Source of the DNA: Bacteroidota bacterium
Lineage (GTDB): Bacteria; Bacteroidota; Bacteroidia; UKL13-3
Direction: 5' to 3'
Length of the DNA stretch: 45,819 bases
Assembly: GCA_947491825.1 (NCBI GenBank)
Contig: CANLLM010000006.1
Coordinates: forward strand, 1-45,819
The translations under genes and the position numbers were made by a program. Every line of letters begins with the position of its first letter. The first letter of the stretch is position 1. Below are positions 1 through 45,819 of this stretch, piece after piece. The notes below the pieces were generated by a model. That model saw only the letters and a list, made by a program, of their open reading frames with translations. It did not search any database and was not told the DNA's origin.

Positions 1-89
1 ATCCATATTTGTATAATTATACTCTAATTATATAGCCACTTCACTTCTTAAAGAACTTTTTAATCCCACGCTTTTACTGTAACGGGATG
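1..89 (-). other. Probable 5' leader of an rRNA operon running off the left edge
   Basis: No open reading frame is evident here. Read on the minus strand, the stretch follows a consensus Bacteroidota promoter (90-120). At 58-44 it has AAGTTCTTTAAGAAG, which resembles the boxA antitermination site (TGCTCTTTAACA in E. coli) found in rRNA leaders. The combination of strong promoter, boxA-like site and no ORF suggests the transcribed leader of a 16S-23S-5S operon whose mature genes lie outside the window. That identity is inferred, since no rRNA sequence itself is visible. Nothing else is recognisable between 121 and 339. Confidence 0.45.
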
Positions 90-120
90 CAAATGTAGGC
101 CGTTTTTACTTTGTAGCAAA
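90..120 (-). promoter_or_regulatory. Bacteroidota-type promoter reading leftwards (TTTG-N19-TACATTTG)
   Basis: On the minus strand TTTG lies at 120-117 and TACATTTG at 97-90, separated by exactly 19 nt. This matches the known -33/-7 consensus for the primary sigma factor of Bacteroidota. Predicted transcription starts near position 83 and heads off the left edge. The same arrangement precedes the tRNA-Leu gene in this window. Confidence 0.7.
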
Positions 121-339
121 TATGGCTACAAACTATTTCACTAGTTTACTGTGTTACAAGGGTATATTTTGAATGAAAACAGATGAAGACACACATTGAA
201 CGATATATTTACTTTAAAACGCGTATCAAATATCAACTCAATTATAAAAAACAAAAGTAACTATTATGCTATGAATGTACATTTGATTAAACTTGCGCAA
301 GCTTAAAATACAATTATACTTACTACTATTATCTGAAAC

Positions 340-2001
340 ATGAATACAACATCGTCATTATTTGAAAAACACGAAAATATTGTTAACTCTGCATTCGCAG
401 CATTGCATACAAGGGGTTATTTCACTTCATACCCTGAAAACCCAAAAGCCTACAGCGAGGATGGGGACACAAAGGGTAAGAACTTTATAAGTTCCATTAT
501 GAATAACAACTTTGGTGAATTACATCAAGGAAATGCCATAGCATGGATTGGAGAAGAAATTTCACCATATTTACAGTTAGGTATTGGAGTTAAATATCCC
601 TCATATAGTATAGACACATATATAAGTAATGCAGTGCAGGCTCAAAAAAGCTGGAGTAAAATTCCTGTGAAACATAGAGCTGGCATATTAATAGAGGCAT
701 TAGATAGAATTAAAACGCGTTTTTTTGATATCACTTATGCGACAATGCACACCACTGGACAATCTTACATGATGTCGTTCCAAGCATCGGGCCCTCATAG
801 TAATGATAGAGCCTTGGAGTCTATTATTACTGGTTTGGAAGAGTTGACTAAGTACGTTGCTGAAGCCGATTGGGTAAAACCGATGGGGAAATTTGATTTG
901 AAACTGAAGAAAAATTGGAAAGCCATGCCGAAAGGTGTTGGTTTAGTGATAGGTTGCAGTACGTTTCCGATTTGGAATACCGTTCCAGCCTTATTTGCAA
1001 ATTTAATTACAGGAAATGTTTCAATTGTAAAACCGCACCCTAAGGCTATTTTACCCATAGCGATTGTGATAAGTGAATTACAAAAAGTTTTCATAGAAAA
1101 TGATATTGACGCATGCACGGTACAACTTGCACCTGACACTTTGGACAATCCTATAACAAAATTATTGGCCGAACACCAATCTGTTAAGTTAGTTGATTAC
1201 ACGGGTGGTAGTGAATTTGGTAATTATATAGAATCATTAAACAAAACTGTATTTACAGAAAAAGCGGGTGTAAATAGTATTATTATAGATAGTGTTGTTG
1301 ATTTAAAAACAGTGATGTCTAATATTGCATTTAGTGCCAGCTTATATAGTGGACAGATGTGCACCGCTCCTCAAAATATTTTTATACCTGCCAATGGTAT
1401 TAATACAAATGAAGGCTTGATAGGCTTTGACGATACACTACTGGCATTATGCGGTGCCATTACTAGTTTGGTTGATAATCCTAAAGCAGGAGCACCAACT
1501 TTAGGAGCTATACAATCTGAAGTTACTTTGAAAAGAGTAATGCATTTAGGTGAATTAGGCGGAAATGTGGTACTTGAAAGTAAATCGATAGTTAATGAAG
1601 AGTTTAAAGATGCTCGAATAGCGACACCTGCTGTCATAGTTATGGATGAAAGTGATTACAATCTTTATAATAAAGAATGCTTTGGACCAATTGTATTTGT
1701 GATTAAAACTTCATCAACCCAAAACTCTATTGCATTGGCAAAGAAACTAGCCAGCGAAAAAGGAGCAATAACCTGTGGTGCATACACGACAGACAGCGCT
1801 ATCATGCATACCATAGAAGATGAAATGAACGAAGTGTTTACGCCAGTATCATTTAATTTTACGGGTGCATCTTTTATTAACTCGCATGCGGCCTTCAGTG
1901 ACTTTCACGTTACAGGAGGAAATCCGGCAGGTAATGCTAGCCTTACCACAAGCGAATTTATTGTAAGAAGGTTTGTTTGGGTTGGAAATCGTTACGCATA
2001 A
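340..2001 (+). CDS. paaN: PaaN-like aldehyde dehydrogenase family protein
   Basis: The 553-residue product belongs to the aldehyde dehydrogenase superfamily and has the length and character of the PaaN group (phenylacetic acid degradation protein). The nucleophile is visible as Cys341 in SGQMCTAPQN. The general base is Glu307 in TEKAGVNS, 34 residues earlier, which is the normal ALDH spacing. PaaN-type proteins are named for their association with ring opening of phenylacetyl-CoA, but no other paa genes are nearby, so the true substrate is unknown. The enzyme should be cytoplasmic and NAD(P)-dependent. It is monocistronic, with a strong terminator at 2025-2056. The ATG at 340 gives the full N-terminal extension and has no better in-frame alternative. 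Confidence 0.8.
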   Translation: MNTTSSLFEKHENIVNSAFAALHTRGYFTSYPENPKAYSEDGDTKGKNFISSIMNNNFGELHQGNAIAWIGEEISPYLQLGIGVKYPSYSIDTYISNAVQAQKSWSKIPVKHRAGILIEALDRIKTRFFDITYATMHTTGQSYMMSFQASGPHSNDRALESIITGLEELTKYVAEADWVKPMGKFDLKLKKNWKAMPKGVGLVIGCSTFPIWNTVPALFANLITGNVSIVKPHPKAILPIAIVISELQKVFIENDIDACTVQLAPDTLDNPITKLLAEHQSVKLVDYTGGSEFGNYIESLNKTVFTEKAGVNSIIIDSVVDLKTVMSNIAFSASLYSGQMCTAPQNIFIPANGINTNEGLIGFDDTLLALCGAITSLVDNPKAGAPTLGAIQSEVTLKRVMHLGELGGNVVLESKSIVNEEFKDARIATPAVIVMDESDYNLYNKECFGPIVFVIKTSSTQNSIALAKKLASEKGAITCGAYTTDSAIMHTIEDEMNEVFTPVSFNFTGASFINSHAAFSDFHVTGGNPAGNASLTTSEFIVRRFVWVGNRYA

Positions 2002-2024
2002 ACAATAATATTATTTGATTTTAA

Positions 2025-2056
2025 ACAAAGGCCTCCTTATTTACGGAGGCTTTTGT
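2025..2056 (+). terminator. Intrinsic terminator after paaN
   Basis: A 12-bp stem (2025-2036 with 2045-2056, one G-T pair) has an 8-nt loop and a T-rich 3' arm. It lies 23 nt after the paaN stop codon and only 11 nt before the ATG of the next gene. Confidence 0.75.
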
Positions 2057-2067
2057 ATTATTGAAAC

Positions 2068-3318
2068 ATGATGTTATCTGAACAGAACAAGATAGACAAT
2101 TACAAAACAACTTTATTTACTGTTTTTACTTGCCTCTGGCTTGTAGGAATAATAGCAGGCGAAAAAGCCCCGGCTCTGCTGAGTATAACCATGATTGGCC
2201 AATTGCTGAGTGTGTTATTACTTACTCATCCCAAAAAACTTTGGAACAACTTTATAAATAACAAAGCCATGGCCTTTTTTAGTTTGAGCTTTTTGTTTTT
2301 GCTGCTTAGTTTTTTTTACAGCGATAATTTAAAATACCTTGGTGAACGCCTTCAGATAAAAATTCCAATTTTGTTGTACGCATTAATTTGGCCAAGCATT
2401 GGCGTGTTGAGCAAAATACAATTTAAAGTTATTTTCCTTTCGTTAATTGGTATTTGTGTGATAAGCGCTGGTGGTATACTTACTAACTATGCATTGCATT
2501 TTGAAGAAATTAATCAGTTGTATTTGCAATCAAAAATTATGCCTGGACCTATTAACCACATTAGGTATAGCTTATTGATTGTATTTGCAATTTGTGTTAT
2601 TTACTACTACATCAAACAACAACATATAGAGAGCAAAACAGAGAAAAACCTATTAATGGCTGCTGCCATATTTTTAATTTTGTTCTTACACATTTATTCG
2701 GTTAGAAGTGGGTTACTTACCCTATATGCGGTAATTGTAATTAGTACGATAAACCAGGCGATAGCAACCAAAAACTACAAGCAAGTTGGAGTTACGATTG
2801 GAGCGTTAATTGTTATTATTATGATTAGTTTGGCTGTATCACCAACCATGAGAAACAAACTGATTAATACTAAACAAGATGTAAACGTATACGCCAATCA
2901 AGAAGACCCTAACTTTAACTCGCTTGCCACACGAATGGTATCATATAAAACCGCATTAGAGATAGCCAAAGAAAACATCTTATGGGGTTGCGGTCAAGGC
3001 GATTTAAAGGATAAAAACGATGTTTTGTTTAAAAGAGACTACCCAAGTATCACAACACCAATAATACCACACAATCAATTTATATATTACTTGGCTGCAA
3101 CAGGATTGGTTGGGTTAATCATCTTTACATTCACATTTACAGCTCCACTTTGGGTAAACAAATTTTATCAATTTGAGTTTATGCAAGTGGCATATGTAAT
3201 TTTACTACTTGCGTTTCAGTTTGAAGCGATGATAGAAACCCAAATTGGTGTGGCTTGTACGCTATTAATTATTTTATTCCCTTATTACTTGAGCCAACAA
3301 CGGAAAACTATGGTTTAA
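2068..3318 (+). CDS. O-antigen ligase/polymerase (Wzy_C/WaaL-like) membrane protein
   Basis: The 416-residue product is very hydrophobic, with about ten to twelve predicted membrane segments. A larger polar loop sits at roughly residues 265-330, between the late membrane helices. In and just after this loop are TRMVSYKTALEIAKEN, ENILWGCGQGD and IIPHNQFIYYLAATGLVG, the arrangement seen in O-antigen ligase/Wzy_C family proteins, which move or polymerise lipid-linked glycans at the periplasmic face. The exact role (ligase or polymerase) cannot be read from sequence. Two start codons (ATG at 2068 and 2071) are adjacent. The 3' end overlaps the convergent LysM gene by 11 nt. It may act with the glycosyltransferases at 7295-8946, but it is not in their operon. 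Confidence 0.75.
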   Translation: MMLSEQNKIDNYKTTLFTVFTCLWLVGIIAGEKAPALLSITMIGQLLSVLLLTHPKKLWNNFINNKAMAFFSLSFLFLLLSFFYSDNLKYLGERLQIKIPILLYALIWPSIGVLSKIQFKVIFLSLIGICVISAGGILTNYALHFEEINQLYLQSKIMPGPINHIRYSLLIVFAICVIYYYIKQQHIESKTEKNLLMAAAIFLILFLHIYSVRSGLLTLYAVIVISTINQAIATKNYKQVGVTIGALIVIIMISLAVSPTMRNKLINTKQDVNVYANQEDPNFNSLATRMVSYKTALEIAKENILWGCGQGDLKDKNDVLFKRDYPSITTPIIPHNQFIYYLAATGLVGLIIFTFTFTAPLWVNKFYQFEFMQVAYVILLLAFQFEAMIETQIGVACTLLIILFPYYLSQQRKTMV

Positions 3319-4129
3319 CCATATAGCTTATTTTAACACGAGCCGTTACAGCGTTTATATCTAGTTTTGATTGCGCTTCTTTACCAATTGAAATAACAAA
3401 ATTATTGTATTTTGAAGCATCAAGCTTACCAGTTACACGCACTAGACATTGTTTATTGTTGTCAAGGTTTAGCACCTTTATTATTGTACCGATAGGTGCT
3501 TCGGAATGGAGAACTTGCATTGTCTCATCTATAATGGCAATGCCAATTTGTTCTATTAAATCACCATAAGCCATAAGTGGTTGTTGATTATTTTGGGGCA
3601 GTTGGGCTTCAGGAGTATTTAACCTATGAAATGGTTTAACGGTTGCCGATTCATCTACAACAAGGATTTGACCAACTGCGATTTTATTCGACTTCAGGTT
3701 ATTCCATTTAACAATTTGGGCAGATGTTATTTTATACTTTTTGGAAATTACATTTAATGTTTCGCCAAGTGTAACTTGATGCATATATATCTTTTGAACC
3801 TCAACATTTTGAGCATTTGCATGCGCATCATCAATCTTTGAGGAATCATTAATTTCATTAACAAATGGCTTTACAATTTCTATATATACCGGGATGCGTA
3901 TAATTTGATTTTTAGTGATCTTATTTTTTTTGAGTTCATTGTGCTTATTAACATCGGCAAACGTAGATTTATATCTTTTTACAATTAGGTTTATATTGTC
4001 TGATTTATCAACTTTATGGATTATAAACTTTTGGCCTTTGATGGTTTCAACCCTAAGTGAATCCATGGGTTTTGCAGATAATAAGTTAACGAAAACTACC
4101 GCAAGAAAAAAAAGGTGAGCAAATTTCAT
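3308..4129 (-). CDS. Exported protein with two LysM domains and an RlpA-like barrel
   Basis: The 273-residue product begins with a signal peptide (MKFAHLFFLAVVFVNLLSA). Two LysM modules follow, at roughly residues 30-85 and 112-160. The second is clear, with HQVTLGETLNVISKKYKIT and KSNKIAVGQILVV. The last 90 residues look like the double-psi beta-barrel of RlpA-type proteins, with PIGTIIKVLNLDNNKQCLV and VTGKL. LysM binds peptidoglycan, so a periplasmic wall-associated role is likely; whether the barrel is catalytic is unclear. Its start codon overlaps the stop of the upstream ABM gene by 4 nt, and its 3' end overlaps the convergent membrane protein gene. Confidence 0.8.
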   Translation of the reverse strand: MKFAHLFFLAVVFVNLLSAKPMDSLRVETIKGQKFIIHKVDKSDNINLIVKRYKSTFADVNKHNELKKNKITKNQIIRIPVYIEIVKPFVNEINDSSKIDDAHANAQNVEVQKIYMHQVTLGETLNVISKKYKITSAQIVKWNNLKSNKIAVGQILVVDESATVKPFHRLNTPEAQLPQNNQQPLMAYGDLIEQIGIAIIDETMQVLHSEAPIGTIIKVLNLDNNKQCLVRVTGKLDASKYNNFVISIGKEAQSKLDINAVTARVKISYMVKP

Positions 4130-4422
4130 TTTATAATTTGATTTACGGTGGCTGAGAATGCCATGGGTTTAGCATTAAATAGTTTTTTTGTAGCAGCCCA
4201 AGTTATTTCGAACAACTCTGATTGTCGGTATTTTTCTAAATCAGATTCCTCCAGCCACAAACTGTAAGTGTAATATACATTACTATCAGTAAGATCTTGT
4301 AGCAGGGTTAATCCTTGGCAACCCGGAAAATTTGCAATATGATTTTTACTGTTTTCAAATACCGCTAAAAAATCACTAACTAATTTCGGCTCGAAAGAAA
4401 GTCGAACTATTCTATTTATCAT
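4126..4422 (-). CDS. ABM-fold (antibiotic biosynthesis monooxygenase-like) small protein
   Basis: The 98-residue product has the pattern of the dimeric alpha/beta-barrel ABM family: an N-terminal strand (MINRIVRLSFEP), a mid-protein GCQGLTLLQDL, then YTYSLWLEESDLEKYRQSELF. Family members include quinol monooxygenases and haem-degrading enzymes, but many have no known activity, so the substrate is not assigned. It overlaps the gene before it (SAM hydrolase-like) and the gene after it (LysM protein) by 4 nt each. That suggests translational coupling of all three. Confidence 0.65.
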   Translation of the reverse strand: MINRIVRLSFEPKLVSDFLAVFENSKNHIANFPGCQGLTLLQDLTDSNVYYTYSLWLEESDLEKYRQSELFEITWAATKKLFNAKPMAFSATVNQIIK

Positions 4423-5195
4423 TCTTGTTTTTCAATAATAATCTGATCACCTAATTTCAAACCTAACAATGATTTGCCTTGTCCCCTATTGATGGCAATC
4501 TCAAGCCAACCTACATCGTTAAAAACTGCTACACCATCACCTTGGGCTACGTTGGCATAGTTTGAATCAATTTTAACTAGGCTTTCTCTTTTTCTATAAA
4601 ATATTTTATAATCAGCATTCCCAATCCATTGAATAAAGGTCACTTTATTTAAGTTGGTTACCGCATTGTCGTATCCATCAACATGAACAATTGATGCCCT
4701 GATTTGACTATCTGTGATTACAGGCTTAAGACTATTAAAAATGATTTTAGGAAGAGTAATTTTAGCAAAAGTGTTTACATCAACCCCAGTAAGAATATAA
4801 TTGGCCAGTATGGTGAATGTATTTTTTTCTGGGGAAAGGTCTTTTAAAGAATATACTGAAGGATTAACCTTATAAATGGCATCCCACTCATCACTTAACA
4901 TAGAAAGAAAACCATTATCTGCGGCAATTACCCATTGGTTTCCGGTTTTACCAATGAGAATATCACTATAAATTAATAAATTAGTGTCTATTGCTATTAA
5001 ATGTACTGTTTCTGATTTAAAATCATTGATACAACTTTGAAGTAAGAATGCACCTTGCAACAAATCATATGCAGGTAGGTTATGCGATACATCAACAATC
5101 ATGGCATCAGGAATTAGCTCAATAATACGCGCCTTCAAAGAAGCCGCGTAATAAGTATTTGCTCCATAATCACTTGTAAGCGTAATAACCTTCAC
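4419..5195 (-). CDS. SAM hydrolase / SAM hydroxide adenosyltransferase (DUF62 family)
   Basis: The 258-residue product matches the DUF62 family, which includes fluorinase and chlorinase relatives. Most bacterial members hydrolyse S-adenosylmethionine to adenosine and methionine. The N-terminal LTSDYG motif, the MIVDVSHNLPAYDLLQGAF segment and the later VIAADNGFLS are characteristic. The C-terminal small barrel contains GNADYKIFYRKRESLV. The enzyme is cytoplasmic and its physiological purpose is poorly understood in the family. It is first in a coupled minus-strand trio and divergent from phoH, with about 140 nt between the two start regions. Confidence 0.85.
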   Translation of the reverse strand: MKVITLTSDYGANTYYAASLKARIIELIPDAMIVDVSHNLPAYDLLQGAFLLQSCINDFKSETVHLIAIDTNLLIYSDILIGKTGNQWVIAADNGFLSMLSDEWDAIYKVNPSVYSLKDLSPEKNTFTILANYILTGVDVNTFAKITLPKIIFNSLKPVITDSQIRASIVHVDGYDNAVTNLNKVTFIQWIGNADYKIFYRKRESLVKIDSNYANVAQGDGVAVFNDVGWLEIAINRGQGKSLLGLKLGDQIIIEKQE

Positions 5196-5272
5196 TATTT
5201 GTTTTTGATAATTAATTTTTCTGCAATTTGGTAAAAAACTTTAATAGTTCACTTTTTTATACCATTGAAACA

Positions 5273-5280
5273 TATATTTG
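5273..5280 (+). promoter_or_regulatory. -7 promoter element (TATATTTG) upstream of phoH
   Basis: TATATTTG matches the Bacteroidota -7 consensus TAnnTTTG. It covers the TTG at 5278 that would otherwise be taken as the phoH start. Transcription would begin near 5287, so the start must lie downstream. A clear -33 TTTG at the ideal distance is not seen. Confidence 0.5.
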
Positions 5281-5334
5281 TTATGCAAAGTTATTAAGGT
5301 AATACCAGTATACACAATATTAATATCACAAGAC

Positions 5335-6297
5335 TTGATTCAGAAGGAAATAATAATTGAAGGGGCCGAACCATATGATGTTTTGGGGGTAAATAACAAA
5401 AATCTAAAAGTATTACAACACCATTTTTCTAAGTTGAAAATAATTTCTAGAGGTAACAATTTATTTGTTAATGGTGAAATTAGAGAAATAGAACGATTTG
5501 AAAACGGATTGGCAGCTTTATGCAAGTTAAGTCAAAAACAAGGCGTACTAGACATCAATATGATGGAAAGTGTTTTAGGCAAGATTGATGTTTCGGATAT
5601 TGCTGAAGAGTTAAAAAACAAAGATGACGATGTAATTTTGTATGGTAATGGAGGTAAGGTGATCAGGGCTAAAACTCCTAACCAGAAAAAAATGGTTGAG
5701 TTAATGAGCAGTAATGATATTTTATTTGCCATTGGACCGGCCGGTACGGGAAAAACGTATACTGCAGTTGCATTAGCTGTTAGAGCACTAAAAAACAAAG
5801 AGATAAAACGAATTATACTGGCAAGACCAGCTGTAGAAGCAGGCGAAAACCTAGGTTTTTTACCTGGTGATTTAAAAGAAAAAATTGATCCATATTTACG
5901 TCCACTATATGACGCATTGGATGACATGATTCCTCCTGAAAAGTTGAAGTTTTATATAGAAAATAGGGTAATTGAGATCGCTCCAATGGCATTTATGCGA
6001 GGGCGCACGCTTGATAATGCTTATGTTATTTTAGATGAAGCACAAAATGCAACCGACTTGCAGTTAAAAATGTTTTTAACAAGAATGGGACCAAACGCTA
6101 AGTTTATTGTAACAGGCGATTTATCTCAAATAGATTTACCAAAAAAAACGCAATCGGGATTATTAAAAGCGGTAAATATTTTAGAAGGTATAAAGGGAAT
6201 TCATTTTGCATACTTAACATTTGAAGATGTGGTGCGCCACAGATTGGTTAAGGATATTATTAAAGCCTACGAGAAAGAACAAAAAAACAATGATTAA
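5335..6297 (+). CDS. phoH: PhoH family ATPase
   Basis: The 320-residue product is a PhoH-like P-loop protein. A small KH-like N-terminal region precedes the Walker A motif GPAGTGKT at residues 134-141, and the Walker B region reads YVILDEAQNAT. PhoH proteins are cytoplasmic ATPases linked to RNA metabolism and phosphate stress; the exact role is unsettled. No in-frame ATG precedes the conserved domain. I place the start at TTG 5335, which gives MIQKEIIIEGAEP, because the other TTG at 5278 lies inside a promoter element. It is followed after 36 nt by purC on the same strand, probably as one transcription unit. Confidence 0.85.
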   Translation: MIQKEIIIEGAEPYDVLGVNNKNLKVLQHHFSKLKIISRGNNLFVNGEIREIERFENGLAALCKLSQKQGVLDINMMESVLGKIDVSDIAEELKNKDDDVILYGNGGKVIRAKTPNQKKMVELMSSNDILFAIGPAGTGKTYTAVALAVRALKNKEIKRIILARPAVEAGENLGFLPGDLKEKIDPYLRPLYDALDDMIPPEKLKFYIENRVIEIAPMAFMRGRTLDNAYVILDEAQNATDLQLKMFLTRMGPNAKFIVTGDLSQIDLPKKTQSGLLKAVNILEGIKGIHFAYLTFEDVVRHRLVKDIIKAYEKEQKNND

Positions 6298-6333
6298 TAA
6301 TTGTTGATTAAATTTGCCACTCAATTAAACGCA

Positions 6334-7287
6334 ATGGAAAACGCAATCGTATCTACCAATTACTTTTTAAAACATCAAAAGAACTTTTACCGAGGTAAGG
6401 TAAGAGATGTATATAACCTTAAAGATGAGCTATTAGTGATGATAGCCTGCGACAGAATTAGTGCATTTGACGTGGTGCTTAAGCGCCCTATTCCGTTTAA
6501 AGGACAAGTACTTAATCAGATCGCATCACATTTTTTAGATATGGCCTCGGCTATTGTACCAACATGGAAAATTGCGTGTCCTGATGCAAATGTTACTGTA
6601 GGTAAAATGTGTGAACCATTTAAAGTAGAAATGGTTATACGTGGATATTTAGCCGGACATGCATGGAGAGAATACAAAGACGGTAAACGCCAAGTGTGCG
6701 GAGTTTCATTACCTGATGGATTGAGGGAAAACGACAAATTACCCGAACCAATCATTACTCCAACTATAAAAGCCAGCGAAGGACATGATGAAGACATTAG
6801 CCGTGAAGATATTATTAAAACAGGATTGGTAATTGAGACGGATTATATTGTGCTTGAAGATTATACTCGTAAGCTCTATGCAATGGGCACAGAAGCTGCA
6901 GCAAAACAAAATTTAATTTTAGTTGACACAAAATATGAGTTTGGTAAAAAAGATGGCGTAATCATGTTGATTGATGAGATACATACACCTGATTCTTCTC
7001 GTTATTTTTATAAAGATACTTACGAAGGCATTCAAAACAAGGACCAACAGCAACGTCAATTATCAAAAGAATTTGTTCGCCAATGGCTAATTGAACATGG
7101 TTTTCAAGGATTAGATGGGCAAACACAACCGGAGATGAGCGATGATTTTATTGAAACAGTTACTAATCGCTATATAGAGTTATACGAACATATTACAGGC
7201 ATGAAGTTTGAAAAGGCAGATTATAGCGATGCAGAAAAACGGATTGAAAACAAAGTGAACAACTACTTGAATTCTGTTAATCTGTAA
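6334..7287 (+). CDS. purC: Phosphoribosylaminoimidazole-succinocarboxamide synthase (PurC)
   Basis: The 317-residue product is SAICAR synthase. It joins CAIR and aspartate with ATP in the eighth step of IMP synthesis. Conserved stretches include [11 protein letters not shown] near the N-terminus, [38 protein letters not shown] and [13 protein letters not shown]. The length fits the longer form typical of Bacteroidota. An in-frame TTG at 6301 would add 11 residues, but ATG 6334 ([11 protein letters not shown]) matches where family members begin. It follows phoH by 36 nt and precedes a glycosyltransferase by 7 nt. Confidence 0.95.
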
Positions 7288-7294
7288 CCTAAAC

Positions 7295-8191
7295 ATGAGT
7301 CATTTTCCTAAACCTAACATATCATTTCACAAAGGCTCCAATCAACAGGAAGGAGCCTTATTCAGTATATTAATTCCAACATGGAATAACCTGTCATACT
7401 TAAAACTATGTGTGCAGAGTATTTTAAAAAACAGCATCTACAAACATCAAATAGTCATTCATATTAACGAAGGGGTTGATGGGACATTAGCATGGGTAAA
7501 ACAACAAGGTTATGACTACACCTACAGTGCAGAAAATGCAGGTATTTGCTATGCAGTTAACGCAAGTGCAACATTAGCCAATGCTAATTACATCGCCTAT
7601 TTTAATGATGATATGTATGCTTGCCCTAATTGGGATGGTATATTATATGATGCCATAAAAGTAAATGGCACTGATTTATTTTATTACTCAGGAACGATGA
7701 TTGAATTTGAGTCAGGGACAAACAAAGCAAATTTATCACCTTTCAATTTCGGGGAAGATATAGAAACCTTTAATGAGAGAGCCTTACTTGATTTTTGTAA
7801 GCAAAGCGCTAATAAACAAGATTGGTTTGGAGCATGCTGGCCACCAAGTGTAGTTCATAAAAACTTGTGGGATAAAGTTGGTGGTTACAGCGAAGCATAC
7901 AGCCCCGGTTTTTATAGTGATCCTGACTTTGCCATGAAACTTTGGCAAACTGGTGTAAGAGACTTTAAAGGATTTGGGAAAAGTTTGGTATATCACTTCA
8001 AGTGTAAATCAACAGGAAGGGTGGTTAAAAATGATGGACGCAAAACGTTTATGAAAACATGGGGCTTCACCTCTTCTTATTTGTATAAAAATGTGTTGCG
8101 TGTTGGAATTTCTTTTCAAAAAAATGTACCATTAATATTCAAAAAGGATTTTTCTTATTTGATTTCGGTAATCAAATCGAAAATGACATGA
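7295..8191 (+). CDS. Family 2 glycosyltransferase
   Basis: The 298-residue product has a GT-A fold. FSILIPTWNNLSYLKLCVQS is the nucleotide-sugar binding start. YFNDDMYACPNWD supplies the acidic metal-binding motif in the form NDD. GGYSEAYSPGFYSDPDF resembles the acceptor-side loop of rhamnosyl- or galactosyl-type GT2 enzymes. A hydrophobic patch near the C-terminus may attach it to the membrane. Donor and acceptor are unknown. It starts 7 nt after purC and its stop overlaps the next glycosyltransferase start by 4 nt (ATGA). The two probably add consecutive sugars to a cell-surface glycan. Confidence 0.8.
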   Translation: MSHFPKPNISFHKGSNQQEGALFSILIPTWNNLSYLKLCVQSILKNSIYKHQIVIHINEGVDGTLAWVKQQGYDYTYSAENAGICYAVNASATLANANYIAYFNDDMYACPNWDGILYDAIKVNGTDLFYYSGTMIEFESGTNKANLSPFNFGEDIETFNERALLDFCKQSANKQDWFGACWPPSVVHKNLWDKVGGYSEAYSPGFYSDPDFAMKLWQTGVRDFKGFGKSLVYHFKCKSTGRVVKNDGRKTFMKTWGFTSSYLYKNVLRVGISFQKNVPLIFKKDFSYLISVIKSKMT

Positions 8192-8946
8192 ATAAAATTA
8201 GTGCGGTAATTATTACTTACAACGAAAGTGCTAACATTGCGCGTTGCATCTCTTCATTAAAAAATGTGGTTGATGAAGTTATTGTGAGTGATTCTAACTC
8301 GACAGACGAAACAAAAAACATTGCTGAGCAGCTAGGGGCCAAAGTATTTATTCGAGATTTTGAAGGTTATGGTGCAACTAAAAATTTTGCAAACAATGAA
8401 TCTGCAAATAATTGGATTTTATCTTTGGATGCAGATGAAGAATTGGATAAAAATTTAGCCGAACAGATTATTTTCATTAAAAATTGTTTAGCTGAAAATA
8501 CTGTTTACGAATGCCAACGTTTAAATAATTATTGTGGTACATGGATTAAACATGGCGGATGGTATCCTGATAAAAAGGCGCGTTTGTTTAATAAGCAACA
8601 TGTAAAATGGAATTTGGCAGAAGTACATGAAACACTTGAAATACCTGAACGCTATAACAAACAATTACTTAACGGAAAACTACTGCATTACTCCTATATT
8701 TCTGTTGCCGAACATTTATCTAAAATAGAAAAATACAGCACACGTGGTGCTGAAGAAGCTTTTAAAAAGGGGAAAAAATCATCGTGGGTAAAGTTATACT
8801 TAAGCCCAGCGTTTAGGTTTATACGCGATTATATTTTTAAGCTTGGATTTATAGATGGTAAATATGGTTTTATCATTGCTAAACTAACTGCAAAAGAAGT
8901 TTACCTAAAGTACAAGAAACTAAAGCTGCTTCATGACATTGCATAA
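8188..8946 (+). CDS. Family 2 glycosyltransferase, WaaE/KdtX-like
   Basis: The 252-residue product resembles the WaaE/KdtX group, which adds glucose or a similar sugar to lipopolysaccharide inner core. Visible features are ISAVIITYNESANIARC at the start, VSDSNSTDETKNIAEQLGA, and the DxD-type motif in LSLDADEELD. The later HGGWYPDKKARLFNK and VHETLE are typical of this group. The donor sugar is not certain. It is translationally coupled to the preceding glycosyltransferase through ATGA. A hairpin terminator follows directly. Confidence 0.82.
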   Translation: MNKISAVIITYNESANIARCISSLKNVVDEVIVSDSNSTDETKNIAEQLGAKVFIRDFEGYGATKNFANNESANNWILSLDADEELDKNLAEQIIFIKNCLAENTVYECQRLNNYCGTWIKHGGWYPDKKARLFNKQHVKWNLAEVHETLEIPERYNKQLLNGKLLHYSYISVAEHLSKIEKYSTRGAEEAFKKGKKSSWVKLYLSPAFRFIRDYIFKLGFIDGKYGFIIAKLTAKEVYLKYKKLKLLHDIA

Positions 8947-8977
8947 AAAACAGCTATCAAATTTGATAACTGTTTTT
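8946..8977. terminator. Bidirectional hairpin terminator between glycosyltransferase and korB
   Basis: An inverted repeat (8946-8960 with 8963-8977, one mismatch, A-rich 5' side and T-rich 3' side) lies between convergent genes. It can end transcription from either side. Confidence 0.6.
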
Positions 8978-8992
8978 AAATTAATTCGCTTC

Positions 8993-10018
8993 TTAATTAA
9001 CCACCCACGTTTCGCGGCCTGCTATTAGTTTATCCAAATCTCCTGTGCCATAACTTTCTTTTGCGTGCTCAATTTGATTATTAAACAACTCATCAAAAGT
9101 AGCTTTATTATTGTTTACATAAAACACACCAAAGGGTCTTGGGAAATGGCCTTCAACCGCAGGGTCATCATAAAAACGAGATAAGATCGTAGCTTTAACC
9201 AAATCAGTTTCATCATGAATCCACAAATCATTTTCTGATACATCAGCAACATTTACTATCACAGGTTTAAAACCATCCAATTTAATTCCTTTTTCGTTTT
9301 CGGCACCAAAAATTAATGGTTTGCCATGTTCCATCATTAAGGTTTCTTGCTTCTTGGTTCCTTTTTCGGTAAACACTTCAAAAGCACCATCGTTAAATAC
9401 GTTACAGTTTTGGTATATCTCTACCAGAGAAGTTCCTTTATGCTCGTAACCTCTTTTTATAATGAATTGTTGATGTTTTGGGTCGCGATCTAAAGTACGC
9501 GCAACAAACGTTGCATCAGCACCTAAGCATAATGCTATTGGATTAAAAGGGTAATCAACAGAACCCATAGGAGTTGATTTGGTAACTTTACCTTGCTCTG
9601 ATGTTGGAGAGTATTGACCTTTAGTTAAACCATAAATTTGGTTGTTAAATAACAATACATTTAAATCAGGGTTTCTACGGAGCATATGTATAAAGTGGTT
9701 ACCACCAATACTCATCGAATCACCATCACCTGTAATTACCCAAACTGATAATTCAGGGCGGGTAGCTTTCAAGCCGGTAGCAATTGCAGTGGCACGTCCG
9801 TGTATTGAGTGCATACCAAATGTATCCATGTAATATGGGAATCGCGATGAACATCCAATACCAGAAATAAACACAAACTCTTCTTTAGGTCTACCTAAAT
9901 CAGGCAAAATCGTTTGTACTTGTTTTAATATACTATAATCACCGCAGCCTGGGCACCAACGCACCTCTTGGTCTGAAGAGAAATCTTTCGATGTTAACTT
10001 AATCGTTTCTATTGTCAT
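8993..10018 (-). CDS. korB: 2-oxoacid:ferredoxin oxidoreductase, beta subunit
   Basis: The 341-residue product is the thiamine-diphosphate-binding beta subunit. [14 protein letters not shown] near residue 22 and [11 protein letters not shown] are family signatures. The ThDP motif is [10 protein letters not shown] followed by [16 protein letters not shown]. With KorA it oxidatively decarboxylates a 2-oxoacid (2-oxoglutarate most likely) to the acyl-CoA, reducing ferredoxin. In the reverse direction it can fix carbon dioxide. The TKGQYSPT form is usual for 2-oxoglutarate-type enzymes, but pyruvate or branched-chain substrates are not excluded. It lies 36 nt after korA in the same operon. Confidence 0.9.
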
Positions 10019-10054
10019 TCTTTATAATTTTTAGAATATCTGTTTGAACAAATA

Positions 10055-11902
10055 TTATCCTAAAATTTCTTTCATTTTATTCACCACTTCAATACTCATA
10101 AATGGCTGACCTTGTATTTTGTTGTATGCAATGGCATCAACAAAATACTTATCACGAATAATTTTAACCAACTGACCATTATTTAATTCTGGAACCACTA
10201 CTTTCTTAAACTTACTCATCAACTCGCCTAAGTTTTTAGGAAAAGGACTTAAGTATTGGACATGTGCATGCGAAACACTATAACCTTCAGAAATTAATTG
10301 AGCAGTTGCAGTTTTTAATGCACCGTAAGTTCCACCCCATCCTAAAACCAATAAATCACCACTATTAGCTCCATTATCAATATTTTGTTCAGGAACATAA
10401 TTAGCTACTAAATCAACTTTCTCTTGACGAAGTTTAACCATCAATTCGTGGTTTTCCGGGTCGTATGAAATGTTACCTGTAATGTTTTGTTTTTCTAAAC
10501 CGCCAATGCGATGTTCTAAACCTTTTGTTCCAGGTAAAGCCCAAGGACGAGCTAATTTCTCGTCACGCAAGTATGGCATAAACTTATCATCACTTGCTTG
10601 ACGTTCGCCAGCAAATTCAATATGAATTGGTTGAAGTTTGTCTGATGTTGGGAATCTCCATGGTTCGGATCCATTTGCAATGTAGCCATCACTTAAAAAG
10701 AATACAGGAATCATGTGATCTAAAGCAATACGACAAGCTTCATAAGCCATATTAAAGCAATCGGCCGGAGATTTTGCTGCAACAATTACCACAGGGCACT
10801 CCCCGTTTCTACCATAGTATGCTTGTAATAAATCTGCTTGTTCAGTTTTAGTTGGCAAGCCAGTACTAGGCCCAGCTCGCTGAACATTTACTATTACCAA
10901 TGGTAATTCTAACATGGTAGCCAAACCAATTGCTTCCGCTTTTAAGGCAATACCAGGACCAGAAGAACCGGTGATAGCTAAATGCCCCCCAAATGCGGCA
11001 CCTATTGCCGAACAAATACCAGCAATTTCGTCTTCGGCTTGGAAGGTTTTAATATTAAAGTTTTTGTATTTTGATAACTCATGTAACACATCTGATGCAG
11101 GAGTAATTGGATATGTTCCGTAAAATAAAGGCAAGGTTGATTTTACTGAAGCGGCTATCAATCCTAATGCTGTGGCTTGATTACCCATGATGCTGCGGTA
11201 GATACCAGCCTCCATTTTTGCTGGTGCAATGTGATAACGCTGAGCAAACATTTCCGTAGTTTCACCATAACTCCAACCTGCTTGTAATACTTTTATGTTA
11301 GCATCGGTAATCCCTTGATTTTTTTTAAACTTACTACTTATAAACTCAATAGTGTTTTCAATAGGACGTTGGTACATCCAATACAATAAACCAAGAACAA
11401 ACATATTTTTGCATCGATCTATTTCTTTAGTACCAAGTCCGCTCTCGGCTAATGCCGCACGGGTAATTTTGGTTATGTCTATCTCTTTCAAATCGTAACC
11501 AGAAAGACTTCCATCCTTCAAAGGGTTTTGATCCTCAGGTACATTTGCTAAACGTAAGTTTTTCGCATCAAAACCATCAGAGTTAGCAATAATAACTCCT
11601 CCCTTTTTTAATCCTTTAATATTTGATTTAAGGGCAGCAACATTCATGGCAACTAATACATCGCTTTGATCACCGGGTGTGTGAATACGGGTTGAACCAA
11701 AATGTATTTGATAACCTGAAACACCGGCAATGGTTCCTATTGGAGCACGAATTTCTGCAGGGAAATCCGGGAAAGTTGCTAAATCGTTTCCAAATAGGGC
11801 AGCGGCATTGGTAAATTGGGTGCCAGTTAATTGCATCCCATCACCTGAGTCGCCCGCAAATCTTATAACTACCGACTCCAAGGTCGTTTCTACTATACTC
11901 AT
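10055..11902 (-). CDS. korA: 2-oxoacid:ferredoxin oxidoreductase, fused gamma-alpha subunit
   Basis: The 615-residue product combines the gamma domain (about residues 1-190, IRFAGDSGDGMQLTG) with the alpha domain (about 230-610). In the alpha domain FYGTYPITPASDVLHEL, FQAEDEIAGICSAIGA and GSSGPGIALKAEA bind the substrate and cofactor. This fusion is normal for KorA in Bacteroidota. It partners the ThDP-binding KorB encoded downstream. The start is ATG 11902 (MSIVETTLESV). A longer frame to 11926 would begin inside a -7 promoter element at 11924-11931, so it is rejected. Confidence 0.92.
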   Translation of the reverse strand: MSIVETTLESVVIRFAGDSGDGMQLTGTQFTNAAALFGNDLATFPDFPAEIRAPIGTIAGVSGYQIHFGSTRIHTPGDQSDVLVAMNVAALKSNIKGLKKGGVIIANSDGFDAKNLRLANVPEDQNPLKDGSLSGYDLKEIDITKITRAALAESGLGTKEIDRCKNMFVLGLLYWMYQRPIENTIEFISSKFKKNQGITDANIKVLQAGWSYGETTEMFAQRYHIAPAKMEAGIYRSIMGNQATALGLIAASVKSTLPLFYGTYPITPASDVLHELSKYKNFNIKTFQAEDEIAGICSAIGAAFGGHLAITGSSGPGIALKAEAIGLATMLELPLVIVNVQRAGPSTGLPTKTEQADLLQAYYGRNGECPVVIVAAKSPADCFNMAYEACRIALDHMIPVFFLSDGYIANGSEPWRFPTSDKLQPIHIEFAGERQASDDKFMPYLRDEKLARPWALPGTKGLEHRIGGLEKQNITGNISYDPENHELMVKLRQEKVDLVANYVPEQNIDNGANSGDLLVLGWGGTYGALKTATAQLISEGYSVSHAHVQYLSPFPKNLGELMSKFKKVVVPELNNGQLVKIIRDKYFVDAIAYNKIQGQPFMSIEVVNKMKEILG

Positions 11903-11923
11903 TACTGTATTATAAAGAAGGTT

Positions 11924-11931
11924 CAAAATTA
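11924..11931 (-). promoter_or_regulatory. -7 promoter element (TAATTTTG) of korAB
   Basis: On the minus strand TAATTTTG matches TAnnTTTG. Transcription would start near 11917, giving korA a leader of about 15 nt. No clean -33 TTTG sits 19 nt upstream. Confidence 0.45.
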
Positions 11932-12419
11932 ATATTTAACACGCAAAAAACTAATATGTGTTAGGATAAATAAAGTCATATTTAATATTAGATTTATTAA
12001 TTGATTATCAATACAATACATGTAGTATAAAATTTAAAAACCGTTTTAGATTGCATTAAAGATGATATGTTTAGCCATTTGCATTAAGAAATACTCCTTC
12101 GGCTACCATATGTATAAACAATGTTTCACCATCGATAGTAAAATTTATCCAATATAAAACATGTTAAATAAATTGATCTTTTGTGATGAAACTTTGATAT
12201 TCCAATTTGAATTCAAACTATACGTATGATTCGATTTACTTAAATTACCTATTAAATATTTTATAATCCATAACCTACTTATTCTATTCCATTCATTTCT
12301 TGAATAATTAAATCCAAAACAAAAGCAGTAATTACTTCAGAGGGTTTAACCATTTCTGATATATTTTGTGTTAAACATATAAATTTGGACTACTATTATA
12401 CAACATTGCTTGTATAGAA
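11932..12419. other. AT-rich intergenic region with no recognisable gene
   Basis: This stretch lies between the divergent korAB and asparaginase-like genes. I see no coding frame of useful length, no tRNA and no convincing hairpin terminator. A promoter-like element for each flanking gene lies at its edges. The middle part (about 12000-12350) is very AT-rich and unexplained. Confidence 0.6.
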
Positions 12420-12427
12420 TATATTTG
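12420..12427 (+). promoter_or_regulatory. -7 promoter element (TATATTTG) 4 nt before the asparaginase-like start
   Basis: TATATTTG fits the TAnnTTTG consensus. Its last G is at 12427 and the ATG is at 12432, so the predicted transcript begins at or within a few nt of the start codon. Confidence 0.5.
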
Positions 12428-12431
12428 CATC

Positions 12432-12920
12432 ATGAGCAGTGTTCGCATATTTGTAACAGGTGGTACATTTGACAAAGAATACAATGAGCTAAATGGTGAA
12501 TTATTCTTTAAAGATACACACATACAAGAAATTTTAAAACTTGGCCGTTGTAAGGTAGACTTAAGTGTAAGAACGCTTATGTTAGTTGATAGCTTGGAGA
12601 TGACGGACATTGATCGTGAAACGATTATTAGTAGTTGTAAACTCGCCACAGAAGACCGCATTGTAATTACGCATGGCACAGACACCATGACAACAACTGC
12701 AAAAATTTTGGCAGAAAACATCACTAAAAAAACCATCGTTATTACAGGAGCAATGATTCCATATAAATTTGGATCAAGTGATGGATTGTTTAATTTAGGC
12801 AGCGCACTTGCCTTTGCACAAACCTTACCTCATGGCGTTTATGTAGCCATGAACGGTAGGTATTTTAATTGGAATAACGTAAAGAAAAATCGCCAAACAG
12901 GTTTCTTTGAAGAAATTTAA
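12432..12920 (+). CDS. Single-domain asparaginase-like protein
   Basis: The 162-residue product matches only the N-terminal domain of type I/II L-asparaginase, about half the usual length of 330. The residues of the catalytic centre are present: Thr12 in VTGGTFDKEYN with nearby Tyr17, Ser54 in LVDSLEMT, Thr83-Asp84 in THGTDTM and Lys112 in YKFGSSDG. The frame ends naturally after NNVKKNRQTGFFEEI, with no sign of a following C-terminal domain in any frame before gmd. Short stand-alone asparaginase-domain proteins are known, but their activity is not established. A role in amide hydrolysis is inferred from the residues. The gmd gene starts 31 nt downstream, so they may be co-transcribed. Confidence 0.75.
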   Translation: MSSVRIFVTGGTFDKEYNELNGELFFKDTHIQEILKLGRCKVDLSVRTLMLVDSLEMTDIDRETIISSCKLATEDRIVITHGTDTMTTTAKILAENITKKTIVITGAMIPYKFGSSDGLFNLGSALAFAQTLPHGVYVAMNGRYFNWNNVKKNRQTGFFEEI

Positions 12921-12951
12921 CCACTGGTTTGCAATTAAGGAATAAACATTG

Positions 12952-14088
12952 ATGAAAACAGCACTTATTACAGGTATTACAGGCCAAGATGGAGCTTATT
13001 TAGCAGAGTTTTTATTAAACAAAGGCTATATGGTTCATGGTATTAAACGAAGAAGTTCGTTATTTAATACAGACAGGATTGATCACCTTTATCAGGACCC
13101 ACATGAAAAGCAATTAAGGTTAAAATTACATTATGGCGATTTAACCGACTCTACCAATTTGATTCGTATTATTCAGGAAACACAACCCGATGAAATATAC
13201 AACTTGGCTGCCATGAGTCATGTGCAAGTAAGTTTTGAAGAACCCGAATACACAGCAAATGCAGATGGTATAGGCACTTTAAGGATATTAGAAGCATTAC
13301 GTATTTGTAATCTTACTGAGAAAACTAAGGTATATCAAGCATCAACATCTGAGTTGTATGGTTTAGTGCAAGCAGTGCCACAAAGTGAAACAACACCATT
13401 TTACCCGCGCTCACCCTATGCTGTTGCAAAAATGTATGCCTATTGGATTACGGTAAACTACCGCGAAGCATACGGTATGTTTGCATGTAACGGTATTTTA
13501 TTTAATCATGAAAGCCCGATACGTGGCGAAACTTTTGTAACTCGAAAAATAACACGCGCAGCTGCAAAAATAGTTTTAGGTATGCAGGATAAAATTTTCT
13601 TAGGCAACCTTAATGCACAGCGCGATTGGGGTCATGCTAAAGATTATGTTGAGGCGATGTATTTAATACTGCAACAAGATAAGCCCGAAGATTACGTGAT
13701 TGCTACTGGTGTTACAACTGCTGTGCGTGAATTTGTGAAAATGAGTTTTGAGGATGTAGGTATACAATTAGCCTTTAAAGGAGAAAACGCAAATGAAATT
13801 GGCTATGTAGAAGCTATTAATGAAGCTCGCCTAAAAGAGTTAGAAATTACATCATGTAACTTAAGTATTGGACAAGAAATAGTAGCTGTTGACCCTCGAT
13901 ACTTCCGCCCTACCGAGGTTGATTTATTAATTGGTGATCCAACCAAAGCGCAAACTAAATTGTGTTGGAAACCTAAATACGATTTGCCTGAATTGGTAAA
14001 AGACATGATGAAGGGTGATTTAAAACTGATGAAAAAAGAAAAGTACCTCAGAGATTCAGGATTCAAAACGCTAAACTATTTCGAATAA
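12952..14088 (+). CDS. gmd: GDP-mannose 4,6-dehydratase
   Basis: The 378-residue product is a short-chain dehydrogenase-type enzyme that converts GDP-mannose to GDP-4-keto-6-deoxymannose, the first step to GDP-L-fucose. The NADP-binding glycine motif is [15 protein letters not shown]. The catalytic region contains STSELYG and [12 protein letters not shown] (YxxxK). [18 protein letters not shown] and [15 protein letters not shown] are typical of Gmd. ATG 12952 ([11 protein letters not shown]) is chosen over a TTG one codon upstream. fcl begins 18 nt after its stop, forming the usual gmd-fcl pair. Confidence 0.95.
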
Positions 14089-14106
14089 AAGTTGGGTGAA
14101 TACCAA

Positions 14107-15045
14107 ATGGAAAAACACGAAAAAATATATATTGCCGGACACCTAGGCATGGTGGGATCAGCCATGCATAGGAAATTAACTGCAGAAGGCTTTACTAATA
14201 TTGTTGTTAGAACAAGTGCTGAGTTAGACTTAACAAACCAACAATCAGTTGCTGTATTTTTTGCGCAAGAAAAACCTGATTATGTGTTTTTAGCTGCAGC
14301 TAAAGTTGGTGGTATTGTGGCTAACAATACCTACCGAGCAGATTTTATATATTTAAACCTGATGATTGAATCTAATATCATTCATCAAGCCTATGTTACG
14401 AAGGTTAAAAAATTGATGTTCTTTGGTTCATCATGCATATACCCAAAACTTGCTCCACAACCCTTAAAAGAAGATTATTTACTAACTGGTGAATTAGAAC
14501 ATACTAACGAACCCTATGCTATTGCAAAAATTGCGGGTATTAAATTGTGCGAAAGTTATAGAGATCAATACGGCTGTAATTTTATTTCGGTAATGCCAAC
14601 AAATCTATATGGTTATGGCGATAATTACCACCCTATGCATTCTCATGTTTTACCAGCATTAATTCGCAGGCTGCATGAAGCCAAAGAAAACGACACCTCT
14701 TTTATTGAAGCTTGGGGAACAGGCGCTCCATTGAGAGAATTTTTGTTTGTTGATGATTTGGCTGATGCATGTTATTTACTGATGCAAGCATACAACGAAA
14801 GACAATTCGTTAACGTAGGATTTGGCGAAGATATTTCAATACAAAACTTGATTGAGGTAATTAAAAATGTGGTGGGTTACAAAGGTGCGGTAAGATTTGA
14901 CACTACCAAGCCTGACGGAACACCGAAAAAATTGATGGATGCCACTAAACTAAGAAACATGGGTTGGCAGCCAAAAATCAGTTTAGAGGAAGGTATCAAA
15001 ATTGCTTACCATGACTTTTTAAATGGGAAATACCGTTCTGTATAA
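14107..15045 (+). CDS. fcl: GDP-L-fucose synthase
   Basis: The 312-residue product is the NADPH-dependent epimerase-reductase that turns GDP-4-keto-6-deoxymannose into GDP-L-fucose. The N-terminal cofactor motif is [14 protein letters not shown]. The active site has [12 protein letters not shown] and [19 protein letters not shown], where Tyr and Lys form Yxxx[20 protein letters not shown] is a family hallmark. An in-frame TTG at 14092 would add five residues, but ATG 14107 matches the family. The product likely feeds fucose to surface glycans; glycosyltransferases occur at 7295-8946. Confidence 0.95.
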
Positions 15046-15217
15046 TAATGAAAACCTAATTTGTTTATTATAGGGTAAAGCCATTAAGTATAGCAAATAC
15101 CTTTCTCATTCGTTTTTATAATCTTTTGTTAATCCTTAGTTTTCCCCCATTGGTCATTATTAGATTCGCATAACCAATTATATTTTTAAGGTTTGTAGTA
15201 AACAAAACTTTACTACT

Positions 15218-15349
15218 ATGAAAACAGGTAAAATTTTAATTATAGCATTAGCTGTAGGTTGGGTTATAGCCATGGCCATAATTGGTTATAAAATGGTGAA
15301 TAAGGACCAAGTAAATAGTTCAAAAAGTGTAAACGAGTCTGGTAAATAG
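15218..15349 (+). CDS. 43-residue single-pass membrane peptide, unknown function
   Basis: A short ATG-initiated frame encodes 43 residues. It has a lysine at residue 5, one hydrophobic segment at about residues 6-24 (ILIIALAVGWVIAMAIIGYK), then a polar, serine- and lysine-rich tail. The shape is that of a small inner-membrane protein, or less likely an uncleaved signal anchor. A well-formed terminator (15366-15399) follows 16 nt after the stop, and no other gene claims this stretch. Together these support a real monocistronic unit. I recognise no family and assign no function. Confidence 0.55.
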   Translation: MKTGKILIIALAVGWVIAMAIIGYKMVNKDQVNSSKSVNESGK

Positions 15350-15365
15350 TTAGCTCGACTCGGAT

Positions 15366-15399
15366 AAAAAAGGTTGTAACGTGGGTTGCAACCTTTTTA
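15366..15399 (+). terminator. Intrinsic terminator after the 43-residue peptide gene
   Basis: A 10-bp stem (15367-15376 with 15389-15398) has a 12-nt loop, an A-rich 5' side and a T-rich 3' side. It follows the small ORF directly. Confidence 0.7.
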
Positions 15400-15553
15400 A
15401 TGCTGAAAATACGAATGAACAAAATCGGCAATCATATTTTTGAACATACCGTTACCATGTTTATTACGATAAATAAATAGTAATGTCACCTTTCCAGAAA
15501 AAAGCAAAGTAGAATCAATAATTCAGAGATTAGGAATAATTAAATCAGTTCTG

Positions 15554-16897
15554 CTAAGCATCTTCTAACGATGCATAATTGCGTGCAAAGCTTACCACAC
15601 GTTCATCAATGATAATATCTTTTTGTTTTATGGGTTCTCTCAAAATCATTCCTTCTAAAGTTCGGCAACGACTCAACGCCACATACAATTGCCCATGGGC
15701 AAAAGTACCACCACTCAATTCTAATATTACTTTATCAAAAGTTAAACCCTGACTTTTATGTATGGTTATAGCCCAAGCTAATTTTATAGGGTACTGTTTA
15801 AATGTGCCTATTACATCACTTTTTACCCTGCGGTTAATTGCATCCCAATAATACCGTTTATTCTCCCAGGTTTCACGACTCACTTCTTCTATGTTTCCAT
15901 TGGGTAAAAGCACTTCAACTTTATCTTCTGCCAAAGCATGAATTTTACCAATTGAACCATTTACCCATTTACCATCTAAATTATTTTTAATGAAAATAAC
16001 CTGAGCCCCTACTTTAAAAACTAAGGCACTTTCGTTGGGTAATTGTTTGGTATTAAATTCACCATCAATTGCACCTCGATAAATAAACTCAGGTTGTTTG
16101 ATTTTAACCAGTTGAAACTCGTTAATTCCTGCAGCTACGCTATTTCGGGTTGATAGGGTGACGTAAGTATCATCATCCTTAGGTAGAAATTTCCTATCAA
16201 CACGTTTATTTAATTGTGCTAACTCTAACTCATCAGCCCTATTCAATCTTATTACATCTAAAATATGAATAAAATCGGGATCGGTTTGGCGGTATATTTT
16301 GCGTAATTCAATACAATGCATATGAACTTGCCTAAATACACGGGCATCAAAAAAATAATGGCTGTTGTAATATTCATTAAACAGATAGCGCTCCACTTCG
16401 TTGTTTTGCACTACTGGTTCCAACTGAAACAAATCGCCAAAAAATATCATTTGTTTACCGCCAAAAGGTTTATCGGGATACTCGCTGTTTAATCGTAAAG
16501 TTTGGTCAATGGCATCAATAATATCGGCACGTAACATGGAAACTTCATCGATAATAAACACATCCGTTTTTTGTATCATTTTAAACTTATCGGAATTGCG
16601 CGGAAAACGTTGAATTTCATCATCGCCCTCAACAATTGGCCGAAATGGTAGCCTAAAAAACGAATGAATAGTTACCCCACCTACATTTATTGCAGCAATT
16701 CCAGTTGGTGCAAGCACCACACATTTTTTTTTAGTATTGTTTACAAAATGCCTAAGCAAGGTTGATTTTCCTGTACCAGCCTTACCCGTAATAAACAAAC
16801 ACTCATCAGTATACTCCAATGCATCAAATGCTAATTTAAAATGCGAATTAGATTCGTCAAATAGGGTATTATTTAAATTTGTTGATGGATCGTGCAT
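15554..16897 (-). CDS. PIF1-like ATP-dependent DNA helicase
   Basis: The 447-residue product is an SF1 helicase. Walker A is GKAGTGKST near residue 38, Walker B is FIIDEVSMLRADIIDA, and FFGDLFQLEPV is motif III. The C-terminal UvrD_C_2-type part contains WAITIHKSQGLTFDKVILEL and YVALSRCRTLEG. This order is typical of bacterial PIF1/RecD2-like proteins, which unwind DNA 5' to 3' and act in recombination or replication-fork repair. ATG 16897 is chosen over GTG 16906 because the latter overlaps a -7-like element. It is preceded on the same strand by ahcY and its terminator. Confidence 0.85.
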   Translation of the reverse strand: MHDPSTNLNNTLFDESNSHFKLAFDALEYTDECLFITGKAGTGKSTLLRHFVNNTKKKCVVLAPTGIAAINVGGVTIHSFFRLPFRPIVEGDDEIQRFPRNSDKFKMIQKTDVFIIDEVSMLRADIIDAIDQTLRLNSEYPDKPFGGKQMIFFGDLFQLEPVVQNNEVERYLFNEYYNSHYFFDARVFRQVHMHCIELRKIYRQTDPDFIHILDVIRLNRADELELAQLNKRVDRKFLPKDDDTYVTLSTRNSVAAGINEFQLVKIKQPEFIYRGAIDGEFNTKQLPNESALVFKVGAQVIFIKNNLDGKWVNGSIGKIHALAEDKVEVLLPNGNIEEVSRETWENKRYYWDAINRRVKSDVIGTFKQYPIKLAWAITIHKSQGLTFDKVILELSGGTFAHGQLYVALSRCRTLEGMILREPIKQKDIIIDERVVSFARNYASLEDA

Positions 16898-16905
16898 GCG
16901 TTGCA

Positions 16906-16913
16906 CAAAGATG
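16906..16913 (-). promoter_or_regulatory. -7-like element (CATCTTTG) 8 nt before the helicase start
   Basis: On the minus strand CATCTTTG differs from TAnnTTTG at the first position only. It sits 8 nt upstream of ATG 16897, so any transcript from it would have almost no leader. Confidence 0.35.
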
Positions 16914-16950
16914 AAAAATCAACCCATATTAACCCAAAATAGTTGTAAAC

Positions 16951-16985
16951 AAAAAAACCAATCCTATAACAGGATTGGCTTTTTA
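16951..16985 (-). terminator. Intrinsic terminator after ahcY
   Basis: On the minus strand an 8-bp G/C-containing core (16978-16971 with 16965-16958) is extended by A-T pairs. It is followed by a run of seven T (16957-16951). It separates ahcY from the helicase gene. Confidence 0.75.
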
Positions 16986-17016
16986 AATGTATTAAATTTC
17001 TATTCGAAAGTTGCTC

Positions 17017-18330
17017 TTAGTATCTGTACATTTCAGCTTTAAATGGACCTTCTAATTGAACACCGATGTAATCGGCTTGATCAGGACGTAAGATAGTTAA
17101 TTTAGCACCAATATGTTCTAAATGTAAAAATGCTACTTTCTCATCTAAATGCTTAGGTAACACATATACATTGTTTTCGTATTTATCGCTGTGATTCCAC
17201 AATTCAATTTGTGCTAAAGTTTGGTTTGAGAATGAGGTACTCATTACAAATGATGGATGACCCATTGCGCAACCAAGATTCACCAAACGGCCTTCAGCTA
17301 GAATAATGATTTCTTTTCCATCAACATTGTAAATGTCAACTTGAGGTTTTAACGTATTTTTTGTTGATCCATAATTTTGGGTCAACCAAGCCATATCTAT
17401 TTCATTGTCGAAGTGACCAATATTACAAACAATAGCTTTATCACGCATGGTTTTAAAGTGGCGATCGGTAATGATGTTAACGTTTCCAGTAGCAGTTACA
17501 AAAATATTTGCACGGGTGCAAGCATCTTCCATAGTAACCACTTCAAAGCCATCCATGGCAGCTTGTAATGCACAAATAGGATCAATTTCAGTAACTAATA
17601 CGCGAGCACCTGCACCACGTAATGATTCTGCCGAACCTTTTCCTACATCACCATAACCAGCTACAACTGCAACTTTACCAGCCATCATAATATCAGTAGC
17701 TCTGCGAATAGCATCAACCAAAGATTCTTTACAACCGTATTTGTTATCGAATTTCGATTTGGTTACTGAATCGTTAACGTTAATTGCAGGAATAACTAAA
17801 GTACCTTTTTTCATGCGCTCGTACAAGCGGTGAACACCAGTAGTGGTTTCTTCTGACAAACCTTTGATATCTTTAGTTAACTCTGGATAACGATCAAAAA
17901 CCATGTTGGTTAAATCACCACCATCATCTAAAATCATGTTCAAAGCTTTACCTTCTTCGAAGGCAAAAAGCGTTTGTTCAATACACCAATCAAACTCTTC
18001 TTCGTTTTGACCTTTCCATGCGTATACGGGAATACCAACAGCAGCAATAGCAGCAGCAGCATGATCTTGAGTTGAGAAAATATTGCATGAACTCCAGGTA
18101 ACTTCTGCTCCTAGAGCTTTTAATGTTTCGATTAAAACTGCAGTTTGAATGGTCATGTGTAAACAACCCGCTACACGTGCACCTTTAAGTGGTTGTTGCG
18201 AGCCATACTCTTTTCTAATGGCCATTAAGCCCGGCATTTCTGCTTCGGCAAGGGAAATTTCTTTACGGCCCCACTCTGCTAGTGAGATGTCTTTTACTTT
18301 GTAAGGTAAATGTGTTGTTGATTCAGACAT
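17017..18330 (-). CDS. ahcY: Adenosylhomocysteinase
   Basis: The 437-residue product hydrolyses S-adenosylhomocysteine to adenosine and homocysteine, removing the product of methyltransferases. Recognisable segments are [16 protein letters not shown] near the N-terminus, the substrate region [15 protein letters not shown], and [15 protein letters not shown]. The NAD-binding motif is [15 protein letters not shown], and the end is the conserved PFKAEMYRY. Length and termini are complete. A -7 element lies at 18362-18355, so the leader is under 20 nt and leaves no room for a SAH riboswitch. It is divergent from the bacilliredoxin gene. Confidence 0.97.
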
Positions 18331-18354
18331 AAATATTTAAATCTTAAAGGATTG

Positions 18355-18362
18355 CAAAATTA
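18355..18362 (-). promoter_or_regulatory. -7 promoter element (TAATTTTG) of ahcY
   Basis: TAATTTTG on the minus strand fits TAnnTTTG, and TTTC (three of four matches to TTTG) lies 19 nt further upstream at 18385-18382. Confidence 0.55.
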
Positions 18363-18413
18363 GTATTTATAACGATATAATGAAAATTTATTTTACGTTA
18401 ACAAGGGATATTC

Positions 18414-18421
18414 TACATTTG
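18414..18421 (+). promoter_or_regulatory. -7 promoter element (TACATTTG) of the bacilliredoxin gene
   Basis: TACATTTG matches the consensus and reads away from ahcY. It predicts a start near 18428 and a leader of about 85 nt before the ATG at 18513. Confidence 0.5.
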
Positions 18422-18512
18422 TACACACTAATGACAATTATGCAGGCCAAGTTGTTTTGGCTTGATGATTGAATTGTTAAAATATTAATCACCAAAACAT
18501 AAAAAACAAAAT

Positions 18513-18932
18513 ATGCCATATCCGGAAATGTTAGTTGCGCCAATGCGCCAACAACTAGAAAATGTAGGTTTTACAAGTTTAAAGACAGCTTCAGAGGTTG
18601 AACAAGAATTAACAGATAATACAGGAACAAAATTATTGGTATTTAACTCGGTATGCGGTTGCGCTGCTGGTACTTGCCGTCCTGGAGTTATTAAAGCTGT
18701 TGAGAACGCTGCCAAAAAGCCAAGTAAATTAATTACTGTTTTTGCCGGACAAGAAACCGAAGCCGTTGCAAAAGCACGCGAGTTTACAGCGCCATTTCCG
18801 CCATCAAGCCCAAGTATTGCATTATACAAAAATGGCGAATTGGTTCATTTTATTGAGCGCCATAACATTGAAGGCCGCAGCGCAGATATGATTGCTGCTA
18901 ATTTAGAAGCCGCCTTTAATGAATTTTGCTAA
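18513..18932 (+). CDS. Bacilliredoxin (BrxA/BrxB, YphP/YqiW family)
   Basis: The 139-residue product is a thioredoxin-fold protein of the DUF1094 family. The active site is the unusual CGC motif in VCGCAAGTCRPGV, with a further conserved Cys three residues after AAGT. Family members remove bacillithiol from proteins modified under oxidative stress, or act as general disulfide isomerases. Whether this organism makes bacillithiol cannot be judged here. Other family marks are MPYPEMLVAPMRQQLENVGF at the start and FPPSSPSIALYKNGELVHF. It is monocistronic, with a strong terminator 18 nt after the stop. Confidence 0.92.
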   Translation: MPYPEMLVAPMRQQLENVGFTSLKTASEVEQELTDNTGTKLLVFNSVCGCAAGTCRPGVIKAVENAAKKPSKLITVFAGQETEAVAKAREFTAPFPPSSPSIALYKNGELVHFIERHNIEGRSADMIAANLEAAFNEFC

Positions 18933-18950
18933 CACTTAAAACGAGATTAA

Positions 18951-18985
18951 AAAAGCCTTACAGCGCAACTGTAAGGCTTTTCTTT
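18951..18985 (+). terminator. Strong intrinsic terminator after the bacilliredoxin gene
   Basis: A perfect 13-bp stem (18951-18963 with 18969-18981) has a 5-nt loop and a T-rich tail. The next gene starts 34 nt downstream. Confidence 0.85.
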
Positions 18986-19019
18986 TGGTCTAGGTATGGT
19001 AAATTAATACAAACAAACC

Positions 19020-21479
19020 TTGGTAAAAACTAGATGGAGCGTACTTATTTTATTGATTTGGTTATCGTTAACCATTTCTGCGCAAAATCTTGTTCAAAAC
19101 CCTAGCTTTGAAATTTATCCCAATTGCCCCTTGTCCAGAAACGATGGTAGACTACCTTTTAACTGGATACAACCCACAGACGGAACAGCTGACTATTTTA
19201 ATTCCTGTGTAACGGGCAGTGGCACTAATTTGCCTGATGTACCGGTTAATTTTGTAGGTAATCAAAGTGCCAACACGGGCAATGCTTATATTGGTGTTTA
19301 TGTTAATATTGAGTCTAGTGGGCAATATGCAGGATATCGCGAATACATGCAAAGCACGCTGACCAGTAGTCTTGTTACTGGCAGAACATACAAGTTTGAA
19401 ATGTATGTTAGTTTAGCTGATGAAAGCCAATTTGCTGCAAATAATTTGGGGGTGTATCTCTCTTCCCAACAAATTAGTACCAATAATTCAAACGTGCTTA
19501 ACGTTACTCCACAAATTACTTTTACGGGTTATGTAACAGATAAAAACAACTGGACGAAAATATCAGGAAATTATATTGCAACAGGGGGCGAACGTTACAT
19601 CACCGTTGGTAGTTTTTCTGTAAATAATAGCACCAACCTTCAATCAGTGTCCGGGGGCAGTGGTGGCGGGTGGAATAAAATGTGTTACTACTACATTGAT
19701 GACATATCAATAGTGCCAGATTGCACAAATATGGACACCCTTACAGACAAGTATGTTACAACCTGTTCAGGCCCTACCAACCCAACCACGCTATCATCTT
19801 CTATAATTGGCACCAATTATTTATGGAATACCGGTGCCAATAGTAAATCCATCTCAACATTGGTATCTGGCATGTACACGATAAGAACATGGGTTGATCC
19901 ATGCTTTGTTTACGACACAATTTATTTAACGCGAAAAGAAAATCCTACTTTTACTCTTATCGAAGATACAGCCATTTGTATTAATTCATCACAACCAATA
20001 TTCATTTCAACAGGACAACCTCAATCCAATTATTCTTATTTATGGAATACAAACGATACAACACCCGGGATATCTATTAGTAATGTAGGAGTGTATAAAA
20101 TTACTGTAACTAAAAACAATTGCTCCATTACAGATAGTGTAATTGTTCGCCAAAAATATCCGCCTAATATCAATATCGGTAAAGACACCATTGTCTGCTA
20201 CAACTCGTTTTATTACATTAATGCCTTAACACCCCAAGCAAGTTATATCTGGAACACAGGAAGCACACAAAGTAATATAATAGTTAATGAGGGTTTGTAT
20301 TGGGTTGAAGTTACGGTAAATGGATGTTCAGCATTAGACAGTGTGCTGGTTACAAACAAACCTAACCCCAACCTAAACATCGGAATTGACTCAAGTATAT
20401 GTCCGTATCAACTAATTACTTTAAACGCTAGTGCTGCAAATGCACAAAGTTACCGATGGTTTGATGGCACTGTTGGACCTATTTATAACCATGTTGGTGG
20501 TGGTACATTTTGGGTTGAAATATTAAAAGATGGGTGTACCTATTTGGACACAGTATTATTTACCAATAAGTTATTGCCTTTTGTAAATCTTGGTCCTGAT
20601 AAAATAATATGTAATACTGACACCACAACACTATCAACAAACACCGCTAATGCAGTAAAATACTTTTGGAGTACGGGGCAAACTTTAGCTGAAATCAAGG
20701 TGAATAAAATTGGTGAATATTGGATCTCAGTTACAGATAACAGTGGATGCTACAACACCGATACCATTAACGTAGACACCTTCGTTTCTCCATTTGTTTT
20801 TATTGGAAACGATGATGCATTTTGTGAAGGAACAAGCTATACCATTGCATGCGATAAAGTTTTTAATACATACCTATGGCAAGATGGAACGCGCAATACT
20901 AGTTTAACAACTGTATCTGGTGGTAAATTTTATATTGAAGTAACAGATAACAATAATTGTACAGCTAGAGATACCATTGCATTAACAATGTACCCTAGAC
21001 CAACATTATTTACTAACCGTATTGTTAAAGTATGCAGACAAGATACGCTACTTCAGATTTCGGGAAATTTTTCGCTTGCATTATGGAATGACGGCACTAC
21101 CGCATTTCAATTATTGGCTAAAAACCCTGGATACTTTAGTGTTGAAGTTACAGATACGCTAGGATGTAAAAACAAAACAGAAATTGCCGTTATTTCAAGT
21201 TGCCCAGCAAGCATTTACGTACCTAACGTATTTAGTCCGAATAACGATGGCAGCAATGATGTATTTAGAGCATATGTTACCGAAGTGAATAAATACAATT
21301 TGAAAATTTATTCTAGATGGGGTACGTTAGTATTTGAAACCGCTGATATCTATGAAAGTTGGAATGGCACATTTGAAGGCACCCAAGCACCAAATGATGC
21401 ATACATTTACCTCATAACATATACCGGTGAAGATGGGATAAGTGGCACCATATATGGCAACGTTACATTGATAAGATAA
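19020..21479 (+). CDS. Secreted T9SS type B (gliding motility-associated C-terminal domain) protein with tandem Ig-like repeats
   Basis: The 819-residue product starts with a signal peptide (KTRWSVLILLIWLSLTISAQ). An N-terminal beta-rich domain beginning NLVQNPSFE follows, to about residue 235. Next come seven tandem repeats of about 70 residues, each with a pattern like IGxDxxIC...YxWxxG...GxYxVxVTxxxGCxxxD. The last 85 residues (VPNVFSPNNDGSNDVF, YSRWGTLVFET, WNGTFEGTQAPNDAYIYLI) form the domain that directs export by the type IX system. The protein is probably anchored or displayed on the cell surface; the N-terminal domain could bind carbohydrate. The only workable start is TTG 19020, because an upstream in-frame ATG (18996) meets a stop after three codons. 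Confidence 0.88.
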   Translation: MVKTRWSVLILLIWLSLTISAQNLVQNPSFEIYPNCPLSRNDGRLPFNWIQPTDGTADYFNSCVTGSGTNLPDVPVNFVGNQSANTGNAYIGVYVNIESSGQYAGYREYMQSTLTSSLVTGRTYKFEMYVSLADESQFAANNLGVYLSSQQISTNNSNVLNVTPQITFTGYVTDKNNWTKISGNYIATGGERYITVGSFSVNNSTNLQSVSGGSGGGWNKMCYYYIDDISIVPDCTNMDTLTDKYVTTCSGPTNPTTLSSSIIGTNYLWNTGANSKSISTLVSGMYTIRTWVDPCFVYDTIYLTRKENPTFTLIEDTAICINSSQPIFISTGQPQSNYSYLWNTNDTTPGISISNVGVYKITVTKNNCSITDSVIVRQKYPPNINIGKDTIVCYNSFYYINALTPQASYIWNTGSTQSNIIVNEGLYWVEVTVNGCSALDSVLVTNKPNPNLNIGIDSSICPYQLITLNASAANAQSYRWFDGTVGPIYNHVGGGTFWVEILKDGCTYLDTVLFTNKLLPFVNLGPDKIICNTDTTTLSTNTANAVKYFWSTGQTLAEIKVNKIGEYWISVTDNSGCYNTDTINVDTFVSPFVFIGNDDAFCEGTSYTIACDKVFNTYLWQDGTRNTSLTTVSGGKFYIEVTDNNNCTARDTIALTMYPRPTLFTNRIVKVCRQDTLLQISGNFSLALWNDGTTAFQLLAKNPGYFSVEVTDTLGCKNKTEIAVISSCPASIYVPNVFSPNNDGSNDVFRAYVTEVNKYNLKIYSRWGTLVFETADIYESWNGTFEGTQAPNDAYIYLITYTGEDGISGTIYGNVTLIR

Positions 21480-21483
21480 CCTG

Positions 21484-21732
21484 TTATTCTTTTTGTTTAC
21501 TGTCTTTCAACATCAATAGAAAGCCAACACTACCAAAAGCCAAAAATAAAATGTACCAATACTTTTCTTTAAGATAAAAATCTATTCCTAACCAAATCAT
21601 CATACCTAAAAACAAAATAGCTCGGAACACCTTACCTTGGTTTACATTTAGGTTTAATCTGGGTAAAATAACTTTCATAAACACCACTATAGCCAATACT
21701 GCCAACAACAAATACATTAATTTTTGGTCCAT
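21484..21732 (-). CDS. Small three-helix membrane protein, unknown function
   Basis: The 82-residue product has three hydrophobic stretches (about residues 5-23, 35-50 and 58-75) joined by short basic loops, ending KDSKQKE. No family is recognised. Its ATG overlaps the stop of the upstream alkaline phosphatase by 1 nt (TAATG), so it is likely translated by re-initiation from the same mRNA. That coupling is the only hint of a functional link. The 3' end lies 4 nt from the convergent T9SS protein gene. Confidence 0.7.
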   Translation of the reverse strand: MDQKLMYLLLAVLAIVVFMKVILPRLNLNVNQGKVFRAILFLGMMIWLGIDFYLKEKYWYILFLAFGSVGFLLMLKDSKQKE

Positions 21733-22805
21733 TATTTTAAGTTAAGCAGCTTTACTATTTTATTAAATATTTCGGTGTTTTCATACATCCCCGCAAACTC
21801 TTGCGCACCTGCACCAAATGCAAATACAGGAACCATTACACCGGTGTGGTCGCCTGTGCTAAACTTCGGTGTAAAACTTAATTTGTCATCACTTTCGTTT
21901 AAAGTTAAACCACCTGTCTCGTGGTCGGCAGTGACAATTACCAACATGTCTTTATCTTTTGCGGCCATATCTAATATGGCATTAATGGTTTCGTTAAAAT
22001 CCCAAAGCTCTGTTTGCATATACTGGTAATCATTTTCATGCCCACCCCAATCAATTTGGCTACCTTCAACCATTAACAAATACCCATTTTTATTCTTGCT
22101 TAAGTTGTTGATGGCTTGGGTTGATGCATTTTTTAAAAATTCACCCCTGCCTTTAAGCATAGGTTTCATCTCATCTTTTGCCAAGGTATAAATATACTTT
22201 GATGCATTTACATCAACCAAAACAGAATCGTTAAATACGCTAAAGCCTTTAGCTTTTAAATCGTCTGCAAGGTTTCTTTTATCGTCACGGTTGTATATAA
22301 AATTTGCTCCACCTCCAATAGCAATATCACAATTACCACTTAATAAAAATGTGCTGATGCTATCGTACATTTTACGGTGTTTTACATGCGCATAGAAGCT
22401 TGCCGGTGTTGCATGTTGTATGCTAACTGTGACCACCACTCCAGTCGCTAAATTTTGCTTTTGGGCCATCTCAAACAAGGTAGGTAGAGGTACAGTATCT
22501 GCATCAACACCAATGGCATTGTTGTATGTTTTTTTACCAATTGCGAATGCGGTAGCTCCGGCACCACTATCGGTAATGTACTGTTTGGCTGATGATGTTT
22601 TGCTTAATCCAATAAACGGGAAACGCATAAACGCATTTTGCCCGCTGTACTGACTCATTGCTCCACTAATTTGAGTAAGTCCCATGCCATCGCCAATTAA
22701 GAAAACTACACGCTTTGGTTTTGCATTATGCTGTGCAACGGAGGCTTGCGTTAAACCCATTAAACCAAATAACCATAAGATTTGAACAAAACGTTTTAAA
22801 AACAT
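21732..22805 (-). CDS. Alkaline phosphatase (PhoA family), exported
   Basis: The 357-residue product has a signal peptide (VQILWLFGLMGLTQASVAQ) and a complete set of alkaline phosphatase motifs. Asp39 lies in LIGDGMGLTQ and the nucleophile Ser80 in TDSGAGATA. Metal ligands are in MVEGSQIDWGGHEND, VTADHETGG and STGDHTGV. It is shorter than the E. coli enzyme (about 470 residues), as in many Bacteroidota homologues. It should release phosphate from esters in the periplasm. No Pho-box-like site is apparent in the upstream 110 nt. It is first in a two-gene unit with the small membrane protein. Confidence 0.92.
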   Translation of the reverse strand: MFLKRFVQILWLFGLMGLTQASVAQHNAKPKRVVFLIGDGMGLTQISGAMSQYSGQNAFMRFPFIGLSKTSSAKQYITDSGAGATAFAIGKKTYNNAIGVDADTVPLPTLFEMAQKQNLATGVVVTVSIQHATPASFYAHVKHRKMYDSISTFLLSGNCDIAIGGGANFIYNRDDKRNLADDLKAKGFSVFNDSVLVDVNASKYIYTLAKDEMKPMLKGRGEFLKNASTQAINNLSKNKNGYLLMVEGSQIDWGGHENDYQYMQTELWDFNETINAILDMAAKDKDMLVIVTADHETGGLTLNESDDKLSFTPKFSTGDHTGVMVPVFAFGAGAQEFAGMYENTEIFNKIVKLLNLK

Positions 22806-22921
22806 GGTTGCAAGTTATGCCAATTGCGTTTATTTTTAAAAACAAATCAAGATGGTGAATTCAGATGATGAAATATCTGACCAAAAAAGCAGTGAGTATG
22901 CGCACATACATGTAATTGAAA

Positions 22922-24016
22922 TTAAGCTAATTCAAAAAACTTTCCGGGAAGTTGCCTTATTATCCCATTAAATTCTAAATCGAGCAAGGTTAAGGATAGG
23001 TTACCACTATCTATTTGTAGTGCAAAAGCAATATCGTCTATACCGGCTTTTGTTTTACTACGAATAAAATTAACAATGGCCAACTCTTGGGATGATAAAC
23101 CTAAAGGCATTTGTTGCTGCTCAGGTAGTTTAGGGGTTGACGTTTCCCATCCCATAGCAATTAATACATCATCGGGTACAGTAATGATAGATGCTTTGTT
23201 AAGTTTAATAAGTGCGTTACAACCATAAGAATTATCATCACTTACCCTCCCCGGCACAGCCATTATTTCTTTATTGTAACTATTTGCTATTTCTGCAGTA
23301 ATCATGGCACCACCTTTTACACCAGTTTCAACAACAACCAACACATCAGATAAGCCTGCAACAATTCTGTTTCGTTTCGGAAAGTTTTCTCTTTCGGGAA
23401 TTGTACCACTTGTAAACTCTGTTAATAGACCACCATGTTCAAGCATTTGTTTGGCTATGGTTTTATGCTGACTAGGATAAATCCTGTCAAGTCCGTGGGC
23501 CATAACGCCCAGTGTAGATAAGCCATTTTTAACTGAACTACGATGTGCGGCAACATCAATACCCAATGCCAAGCCGCTTATTATTAATGCCCCAGTTGGT
23601 CTCAAAGTTTCTACTAACTCCTCTGTAAATGCTTTTCCGTAATCACTTGCTTTGCGAGTTCCCACAATACCCACAATTTTATCGGAATCTAAATTTGCAT
23701 TGCCTAATGCATAAAGCATAACCGGAGCATCAGTTAAATTTTTAAGGCGTTGTGGGTATTCTTTATCCAAATAAAACATGGTTTTAATTCCATGCTTTTC
23801 TATGAACTTTACCTCTACCTCTGCCTGTTTAAAATGATTAAACTTATGTATGCTATCGGCAAGTGTTTCGCCTATACCGGGTATTTGTAACAAACGTGAT
23901 TTTTTCTGCTTGAACACTTCGGCAACACCACCACAATAACTGACTAAGTTTCGTGCTAAAACATCGCCAATACCTGGTATTTGCGTGAGGGCTATTTGGT
24001 ATACTAAATTTTCCAT
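22922..24016 (-). CDS. dprA: DNA-processing protein DprA
   Basis: The 364-residue product loads RecA on incoming single-stranded DNA during natural transformation. A helix-hairpin-helix part at the N-terminus contains LLQIPGIGETLADSI. The Rossmann-like DprA core has VGTRKASDYGKAF, IISGLALGIDVAAHRSS and FPKRNRIVAGLSDVLVVVE, followed by KGGAMITAEIA and VPGRVSD. A C-terminal winged helix of the DML1 type spans about residues 300-364. All parts are intact. A -7 element (24044-24037) gives a leader of about 15 nt. It appears monocistronic. Confidence 0.95.
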   Translation of the reverse strand: MENLVYQIALTQIPGIGDVLARNLVSYCGGVAEVFKQKKSRLLQIPGIGETLADSIHKFNHFKQAEVEVKFIEKHGIKTMFYLDKEYPQRLKNLTDAPVMLYALGNANLDSDKIVGIVGTRKASDYGKAFTEELVETLRPTGALIISGLALGIDVAAHRSSVKNGLSTLGVMAHGLDRIYPSQHKTIAKQMLEHGGLLTEFTSGTIPERENFPKRNRIVAGLSDVLVVVETGVKGGAMITAEIANSYNKEIMAVPGRVSDDNSYGCNALIKLNKASIITVPDDVLIAMGWETSTPKLPEQQQMPLGLSSQELAIVNFIRSKTKAGIDDIAFALQIDSGNLSLTLLDLEFNGIIRQLPGKFFELA

Positions 24017-24036
24017 TTTAAGGTTTAAGTGGTTAT

Positions 24037-24044
24037 CAAAACTA
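24037..24044 (-). promoter_or_regulatory. -7 promoter element (TAGTTTTG) of dprA
   Basis: TAGTTTTG on the minus strand fits TAnnTTTG, 20 nt upstream of the dprA ATG. A partial -33 (TTTC) lies 16 nt further upstream. Confidence 0.4.
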
Positions 24045-24094
24045 AAGAAATTTAGTAGTCGAAAAAGCTAATAATTTTAGCAAATATCACCACA

Positions 24095-24126
24095 CAAAAA
24101 AACCCCGTTATTGCTAACGAGGTTTT
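24095..24126 (-). terminator. Intrinsic terminator after rplT
   Basis: On the minus strand a 12-bp stem (24126-24115 with 24110-24099, one G-T pair) closes a 4-nt loop and runs into a T tract to 24095. It ends the thrS-infC-rpmI-rplT unit. Confidence 0.8.
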
Positions 24127-24158
24127 GATGTATATCGTAAACCGGCTTGGTTAATAAA

Positions 24159-24506
24159 TTATTTTTTTACTGAATCAACTACAGCTTTAAAAGTTTCAGG
24201 GTGATTCATTGCTAAATCAGCAAGAACTTTACGGTTTAAACCTAGATTACTCTTAGCCACTAGTCCCATAAATTGAGAGTAAGATAAGCCTTCCAAACGT
24301 ACACCTGCATTGATACGGGTAATCCACAAGCTGCGGAAATTGCGTTTTTTGGTTTTTCTATCGCGGTAAGAAAAAGCCAATGCACGATCAATGGTGTGCT
24401 TGGCAATGGTTAATACATTTTTACGTTTACCCCAGTAGCCTTTGGCTAACTTTAGGAGTTTTTTTCTGCGTCTGCGAGACGCTACTGAATTTACTGAACG
24501 AGGCAT
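24159..24506 (-). CDS. rplT: 50S ribosomal protein bL20
   Basis: The 115-residue product begins [20 protein letters not shown] and contains [20 protein letters not shown] and [20 protein letters not shown]. These are unmistakable for bL20, which binds 23S rRNA early in large-subunit assembly. In other bacteria bL20 represses its own operon by binding mRNA. Here a 131-nt spacer separates it from rpmI and holds a possible pseudoknot. It is last in the operon. Confidence 0.98.
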
Positions 24507-24590
24507 AATTTGTTTTTTTTGAACTTAAGCGACTCAACTTTGGGTTGAATTCTTTTGAGCTATTGTTCGGGTTAAAATTAAAATAAACCA

Positions 24591-24620
24591 AGGTAATTTT
24601 AAGGCTTACCTAATTGCCTT
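24591..24620 (-). promoter_or_regulatory. Candidate H-type pseudoknot in the rpmI-rplT spacer
   Basis: Read on the minus strand: stem 1 is AAGGC (24620-24616) with GCCTT (24605-24601). Stem 2 is AGGTAA (24611-24606) with TTACCT (24596-24591). Loop 1 is AATT and loop 3 is AAAA, with no nucleotide between the stems. These lengths are ideal for a stacked H-type pseudoknot. A further hairpin-forming stretch (24528-24575) lies nearer to rplT. By analogy with bL20 autoregulation elsewhere this could be a repressor site. That function is inferred and unproven. Confidence 0.35.
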
Positions 24621-24637
24621 TTACTTTTAGCGGAAAA

Positions 24638-24838
24638 TTATTTACCGATTCCAAGTAAGTGTTTAACCAATCCCATATCGGCATCGCTAACTACAACCAT
24701 TTTGGTTAAGCCGCGTTTTTGCTTAGTGGTTTTTTTGGTTAAGATGTGATTTTTGAATGCTTGCGCACGTTTAATTTTACCACTAGGGGTTAATTTAAAG
24801 CGCTTTTTCGCAGCACTGTTAGTTTTCATTTTAGGCAT
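24638..24838 (-). CDS. rpmI: 50S ribosomal protein bL35
   Basis: The 66-residue basic product has the bL35 pattern: [20 protein letters not shown] at the start, then [20 protein letters not shown]. It is a small structural protein of the large ribosomal subunit. It lies 50 nt after infC and 131 nt before rplT, in the order conserved across bacteria. Confidence 0.98.
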
Positions 24839-24888
24839 AATCCTGTTTCCCTTTTTTATTTAAAATCCAATCTACGATAATTCTTTAT

Positions 24889-25512
24889 TTACTTGGCAGC
24901 TTTACCTTTTGGAGCCATCAGTAAAAACATCTTTTTACCCTCCAACTTTGGTAACTGCTCTACTTTACCTATCTCAGATAGTTTTTGTGCAAATTGAAGC
25001 AATAATACCTCACCCCTTTCTTTGTAAACAATAGCACGTCCTTTAAAAAAAACGTAAGCACGTACTTTGTTTCCCTCTTGCAAAAACTTTTCGGCATGTT
25101 TTAATTTAAATTCAAAATCATGCTCGTCTGTGTTAGGTCCAAAACGAATTTCTTTAATCTCTTGCTTAGCAGAATTCGCTTTTAATTCTTTTTTCTTTTT
25201 CTTCTGCTCGTATAAAAACTTTTTATAATCGGCTATTTTACATACCGGAGGTTCTGCGTTTGGCGAAATCTCAATTAAGTCTAACTCCAGCTCATTGGCA
25301 ATGCGCAAAGCATCTTGTATGGTTACAATACCCGGCTCCACGTTGTCGCCTACTAACCTTACTTCACGAGCACGAATATTTTCGTTTAACTTATGTTCAG
25401 GTTCTAGCGATTTACGTCCACGTGATATAAATCCTGGTTTCAAACCGTTGTTCGGACGTTGTCCCGGTCCTGCTGGTCTGCCGGGTGTAATTGGTGTGTT
25501 TGGTGCTGCCAA
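24889..25512 (-). CDS. infC: Translation initiation factor IF-3
   Basis: The 207-residue product has a proline/glycine-rich N-terminal extension of about 40 residues. The IF3-N domain follows ([20 protein letters not shown]), then a lysine-rich linker ([20 protein letters not shown]) and the IF3-C domain ([20 protein letters not shown]). IF-3 binds the 30S subunit and checks the start codon. The start is TTG at 25512-25510, 4 nt after the thrS stop. No ATG precedes the conserved domain in this frame, so a non-ATG start is required, as is common for infC where it permits autoregulation. Confidence 0.95.
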
Positions 25513-25516
25513 ATGT

Positions 25517-27454
25517 TTAGTTATTTATTTTTACTTGTTCTTTAAAATAGCTTACAAAATCCTCTAGTTTTAATTTCCCTACTTCCTCTCCTCCGTGCTT
25601 ACGAACAGAAACCGCTTCTTCTAGCATTTCTTGCTCACCAACCACCAACATAAATGGGATTTTCTTCACTTCAGCATCTCTAATTTTTCTTCCCACTTTC
25701 TCATTTCTATCATCAAGCGGGCCGCGAATATCTGCTTTATTAAGCACATTCACAACTTTTTGCGCGTAGTCATGATATTTTTCACTAATAGGTAATACAG
25801 TAACGGGTTCTGGAGTTAACCAAAGAGGAAAATTACCTGCACAATGCTCTATCAAAACTGCCACAAAACGCTCTAGAGAGCCGAATGGTGCACGATGTAT
25901 CATTACTGGGCGGTGCTTTTGGTTATCACTTCCGGTATACTCCAACTCAAAACGTTCCGGTAAATTATAATCAACCTGAATAGTACCTAATTGCCACTTA
26001 CGACCTATGGCATCTTTAACCATAAAGTCTAACTTCGGACCGTAAAATGCTGCTTCTCCTAACTCCACAACCGTAGTTAATCCTTTTTCAGCTGCAGATT
26101 CGATGATAGCTTGTTCTGCCAATGCCCAATTTTCATCAGACCCAATATATTTAACTTTATTTTCAGGATCTCGTAAAGATATTTGCGCTGTGTAATCTTT
26201 AAAATCTAAAGCTTTAAAAACATAAAGCACCAAATCAATTACCTTAATAAATTCATCTTTCACTTGGTCCGGACGACAAAACAAATGTGCGTCATCTTGC
26301 GTAAAACCACGAACACGAGTTAAACCATGTAATTCGCCTGCTTGCTCGTAGCGGTATACCGTACCAAACTCGGCATAACGTACCGGTAAATCTTTATAGG
26401 ACTTAGGTGAAGCTTTATATATCTCGCAATGATGTGGGCAATTCATTGGTTTTAAGAAAAATTCTTCCCCTTCACGAGGAGTGGATATTGGCTGAAATGA
26501 ATCAGCACCATATTTTTCGTAATGACCTGAAGTGATGTATAAATTTTTGTTACCAATGTGTGGCGTTATAACAGGCAAATACCCCGCCTCCATTTGTGCC
26601 TTTTGCAAAAACTGCACTAACTTTTCGCGCAACATAGCTCCTTTCGGTAACCACAATGGTAAACCCATGCCTACTTTTTCAGAAAAAGTAAACAATTCCA
26701 TTTCTTTGCCCAATTTACGGTGATCACGTTTTTTAGCCTCTTCAATCATTGCCAAATGTTCATCTAGCTCTGATTTTTTAGTGAAAGTTACCCCATAAAT
26801 ACGCGTTAACATTTTGTTCTTTTCATCACCACGCCAATATGCTCCGGCAACACTCATTAGTTTTATTGCTTTTATAAAACCAGTGTGTGGCACATGCGGA
26901 CCACGACATAAATCGGTGAAGTGACCTTGGCTATAAAAGGTTATACTACCATCATCTAAACCTGCTAATAAATCAAGTTTATACTCATCGCCTTTTTCTT
27001 TGAAATAGGCAATGGCATCAGCTTTACTAACTTCTTTGCGACTAAAGACATTTGATTGTTTGGCCAATTCGGTCATTTTATCTTCTATGCGTTTAAAGTC
27101 TTCGCTCGAAAATTCTTTACCGCCAAAATCTACATCATAATAAAATCCGTTTTCAATTGCAGGTCCAATTCCAAATTTGGTTCCAGGGAATAGCAATTCA
27201 ATTGCTTCCGCCATTAAATGTGCAGAAGAATGCCACATGGTTTGTTTGGCTTCTTTGTCATTCCACGTTAACAAGGTTAATGTAGCATTAGTTTGAATAG
27301 GTCGGGTAGCATCCCAAACCTCACCATTTACTTTAGCTGCTAATACATTGCGGGCCAAGCCTTCGCTAATTGATTTGGCTACATCTAAGGCGGTTGCTCC
27401 CGATTCATACGAACGAACGGAACCGTCAGGTAACGTGATATTAATATTGCTCAT
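25517..27454 (-). CDS. thrS: Threonine-tRNA ligase
   Basis: The 645-residue class II synthetase charges tRNA-Thr. Domains in order are TGS (about 1-61), the editing domain with [17 protein letters not shown], the catalytic core with [11 protein letters not shown] and [20 protein letters not shown] (motif 2), motif 3 in [13 protein letters not shown], and the anticodon-binding domain from about residue 540. All are complete. It heads the thrS-infC-rpmI-rplT unit. A TACTTTG sequence ends 10 nt before the ATG, so its leader is probably very short and cannot hold an E. coli-style operator. Confidence 0.97.
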
Positions 27455-27522
27455 AAAAGTAACGCAAAGTAAGTGCTAGAAAGCGAAAAAGAAAAAATTA
27501 ATGTGAGATGTCTTACTATTTA

Positions 27523-28524
27523 TTATTTGATGGCCGATAACGCTTTTTGTGCTGCCTTATGTTTAGGGTCGAGCGCTAATGTATATTGGTAATTAACAAT
27601 GGCATCTTCTTTATTATTCATGGCTTCGTAACAAATTCCACGCATGTAATAAGCATCAACCAAACCTGGCTCCAACCTCACAACTGTATTTAGGTTTACA
27701 ATGGCATCGCTGTACCTTCCTATTTCAATATTTATTAATGCCGAATTGTAATAAGCTTGATAGTACTTTTCATCAGCCTTCAATGCTTGTTCATACATTT
27801 TTACGGCCTTTTTATATTCATTGTTTTGTTGAAAGTACACACCAGCAGAATATGGTGGCTCAGCACTTTTTGGTTTAAGGCGTGAAGCGGTAACATAATA
27901 ATCCAGTGAAATTTTATTTTTTAAACCTGCATATAAATTCCCTAACTGCATCACTGCATCGTAATGATTAGGGTCTATTTCGTATGTTTTTTGAAAGGTT
28001 TGAATTGCAGATGCCGTATCTCCTATTTCTTTAAAATTCATCCCTTTAAAAAACAATGCGGTGGTATTGGATTTATTGTTAGCGAGGATAGTATTGTATA
28101 AGTCCATCGATTTTTTATGTTCTTTAACTATGTAATACAACTCTGCCAATTTAAGTTGAGCTTCTTCAAAATCGGGCTTGATAGATATAGCTTTTTCGTA
28201 GGCAATTGCGGCATCTTGTGTTTTATTCATCGCATATAAAATGCGGCCTTTAAAAAACAAATACAAGGGTTGATCCTCACTTAATACCAAAGATTGTTCC
28301 ATATCAGCCAAGGCGGCATCCAACATCTTTTCCTCGAAATAAACATTTGATCTACGGTAATATAATTCGGGGTTGGTTGCATCTTTCTCTATTTCGATAC
28401 TAATTTCAGTAATCGATTTCGAGGACTCTAATTGTTTTTGTTCTTTATTAAAAGCCTTATCATTATTAGTAGTACAAGCGCCCATCAGTGCCACTAGTGC
28501 GGTGATAAAAATCAGTTTTTTCAT
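27523..28524 (-). CDS. TPR-repeat lipoprotein
   Basis: The 333-residue product has a lipoprotein signal ending LVALMGAC, so Cys17 would be lipidated. About seven tetratricopeptide repeats fill residues 50-330, for example ISKPDFEEAQLKLAELYYIV-type and YYQAYYNSALINIEIGRYSD-type helices. TPR proteins hold other proteins together, so this one may scaffold a periplasmic or outer-membrane complex. No partner is evident from context. It lies 68 nt upstream of thrS on the same strand, but thrS seems to have its own promoter. Confidence 0.8.
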   Translation of the reverse strand: MKKLIFITALVALMGACTTNNDKAFNKEQKQLESSKSITEISIEIEKDATNPELYYRRSNVYFEEKMLDAALADMEQSLVLSEDQPLYLFFKGRILYAMNKTQDAAIAYEKAISIKPDFEEAQLKLAELYYIVKEHKKSMDLYNTILANNKSNTTALFFKGMNFKEIGDTASAIQTFQKTYEIDPNHYDAVMQLGNLYAGLKNKISLDYYVTASRLKPKSAEPPYSAGVYFQQNNEYKKAVKMYEQALKADEKYYQAYYNSALINIEIGRYSDAIVNLNTVVRLEPGLVDAYYMRGICYEAMNNKEDAIVNYQYTLALDPKHKAAQKALSAIK

Positions 28525-28650
28525 TGTCTATTTCGGATACTTTTGTTAATTGAACTAAGTTAGTAAGTCACAAAAAACGCTATTTAGTTTGCAACAATTG
28601 CAATATTTTTTGTAGAAGCATAAACAGTCATCTTAAAACAATAAGGAAAA

Positions 28651-29808
28651 ATGCCTTTTTATTACAAACAAGGACAAATACCGGCCAAGCGCCACGTTCA
28701 ATTTAGAAAACCAGATGGTAAACTTTATTCGGAAGAATTGGTGAGCACTGAGGGTTTTAGTAGTATATACAGTTTGGTATACCATTGCAATCCCCCAACA
28801 TTGGTTAAAGATATTGGTGAGTCTTATGACATTGCGCCTAAAGCAGCTGTAAAAAAGAACTTGCAAAACCGTAGTTTTTTAACATTTAAAACAGCTCCTG
28901 TTGATGATTATTTAGCCAGTAGAATATACGTGTTGTTTAACAAGGATGTATATTTATCTTCTGCTGCGCCTAAAAAAAGCATGACTGATTACTTTTATAA
29001 AAATGCCGATTCGGATGAGGTGATTTTTGTCCATGAAGGAAGTGGCGTTTTAAAAACCATATTTGGTGATATTCAATTTGAATACGGTGATTATTTGGTA
29101 ATACCCAGAGGTGTCATTTATCAAATGCATTTTAACACAGAACAAAACAGGTTATTTATTACAGAAAGCTTCTCTCCTATTCGCCCACCAAAACGTTACA
29201 TGAACGCATTTGGGCAATTGTTAGAGCACTCACCTTATTGCGAGCGTGATATTAAACTACCTGTGCTTACCAATACCCATGATGAGTTAGGTGACTTTAA
29301 GGTGCTGATTAAAAAACAAGATATGATTTTCCCTTATACCCTTGGCTCGCACCCCTTTGATGCCATTGGTTGGGATGGCTACCAATATCCTTATGGCTTT
29401 AGCATACATAACTACGAGCCTATTACTGGGCGCATACACATGCCACCTCCAATACATCAGACTTTTGAAGGGCACAACTTTGTCATTTGTTCCTTTGTTC
29501 CGCGGTTGTATGATTATCATCCAGATTCAATACCTGCGCCATACAACCACAGCAATGTAGATAGTGATGAGGTGTTGTATTATGTTGATGGAGATTTTAT
29601 GAGCCGTAAACACGTAGAACGTGGAATGATAAGTTTGCATCCTAAAGGTATTCCACACGGTCCACACCCAGGGACAGTTGAGAAATCAATAGGTAAAAAA
29701 GAAACACGCGAACTTGCTGTAATGATTGACCCATTTTATCCTTTACAAATTACAGAAGAGGCAATGAAAATGGAAGACCCAGGATATTACAAAACCTGGG
29801 TTGAATAA
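28651..29808 (+). CDS. hmgA: Homogentisate 1,2-dioxygenase-like bicupin enzyme
   Basis: The 385-residue product belongs to the homogentisate dioxygenase family, which opens the ring of homogentisate to maleylacetoacetate with iron(II) and oxygen. Likely iron ligands are His300 and Glu307 in NHSNVDSDEV and His336 in GIPHGPHPG, matching the PHGP motif of known enzymes. A similar NADSDEVIFVHEGSG in the first half shows the two-cupin design. It is shorter than the human enzyme (445 residues). hppD follows 32 nt later, which supports the assignment. Genes for the next steps (maleylacetoacetate isomerase, fumarylacetoacetase) are not in the window. Confidence 0.85.
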   Translation: MPFYYKQGQIPAKRHVQFRKPDGKLYSEELVSTEGFSSIYSLVYHCNPPTLVKDIGESYDIAPKAAVKKNLQNRSFLTFKTAPVDDYLASRIYVLFNKDVYLSSAAPKKSMTDYFYKNADSDEVIFVHEGSGVLKTIFGDIQFEYGDYLVIPRGVIYQMHFNTEQNRLFITESFSPIRPPKRYMNAFGQLLEHSPYCERDIKLPVLTNTHDELGDFKVLIKKQDMIFPYTLGSHPFDAIGWDGYQYPYGFSIHNYEPITGRIHMPPPIHQTFEGHNFVICSFVPRLYDYHPDSIPAPYNHSNVDSDEVLYYVDGDFMSRKHVERGMISLHPKGIPHGPHPGTVEKSIGKKETRELAVMIDPFYPLQITEEAMKMEDPGYYKTWVE

Positions 29809-29840
29809 CACTGATAAATAAACGAAGAATAAACAACAGA

Positions 29841-30965
29841 ATGGAAACCTTAGAAATAAAAAAACAAGAAACCATGCAAGATTTTTTGCCATTAAACGGT
29901 ACCGATTATATTGAGCTTTGGGTTGGTAATGCCAAACAATCCGCACATTATTACAAAACAGCTTTTGGCTTTCAAAGTTTGGCTTATGCCGGACCAGAAA
30001 CAGGGTTAAAAGACCGCGTATCTTATGTTTTAATTCAAGATAAGATGCGTTTAATCTTAACATCACCATTACATAGCGACAGCCATATTGCAGCGCATCA
30101 CCGCAAACATGGAGATGGAGTAAAATATTTAGCCCTTTGGGTTAATGATGCTTATGAAGCATATGAAAAAACAACCGGTAAAGGTGGAGTTGGTACAGTT
30201 GAACCAACCACATTAACTGATAAAGATGGCGAAGTACGCTTGAGTGGCATTAAAACTTATGGCGAAGTTGAACATCTATTTATTGAGCGTAAAAATTATA
30301 ACGGTGTTTTTATGCCGGGTTATGTAAAATGGGAAAGCAGCTATAACCCGGAGCCAACAGGGTTGTTATATGTTGACCATTGTGTGGGTAATGTGGGGTG
30401 GAACCAAATGAACACATGGGTAAAGTTTTATGAGGATGTGATGGGCTTTAAGAACATACTCTCGTTTGATGACAACGATATTAGTACCGAATACTCTGCT
30501 TTGATGAGTAAAGTAATGAGCAACGGTAATGGTTATGTTAAATTCCCAATTAACGAACCGGCTGAAGGAAAGAAAAAATCACAGATAGAAGAGTACCTTG
30601 ATTTTTATGAAGGCGAAGGGGTACAACACATTGCTATTGCTACTAAAGATATTGTAAGTACCATCCGTCAGCTAATGGCCAGAGGTGTTGAGTTTTTAAA
30701 AGTTCCAGATAGTTACTACAACGATTTATTAGAAAGGGTAGGAACAATTGAAGAGGATATTGAACCTTTGCGTGAATTAGGCATTTTGGTTGATAGGGAT
30801 GAAGAAGGTTACTTATTGCAACTATTTACAAAACCTGTTGAAGACCGACCAACCATGTTTTTTGAAATTATACAACGTAAAGGAGCAAAAAGCTTTGGGA
30901 AAGGCAATTTTAAAGCGTTGTTTGAAGCACTTGAGAGAGAGCAAGACAGCAGAGGTAATTTATAA
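29841..30965 (+). CDS. hppD: 4-hydroxyphenylpyruvate dioxygenase
   Basis: The 374-residue product converts 4-hydroxyphenylpyruvate to homogentisate, the step before HmgA in tyrosine breakdown. It has two vicinal-oxygen-chelate halves. The iron ligands are visible in the C-terminal half: His180 in YVDHCVGNV, His263 in VQHIAIATKDI and Glu342 in FFEIIQRKGAKSF. The C-terminus FGKGNFKALFEALEREQ is typical. Hydroxymandelate synthase is a close relative, but the neighbour hmgA favours HPPD. A terminator follows at 31011-31040. Confidence 0.95.
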   Translation: METLEIKKQETMQDFLPLNGTDYIELWVGNAKQSAHYYKTAFGFQSLAYAGPETGLKDRVSYVLIQDKMRLILTSPLHSDSHIAAHHRKHGDGVKYLALWVNDAYEAYEKTTGKGGVGTVEPTTLTDKDGEVRLSGIKTYGEVEHLFIERKNYNGVFMPGYVKWESSYNPEPTGLLYVDHCVGNVGWNQMNTWVKFYEDVMGFKNILSFDDNDISTEYSALMSKVMSNGNGYVKFPINEPAEGKKKSQIEEYLDFYEGEGVQHIAIATKDIVSTIRQLMARGVEFLKVPDSYYNDLLERVGTIEEDIEPLRELGILVDRDEEGYLLQLFTKPVEDRPTMFFEIIQRKGAKSFGKGNFKALFEALEREQDSRGNL

Positions 30966-31010
30966 TTCTTAGCTAAAGTATATTGGTATAACATTATTTT
31001 GTAACAATAA

Positions 31011-31040
31011 AAAGACGTAGAAAACACCTGCGTCTTTTTT
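31011..31040 (+). terminator. Intrinsic terminator after hmgA-hppD
   Basis: A 10-bp stem (31011-31020 with 31028-31037, including one G-T pair) closes a 7-nt loop and is followed by T residues. The next start codon is only 16 nt beyond. Confidence 0.75.
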
Positions 31041-31056
31041 TATTTTGTACCCCCTT

Positions 31057-31824
31057 ATGACAAAAATAACAAAATCAAAAAGAGATAAAATTCTTCATTC
31101 TGAAAGGCGATTTTTAGAAGGACCACGCTCACGATTTAGAGAGCTTAAGTTTTTGTTTAAAGTGATGTATGAATTTATTAGGGGATTTCAGAAACTACAC
31201 TTTGTAGGACCTTGTGTTACCGTTTTTGGTAGCGCGCGATTTAAAGAAGACCATCCTTATTATGAAACCACTGTTAAGTTAAGTGCAGCCATAAGCAAAT
31301 TAGGCTTTACCATCATTACCGGTGGCGGACCGGGTATTATGGAAGCCGCAAACCGAGGTGCTTTTGAGGCCGGAGGACAATCAATTGGTTGTAATATTGT
31401 TTTGCCACACGAGCAAAAAGAAAATCCATATGTACATACTTCTGTAAACTTTAAATACTTTTTTGTACGCAAAACACTTTTGGTAAAATACTCGTATGCT
31501 TTTGTAATTATGCCTGGCGGCTGGGGCACCATGGATGAAATGTTTGAAGCATTAACTTTGATTCAAACCGGTAAAATCAATGAATTTCCGGTGGTGTTAT
31601 TTGGTAAGGATTATTGGAAAAACCTGATTGAGTTAACGGAAGATATGATTAAAAACAAAACCGTGTCAGAAGCCGAAATTAAAGCGTATTTATTGATAAC
31701 CGACTCTATTGATGAAGCCGTAGCACACTTAAAAAAACATGCCATTGGTAAATTTGGTTTGAAGAAAACAAGAATCCTTAAACCTAAAAAATGGTTGGGA
31801 GAATGGTTTAATAAAGTATCATAA
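31057..31824 (+). CDS. LOG family (TIGR00730) protein, cytokinin riboside 5'-monophosphate phosphoribohydrolase-like
   Basis: The 255-residue product has the LOG/lysine-decarboxylase-like Rossmann fold. The signature motifs are GGGPGIMEAANRGAF and MPGGWGTMDEMFE; the latter corresponds to the PGGxGTxxE nucleotide-binding motif. Characterised members cleave nucleoside monophosphates to the base and ribose 5-phosphate. Calling it a lysine decarboxylase would be wrong. The longer frame from TTG 31045 is rejected in favour of ATG 31057 (MTKITKSKRDK). It lies just after a terminator and ends at a palindrome that also serves purA. Confidence 0.88.
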   Translation: MTKITKSKRDKILHSERRFLEGPRSRFRELKFLFKVMYEFIRGFQKLHFVGPCVTVFGSARFKEDHPYYETTVKLSAAISKLGFTIITGGGPGIMEAANRGAFEAGGQSIGCNIVLPHEQKENPYVHTSVNFKYFFVRKTLLVKYSYAFVIMPGGWGTMDEMFEALTLIQTGKINEFPVVLFGKDYWKNLIELTEDMIKNKTVSEAEIKAYLLITDSIDEAVAHLKKHAIGKFGLKKTRILKPKKWLGEWFNKVS

Positions 31825-31850
31825 GAAAGTCGGGCTAGCCCGACTTTCTT
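31823..31850. terminator. Perfect 28-bp palindrome, bidirectional terminator between LOG gene and purA
   Basis: The 28 bp are a perfect inverted repeat centred on GGGCTAGCCC, with AAGAAAG/CTTTCTT ends. It begins inside the stop codon of the LOG gene and ends 3 nt before the stop codon of convergent purA, so one element should terminate both. Confidence 0.8.
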
Positions 31851-31853
31851 GTT

Positions 31854-33116
31854 TTATCTCACTATTGTTTGTTCCCTATCAGGACCAATAGATATCACAC
31901 TCATTTTTAATCCTACTTGTTCTTCTACATATTCCATGTAGGCTTTAAAGTTTGCAGGTAATTCTTCAAACTTACGTAGTCCGGTTAAGTCTTCACTCCA
32001 ACCTTTAAACCCTTTAAACAATGGCTTTATAGGCGCATCGTTAAAGTTGTAAGGAATTTCTGTTACACGTGCGCCTTCAATATCGTAAGCATCGCAAACA
32101 GGTACTACATCAAACCCACTTAATACATCACTTTTGGTACAAATTAAATCAGTTACTCCATTAAGCATAATGGCGTATTTTAGTGTTGGTAAATCTAACC
32201 AACCTGTTCTGCGTGGGCGGCCTGTTGTTGCGCCAAACTCAAAGCCTTGTTTACGCAATTGTTCTCCGATATCATCGTGTAACTCAGTAGGGAAAGGTCC
32301 GCTACCTACACGGGTACAATACGCTTTAAATATTCCGTATACTTTATTTATTTTTTGAGGAGCAACACCTAAACCACTGCACACACCACCTGTAATGGTG
32401 TTAGATGAAGTTACAAACGGATAAGTTCCAAAATCAATATCCAACAAAGTACCTTGCGCACCTTCGGCCAATACTTTTTTGCCTTCGTTAATTAACTTAT
32501 TAATAAAATACTCAGAGCTGATAATTTTAAACTGTTTTAAAAACTCAACGGCTTCAAAAAACGCAGGCTCATGTTCTGCAAGATTATAACTATGGTTAAA
32601 TCTATCTAACAACAGCTTGTGGTTAGCAACCGCGGTTTGGTACTTCTCTGTAAAGTTAGACGCTAAAATATCTCCAATACGCAAACCACTTCTACCAATT
32701 TTATCTTGGTAGGTTGGGCTAATACCTCTTAAAGTAGAACCAATTTTATGTTCACCTTTTTGTGCTTCACTTGCTGCATCAACCAAACGATGTGTTGGTA
32801 TAATTAAATGTGCTTTTTCAGATATGTAAAGGTTCTTTCTAGGATCAACTCCTGAAGCCATTACTTTCTCTATTTCTTTTTTTAATGTAATCGGGTCGAT
32901 TACCACACCGTTACCTATAATATTAATGGTATGTTGATGAAAAATACCTGAAGGGATGGTGTTTAACACATGCTTTTGTCCATTAAACTCAAGCGAGTGA
33001 CCGGCATTTGGCCCACCTTGAAATCTGGCAACCACATCATACTGCGGTGTTAATACATCTACAATTTTCCCTTTTCCTTCATCGCCCCATTGGAGACCTA
33101 AAACTACATCTATCAT
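31854..33116 (-). CDS. purA: Adenylosuccinate synthetase
   Basis: The 420-residue product joins IMP and aspartate using GTP, the first committed step to AMP. The GTP-binding start is LGLQWGDEGKGKIVDVL, and the catalytic pair lies in GGPNAGHS. GVVIDP, GSTLRGISPTYQDKIGRSG, GTLLDIDFGTYPFVTSSNT and ATTGRPRRTGWLD are all family motifs. It is complete. It lies 73 nt downstream of the fur-family gene on the same strand. The order rel-fur-purA suggests a linked unit controlling purine and stringent-response metabolism, though co-transcription is not shown. Confidence 0.97.
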   Translation of the reverse strand: MIDVVLGLQWGDEGKGKIVDVLTPQYDVVARFQGGPNAGHSLEFNGQKHVLNTIPSGIFHQHTINIIGNGVVIDPITLKKEIEKVMASGVDPRKNLYISEKAHLIIPTHRLVDAASEAQKGEHKIGSTLRGISPTYQDKIGRSGLRIGDILASNFTEKYQTAVANHKLLLDRFNHSYNLAEHEPAFFEAVEFLKQFKIISSEYFINKLINEGKKVLAEGAQGTLLDIDFGTYPFVTSSNTITGGVCSGLGVAPQKINKVYGIFKAYCTRVGSGPFPTELHDDIGEQLRKQGFEFGATTGRPRRTGWLDLPTLKYAIMLNGVTDLICTKSDVLSGFDVVPVCDAYDIEGARVTEIPYNFNDAPIKPLFKGFKGWSEDLTGLRKFEELPANFKAYMEYVEEQVGLKMSVISIGPDREQTIVR

Positions 33117-33189
33117 TATATTTTGGGTTAGTACTACTAACCGAAGTTAGCCATACAAGTATTTAATTAATTAGCTCTTTACGTTTTTG

Positions 33190-33687
33190 TTACAATTGCT
33201 CTGCTAGAACCTTGCTGCAAGTATTGCATTTACCATCTTTAGTTTTAGGGTTACCAAATAAATGCAACGAATGTTCTGTTACAGTAAAATCTAACAACTC
33301 CCCCATCATGCTTTTAATTTGTTGAATACGTGGATCGCAAAACTCTAAAATTTTATTACACTGGTTACAAATCATGTGATCGTGTTGTTTATGTCCATAA
33401 GCACCTTCGTACCTGGCTAAGTTTTTACCAAATTGGTGTTTGGTTACCAAACCGGCATCAAGCAATAAATCTAAGGTATTGTAAACGGTAGCGCGGCTTA
33501 CACGGTAGTTGCGGTTTTTCATGTGAACGTATAACGTTTCCACATCAAAATGCTCTTTGCTACTGTATATTTCGTCTAAGATGGCAAAACGCTCGGGAGT
33601 TTTACGCTGTTGTTTTTGCTCCAAAAAAGCGATAAACAACTTCTTTACTTCATCTTTTATATTTTCGGTCGATTGATTTGCCTGCAT
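33190..33687 (-). CDS. Fur family transcriptional regulator
   Basis: The 165-residue product has an N-terminal winged helix (RKTPERFAILDEIYSSKEHF and YRVSRATVYNTLDLLLDAGL). The C-terminal metal-binding domain contains YGHKQHDHMICNQC and CNTCSKVL. The two CxxC pairs suggest a structural zinc site and the HxxHDH-like region a regulatory metal site. Fur, Zur and PerR types cannot be separated with confidence; the absence of an obvious PerR signature is not decisive. ATG 33687 (MQANQSTENIK) is preferred over the longer frame to 33720. No target box was identified in the window. Confidence 0.88.
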   Translation of the reverse strand: MQANQSTENIKDEVKKLFIAFLEQKQQRKTPERFAILDEIYSSKEHFDVETLYVHMKNRNYRVSRATVYNTLDLLLDAGLVTKHQFGKNLARYEGAYGHKQHDHMICNQCNKILEFCDPRIQQIKSMMGELLDFTVTEHSLHLFGNPKTKDGKCNTCSKVLAEQL

Positions 33688-33814
33688 ATCTTGCTTGAAC
33701 AATAATGCAAAATAACACACATTTTGGCATTAACCCAAATTCAGTCTTATAAATACAGAATCGACCAACTAATATATCTGTCAAAGTTTTTTCAATAAAC
33801 CCCACAACACTCCA

Positions 33815-36046
33815 TTACACCATATCTTCCCTACTTACCTTAATTAATGGACTTGCCGCTTTAATCTTATTCATCAGCTCTTCTAACTGGGCTGTATCAT
33901 ATACTTCCAATTCAATATTCCCTTCAAACATACCCGCCTTTGAACCTATTTGTATGGCTTGCATATTTATTTGCAATTGTTTGCTTATAATATCTGTAAT
34001 GATACTAACAATACCAACACTATCAATGCCTTGAACCTTAATATGTGTGCTAAACGCCTTCGATTTCTCAAATATTTGATTAGCCCATTTAGCCTTAATA
34101 ACACGGTAACCATAATTACTCATTAAACTAATGGCATTACTACAATTGGTGCGGTGTATTTTTACGCCCTCGCCAACGGTAATAAAACCAAAAATTTCGT
34201 CACCAGGAATTGGGTTACAACACTTACTAAAACTGTAAGGAAGATCACTTTCGTCTCCAATTATTACGCCATCTTTAGGCGTAACTTTTATAGAATCCTT
34301 TTGCGCAGCCTTGGCTACCTTTTGTTGTTTAACTTCTTGTAAGTGTTCTAGTTTTTGTTGTTTAATGTATTCAAGAATTTCGGCAATATGAATTTTGGTT
34401 TTATCGATTTTCTCATCGGCAACTTGCGCATACAATTCGGTTACGGTAGGCAATTTGTAATAAGTTATCATATCCTGCAATACTTCGCTCGTAAAGGCTA
34501 TTTTTTCTTGATCAAACTTGCGTTCTAAAATTTCTTTCCCCATAGCAGCTGCGCGCATTTTAACCTGCTTATGCCAATCGCGTATTTTACTTTTGGCCTT
34601 TGCCGTAACTACGTAATTTATCCACTCTTCTTTAGGTGATTGTTTTGTTGATGTCAAAATTTCCACCTGATCACCATTTGATAACACATGGTTTAATGGC
34701 ACTAATTTGTTATTAACCTTTCCACCTATGCAACGTTCACCTACCTGAGAATGCACATCAAAGGCAAAATCTAAAATAGTGGCATTTGCCGGAAGCTTGC
34801 GTAACTCACCTTTGGGGGTAAACACAAATATTTCTTCGGCAAAAAAATTCATTTTAAAGTCATCCAAAAAGTCAAGTGCATTTTGATCTGTATCCTCTAA
34901 AATCTCACGCACCCTCCCCAACCATTCTTCAAGCCCTTCATCTTGTTTTGTATTGCTAACCTTGTATTTCCAATGGGCTGCGTATCCCTTTTCTGCAATT
35001 TCATCCATTCTGCGGGTGCGCACCTGTACTTCAACCCACTTACCTTTAGGCCCCATAACAGTGGTGTGCAAGCTTTCGTAACCATTGGCTTTAGGTGAAC
35101 TTACCCAATCGCGCAGCCTATCTGGATTTGGACGATAGTTATTGGTAACTATTGAATAAACCTTCCAGCAATCAGATTTTTCATCTTCAAAAACAGTGTC
35201 AATAATTATTCTAATGGCAAACAAATCATACACTTCCTCAAAAGGTATATTTTGTTTCTTCAACTTATTTAAAATGGAATGAATTGATTTAGGTCGTCCT
35301 TTAATTTCATATTTAAATCCTTCCTTATCCAAGTCTTCAATTAATGGCTCAATAAACTGCTTAATGTAACGATTACGTTGTAATTTAGTTTCTTGTAACT
35401 TATTTTTAACGAAATTATACTTGTCGGGTTCTAGGTATTTGGTCGCTAAATCTTCTAGCTCGGTTTTAATTGAATATAACCCTAAACGATGAGCCAAAGG
35501 CGCATACACGTATTGTGTCTCGCTTGCAATTTTTAATTGCGATTTAGAGCTCATAGAATCAAGGGTACGCATGTTATGTAACCTATCAGCAAGTTTTATC
35601 AATATAACCCTGACATCATCACTTAATGTTAGAAGTAGCTTCTTAAAATTCTCAGCTTGAATTGATTTGTCTTGCTGCTCAAAAACACCCGATATTTTGG
35701 TTAATCCATCAATAATAGTTGATACTTTTTTACCGTAATTAAGCTCAATAATATCAAGTGTTATTTCAGTATCCTCTACCACATCATGTAACAAGGCACA
35801 AATGATAGATGTAGCTCCAAGTCCAATCTCCTCACCACAAATTTGCGCTACGGCCAGAGGATGAAAAATATAAGGCTCACCAGACTTTCTGCGCATTGTT
35901 TTGTGAGAATCCAAAGCCATCTCAAACGCTTTTCTGATTTGCTTCCTATCGTTATTTTCTAAATTACGTTTACATGCCTTGATAACATTACGGTAAGCCT
36001 TTACTATTTCCTTATTTTCTTTTTCTGTATCAACTATGGGCTGCAT
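33815..36046 (-). CDS. Bifunctional (p)ppGpp synthetase/hydrolase (RelA/SpoT family)
   Basis: The 743-residue product makes and degrades the alarmone (p)ppGpp. Domains in order: HD hydrolase with YIFHPLAVAQ and ALLHDVVEDTEIT; synthetase with KGRPKSIHSILNKLKKQ, EEVYDLFAIRIIID and SPKANGYESLHTTVMG; TGS with EIFVFTPKGELRKLP; a helical and zinc-like region with YSFSKCCNPIPGDEIFG; and a C-terminal ACT domain. An intact HD motif supports hydrolase activity as well as synthesis. The start is ATG 36046. A longer frame to TTG 36088 would begin upstream of the -7 element at 36083-36076. Confidence 0.95.
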   Translation of the reverse strand: MQPIVDTEKENKEIVKAYRNVIKACKRNLENNDRKQIRKAFEMALDSHKTMRRKSGEPYIFHPLAVAQICGEEIGLGATSIICALLHDVVEDTEITLDIIELNYGKKVSTIIDGLTKISGVFEQQDKSIQAENFKKLLLTLSDDVRVILIKLADRLHNMRTLDSMSSKSQLKIASETQYVYAPLAHRLGLYSIKTELEDLATKYLEPDKYNFVKNKLQETKLQRNRYIKQFIEPLIEDLDKEGFKYEIKGRPKSIHSILNKLKKQNIPFEEVYDLFAIRIIIDTVFEDEKSDCWKVYSIVTNNYRPNPDRLRDWVSSPKANGYESLHTTVMGPKGKWVEVQVRTRRMDEIAEKGYAAHWKYKVSNTKQDEGLEEWLGRVREILEDTDQNALDFLDDFKMNFFAEEIFVFTPKGELRKLPANATILDFAFDVHSQVGERCIGGKVNNKLVPLNHVLSNGDQVEILTSTKQSPKEEWINYVVTAKAKSKIRDWHKQVKMRAAAMGKEILERKFDQEKIAFTSEVLQDMITYYKLPTVTELYAQVADEKIDKTKIHIAEILEYIKQQKLEHLQEVKQQKVAKAAQKDSIKVTPKDGVIIGDESDLPYSFSKCCNPIPGDEIFGFITVGEGVKIHRTNCSNAISLMSNYGYRVIKAKWANQIFEKSKAFSTHIKVQGIDSVGIVSIITDIISKQLQINMQAIQIGSKAGMFEGNIELEVYDTAQLEELMNKIKAASPLIKVSREDMV

Positions 36047-36075
36047 AAGCTTTCTACTATGGTTAAAATCAATTA

Positions 36076-36083
36076 CAAATGTA
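36076..36083 (-). promoter_or_regulatory. -7 promoter element (TACATTTG) of the rel gene
   Basis: TACATTTG on the minus strand matches the consensus. A TTTG lies 16 nt upstream (36103-36100), slightly closer than the ideal 19. Transcription would begin near 36069, about 23 nt before the ATG. Confidence 0.5.
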
Positions 36084-36363
36084 GTCAATTACATTTATTC
36101 AAATCCCCACATATCAACACCAAAAGGATGAGATATAATTTAAAACAAGACAGTTACAAATTCCCTAATTTAAGAAGCATCAAATAATTGGTTCATCACG
36201 AATCTTAGTTTGAGCTAAACATTTGCATTAATTGGTTTTACACCAAGCTAAACTTCAGCATGGAAAATGACATTTGATATGCGTTTTTGCATGGGACTAC
36301 AGGTTTGATTTTATAATCGTTTTTACTTTTTTAATATAAAAGATTAAGCAAGGTTAAAAAAAA
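36084..36363. other. AT-rich intergenic region between rel and tRNA-Leu
   Basis: Apart from the divergent promoters at its two edges I find nothing here: no coding frame of useful length, no further tRNA and no strong hairpin. Confidence 0.6.
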
Positions 36364-36394
36364 TTTGCATAAACCATTTTTCGCCTTACATTTG
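36364..36394 (+). promoter_or_regulatory. Consensus promoter of tRNA-Leu (TTTG-N19-TACATTTG)
   Basis: TTTG at 36364-36367 and TACATTTG at 36387-36394 are separated by exactly 19 nt. The predicted start is near 36401, about 7 nt before the mature tRNA 5' end. Confidence 0.8.
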
Positions 36395-36407
36395 CTGACC
36401 TTTTTAG

Positions 36408-36489
36408 GCGCATGTGGCGTAATTGGTAGCCGTGCCAGACTTAGGATCTGGTGCCGAAAGGCGTGGGGGTTCGAGTCCCTCCATGCGCA
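36408..36489 (+). tRNA. tRNA-Leu (anticodon UAG)
   Basis: The acceptor stem is GCGCATG (36408-36414) paired with CATGCGC (36482-36488), with A36489 as discriminator. The anticodon arm is CCAGA/TCTGG with the loop CTTAGGA, giving anticodon TAG at 36442-36444. A variable arm (TGCCGAAAGGCGT) marks a class II tRNA. The T arm contains GGTTCGAGTCC. The 3' CCA is not encoded. It reads CUN leucine codons. Confidence 0.95.
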
Positions 36490-36501
36490 CAACTAGAAAC
36501 G

Positions 36502-36533
36502 AAAAAGACTGACCTAAAATCAGTCTTTTTTTT
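36502..36533 (+). terminator. Intrinsic terminator after tRNA-Leu
   Basis: An 11-bp stem (36502-36512 with 36520-36530), a 7-nt loop and further T residues follow the tRNA by 12 nt. The trigger factor ATG is 20 nt downstream. Confidence 0.85.
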
Positions 36534-36552
36534 CTTAATATACTATTTTAAT

Positions 36553-37929
36553 ATGAACGTTACTTTCGATAAAAAAGACGCCCTAAACGGCACAATCTCT
36601 GTAAACATTAATGGAGCTGATTACGCCAAAGAGATTGACACCAAATTAAAAGAATACCAAAAACGCGCCAACATCCCTGGCTTTCGTCCGGGTATGGCTC
36701 CAAAAGGTATGATTGAAAAAATGTATGGAACCACCGTTTTACTTGAAGCCATTAACAGTGCTGCAAGTCGTGGTTTGTTCGACTACATTGAGGAAACAAA
36801 ACTAAACATACTTGGCCAACCGGTGTTAACCGAAGATACCAAAGTAGATGAGTTAGTAAAAGGCAACGAATACACATTTAAATTTGATGTGGGCTTAGCC
36901 CCTGAGTTCACCCTAAATATATCAGAAAAAGATGTATTTACCAAATTAAAGGTAGCAATTGACGAAAAACAAATTGACGAAGAAGTAGATCGTTTGCAAA
37001 AGCGTTCGGGTAATCTGATTGATGTTGATACCGCTAGCGAAAATGACATTGTGTACACGACAATGGCAGAATTAGAAGAAAGCGGAAATACTTTTGAAGG
37101 TGGTGTTTATTCAGATTCAACCCCAATACTTATTCAATCAATAAAAAACGAAGCCATTAAAAATGAATTCTTAGGTTCAACCAAAGGAAAATCATTTGAT
37201 GTAAATGTTTTCGATTTATTTGATAACGACCAAACAGAAATGTCACACGCATTAAACATCAATAAACTTGCTGTTGCAGACATCAATAAAAATTTCCGTG
37301 TAACGGTTAAAGACATGAAGAGCAACGAGAAGGCCGACTTAAACCAAGAGTTATTTGACAAGGTTTACGGTGCAGGCGTTGTAAACTCTGTTGATGAGTT
37401 GCGTTTGCGTATTAAAGGTGAGTTAGAAAACTACTTTAATGGCCAAGCAGATCATTTGATAGAGCATGAAATGCTAGACACTTTAGTAGCAAAACAAAAA
37501 ATTGAATTACCTGATGCGTTTTTAAAACGTTGGTTAATTGATCGCCATGCTGATAAATTTACAACCGAAAACGTTGACGAGAATTATAGCAACGAAGCAA
37601 ACTACTTACGTAATCATATATTCGAAGAGAAAGTATTGGGCGAAGCAGGTGTAAAAGTAGAAGAAGCCGACATTAAAGAAGCTGCTTTAAATTACACCCG
37701 CAGTATGTTTGGTGCATATGGAACCGCAGGAATAAGTGATGAAATGCTTGAGGGTATTATTGAACCTAGCATGAAAAAAGAAGATTACCGCAGCCGTATG
37801 ATTAATTTAGCAGTATCGCAAAAAGTACGCGATGTCATTAAAAGCAAGGTGAAAATTGAAGAAAAAGAAGTTAGCAGCGAAGCATTTTTTAAAATAGTTG
37901 CCGAACACAATGACCAACATCACCAATAA
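36553..37929 (+). CDS. tig: Trigger factor (ribosome-associated chaperone)
   Basis: The 458-residue product binds the ribosome exit tunnel and shields nascent chains. The N-terminal domain carries the ribosome-docking region KRANIPGFRPGMAPKGMIEK. The middle PPIase-like domain (about 150-240) is divergent from FKBP. The C-terminal chaperone arms run to ISDEMLEGIIEPSMKKEDYR and the end. The reading frame stays open upstream through the tRNA, but that stretch is a tRNA and a terminator, so ATG 36553 (MNVTFDKKDALNG) is the start. It is the first of three protein-quality-control genes with clpP and clpX, each with its own terminator. Confidence 0.93.
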   Translation: MNVTFDKKDALNGTISVNINGADYAKEIDTKLKEYQKRANIPGFRPGMAPKGMIEKMYGTTVLLEAINSAASRGLFDYIEETKLNILGQPVLTEDTKVDELVKGNEYTFKFDVGLAPEFTLNISEKDVFTKLKVAIDEKQIDEEVDRLQKRSGNLIDVDTASENDIVYTTMAELEESGNTFEGGVYSDSTPILIQSIKNEAIKNEFLGSTKGKSFDVNVFDLFDNDQTEMSHALNINKLAVADINKNFRVTVKDMKSNEKADLNQELFDKVYGAGVVNSVDELRLRIKGELENYFNGQADHLIEHEMLDTLVAKQKIELPDAFLKRWLIDRHADKFTTENVDENYSNEANYLRNHIFEEKVLGEAGVKVEEADIKEAALNYTRSMFGAYGTAGISDEMLEGIIEPSMKKEDYRSRMINLAVSQKVRDVIKSKVKIEEKEVSSEAFFKIVAEHNDQHHQ

Positions 37930-37971
37930 TCCGAGATTTTAATTTTAAAGGATAAGGTATACTTATTAATG

Positions 37972-37999
37972 AAAGACGCGGCTAGTTCGCGTCTTTTTT
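37972..37999 (+). terminator. Intrinsic terminator after tig
   Basis: A 9-bp GC-rich stem (37972-37980 with 37988-37996) closes a 7-nt loop and runs into T residues. Confidence 0.8.
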
Positions 38000-38006
38000 G
38001 CAATAC

Positions 38007-38089
38007 CACTGTCAGTTTTAGTGATAAGGGCACTATTCAATACCGTTCAACAAAAAACTTCGTAGACACTGTCAGTGTTTAATGTCAGT
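38007..38089. repeat. Repeated TGTCAG motifs, including a 13-bp palindrome, upstream of clpP
   Basis: CACTGTCAG occurs at 38007-38015 and again within the palindrome ACACTGTCAGTGT at 38066-38078. A third copy of TGTCAG follows at 38084-38089. The group lies 70 to 150 nt upstream of clpP, between it and the tig terminator. The layout suggests a protein-binding site, but no regulator can be named. Confidence 0.35.
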
Positions 38090-38158
38090 AAAATCAATTG
38101 GCACAACTCTTGAAACTTTGAATCAACTTTATATATTGCGAACAAATAATAATAATTT

Positions 38159-38848
38159 ATGATGGACCACGGAAAAGAATTTAGAAAATATGCTGTTAAA
38201 CATAAAGGTATTAGCAGTTTGGCAGTAGATGCATACTTAGAAAGTTCAATAGAAGGAATGACACGCACGGTTATTGAAGAACGGCCAATGAACTTCCGCG
38301 AAATTGACGTGTTTTCTCGTTTAATGGCTGACAGAATTATATTTTTAGGTATGCCAATTGATGATTATGTTGCCAACATCGTTCAGGCACAATTATTATT
38401 TTTAGATTCTATGGATGCGCGCAGAGATGTCCAAATGTACATCAACTCACCTGGAGGCAGTGTATATGCTGGTTTAGGAATTTACGACACCATGCAATGG
38501 ATTAACCCTGATGTAGCCACTATTTGTACAGGCTTAGCAGCTAGTATGGGTGCCGTATTACAGTGTGCCGGTGCAAAAGGTAAGCGTACTGCATTACCTC
38601 ATGCTCGTATCATGATTCACCAACCACTAGGTGGGGCACAAGGCCAAGCCAGTGATATTGAAATTACAGCTCGCGAAATTCAGAAGCTGAAAAAAGAATT
38701 GTATGATATTATTGCTGAACATAGCAATCAACCGTTTGACAAAGTACAGCAAGATAGCGACCGCGATTATTGGATGACTGCCCAAGAAGCTAAAGATTAC
38801 GGCATGATTGACGATGTATTGAATAAAACTAAGAAAGAACATAAATAA
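38159..38848 (+). CDS. clpP: ATP-dependent Clp protease, proteolytic subunit
   Basis: The 229-residue product forms the barrel-shaped serine protease that degrades unfolded substrates delivered by ClpX. The nucleophile is Ser129 in [11 protein letters not shown] and the histidine is His154 in [28 protein letters not shown] and [18 protein letters not shown] are also conserved. The N-terminal extension before [17 protein letters not shown] is about 40 residues, longer than mature ClpP, and may be a propeptide. Two adjacent ATG codons exist (38159 and 38162). A terminator separates it from clpX. Confidence 0.95.
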
Positions 38849-38866
38849 TTTAATAAAACTACTTTT

Positions 38867-38907
38867 AACAAGCCAACCAAATAATAATGGTTGGCTTGTT
38901 TTTTTTG
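38867..38907 (+). terminator. Intrinsic terminator between clpP and clpX
   Basis: A perfect 13-bp stem (38867-38879 with 38888-38900) has an 8-nt loop followed by six further T residues. The clpX ATG is 17 nt beyond. Confidence 0.85.
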
Positions 38908-38909
38908 TA

Positions 38910-38917
38910 GATATTTG
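38910..38917 (+). promoter_or_regulatory. -7-like element (GATATTTG) 6 nt before clpX
   Basis: GATATTTG differs from TAnnTTTG at one position and lies between the clpP terminator and the clpX start. Its last base is 6 nt before the ATG at 38924. Confidence 0.35.
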
Positions 38918-38923
38918 CAGCCC

Positions 38924-40159
38924 ATGAGTAAGAAGAAAGAAGACATTTGTTCATTTTGCGGACGTCCAAAAAGTCAAACCCAATATTTAATTTCTGGACT
39001 TGATGCATTGATTTGCGAAAACTGTATAGACCAAGCGTACCGAATTATAAACGAAGATCAGACTGCTGATGCAGGTAAAAATACAACCTTTGATTTTGCG
39101 GGTAAATTATACAAACCAGCAGAAATAAAAAAACACCTCGATCAATATGTAATTGGACAGGACGAAGCTAAAAAAGTATTAAGTGTTGCTGTTTACAATC
39201 ACTTTAAACGCTTAATGCATAAAAACAAAACCAATGATGTAGAGTTAGAAAAATCTAATATTTTATTAGTTGGTGAAACAGGTACAGGAAAAACATTGTT
39301 AGCTAAGACACTAGCAAAATTATTAAATGTCCCATTTTGTATTGCCGATGCTACCGTTTTAACAGAGGCGGGTTATGTTGGAGAAGATGTAGAAAGCGTA
39401 TTAACACGTTTGTTACAAGCCGCAAACTATGATGTAACTGCTGCGGAGCGTGGCATTGTATACATTGATGAAATTGATAAAATTAGCCGTAAAAGTGACA
39501 ACCCTAGTATTACACGCGATGTGAGTGGTGAAGGTGTTCAACAGGCTTTATTAAAAATATTAGAAGGTACAACGGCTAATGTACCTCCACAAGGCGGGCG
39601 TAAACATCCTGACCAAAAAATGATAGCCATTAATACGGAAAATATACTTTTTATTTGTGGTGGTGCATTTGAGGGTATTGATAAACAAATTGCAAGAAGA
39701 ATGCAAACTCAGGTTATAGGTTTTAAAAACCAAGTAGGTATTAAAGCTGATGAAACTAATTATTTGCAATATATATCACCTGCCGACTTGCGTAACTTTG
39801 GTTTAATACCGGAAATTATTGGCCGTTTACCCGTTTTATGCCATTTAAATCCTTTAGACCGCGATACACTTCATCGTATTTTGGTTGAACCTAAAAATGC
39901 ATTGATAAAACAATACATTAAAATGTTTGAGTTGGAAGGTATTAAACTGACCATAAGTGAAGATATTATTAACCTGATTGTAGATACCGCATTTGAACTA
40001 AAACTTGGTGCCCGCGGCTTACGCAGCATTTGCGAAAACATCATGACAGATTACATGTATGATGCACCTACTAACAAAGAAAAAGAATTAACCATTTCAT
40101 CAGAACTGGCCAAGGAAAAACTGGAAAGTCTAAAATTTAAGAGCATAAAAGCTGCATAG
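38924..40159 (+). CDS. clpX: ATP-dependent Clp protease, ATP-binding subunit ClpX
   Basis: The 411-residue product is the AAA+ unfoldase that feeds ClpP. An N-terminal zinc-binding domain has Cys9, Cys12, Cys31 and Cys34. Walker A is GETGTGKT, the pore loop lies in [13 protein letters not shown], and Walker B is [10 protein letters not shown]. Sensor and arginine-finger regions include [20 protein letters not shown], and VIGF is the ClpP-contacting loop. The start is ATG 38924 ([13 protein letters not shown]). A longer frame from 38891 would begin inside the clpP terminator and is rejected. Confidence 0.97.
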
Positions 40160-40185
40160 CATTTTTAGTATGATATACCTCAAAT

Positions 40186-40217
40186 AAAAAAGTCGGCTGA
40201 ATCAGCCGACTTTTTTA
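40186..40217 (+). terminator. Intrinsic terminator after clpX
   Basis: A nearly perfect inverted repeat (40186-40200 with 40202-40216) has GTCGGCTGA/TCAGCCGAC at its core and A/T runs outside. Confidence 0.85.
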
Positions 40218-40296
40218 TTTTATTTGAAATCGCTCTTGGGATAAAATAATTTGGATAAAAATATTAATTAGAATAAATTGTGCTATCAAATTACAT

Positions 40297-40857
40297 ATGA
40301 AAAAATATTTTATTTGGGTATTTTTCAGCATACTTTCTCAACTTGTATCCGCTCAAGTGGGGCCCCACCAAAATTATGAAGAGGATCATACCAGCATAAT
40401 TAAGTTCAATTTATTGAGCCCTATAGCAGGAACGGTAACGTTAAGTTACGAGAAAAGCCTAAACAATGATGCCTCTTTCATTACAACAGCTAGCTATTTT
40501 ACAGGGCAATTTGGTAATACTTCAATACCAGTAAGAGGCTTTTCTGCAGCGCTCGAATACAGATTCTATTTAGGAGAAACACCAATTAGGGGATATTACC
40601 TTCAACCTTACGGACGTTACCAATACCTAAAAGATATTCAAACCAAAGTAGATGAACTCTCCGTTCCCGGAATTGGGTTGTTAATGGGCTACCAGTGGGT
40701 GTTTTTGAAGCGTATAGCTTTTGACATGAACATGGGCCCATCTTATAATTTCAGTAATTTAACATCACCAGGAAGCACCTATAATGCTAAAGATTTTAAA
40801 CCTATTCTAAGTGGTTATTGGATACGCGGAGGTATTAGCGTTGGTCTATTATTTTAA
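40297..40857 (+). CDS. Outer-membrane beta-barrel protein (DUF3575-like), paralogue 1
   Basis: The 186-residue product has a signal peptide (MKKYFIWVFFSILSQLVSAQ) and alternating hydrophobic strands. It ends in GLLF, with the terminal Phe typical of proteins inserted by the BAM machinery. The segment FNLLSPIAGTVTLSYEKSL resembles the DUF3575 barrel family. It is the first of three tandem related genes; paralogues 2 and 3 share NLLS...ISYQ-type openings and the closing pattern GYxxRGGIxxGxxF. Function is unknown; small barrels of this sort may be structural or minor pores. Confidence 0.7.
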   Translation: MKKYFIWVFFSILSQLVSAQVGPHQNYEEDHTSIIKFNLLSPIAGTVTLSYEKSLNNDASFITTASYFTGQFGNTSIPVRGFSAALEYRFYLGETPIRGYYLQPYGRYQYLKDIQTKVDELSVPGIGLLMGYQWVFLKRIAFDMNMGPSYNFSNLTSPGSTYNAKDFKPILSGYWIRGGISVGLLF

Positions 40858-40866
40858 TAAAAGAAT

Positions 40867-41544
40867 ATGAAACACTTTATAATCGTATTGTTATTAGGAA
40901 CAAGCTTATCGGGGTTTGCCCAAAATAGCTCAGAAGTAAAACGTACTTATGCAATTAGAACAAATTTGTTAAGCGCAATTTACAATACCCTTAATATAAG
41001 TTACCAAAAATTAAAAACCAATGGCAACTCAGTTGTAATAGGTGCATCATACATGGATTTCAATGATTTTAATGAAAGCTCCAATAATTCTTATGTGAAT
41101 AATAATTATACCACTGTCGTAGGGGTTGCAATTACTAGTGAGTATCGGTTGCATTTCACTGGTGAAGGTTTTCAAGGTGGTTATGTGGGTGGATTTGGCC
41201 GCGCCATGTTTTATGAGCGTATTGCAGGATATCAAAACAGTATAAGTACTTCTTCCCAAATGCCAATTGAAATTTTAGACGTGAAAGAAAAGTTCAATTT
41301 TGGAAGCGTTGGAGTTGGCTTTGTTGTGGGATACCAGTTTGCCATACAAAATAGAGTTACATTCGATTTTTTCGGTGGGCCAGTATTTCAAGCTCTGGTT
41401 TATCAAGATAAAATTACACGAAACGCTACAACAGGTGCACGATTGGAATCAAGAAAAATAAACGAATTAGCCAACAATATACCTGATAGGTATATAAGTG
41501 GTTATGGTTTGCGAGGAGGAATTACTTTAGGTATATTATTCTAA
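40867..41544 (+). CDS. Outer-membrane beta-barrel protein, paralogue 2
   Basis: The 225-residue product has a signal peptide (HFIIVLLLGTSLSGFAQ). It shares with paralogue 3 the segment ASYMDFNDF and with both neighbours NLLSAIYNTLNISYQKL-type and GYGLRGGITLGILF-type ends. A terminal Phe supports outer-membrane insertion. It starts 9 nt after paralogue 1 and its stop overlaps the ATG of paralogue 3 by 1 nt, so the three are co-transcribed. Function is not known. Confidence 0.7.
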   Translation: MKHFIIVLLLGTSLSGFAQNSSEVKRTYAIRTNLLSAIYNTLNISYQKLKTNGNSVVIGASYMDFNDFNESSNNSYVNNNYTTVVGVAITSEYRLHFTGEGFQGGYVGGFGRAMFYERIAGYQNSISTSSQMPIEILDVKEKFNFGSVGVGFVVGYQFAIQNRVTFDFFGGPVFQALVYQDKITRNATTGARLESRKINELANNIPDRYISGYGLRGGITLGILF

Positions 41545-41558
41545 TGCATACTTTAAGG

Positions 41559-42203
41559 ATGAAAAAACTAACCCTATTTCTTGCATCAATTATTTTAGTA
41601 GTTGTTGTTGTACATGCTAAGCCTAAGTTTCCGCCCATAAAAAAGAATGGGGCCAAAATAAACCTGCTTAGTCCTATTTATAGCAACCTGAGCGTTTCAT
41701 ATCAATGCTTATTAACGCCATTCCGTTCAATTCAACTTACCGCATCATATATGGATTTCAATGACTTTGTGAAATTCGGCAATGTTGATGATTTGCGTGT
41801 AACAGGATTTAGCATTACCCCTGAGTACCGCATAAACTTTAGTGGGTATGGGTTAAATGGTTTTTATGTTGGTCCGTTTTTAAGGTATATGGATTATAAA
41901 AAAACATTCGATTATACCGACTACTCTACTTTATTAAAGGAAAACTCATCATTTAAAAGTGCAGGAATTGGCTTTAATGTGGGTAAACAGTTTATCATTA
42001 AAAACACGGTTTTAGTTGATTTATTTGCAGGCCCTGTATACCAGGTTTTGGTGCAGGAAAAAATAGATAAGGCCATCACAATTCAACAGCCAATTTCCTA
42101 TTTTTATGAAGAATTCACTGACTATTTAGCACCAAGCATACCAAATAGGTATATAAAAGGATACGGAATAAGAGCAGGTATTACCATAGGCATAGCATTT
42201 TAG
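41559..42203 (+). CDS. Outer-membrane beta-barrel protein, paralogue 3
   Basis: The 214-residue product has a signal peptide (KLTLFLASIILVVVVVHA) and the shared segments INLLSPIYSNLSVSYQ, ASYMDFNDF and GYGIRAGITIGIAF. It is clearly related to the two preceding genes. An in-frame ATG at 41544 would overlap the previous stop codon by 1 nt and add five residues. ATG 41559 gives a better signal peptide. Both starts are possible. A hairpin at 42230-42266 ends the unit. Confidence 0.7.
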   Translation: MKKLTLFLASIILVVVVVHAKPKFPPIKKNGAKINLLSPIYSNLSVSYQCLLTPFRSIQLTASYMDFNDFVKFGNVDDLRVTGFSITPEYRINFSGYGLNGFYVGPFLRYMDYKKTFDYTDYSTLLKENSSFKSAGIGFNVGKQFIIKNTVLVDLFAGPVYQVLVQEKIDKAITIQQPISYFYEEFTDYLAPSIPNRYIKGYGIRAGITIGIAF

Positions 42204-42229
42204 AAAAGCATTAAAGTATATATGAAATT

Positions 42230-42266
42230 AAAAAGGCTTCATGTAATGAAACACGATGCCTTTTTT
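42230..42266. terminator. Hairpin terminator between the barrel genes and the S46 peptidase
   Basis: An 8-bp stem (42230-42237 with 42258-42265) with A- and T-rich ends lies between convergent genes; the loop is long and may pair further. Confidence 0.6.
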
Positions 42267-42283
42267 GTGGTTTATAATAGGGG

Positions 42284-44422
42284 CTATTTGGCCATTGTCA
42301 TTTCATTAATAACATGATTTGCTTTAGCTACTTTTTGTAACACCCATAATACATAACGTATATCCACACCAACACTTCGGCTGTAGGTTTCATTCCAAGC
42401 ATAATCGTTGATGGTTGCCGTAAATGCCCGATCGAAATTGATGGCAATTAATTGTCCTTTTGCATTCATAACCGGGCTGCCACTGTTACCACCTGTTGTA
42501 TCTAAGTTGTATAAAATATTAACAGGTAAGTCACCCAAATCGCCTGCAGCATATAATTCTCTTATCGCATCTAGTAACTGGTATTCTGCTGTATCACTTT
42601 TTTCAATAACTCCCTTTAAAGTAGTATAAGGCTTTGCATATAAGCCATCATTAGGCGAGTAACCTTTCACATAACCATAAGTAAAACGCAGTGTAGAATT
42701 GGCATCAGGAATAAACGAACGTTGCTTCCATTGTTGTTTCACTTCAACCAAACTAGCCATTAGTTGACTAAGTTCTCCATCACGTTTCTGATCTTCGATG
42801 TCAAACTTCATCACTTCTTCATTTAACTCACCAGCAAAATTTATCAACTCATCATTATACGATAACAAAGAGGCCAAATCATTCTCCATCCAATCATTAA
42901 CTTCTTTATTGTTGTTGAGTTTAGATTTGCTATATAGACCCTCAACTAAACTTTCAATTTCACTCAAAGAAGTGCGACCATTTATAAGTTTGTTTACTGA
43001 AGGCAACATATTATTGGAATTAAAGGAAACGGCATCACTGAACATTTTTACCATGGCGAGTTTATCCAAGTTGACATCATATCGTCCAAGGGATTTACTC
43101 AAATCCTTTTTAATATTTGCTCTTTGAGAGGTGAGAAATTCTTTTTTAGCCGTTTCATTCGGTAACCTTTGATATATTAGTTTGTAATTGGACAATGTTG
43201 CAGAGGCTTGCACCAATGGTGAAACACTGTAAATTTGATCAAGCCACATATTGCGATTAGCGTATTTCATTAAATCACTGTAAAGCTCATTAACTCGAGG
43301 AATAAGATTTCCATATTTAGATTTAAGTGAATTATTGGCATCTATATATTGTTGCAATTGCTTTTCTTCCTCACGCTTTTTAGCACTTAAATCAGCCCGT
43401 TTAAATCCTTGTAATTTACCCTTGAAATTTTTAGCCGTATTAGCCAAACTTTTAATACGTGCTGCATATTTAATACTAAGTGCATAATCTTTTTTTCCAA
43501 GTTGTTCCATCTGGTTTATTTGCCAATCAAACAAATTACTAATGTATCCTAAAAAGTAATTTTCATGGTACTCATAAAAACCTGCAGGCTGATGACGGTA
43601 TGTGCGCCCCGGGTAACCCAATACAAAAATAAAATCATTTTCATTCGCACCTTTGGGATTTACATTTAGATACTTTACTGGCTTATAAGGCACGTTTTTA
43701 TCATTGTATTCAGCTGCACTTCCGTCAGGTGCAACATATGCTCGTAAAAACGCAAAGTCTCCACTGTGGCGTGGCCAAACCCAATTGTCTAGCTCACCAC
43801 CATAAGCACCTATGCTAACTGGTGGCACATAAACCAGTCTTACATCTTTAAGTAATTTGTAACGAAAAAGCACATATGTTTTACCTGTAAACATCTCAGA
43901 TATTTCGCATTGCAAACCTGGGTTGGATTCGTTCTCTTTTAACGTAACAACTTTAATATTATCTGCAATCTTCTTTAATCGGCTTACTGCATCTAAATCC
44001 TGTGTACCACTCAATACATCAACAGATACATCTTTATATGATGATGTAATTTTACATACTAACCCTTTGGCAGGTACTTCTTGCTGACGGTTTTGGGCCA
44101 AGAAACCCAACTTAATGTAATCGTTTTTTACATCACTAATGGCTTGTACATAACTAAAAGCACAATGATGATTAGTAACGATTAACCCTTCATTGCTTAA
44201 AAATGAGCCCGTACAACCACCAACCCTAACAATGGCATCAATTAAACTAGTTCCACTTGGGTTATATAATTCTTGTGGCGTAATTTTTAAACCCGCTTTT
44301 TTTACATCAATATTTTTAAGTTCGGATAATGGAAACATACCCTCTTCCTGCTTTTGTGTGGTGTGTGAGGTAAGCACTGAACCAACTGCAAAGAGAGAAA
44401 ACAATAACAATGATTTTTTCAT
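42284..44422 (-). CDS. S46 family dipeptidyl peptidase, DPP11-like
   Basis: The 712-residue product is an exported serine peptidase of the chymotrypsin-fold S46 family, found mainly in Bacteroidota. It has a signal peptide (KKSLLLFSLFAVGSVLTS). The triad is His85 in VTNHHCAF, Asp222 in RHSGDFAFLR and Ser647 in GGNSGSPV. Arg665 in NFDRAF lies 18 residues after the serine, as does Arg673 after Ser655 in DPP11 of Porphyromonas. That Arg sets preference for Asp or Glu at P1, whereas DPP7 has Gly. An acidic preference is therefore inferred. It would release dipeptides in the periplasm for amino-acid use. Confidence 0.9.
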   Translation of the reverse strand: MKKSLLLFSLFAVGSVLTSHTTQKQEEGMFPLSELKNIDVKKAGLKITPQELYNPSGTSLIDAIVRVGGCTGSFLSNEGLIVTNHHCAFSYVQAISDVKNDYIKLGFLAQNRQQEVPAKGLVCKITSSYKDVSVDVLSGTQDLDAVSRLKKIADNIKVVTLKENESNPGLQCEISEMFTGKTYVLFRYKLLKDVRLVYVPPVSIGAYGGELDNWVWPRHSGDFAFLRAYVAPDGSAAEYNDKNVPYKPVKYLNVNPKGANENDFIFVLGYPGRTYRHQPAGFYEYHENYFLGYISNLFDWQINQMEQLGKKDYALSIKYAARIKSLANTAKNFKGKLQGFKRADLSAKKREEEKQLQQYIDANNSLKSKYGNLIPRVNELYSDLMKYANRNMWLDQIYSVSPLVQASATLSNYKLIYQRLPNETAKKEFLTSQRANIKKDLSKSLGRYDVNLDKLAMVKMFSDAVSFNSNNMLPSVNKLINGRTSLSEIESLVEGLYSKSKLNNNKEVNDWMENDLASLLSYNDELINFAGELNEEVMKFDIEDQKRDGELSQLMASLVEVKQQWKQRSFIPDANSTLRFTYGYVKGYSPNDGLYAKPYTTLKGVIEKSDTAEYQLLDAIRELYAAGDLGDLPVNILYNLDTTGGNSGSPVMNAKGQLIAINFDRAFTATINDYAWNETYSRSVGVDIRYVLWVLQKVAKANHVINEMTMAK

Positions 44423-44546
44423 GTAACAAATATGATTGAGCAGCGAAAATAGTATAAGTTTTCAGATTGAATCAAATCTATTGAAGTTTGATTATTAAGT
44501 TGCTATTCCTAGTCATTATGTTAATGCAAAAAGCCTTATCAATATG

Positions 44547-44554
44547 TATATTTG
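44547..44554 (+). promoter_or_regulatory. -7 promoter element (TATATTTG) 6 nt before queG
   Basis: TATATTTG matches TAnnTTTG, and its last base is only 6 nt upstream of the ATG at 44561. It predicts a leaderless or nearly leaderless mRNA. Confidence 0.5.
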
Positions 44555-44560
44555 CCTTAA

Positions 44561-45490
44561 ATGAATAATGCCTTACGCAATACCCAACTCATAAAAATGA
44601 AAGCCAAAGAAATTGGCTTTTTTGATGTGGGATTTAGTAAAGCCGGATTTTTAGAAACAGAAGCTCCTAAACTTGATCATTGGTTATCTAAAAACATGCA
44701 TGGCCAAATGGCATATATGCAAAATCATTTCGATAAAAGATTAGACCCAAGGTTATTGGTTGATGGAGCAAAATCAGTGGTGTCGTTATTGTTTAACTAT
44801 TACTCACCCCTGAAACAAACTGATGATACTGCCCCAAAGATTAGTAAATACGCGTATGGTAATGACTACCATGACGTGGTAAAAAGAAAACTCCATGAAC
44901 TACTAAATTGGATCTCAGAAAATATTGGAGAAATTAATGGGCGCGCTTTTGTGGATTCTGCCCCGATATTAGAACGTGCTTGGGCAGTAAAAAGCGGATT
45001 AGGTTGGATTGGTAAAAATGGAAATTTGATTAATAAAGGAAGTGGCTCGTATTATTTTTTATGTGAGTTGATTTTAGATATAGAACTCATACCTGACAAC
45101 CTAATAGCTACAAACCATTGCGGTACTTGTACTGCATGTATTGATGCCTGTCCGACACAAGCAATTGTGAGCCCAACTGTTGTTGATGGAAGTAAATGCA
45201 TATCTTATTTCACCATAGAACTAAAAGATGCCTTACCAATGGAAGCAAGAGGCAAATTAGATAATTGGATGTTTGGATGCGATGTTTGCCAAGATGTTTG
45301 CCCTTGGAACCGATTTGCGAAACCAAATACAGAACCAGCATTTACACCAAGTAAAGAACTTTTAAACTTTACCAAGCAAGATTGGATGGAGATTACGGAA
45401 GATGTTTTTAAAACAGTTTTTAAAAAATCTCCTGTGAATAGAACCAAATACAACGGTTTAAAACGAAATATTGACTTTATTACAAACTAA
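44561..45490 (+). CDS. queG: Epoxyqueuosine reductase
   Basis: The 309-residue product reduces epoxyqueuosine to queuosine in tRNA using cobalamin and two iron-sulfur clusters. The cluster ligands are visible in [16 protein letters not shown] and [14 protein letters not shown]. The N-terminal region has [18 protein letters not shown] and [20 protein letters not shown], typical of QueG. The length is normal for a form lacking the extra C-terminal HEAT repeats. No other queuosine genes are in the window. The next gene starts 4 nt after its stop. Confidence 0.95.
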
Positions 45491-45494
45491 GCAC

Positions 45495-45819
45495 ATGGGA
45501 TTTAATCGAATTACAATACAATACTTATTTATATTAGCTTTTTTAACCATAAATGTTGATGCGCAATCAAATTTCGAATATGGTGTAAGAGGTTCATTAA
45601 ACATGAGTACAATTGGTACACAATATGGAAAATATAACGGAAGTGGATTTTATAACATTGGTATTTTCGGATCGAAAAAAGTAAGTAATCTTATCACTTT
45701 TGCCATTGAACCCACTTATTCTGTATCAGGATTCAAAGAAAAACAAAATGACAGCCGCTACACACTTCAGCACTTAGACCTTAACTTAAATACCTACTTT
45801 TCAGTATTTGGTGATGATG
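45495..45819 (+). CDS. Outer-membrane beta-barrel protein, N-terminal part (cut by window edge)
   Basis: A frame from ATG 45495 runs open to the edge and gives 108 residues. It has a signal peptide (YLFILAFLTINVDAQ), then strand-like segments such as FEYGVRGSLNMSTIG and FAIEPTYSVSGFKEKQ. This resembles the porin-family/PorT-like barrels of Bacteroidota. It starts 4 nt after queG and is probably on the same transcript. Completeness and exact family cannot be judged. Confidence 0.65.
   Translation, partial: MGFNRITIQYLFILAFLTINVDAQSNFEYGVRGSLNMSTIGTQYGKYNGSGFYNIGIFGSKKVSNLITFAIEPTYSVSGFKEKQNDSRYTLQHLDLNLNTYFSVFGDD

Follow-up and report, generated by a model that had tools for sequence, protein, structure and literature searches.

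A candidate bL20 operator between rpmI and rplT in Bacteroidia with likeness to helices 40/41 of 23S rRNA

The spacer between rpmI and rplT in a Bacteroidota genome probably carries a translational operator that bL20, the product of rplT, would bind because the mRNA mimics rRNA; judged from sequence, we assign this reading a probability of roughly 0.83. The spacer holds a conserved, covarying RNA structure at a fixed place before rplT, whose architecture matches that of a 23S rRNA junction and of the leader of the corresponding E. coli operon. The stretch of DNA analysed (45,819 nt; referred to as the window) had previously been annotated from its letters alone, and this sequence-only reading had proposed a Bacteroidota bL20 regulatory RNA before rplT, with the weight on a pseudoknot. 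The general idea stands, in the form of a class-wide, covarying element resembling helices 40 and 41 (H40/H41) of 23S rRNA, whereas the emphasis does not: the pseudoknot is found in two genera only, and the conserved candidate operator is the hairpin built from GAAC/GTTC and TCAAC/GTTGA.

The locus and the parts of the element

The genes thrS, infC, rpmI and rplT follow one another in this order on the minus strand, separated by gaps of 4, 50 and 131 nt (Table 1); the length of the last gap compared with the other two, pointed out in the sequence-only reading, was confirmed on the sequence. A probable intrinsic terminator 3' of rplT (24106-24134, minus strand; AACCTCGTTAGCAATAACGGGGTTTTTTT) would close the operon. 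The start of infC (window position 25512) is apparently a rare codon: TTG is used in the window's family, and Flavobacteriaceae with their relatives seem to use ATA (loci L001-L024, L064, L072 and L128 were looked at along with the window). In E. coli, the rare start codon AUU of infC is the basis of IF3 self-control, to which the rare starts in Bacteroidia may be a parallel.

Table 1. Features of the operon and of the rpmI-rplT spacer (window positions)
Feature	Position	Strand	Basis or remark
thrS	25517-27454	minus	
infC	24889-25512	minus	
rpmI (bL35)	24638-24838	minus	
rplT (bL20), 115 aa; candidate regulator and target	24159-24506	minus	homologues found
rpmI-rplT intergenic spacer, 131 nt	24507-24637	minus	
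H-type pseudoknot AAGGC-AATT-AGGTAA-GCCTT-AAAA-TTACCT, candidate second bL20 site	24591-24620	minus	lineage-restricted
Possible linker hairpin GGTT...AACC, between pseudoknot and operator	24570-24589	minus	GGTT enrichment
Candidate bL20 operator, class-wide: irregular hairpin preceded by AACCC and followed by an A-rich tail	24507-24573	minus	model R1 match, covariation
P1 5' strand GAAC, pairs with GTTC	24565-24568	minus	single-sequence fold, covariation
P2 5' strand AGC, pairs with GCT	24559-24561	minus	counterpart of 23S G1002-U1004; covariation, 23S descriptor
Unpaired TCAAAAGA, AA near-invariant	24551-24558	minus	counterpart of 23S CCCAAAGU
P3 5' strand ATTCAAC; the hairpin varies and corresponds to H41	24544-24550	minus	90.8% of P3 cells paired
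P3 3' strand GTTGAGT	24532-24538	minus	covariation
Single unpaired C opposite CAAAAGA loop	24531	minus	C also in E. coli 23S
P2 3' strand GCT	24528-24530	minus	fold, covariation
P1 3' strand GTTC	24521-24524	minus	single-sequence fold, covariation
A-rich unstructured tail before rplT ATG, 14 nt	24507-24520	minus	tail length across relatives

In the window, the element reads AACCC GAAC AAT AGC TCAAAAGA ATTCAAC CCAAA GTTGAGT C GCT TAA GTTC AAAAAAAACAAATT ATG, the last three letters being the start of rplT. The minimum-energy fold of this lone sequence already yields the operator hairpin, with a modest overall z-score of -1.39. Of the second element that had been proposed near rplT, the pairings GAAC/GTTC and TCAAC/GTTGA are present and conserved, whereas the alternative CTCAA/TTGAG is not a conserved pairing. 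An alternative register of P1 is better for the Flavobacteriaceae, in which the 5' strand of P2 is GGC instead of AGC, but worse for the whole set. The distance from the foot of the hairpin to the rplT ATG is tightly limited, amounting to 14 nt in the window and to 14-22 nt (median 16) across 115 sequences.

Conservation and covariation across Bacteroidia

Spacers between rpmI and rplT were taken from 49 further genomes, sampled in the class around the window, and from 80 genome-contig records. Their upstream part varies freely, whereas the 60-70 nt adjoining rplT are conserved; the sequence-only reading would have counted strongly divergent spacers beside these genes against its proposal, and such divergence is confined to the upstream half. 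Nearly all spacers follow the consensus AACC(C/A)-NGNN...-GC-NNNNAAGN-[hairpin]-C-GC...-AAAAA...ATG.

Two alignments were used to assess the pairing. In A1 (36 sequences, aligned by MAFFT without structure), the three-stem structure, which was chosen after seeing the alignment, pairs 85.4% of the cells compared with 62.7% in shuffles, and 126 cells are changed on both sides compared with 48. The larger alignment, A2 (85 sequences), leans towards the hairpin because it was fitted to a covariance model of that structure; within it, doubly changed cells number 333 versus 123 in shuffles. The A2 covariation score, 0.733 versus 0.241 in shuffles, drops sharply once either strand is shifted by one to three columns against the other. 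The middle pair of P2 is G-C in 82 of 85 sequences, mostly with a C-G beside it, and the neighbouring pairs covary, as do all five modelled pairs of P3 (A2). The pseudoknot is much less well supported than this hairpin next to rplT.

The covariance model R1 has the element as its sole match in the window (61.7 bits, E = 1.4e-11) and, at E-values up to 0.1, finds matches in 120 of 247 whole Bacteroidia genomes. The position relative to rplT could be checked for 111 of 122 R1 matches, and in 108 of these the offset from the start of rplT is between -2 and +6 nt. A second model, R2, run without filters on 20 sampled genomes that bear rplT and are negative for R1, gave 13 matches, located by inspection at the same place; at least 13 of the 20 thus hold a divergent copy, and the true share of Bacteroidia with the element is therefore likely to be about three quarters or more. 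Carriers include Flavobacterium, Chryseobacterium, Tenacibaculum, Cellulophaga, Pedobacter, Mucilaginibacter and Fluviicola.

In a phylum-wide sample, every match listed falls in the window's class, and in 19 genomes from other classes, whose spacers are mostly short, no element was seen by eye. Some rplT-bearing Bacteroidia have no recognisable element (L033, L043, L047, L048, L152, L161, L164 and L206); several element-less loci have short spacers of 4, 21 or 57 nt, which suggests losses or another mode of control. One contig filed as a Bifidobacterium breve metagenome-assembled genome (L114) carries a flavobacterial-type rplT with the element, a probable case of binning contamination. In a Mucilaginibacter (L060), a Cobalamin riboswitch (108.5 bits, 1944-2144) is located shortly downstream of rplT.

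Likeness to 23S rRNA and to known bL20 leaders

In architecture, with a stem, an internal loop, a 3-bp stem, CCAAAGN, another stem and a single C, the element matches 23S H40/H41, in which CCCAAAGU stands between the 3-bp stem and the following stem; the element differs in having a short, freely varying hairpin in place of H41. This likeness was expressed as a descriptor, hand-written from the mRNA elements after the 23S resemblance had been spotted. It requires a 3-bp stem with a central G-C pair, followed by 7-12 nt that end in AA(A/G)N, a further stem of 4 bp or more, one C and the 3 bp that close the first stem; outside these come a short internal loop and an outer stem. In its strict form, the descriptor has a single match in the E. 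coli 23S rRNA (2904 nt), at G1002-C1153 (CCAGC-TAA-GGT-CCCAAAGT-...-C-ACC-GAA-GCTG), which we take, by the established numbering, to be the H40/H41 junction. Shuffled 23S sequences yield 0.15 matches on average, and a chance match at H40/H41 is therefore unlikely. The H40-41 junction is the reported binding place of the bL20 C-terminal domain (PMC6962249).

A relaxed descriptor that accepts U in place of the single C also finds the homologous site in two 23S sequences of Bacteroidota from the window's family, in which U stands where the operator has its single C; it further gives a second match in the E. coli 23S rRNA, an unrelated match in a more distant 23S locus and 0.82 matches per shuffle. 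The strict descriptor with loops of up to 60 nt has two matches in 91.6 kb (both strands of the window), one of which is the element. On the coding strand of the E. coli thrS-infC-rpmI-rplT region (1521 nt), it matches once, at -96 from rpmI (AAACAG-TAA-GGC-CTTCAAGT-AGCA...TGTT-C-GCC-TTT-GTTTC), inside the leader on which bL20 acts (PMC10931766, PMC6962249). Since the descriptor was written after the 23S resemblance had been noticed, this match in the E. coli leader is the cleaner test. Two G-C pairs and an AA dimer are retained in known bL20 leaders (PMC7247131); the element set likewise shows two consecutive G-C pairs with an unpaired AA, although the register partly differs and the window has A-U as its first pair. 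R1 and R2, tried as direct finders of H40/H41, did not recognise 23S rRNA because AACC and the A-rich flanks dominate the models; the similarity to 23S rRNA rests on a short module, not on a covariance-model match.

The bL20 operator of the E. coli infC-rpmI-rplT operon consists of an irregular-stem site and a long-range pseudoknot before rpmI. The Bacteroidia element shares with it the operon, the regulator gene, the core module matched by the same strict descriptor, the arrangement of pseudoknot and hairpin (in the window's genus) and the expected translational control. It differs in its position between rpmI and rplT, where it would directly control rplT alone, whereas the E. coli operator controls both rpmI and rplT, as well as in its pseudoknot, which is local and H-type where that of E. 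coli is long-range, and in the absence of a Shine-Dalgarno context. The L20_leader RF00558 of Firmicutes and Thermotogales resembles the element in its ligand bL20 (a candidate here) and its 23S mimicry, but it acts before infC by transcription attenuation. The comparison with Rfam advised in the sequence-only reading found no RF00558 match above the gathering score at the spacer; whole genomes gave only sub-threshold matches elsewhere, and even at E-values of up to 5, no relevant Rfam family matched the spacer region. The candidate L20 r-leader of Deltaproteobacteria, described by Eckert and Weinberg in 2020, mimics the same 23S site by GG/CC and AA but has another scaffold and belongs to another phylum.

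The 2020 leader survey lists L20 leaders in Gammaproteobacteria, Firmicutes and, newly, Deltaproteobacteria, as well as L13, S4, S15 and S16 leaders in Bacteroidia or Flavobacteria, with no bL20 leader there (PMC7247131). In a survey of 2013, the L20 motif was limited to Firmicutes and Thermotogales, and its authors urged re-examination of lineages with apparently missing leaders (PMC3766115). A Bacteroidota L20 leader is absent from the main texts of PMC7247131, PMC11109978, PMC6847099 and PMC9723704, and we found no earlier description of a class-wide bL20 switch in Bacteroidia in openly readable main texts. The element adds a bL20 leader candidate, with an rRNA-like module as in E. coli, for the class of Flavobacterium, Chryseobacterium, Tenacibaculum, Pedobacter and Mucilaginibacter. 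Being a small RNA, it also lends itself to asking whether such rRNA mimics are passed down or arise anew, and how feedback operates if 30S landing relies on unstructured A-rich sequence. A wider picture can be offered only tentatively: a class-wide operator with an E. coli-type core module may have been moved to rplT alone in a setting without Shine-Dalgarno initiation, with a compact pseudoknot as a second bL20 site in two genera, that is, an independent double mimicry of rRNA.

Proposed regulation and alternative readings

The element probably regulates rplT in the following manner: bL20 in excess of free 23S rRNA would bind the hairpin (24568-24521), as the latter reproduces the H40/H41 junction. 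With its foot ~14 nt 5' of the rplT ATG, the bound structure would reach into the stretch where the 30S subunit is expected to land, so that initiation on rplT would be blocked. The upstream genes infC and rpmI would not be covered directly and, unlike in E. coli, would escape direct control. Bacteroidota initiate without Shine-Dalgarno pairing and need unstructured A-rich upstream sequence, as reported for Flavobacterium (PMC6847099). We infer from the conserved element that bL20 binds, that the control is repressive and that the step affected is translation initiation. Transcription attenuation is unlikely, because the hairpin is followed 3' by a run of A, not of U.

The dependence of Flavobacterium initiation on unstructured A-rich upstream sequence (PMC6847099), which the tail of the element fits, would also suit a hairpin that only keeps the A-rich start region exposed and in this way sets basal translation, or one that regulates rplT in response to a ligand other than bL20, such as bL35, another r-protein or an RNA chaperone. 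A plain insulator, however, would not need an invariant unpaired AA, a single C and a fixed 3-bp stem, all of which match the bL20 site of 23S rRNA and the E. coli leader, and we consider such explanations improbable. The location between two genes of the same operon might also point to a site of mRNA processing or stability that sets different message levels for rpmI and rplT; this explanation is more improbable still, since it would account neither for the conservation of a 23S-like internal loop nor for the fixed 14-22 nt to the ATG. Binding of bL20 to the hairpin is the preferred reading.

The weakest step of the proposed mechanism concerns the H-type pseudoknot upstream, possibly a second bL20 site in the window's genus and its neighbour. 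Its letters, as given in the sequence-only reading, were found exactly at 24620-24591 of the minus strand. Taken by itself, the window sequence does not make it significant, as a compact H-type pseudoknot with at least 11 bp turns up in 9% of the spacer's dinucleotide shuffles. Only the window's genus and one neighbouring genus have the pseudoknot, and its absence from most operator-bearing genera, together with the shuffles and a stem 1 (GGC/GCC) that is essentially invariant or register-shifted and has no covariation support (21 sequences), favours an independent regulatory RNA, responding to a small molecule or otherwise, or a chance fold, either of them not part of the operator. This explanation has an even chance. 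On the other side, the pseudoknot is kept in 13 of 13 parsed genomes of the neighbouring genus, and both genera retain stem 1 (AAGGC/GCCTT or GGCC/GGCC), stem 2 and the A-rich loop, with stem 2 being GGATAA/TTATCC in one locus of the window's genus (L005). Of the two stems for which a covariation test had been suggested, stem 2 covaries, with 12 doubly changed cells compared with 4.5 in shuffles and four of five pairs changed on both sides (21 sequences), whereas stem 1 hardly varies. No reusable copy occurs elsewhere in five genomes of the genus, each matching genome having one pseudoknot, at the spacer only. Its invariant letters are GGC, GG, GCC, AA and CC; a GG/CC pair and an AA dimer are reported as common to bL20 leaders and 23S rRNA (PMC7247131), and E. 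coli uses two bL20 sites, one of which is a pseudoknot (PMC10931766). Given these invariant letters and the two-site precedent, the odds that the pseudoknot is a second, putative bL20 site are about equal to those that it is not.

GGTT occurs within 45 nt upstream of the operator in 68 of 106 spacers, compared with 37.5 expected, and GGTT...AACC pairing, which in the window would lie between the pseudoknot and the operator, might form a further helix.
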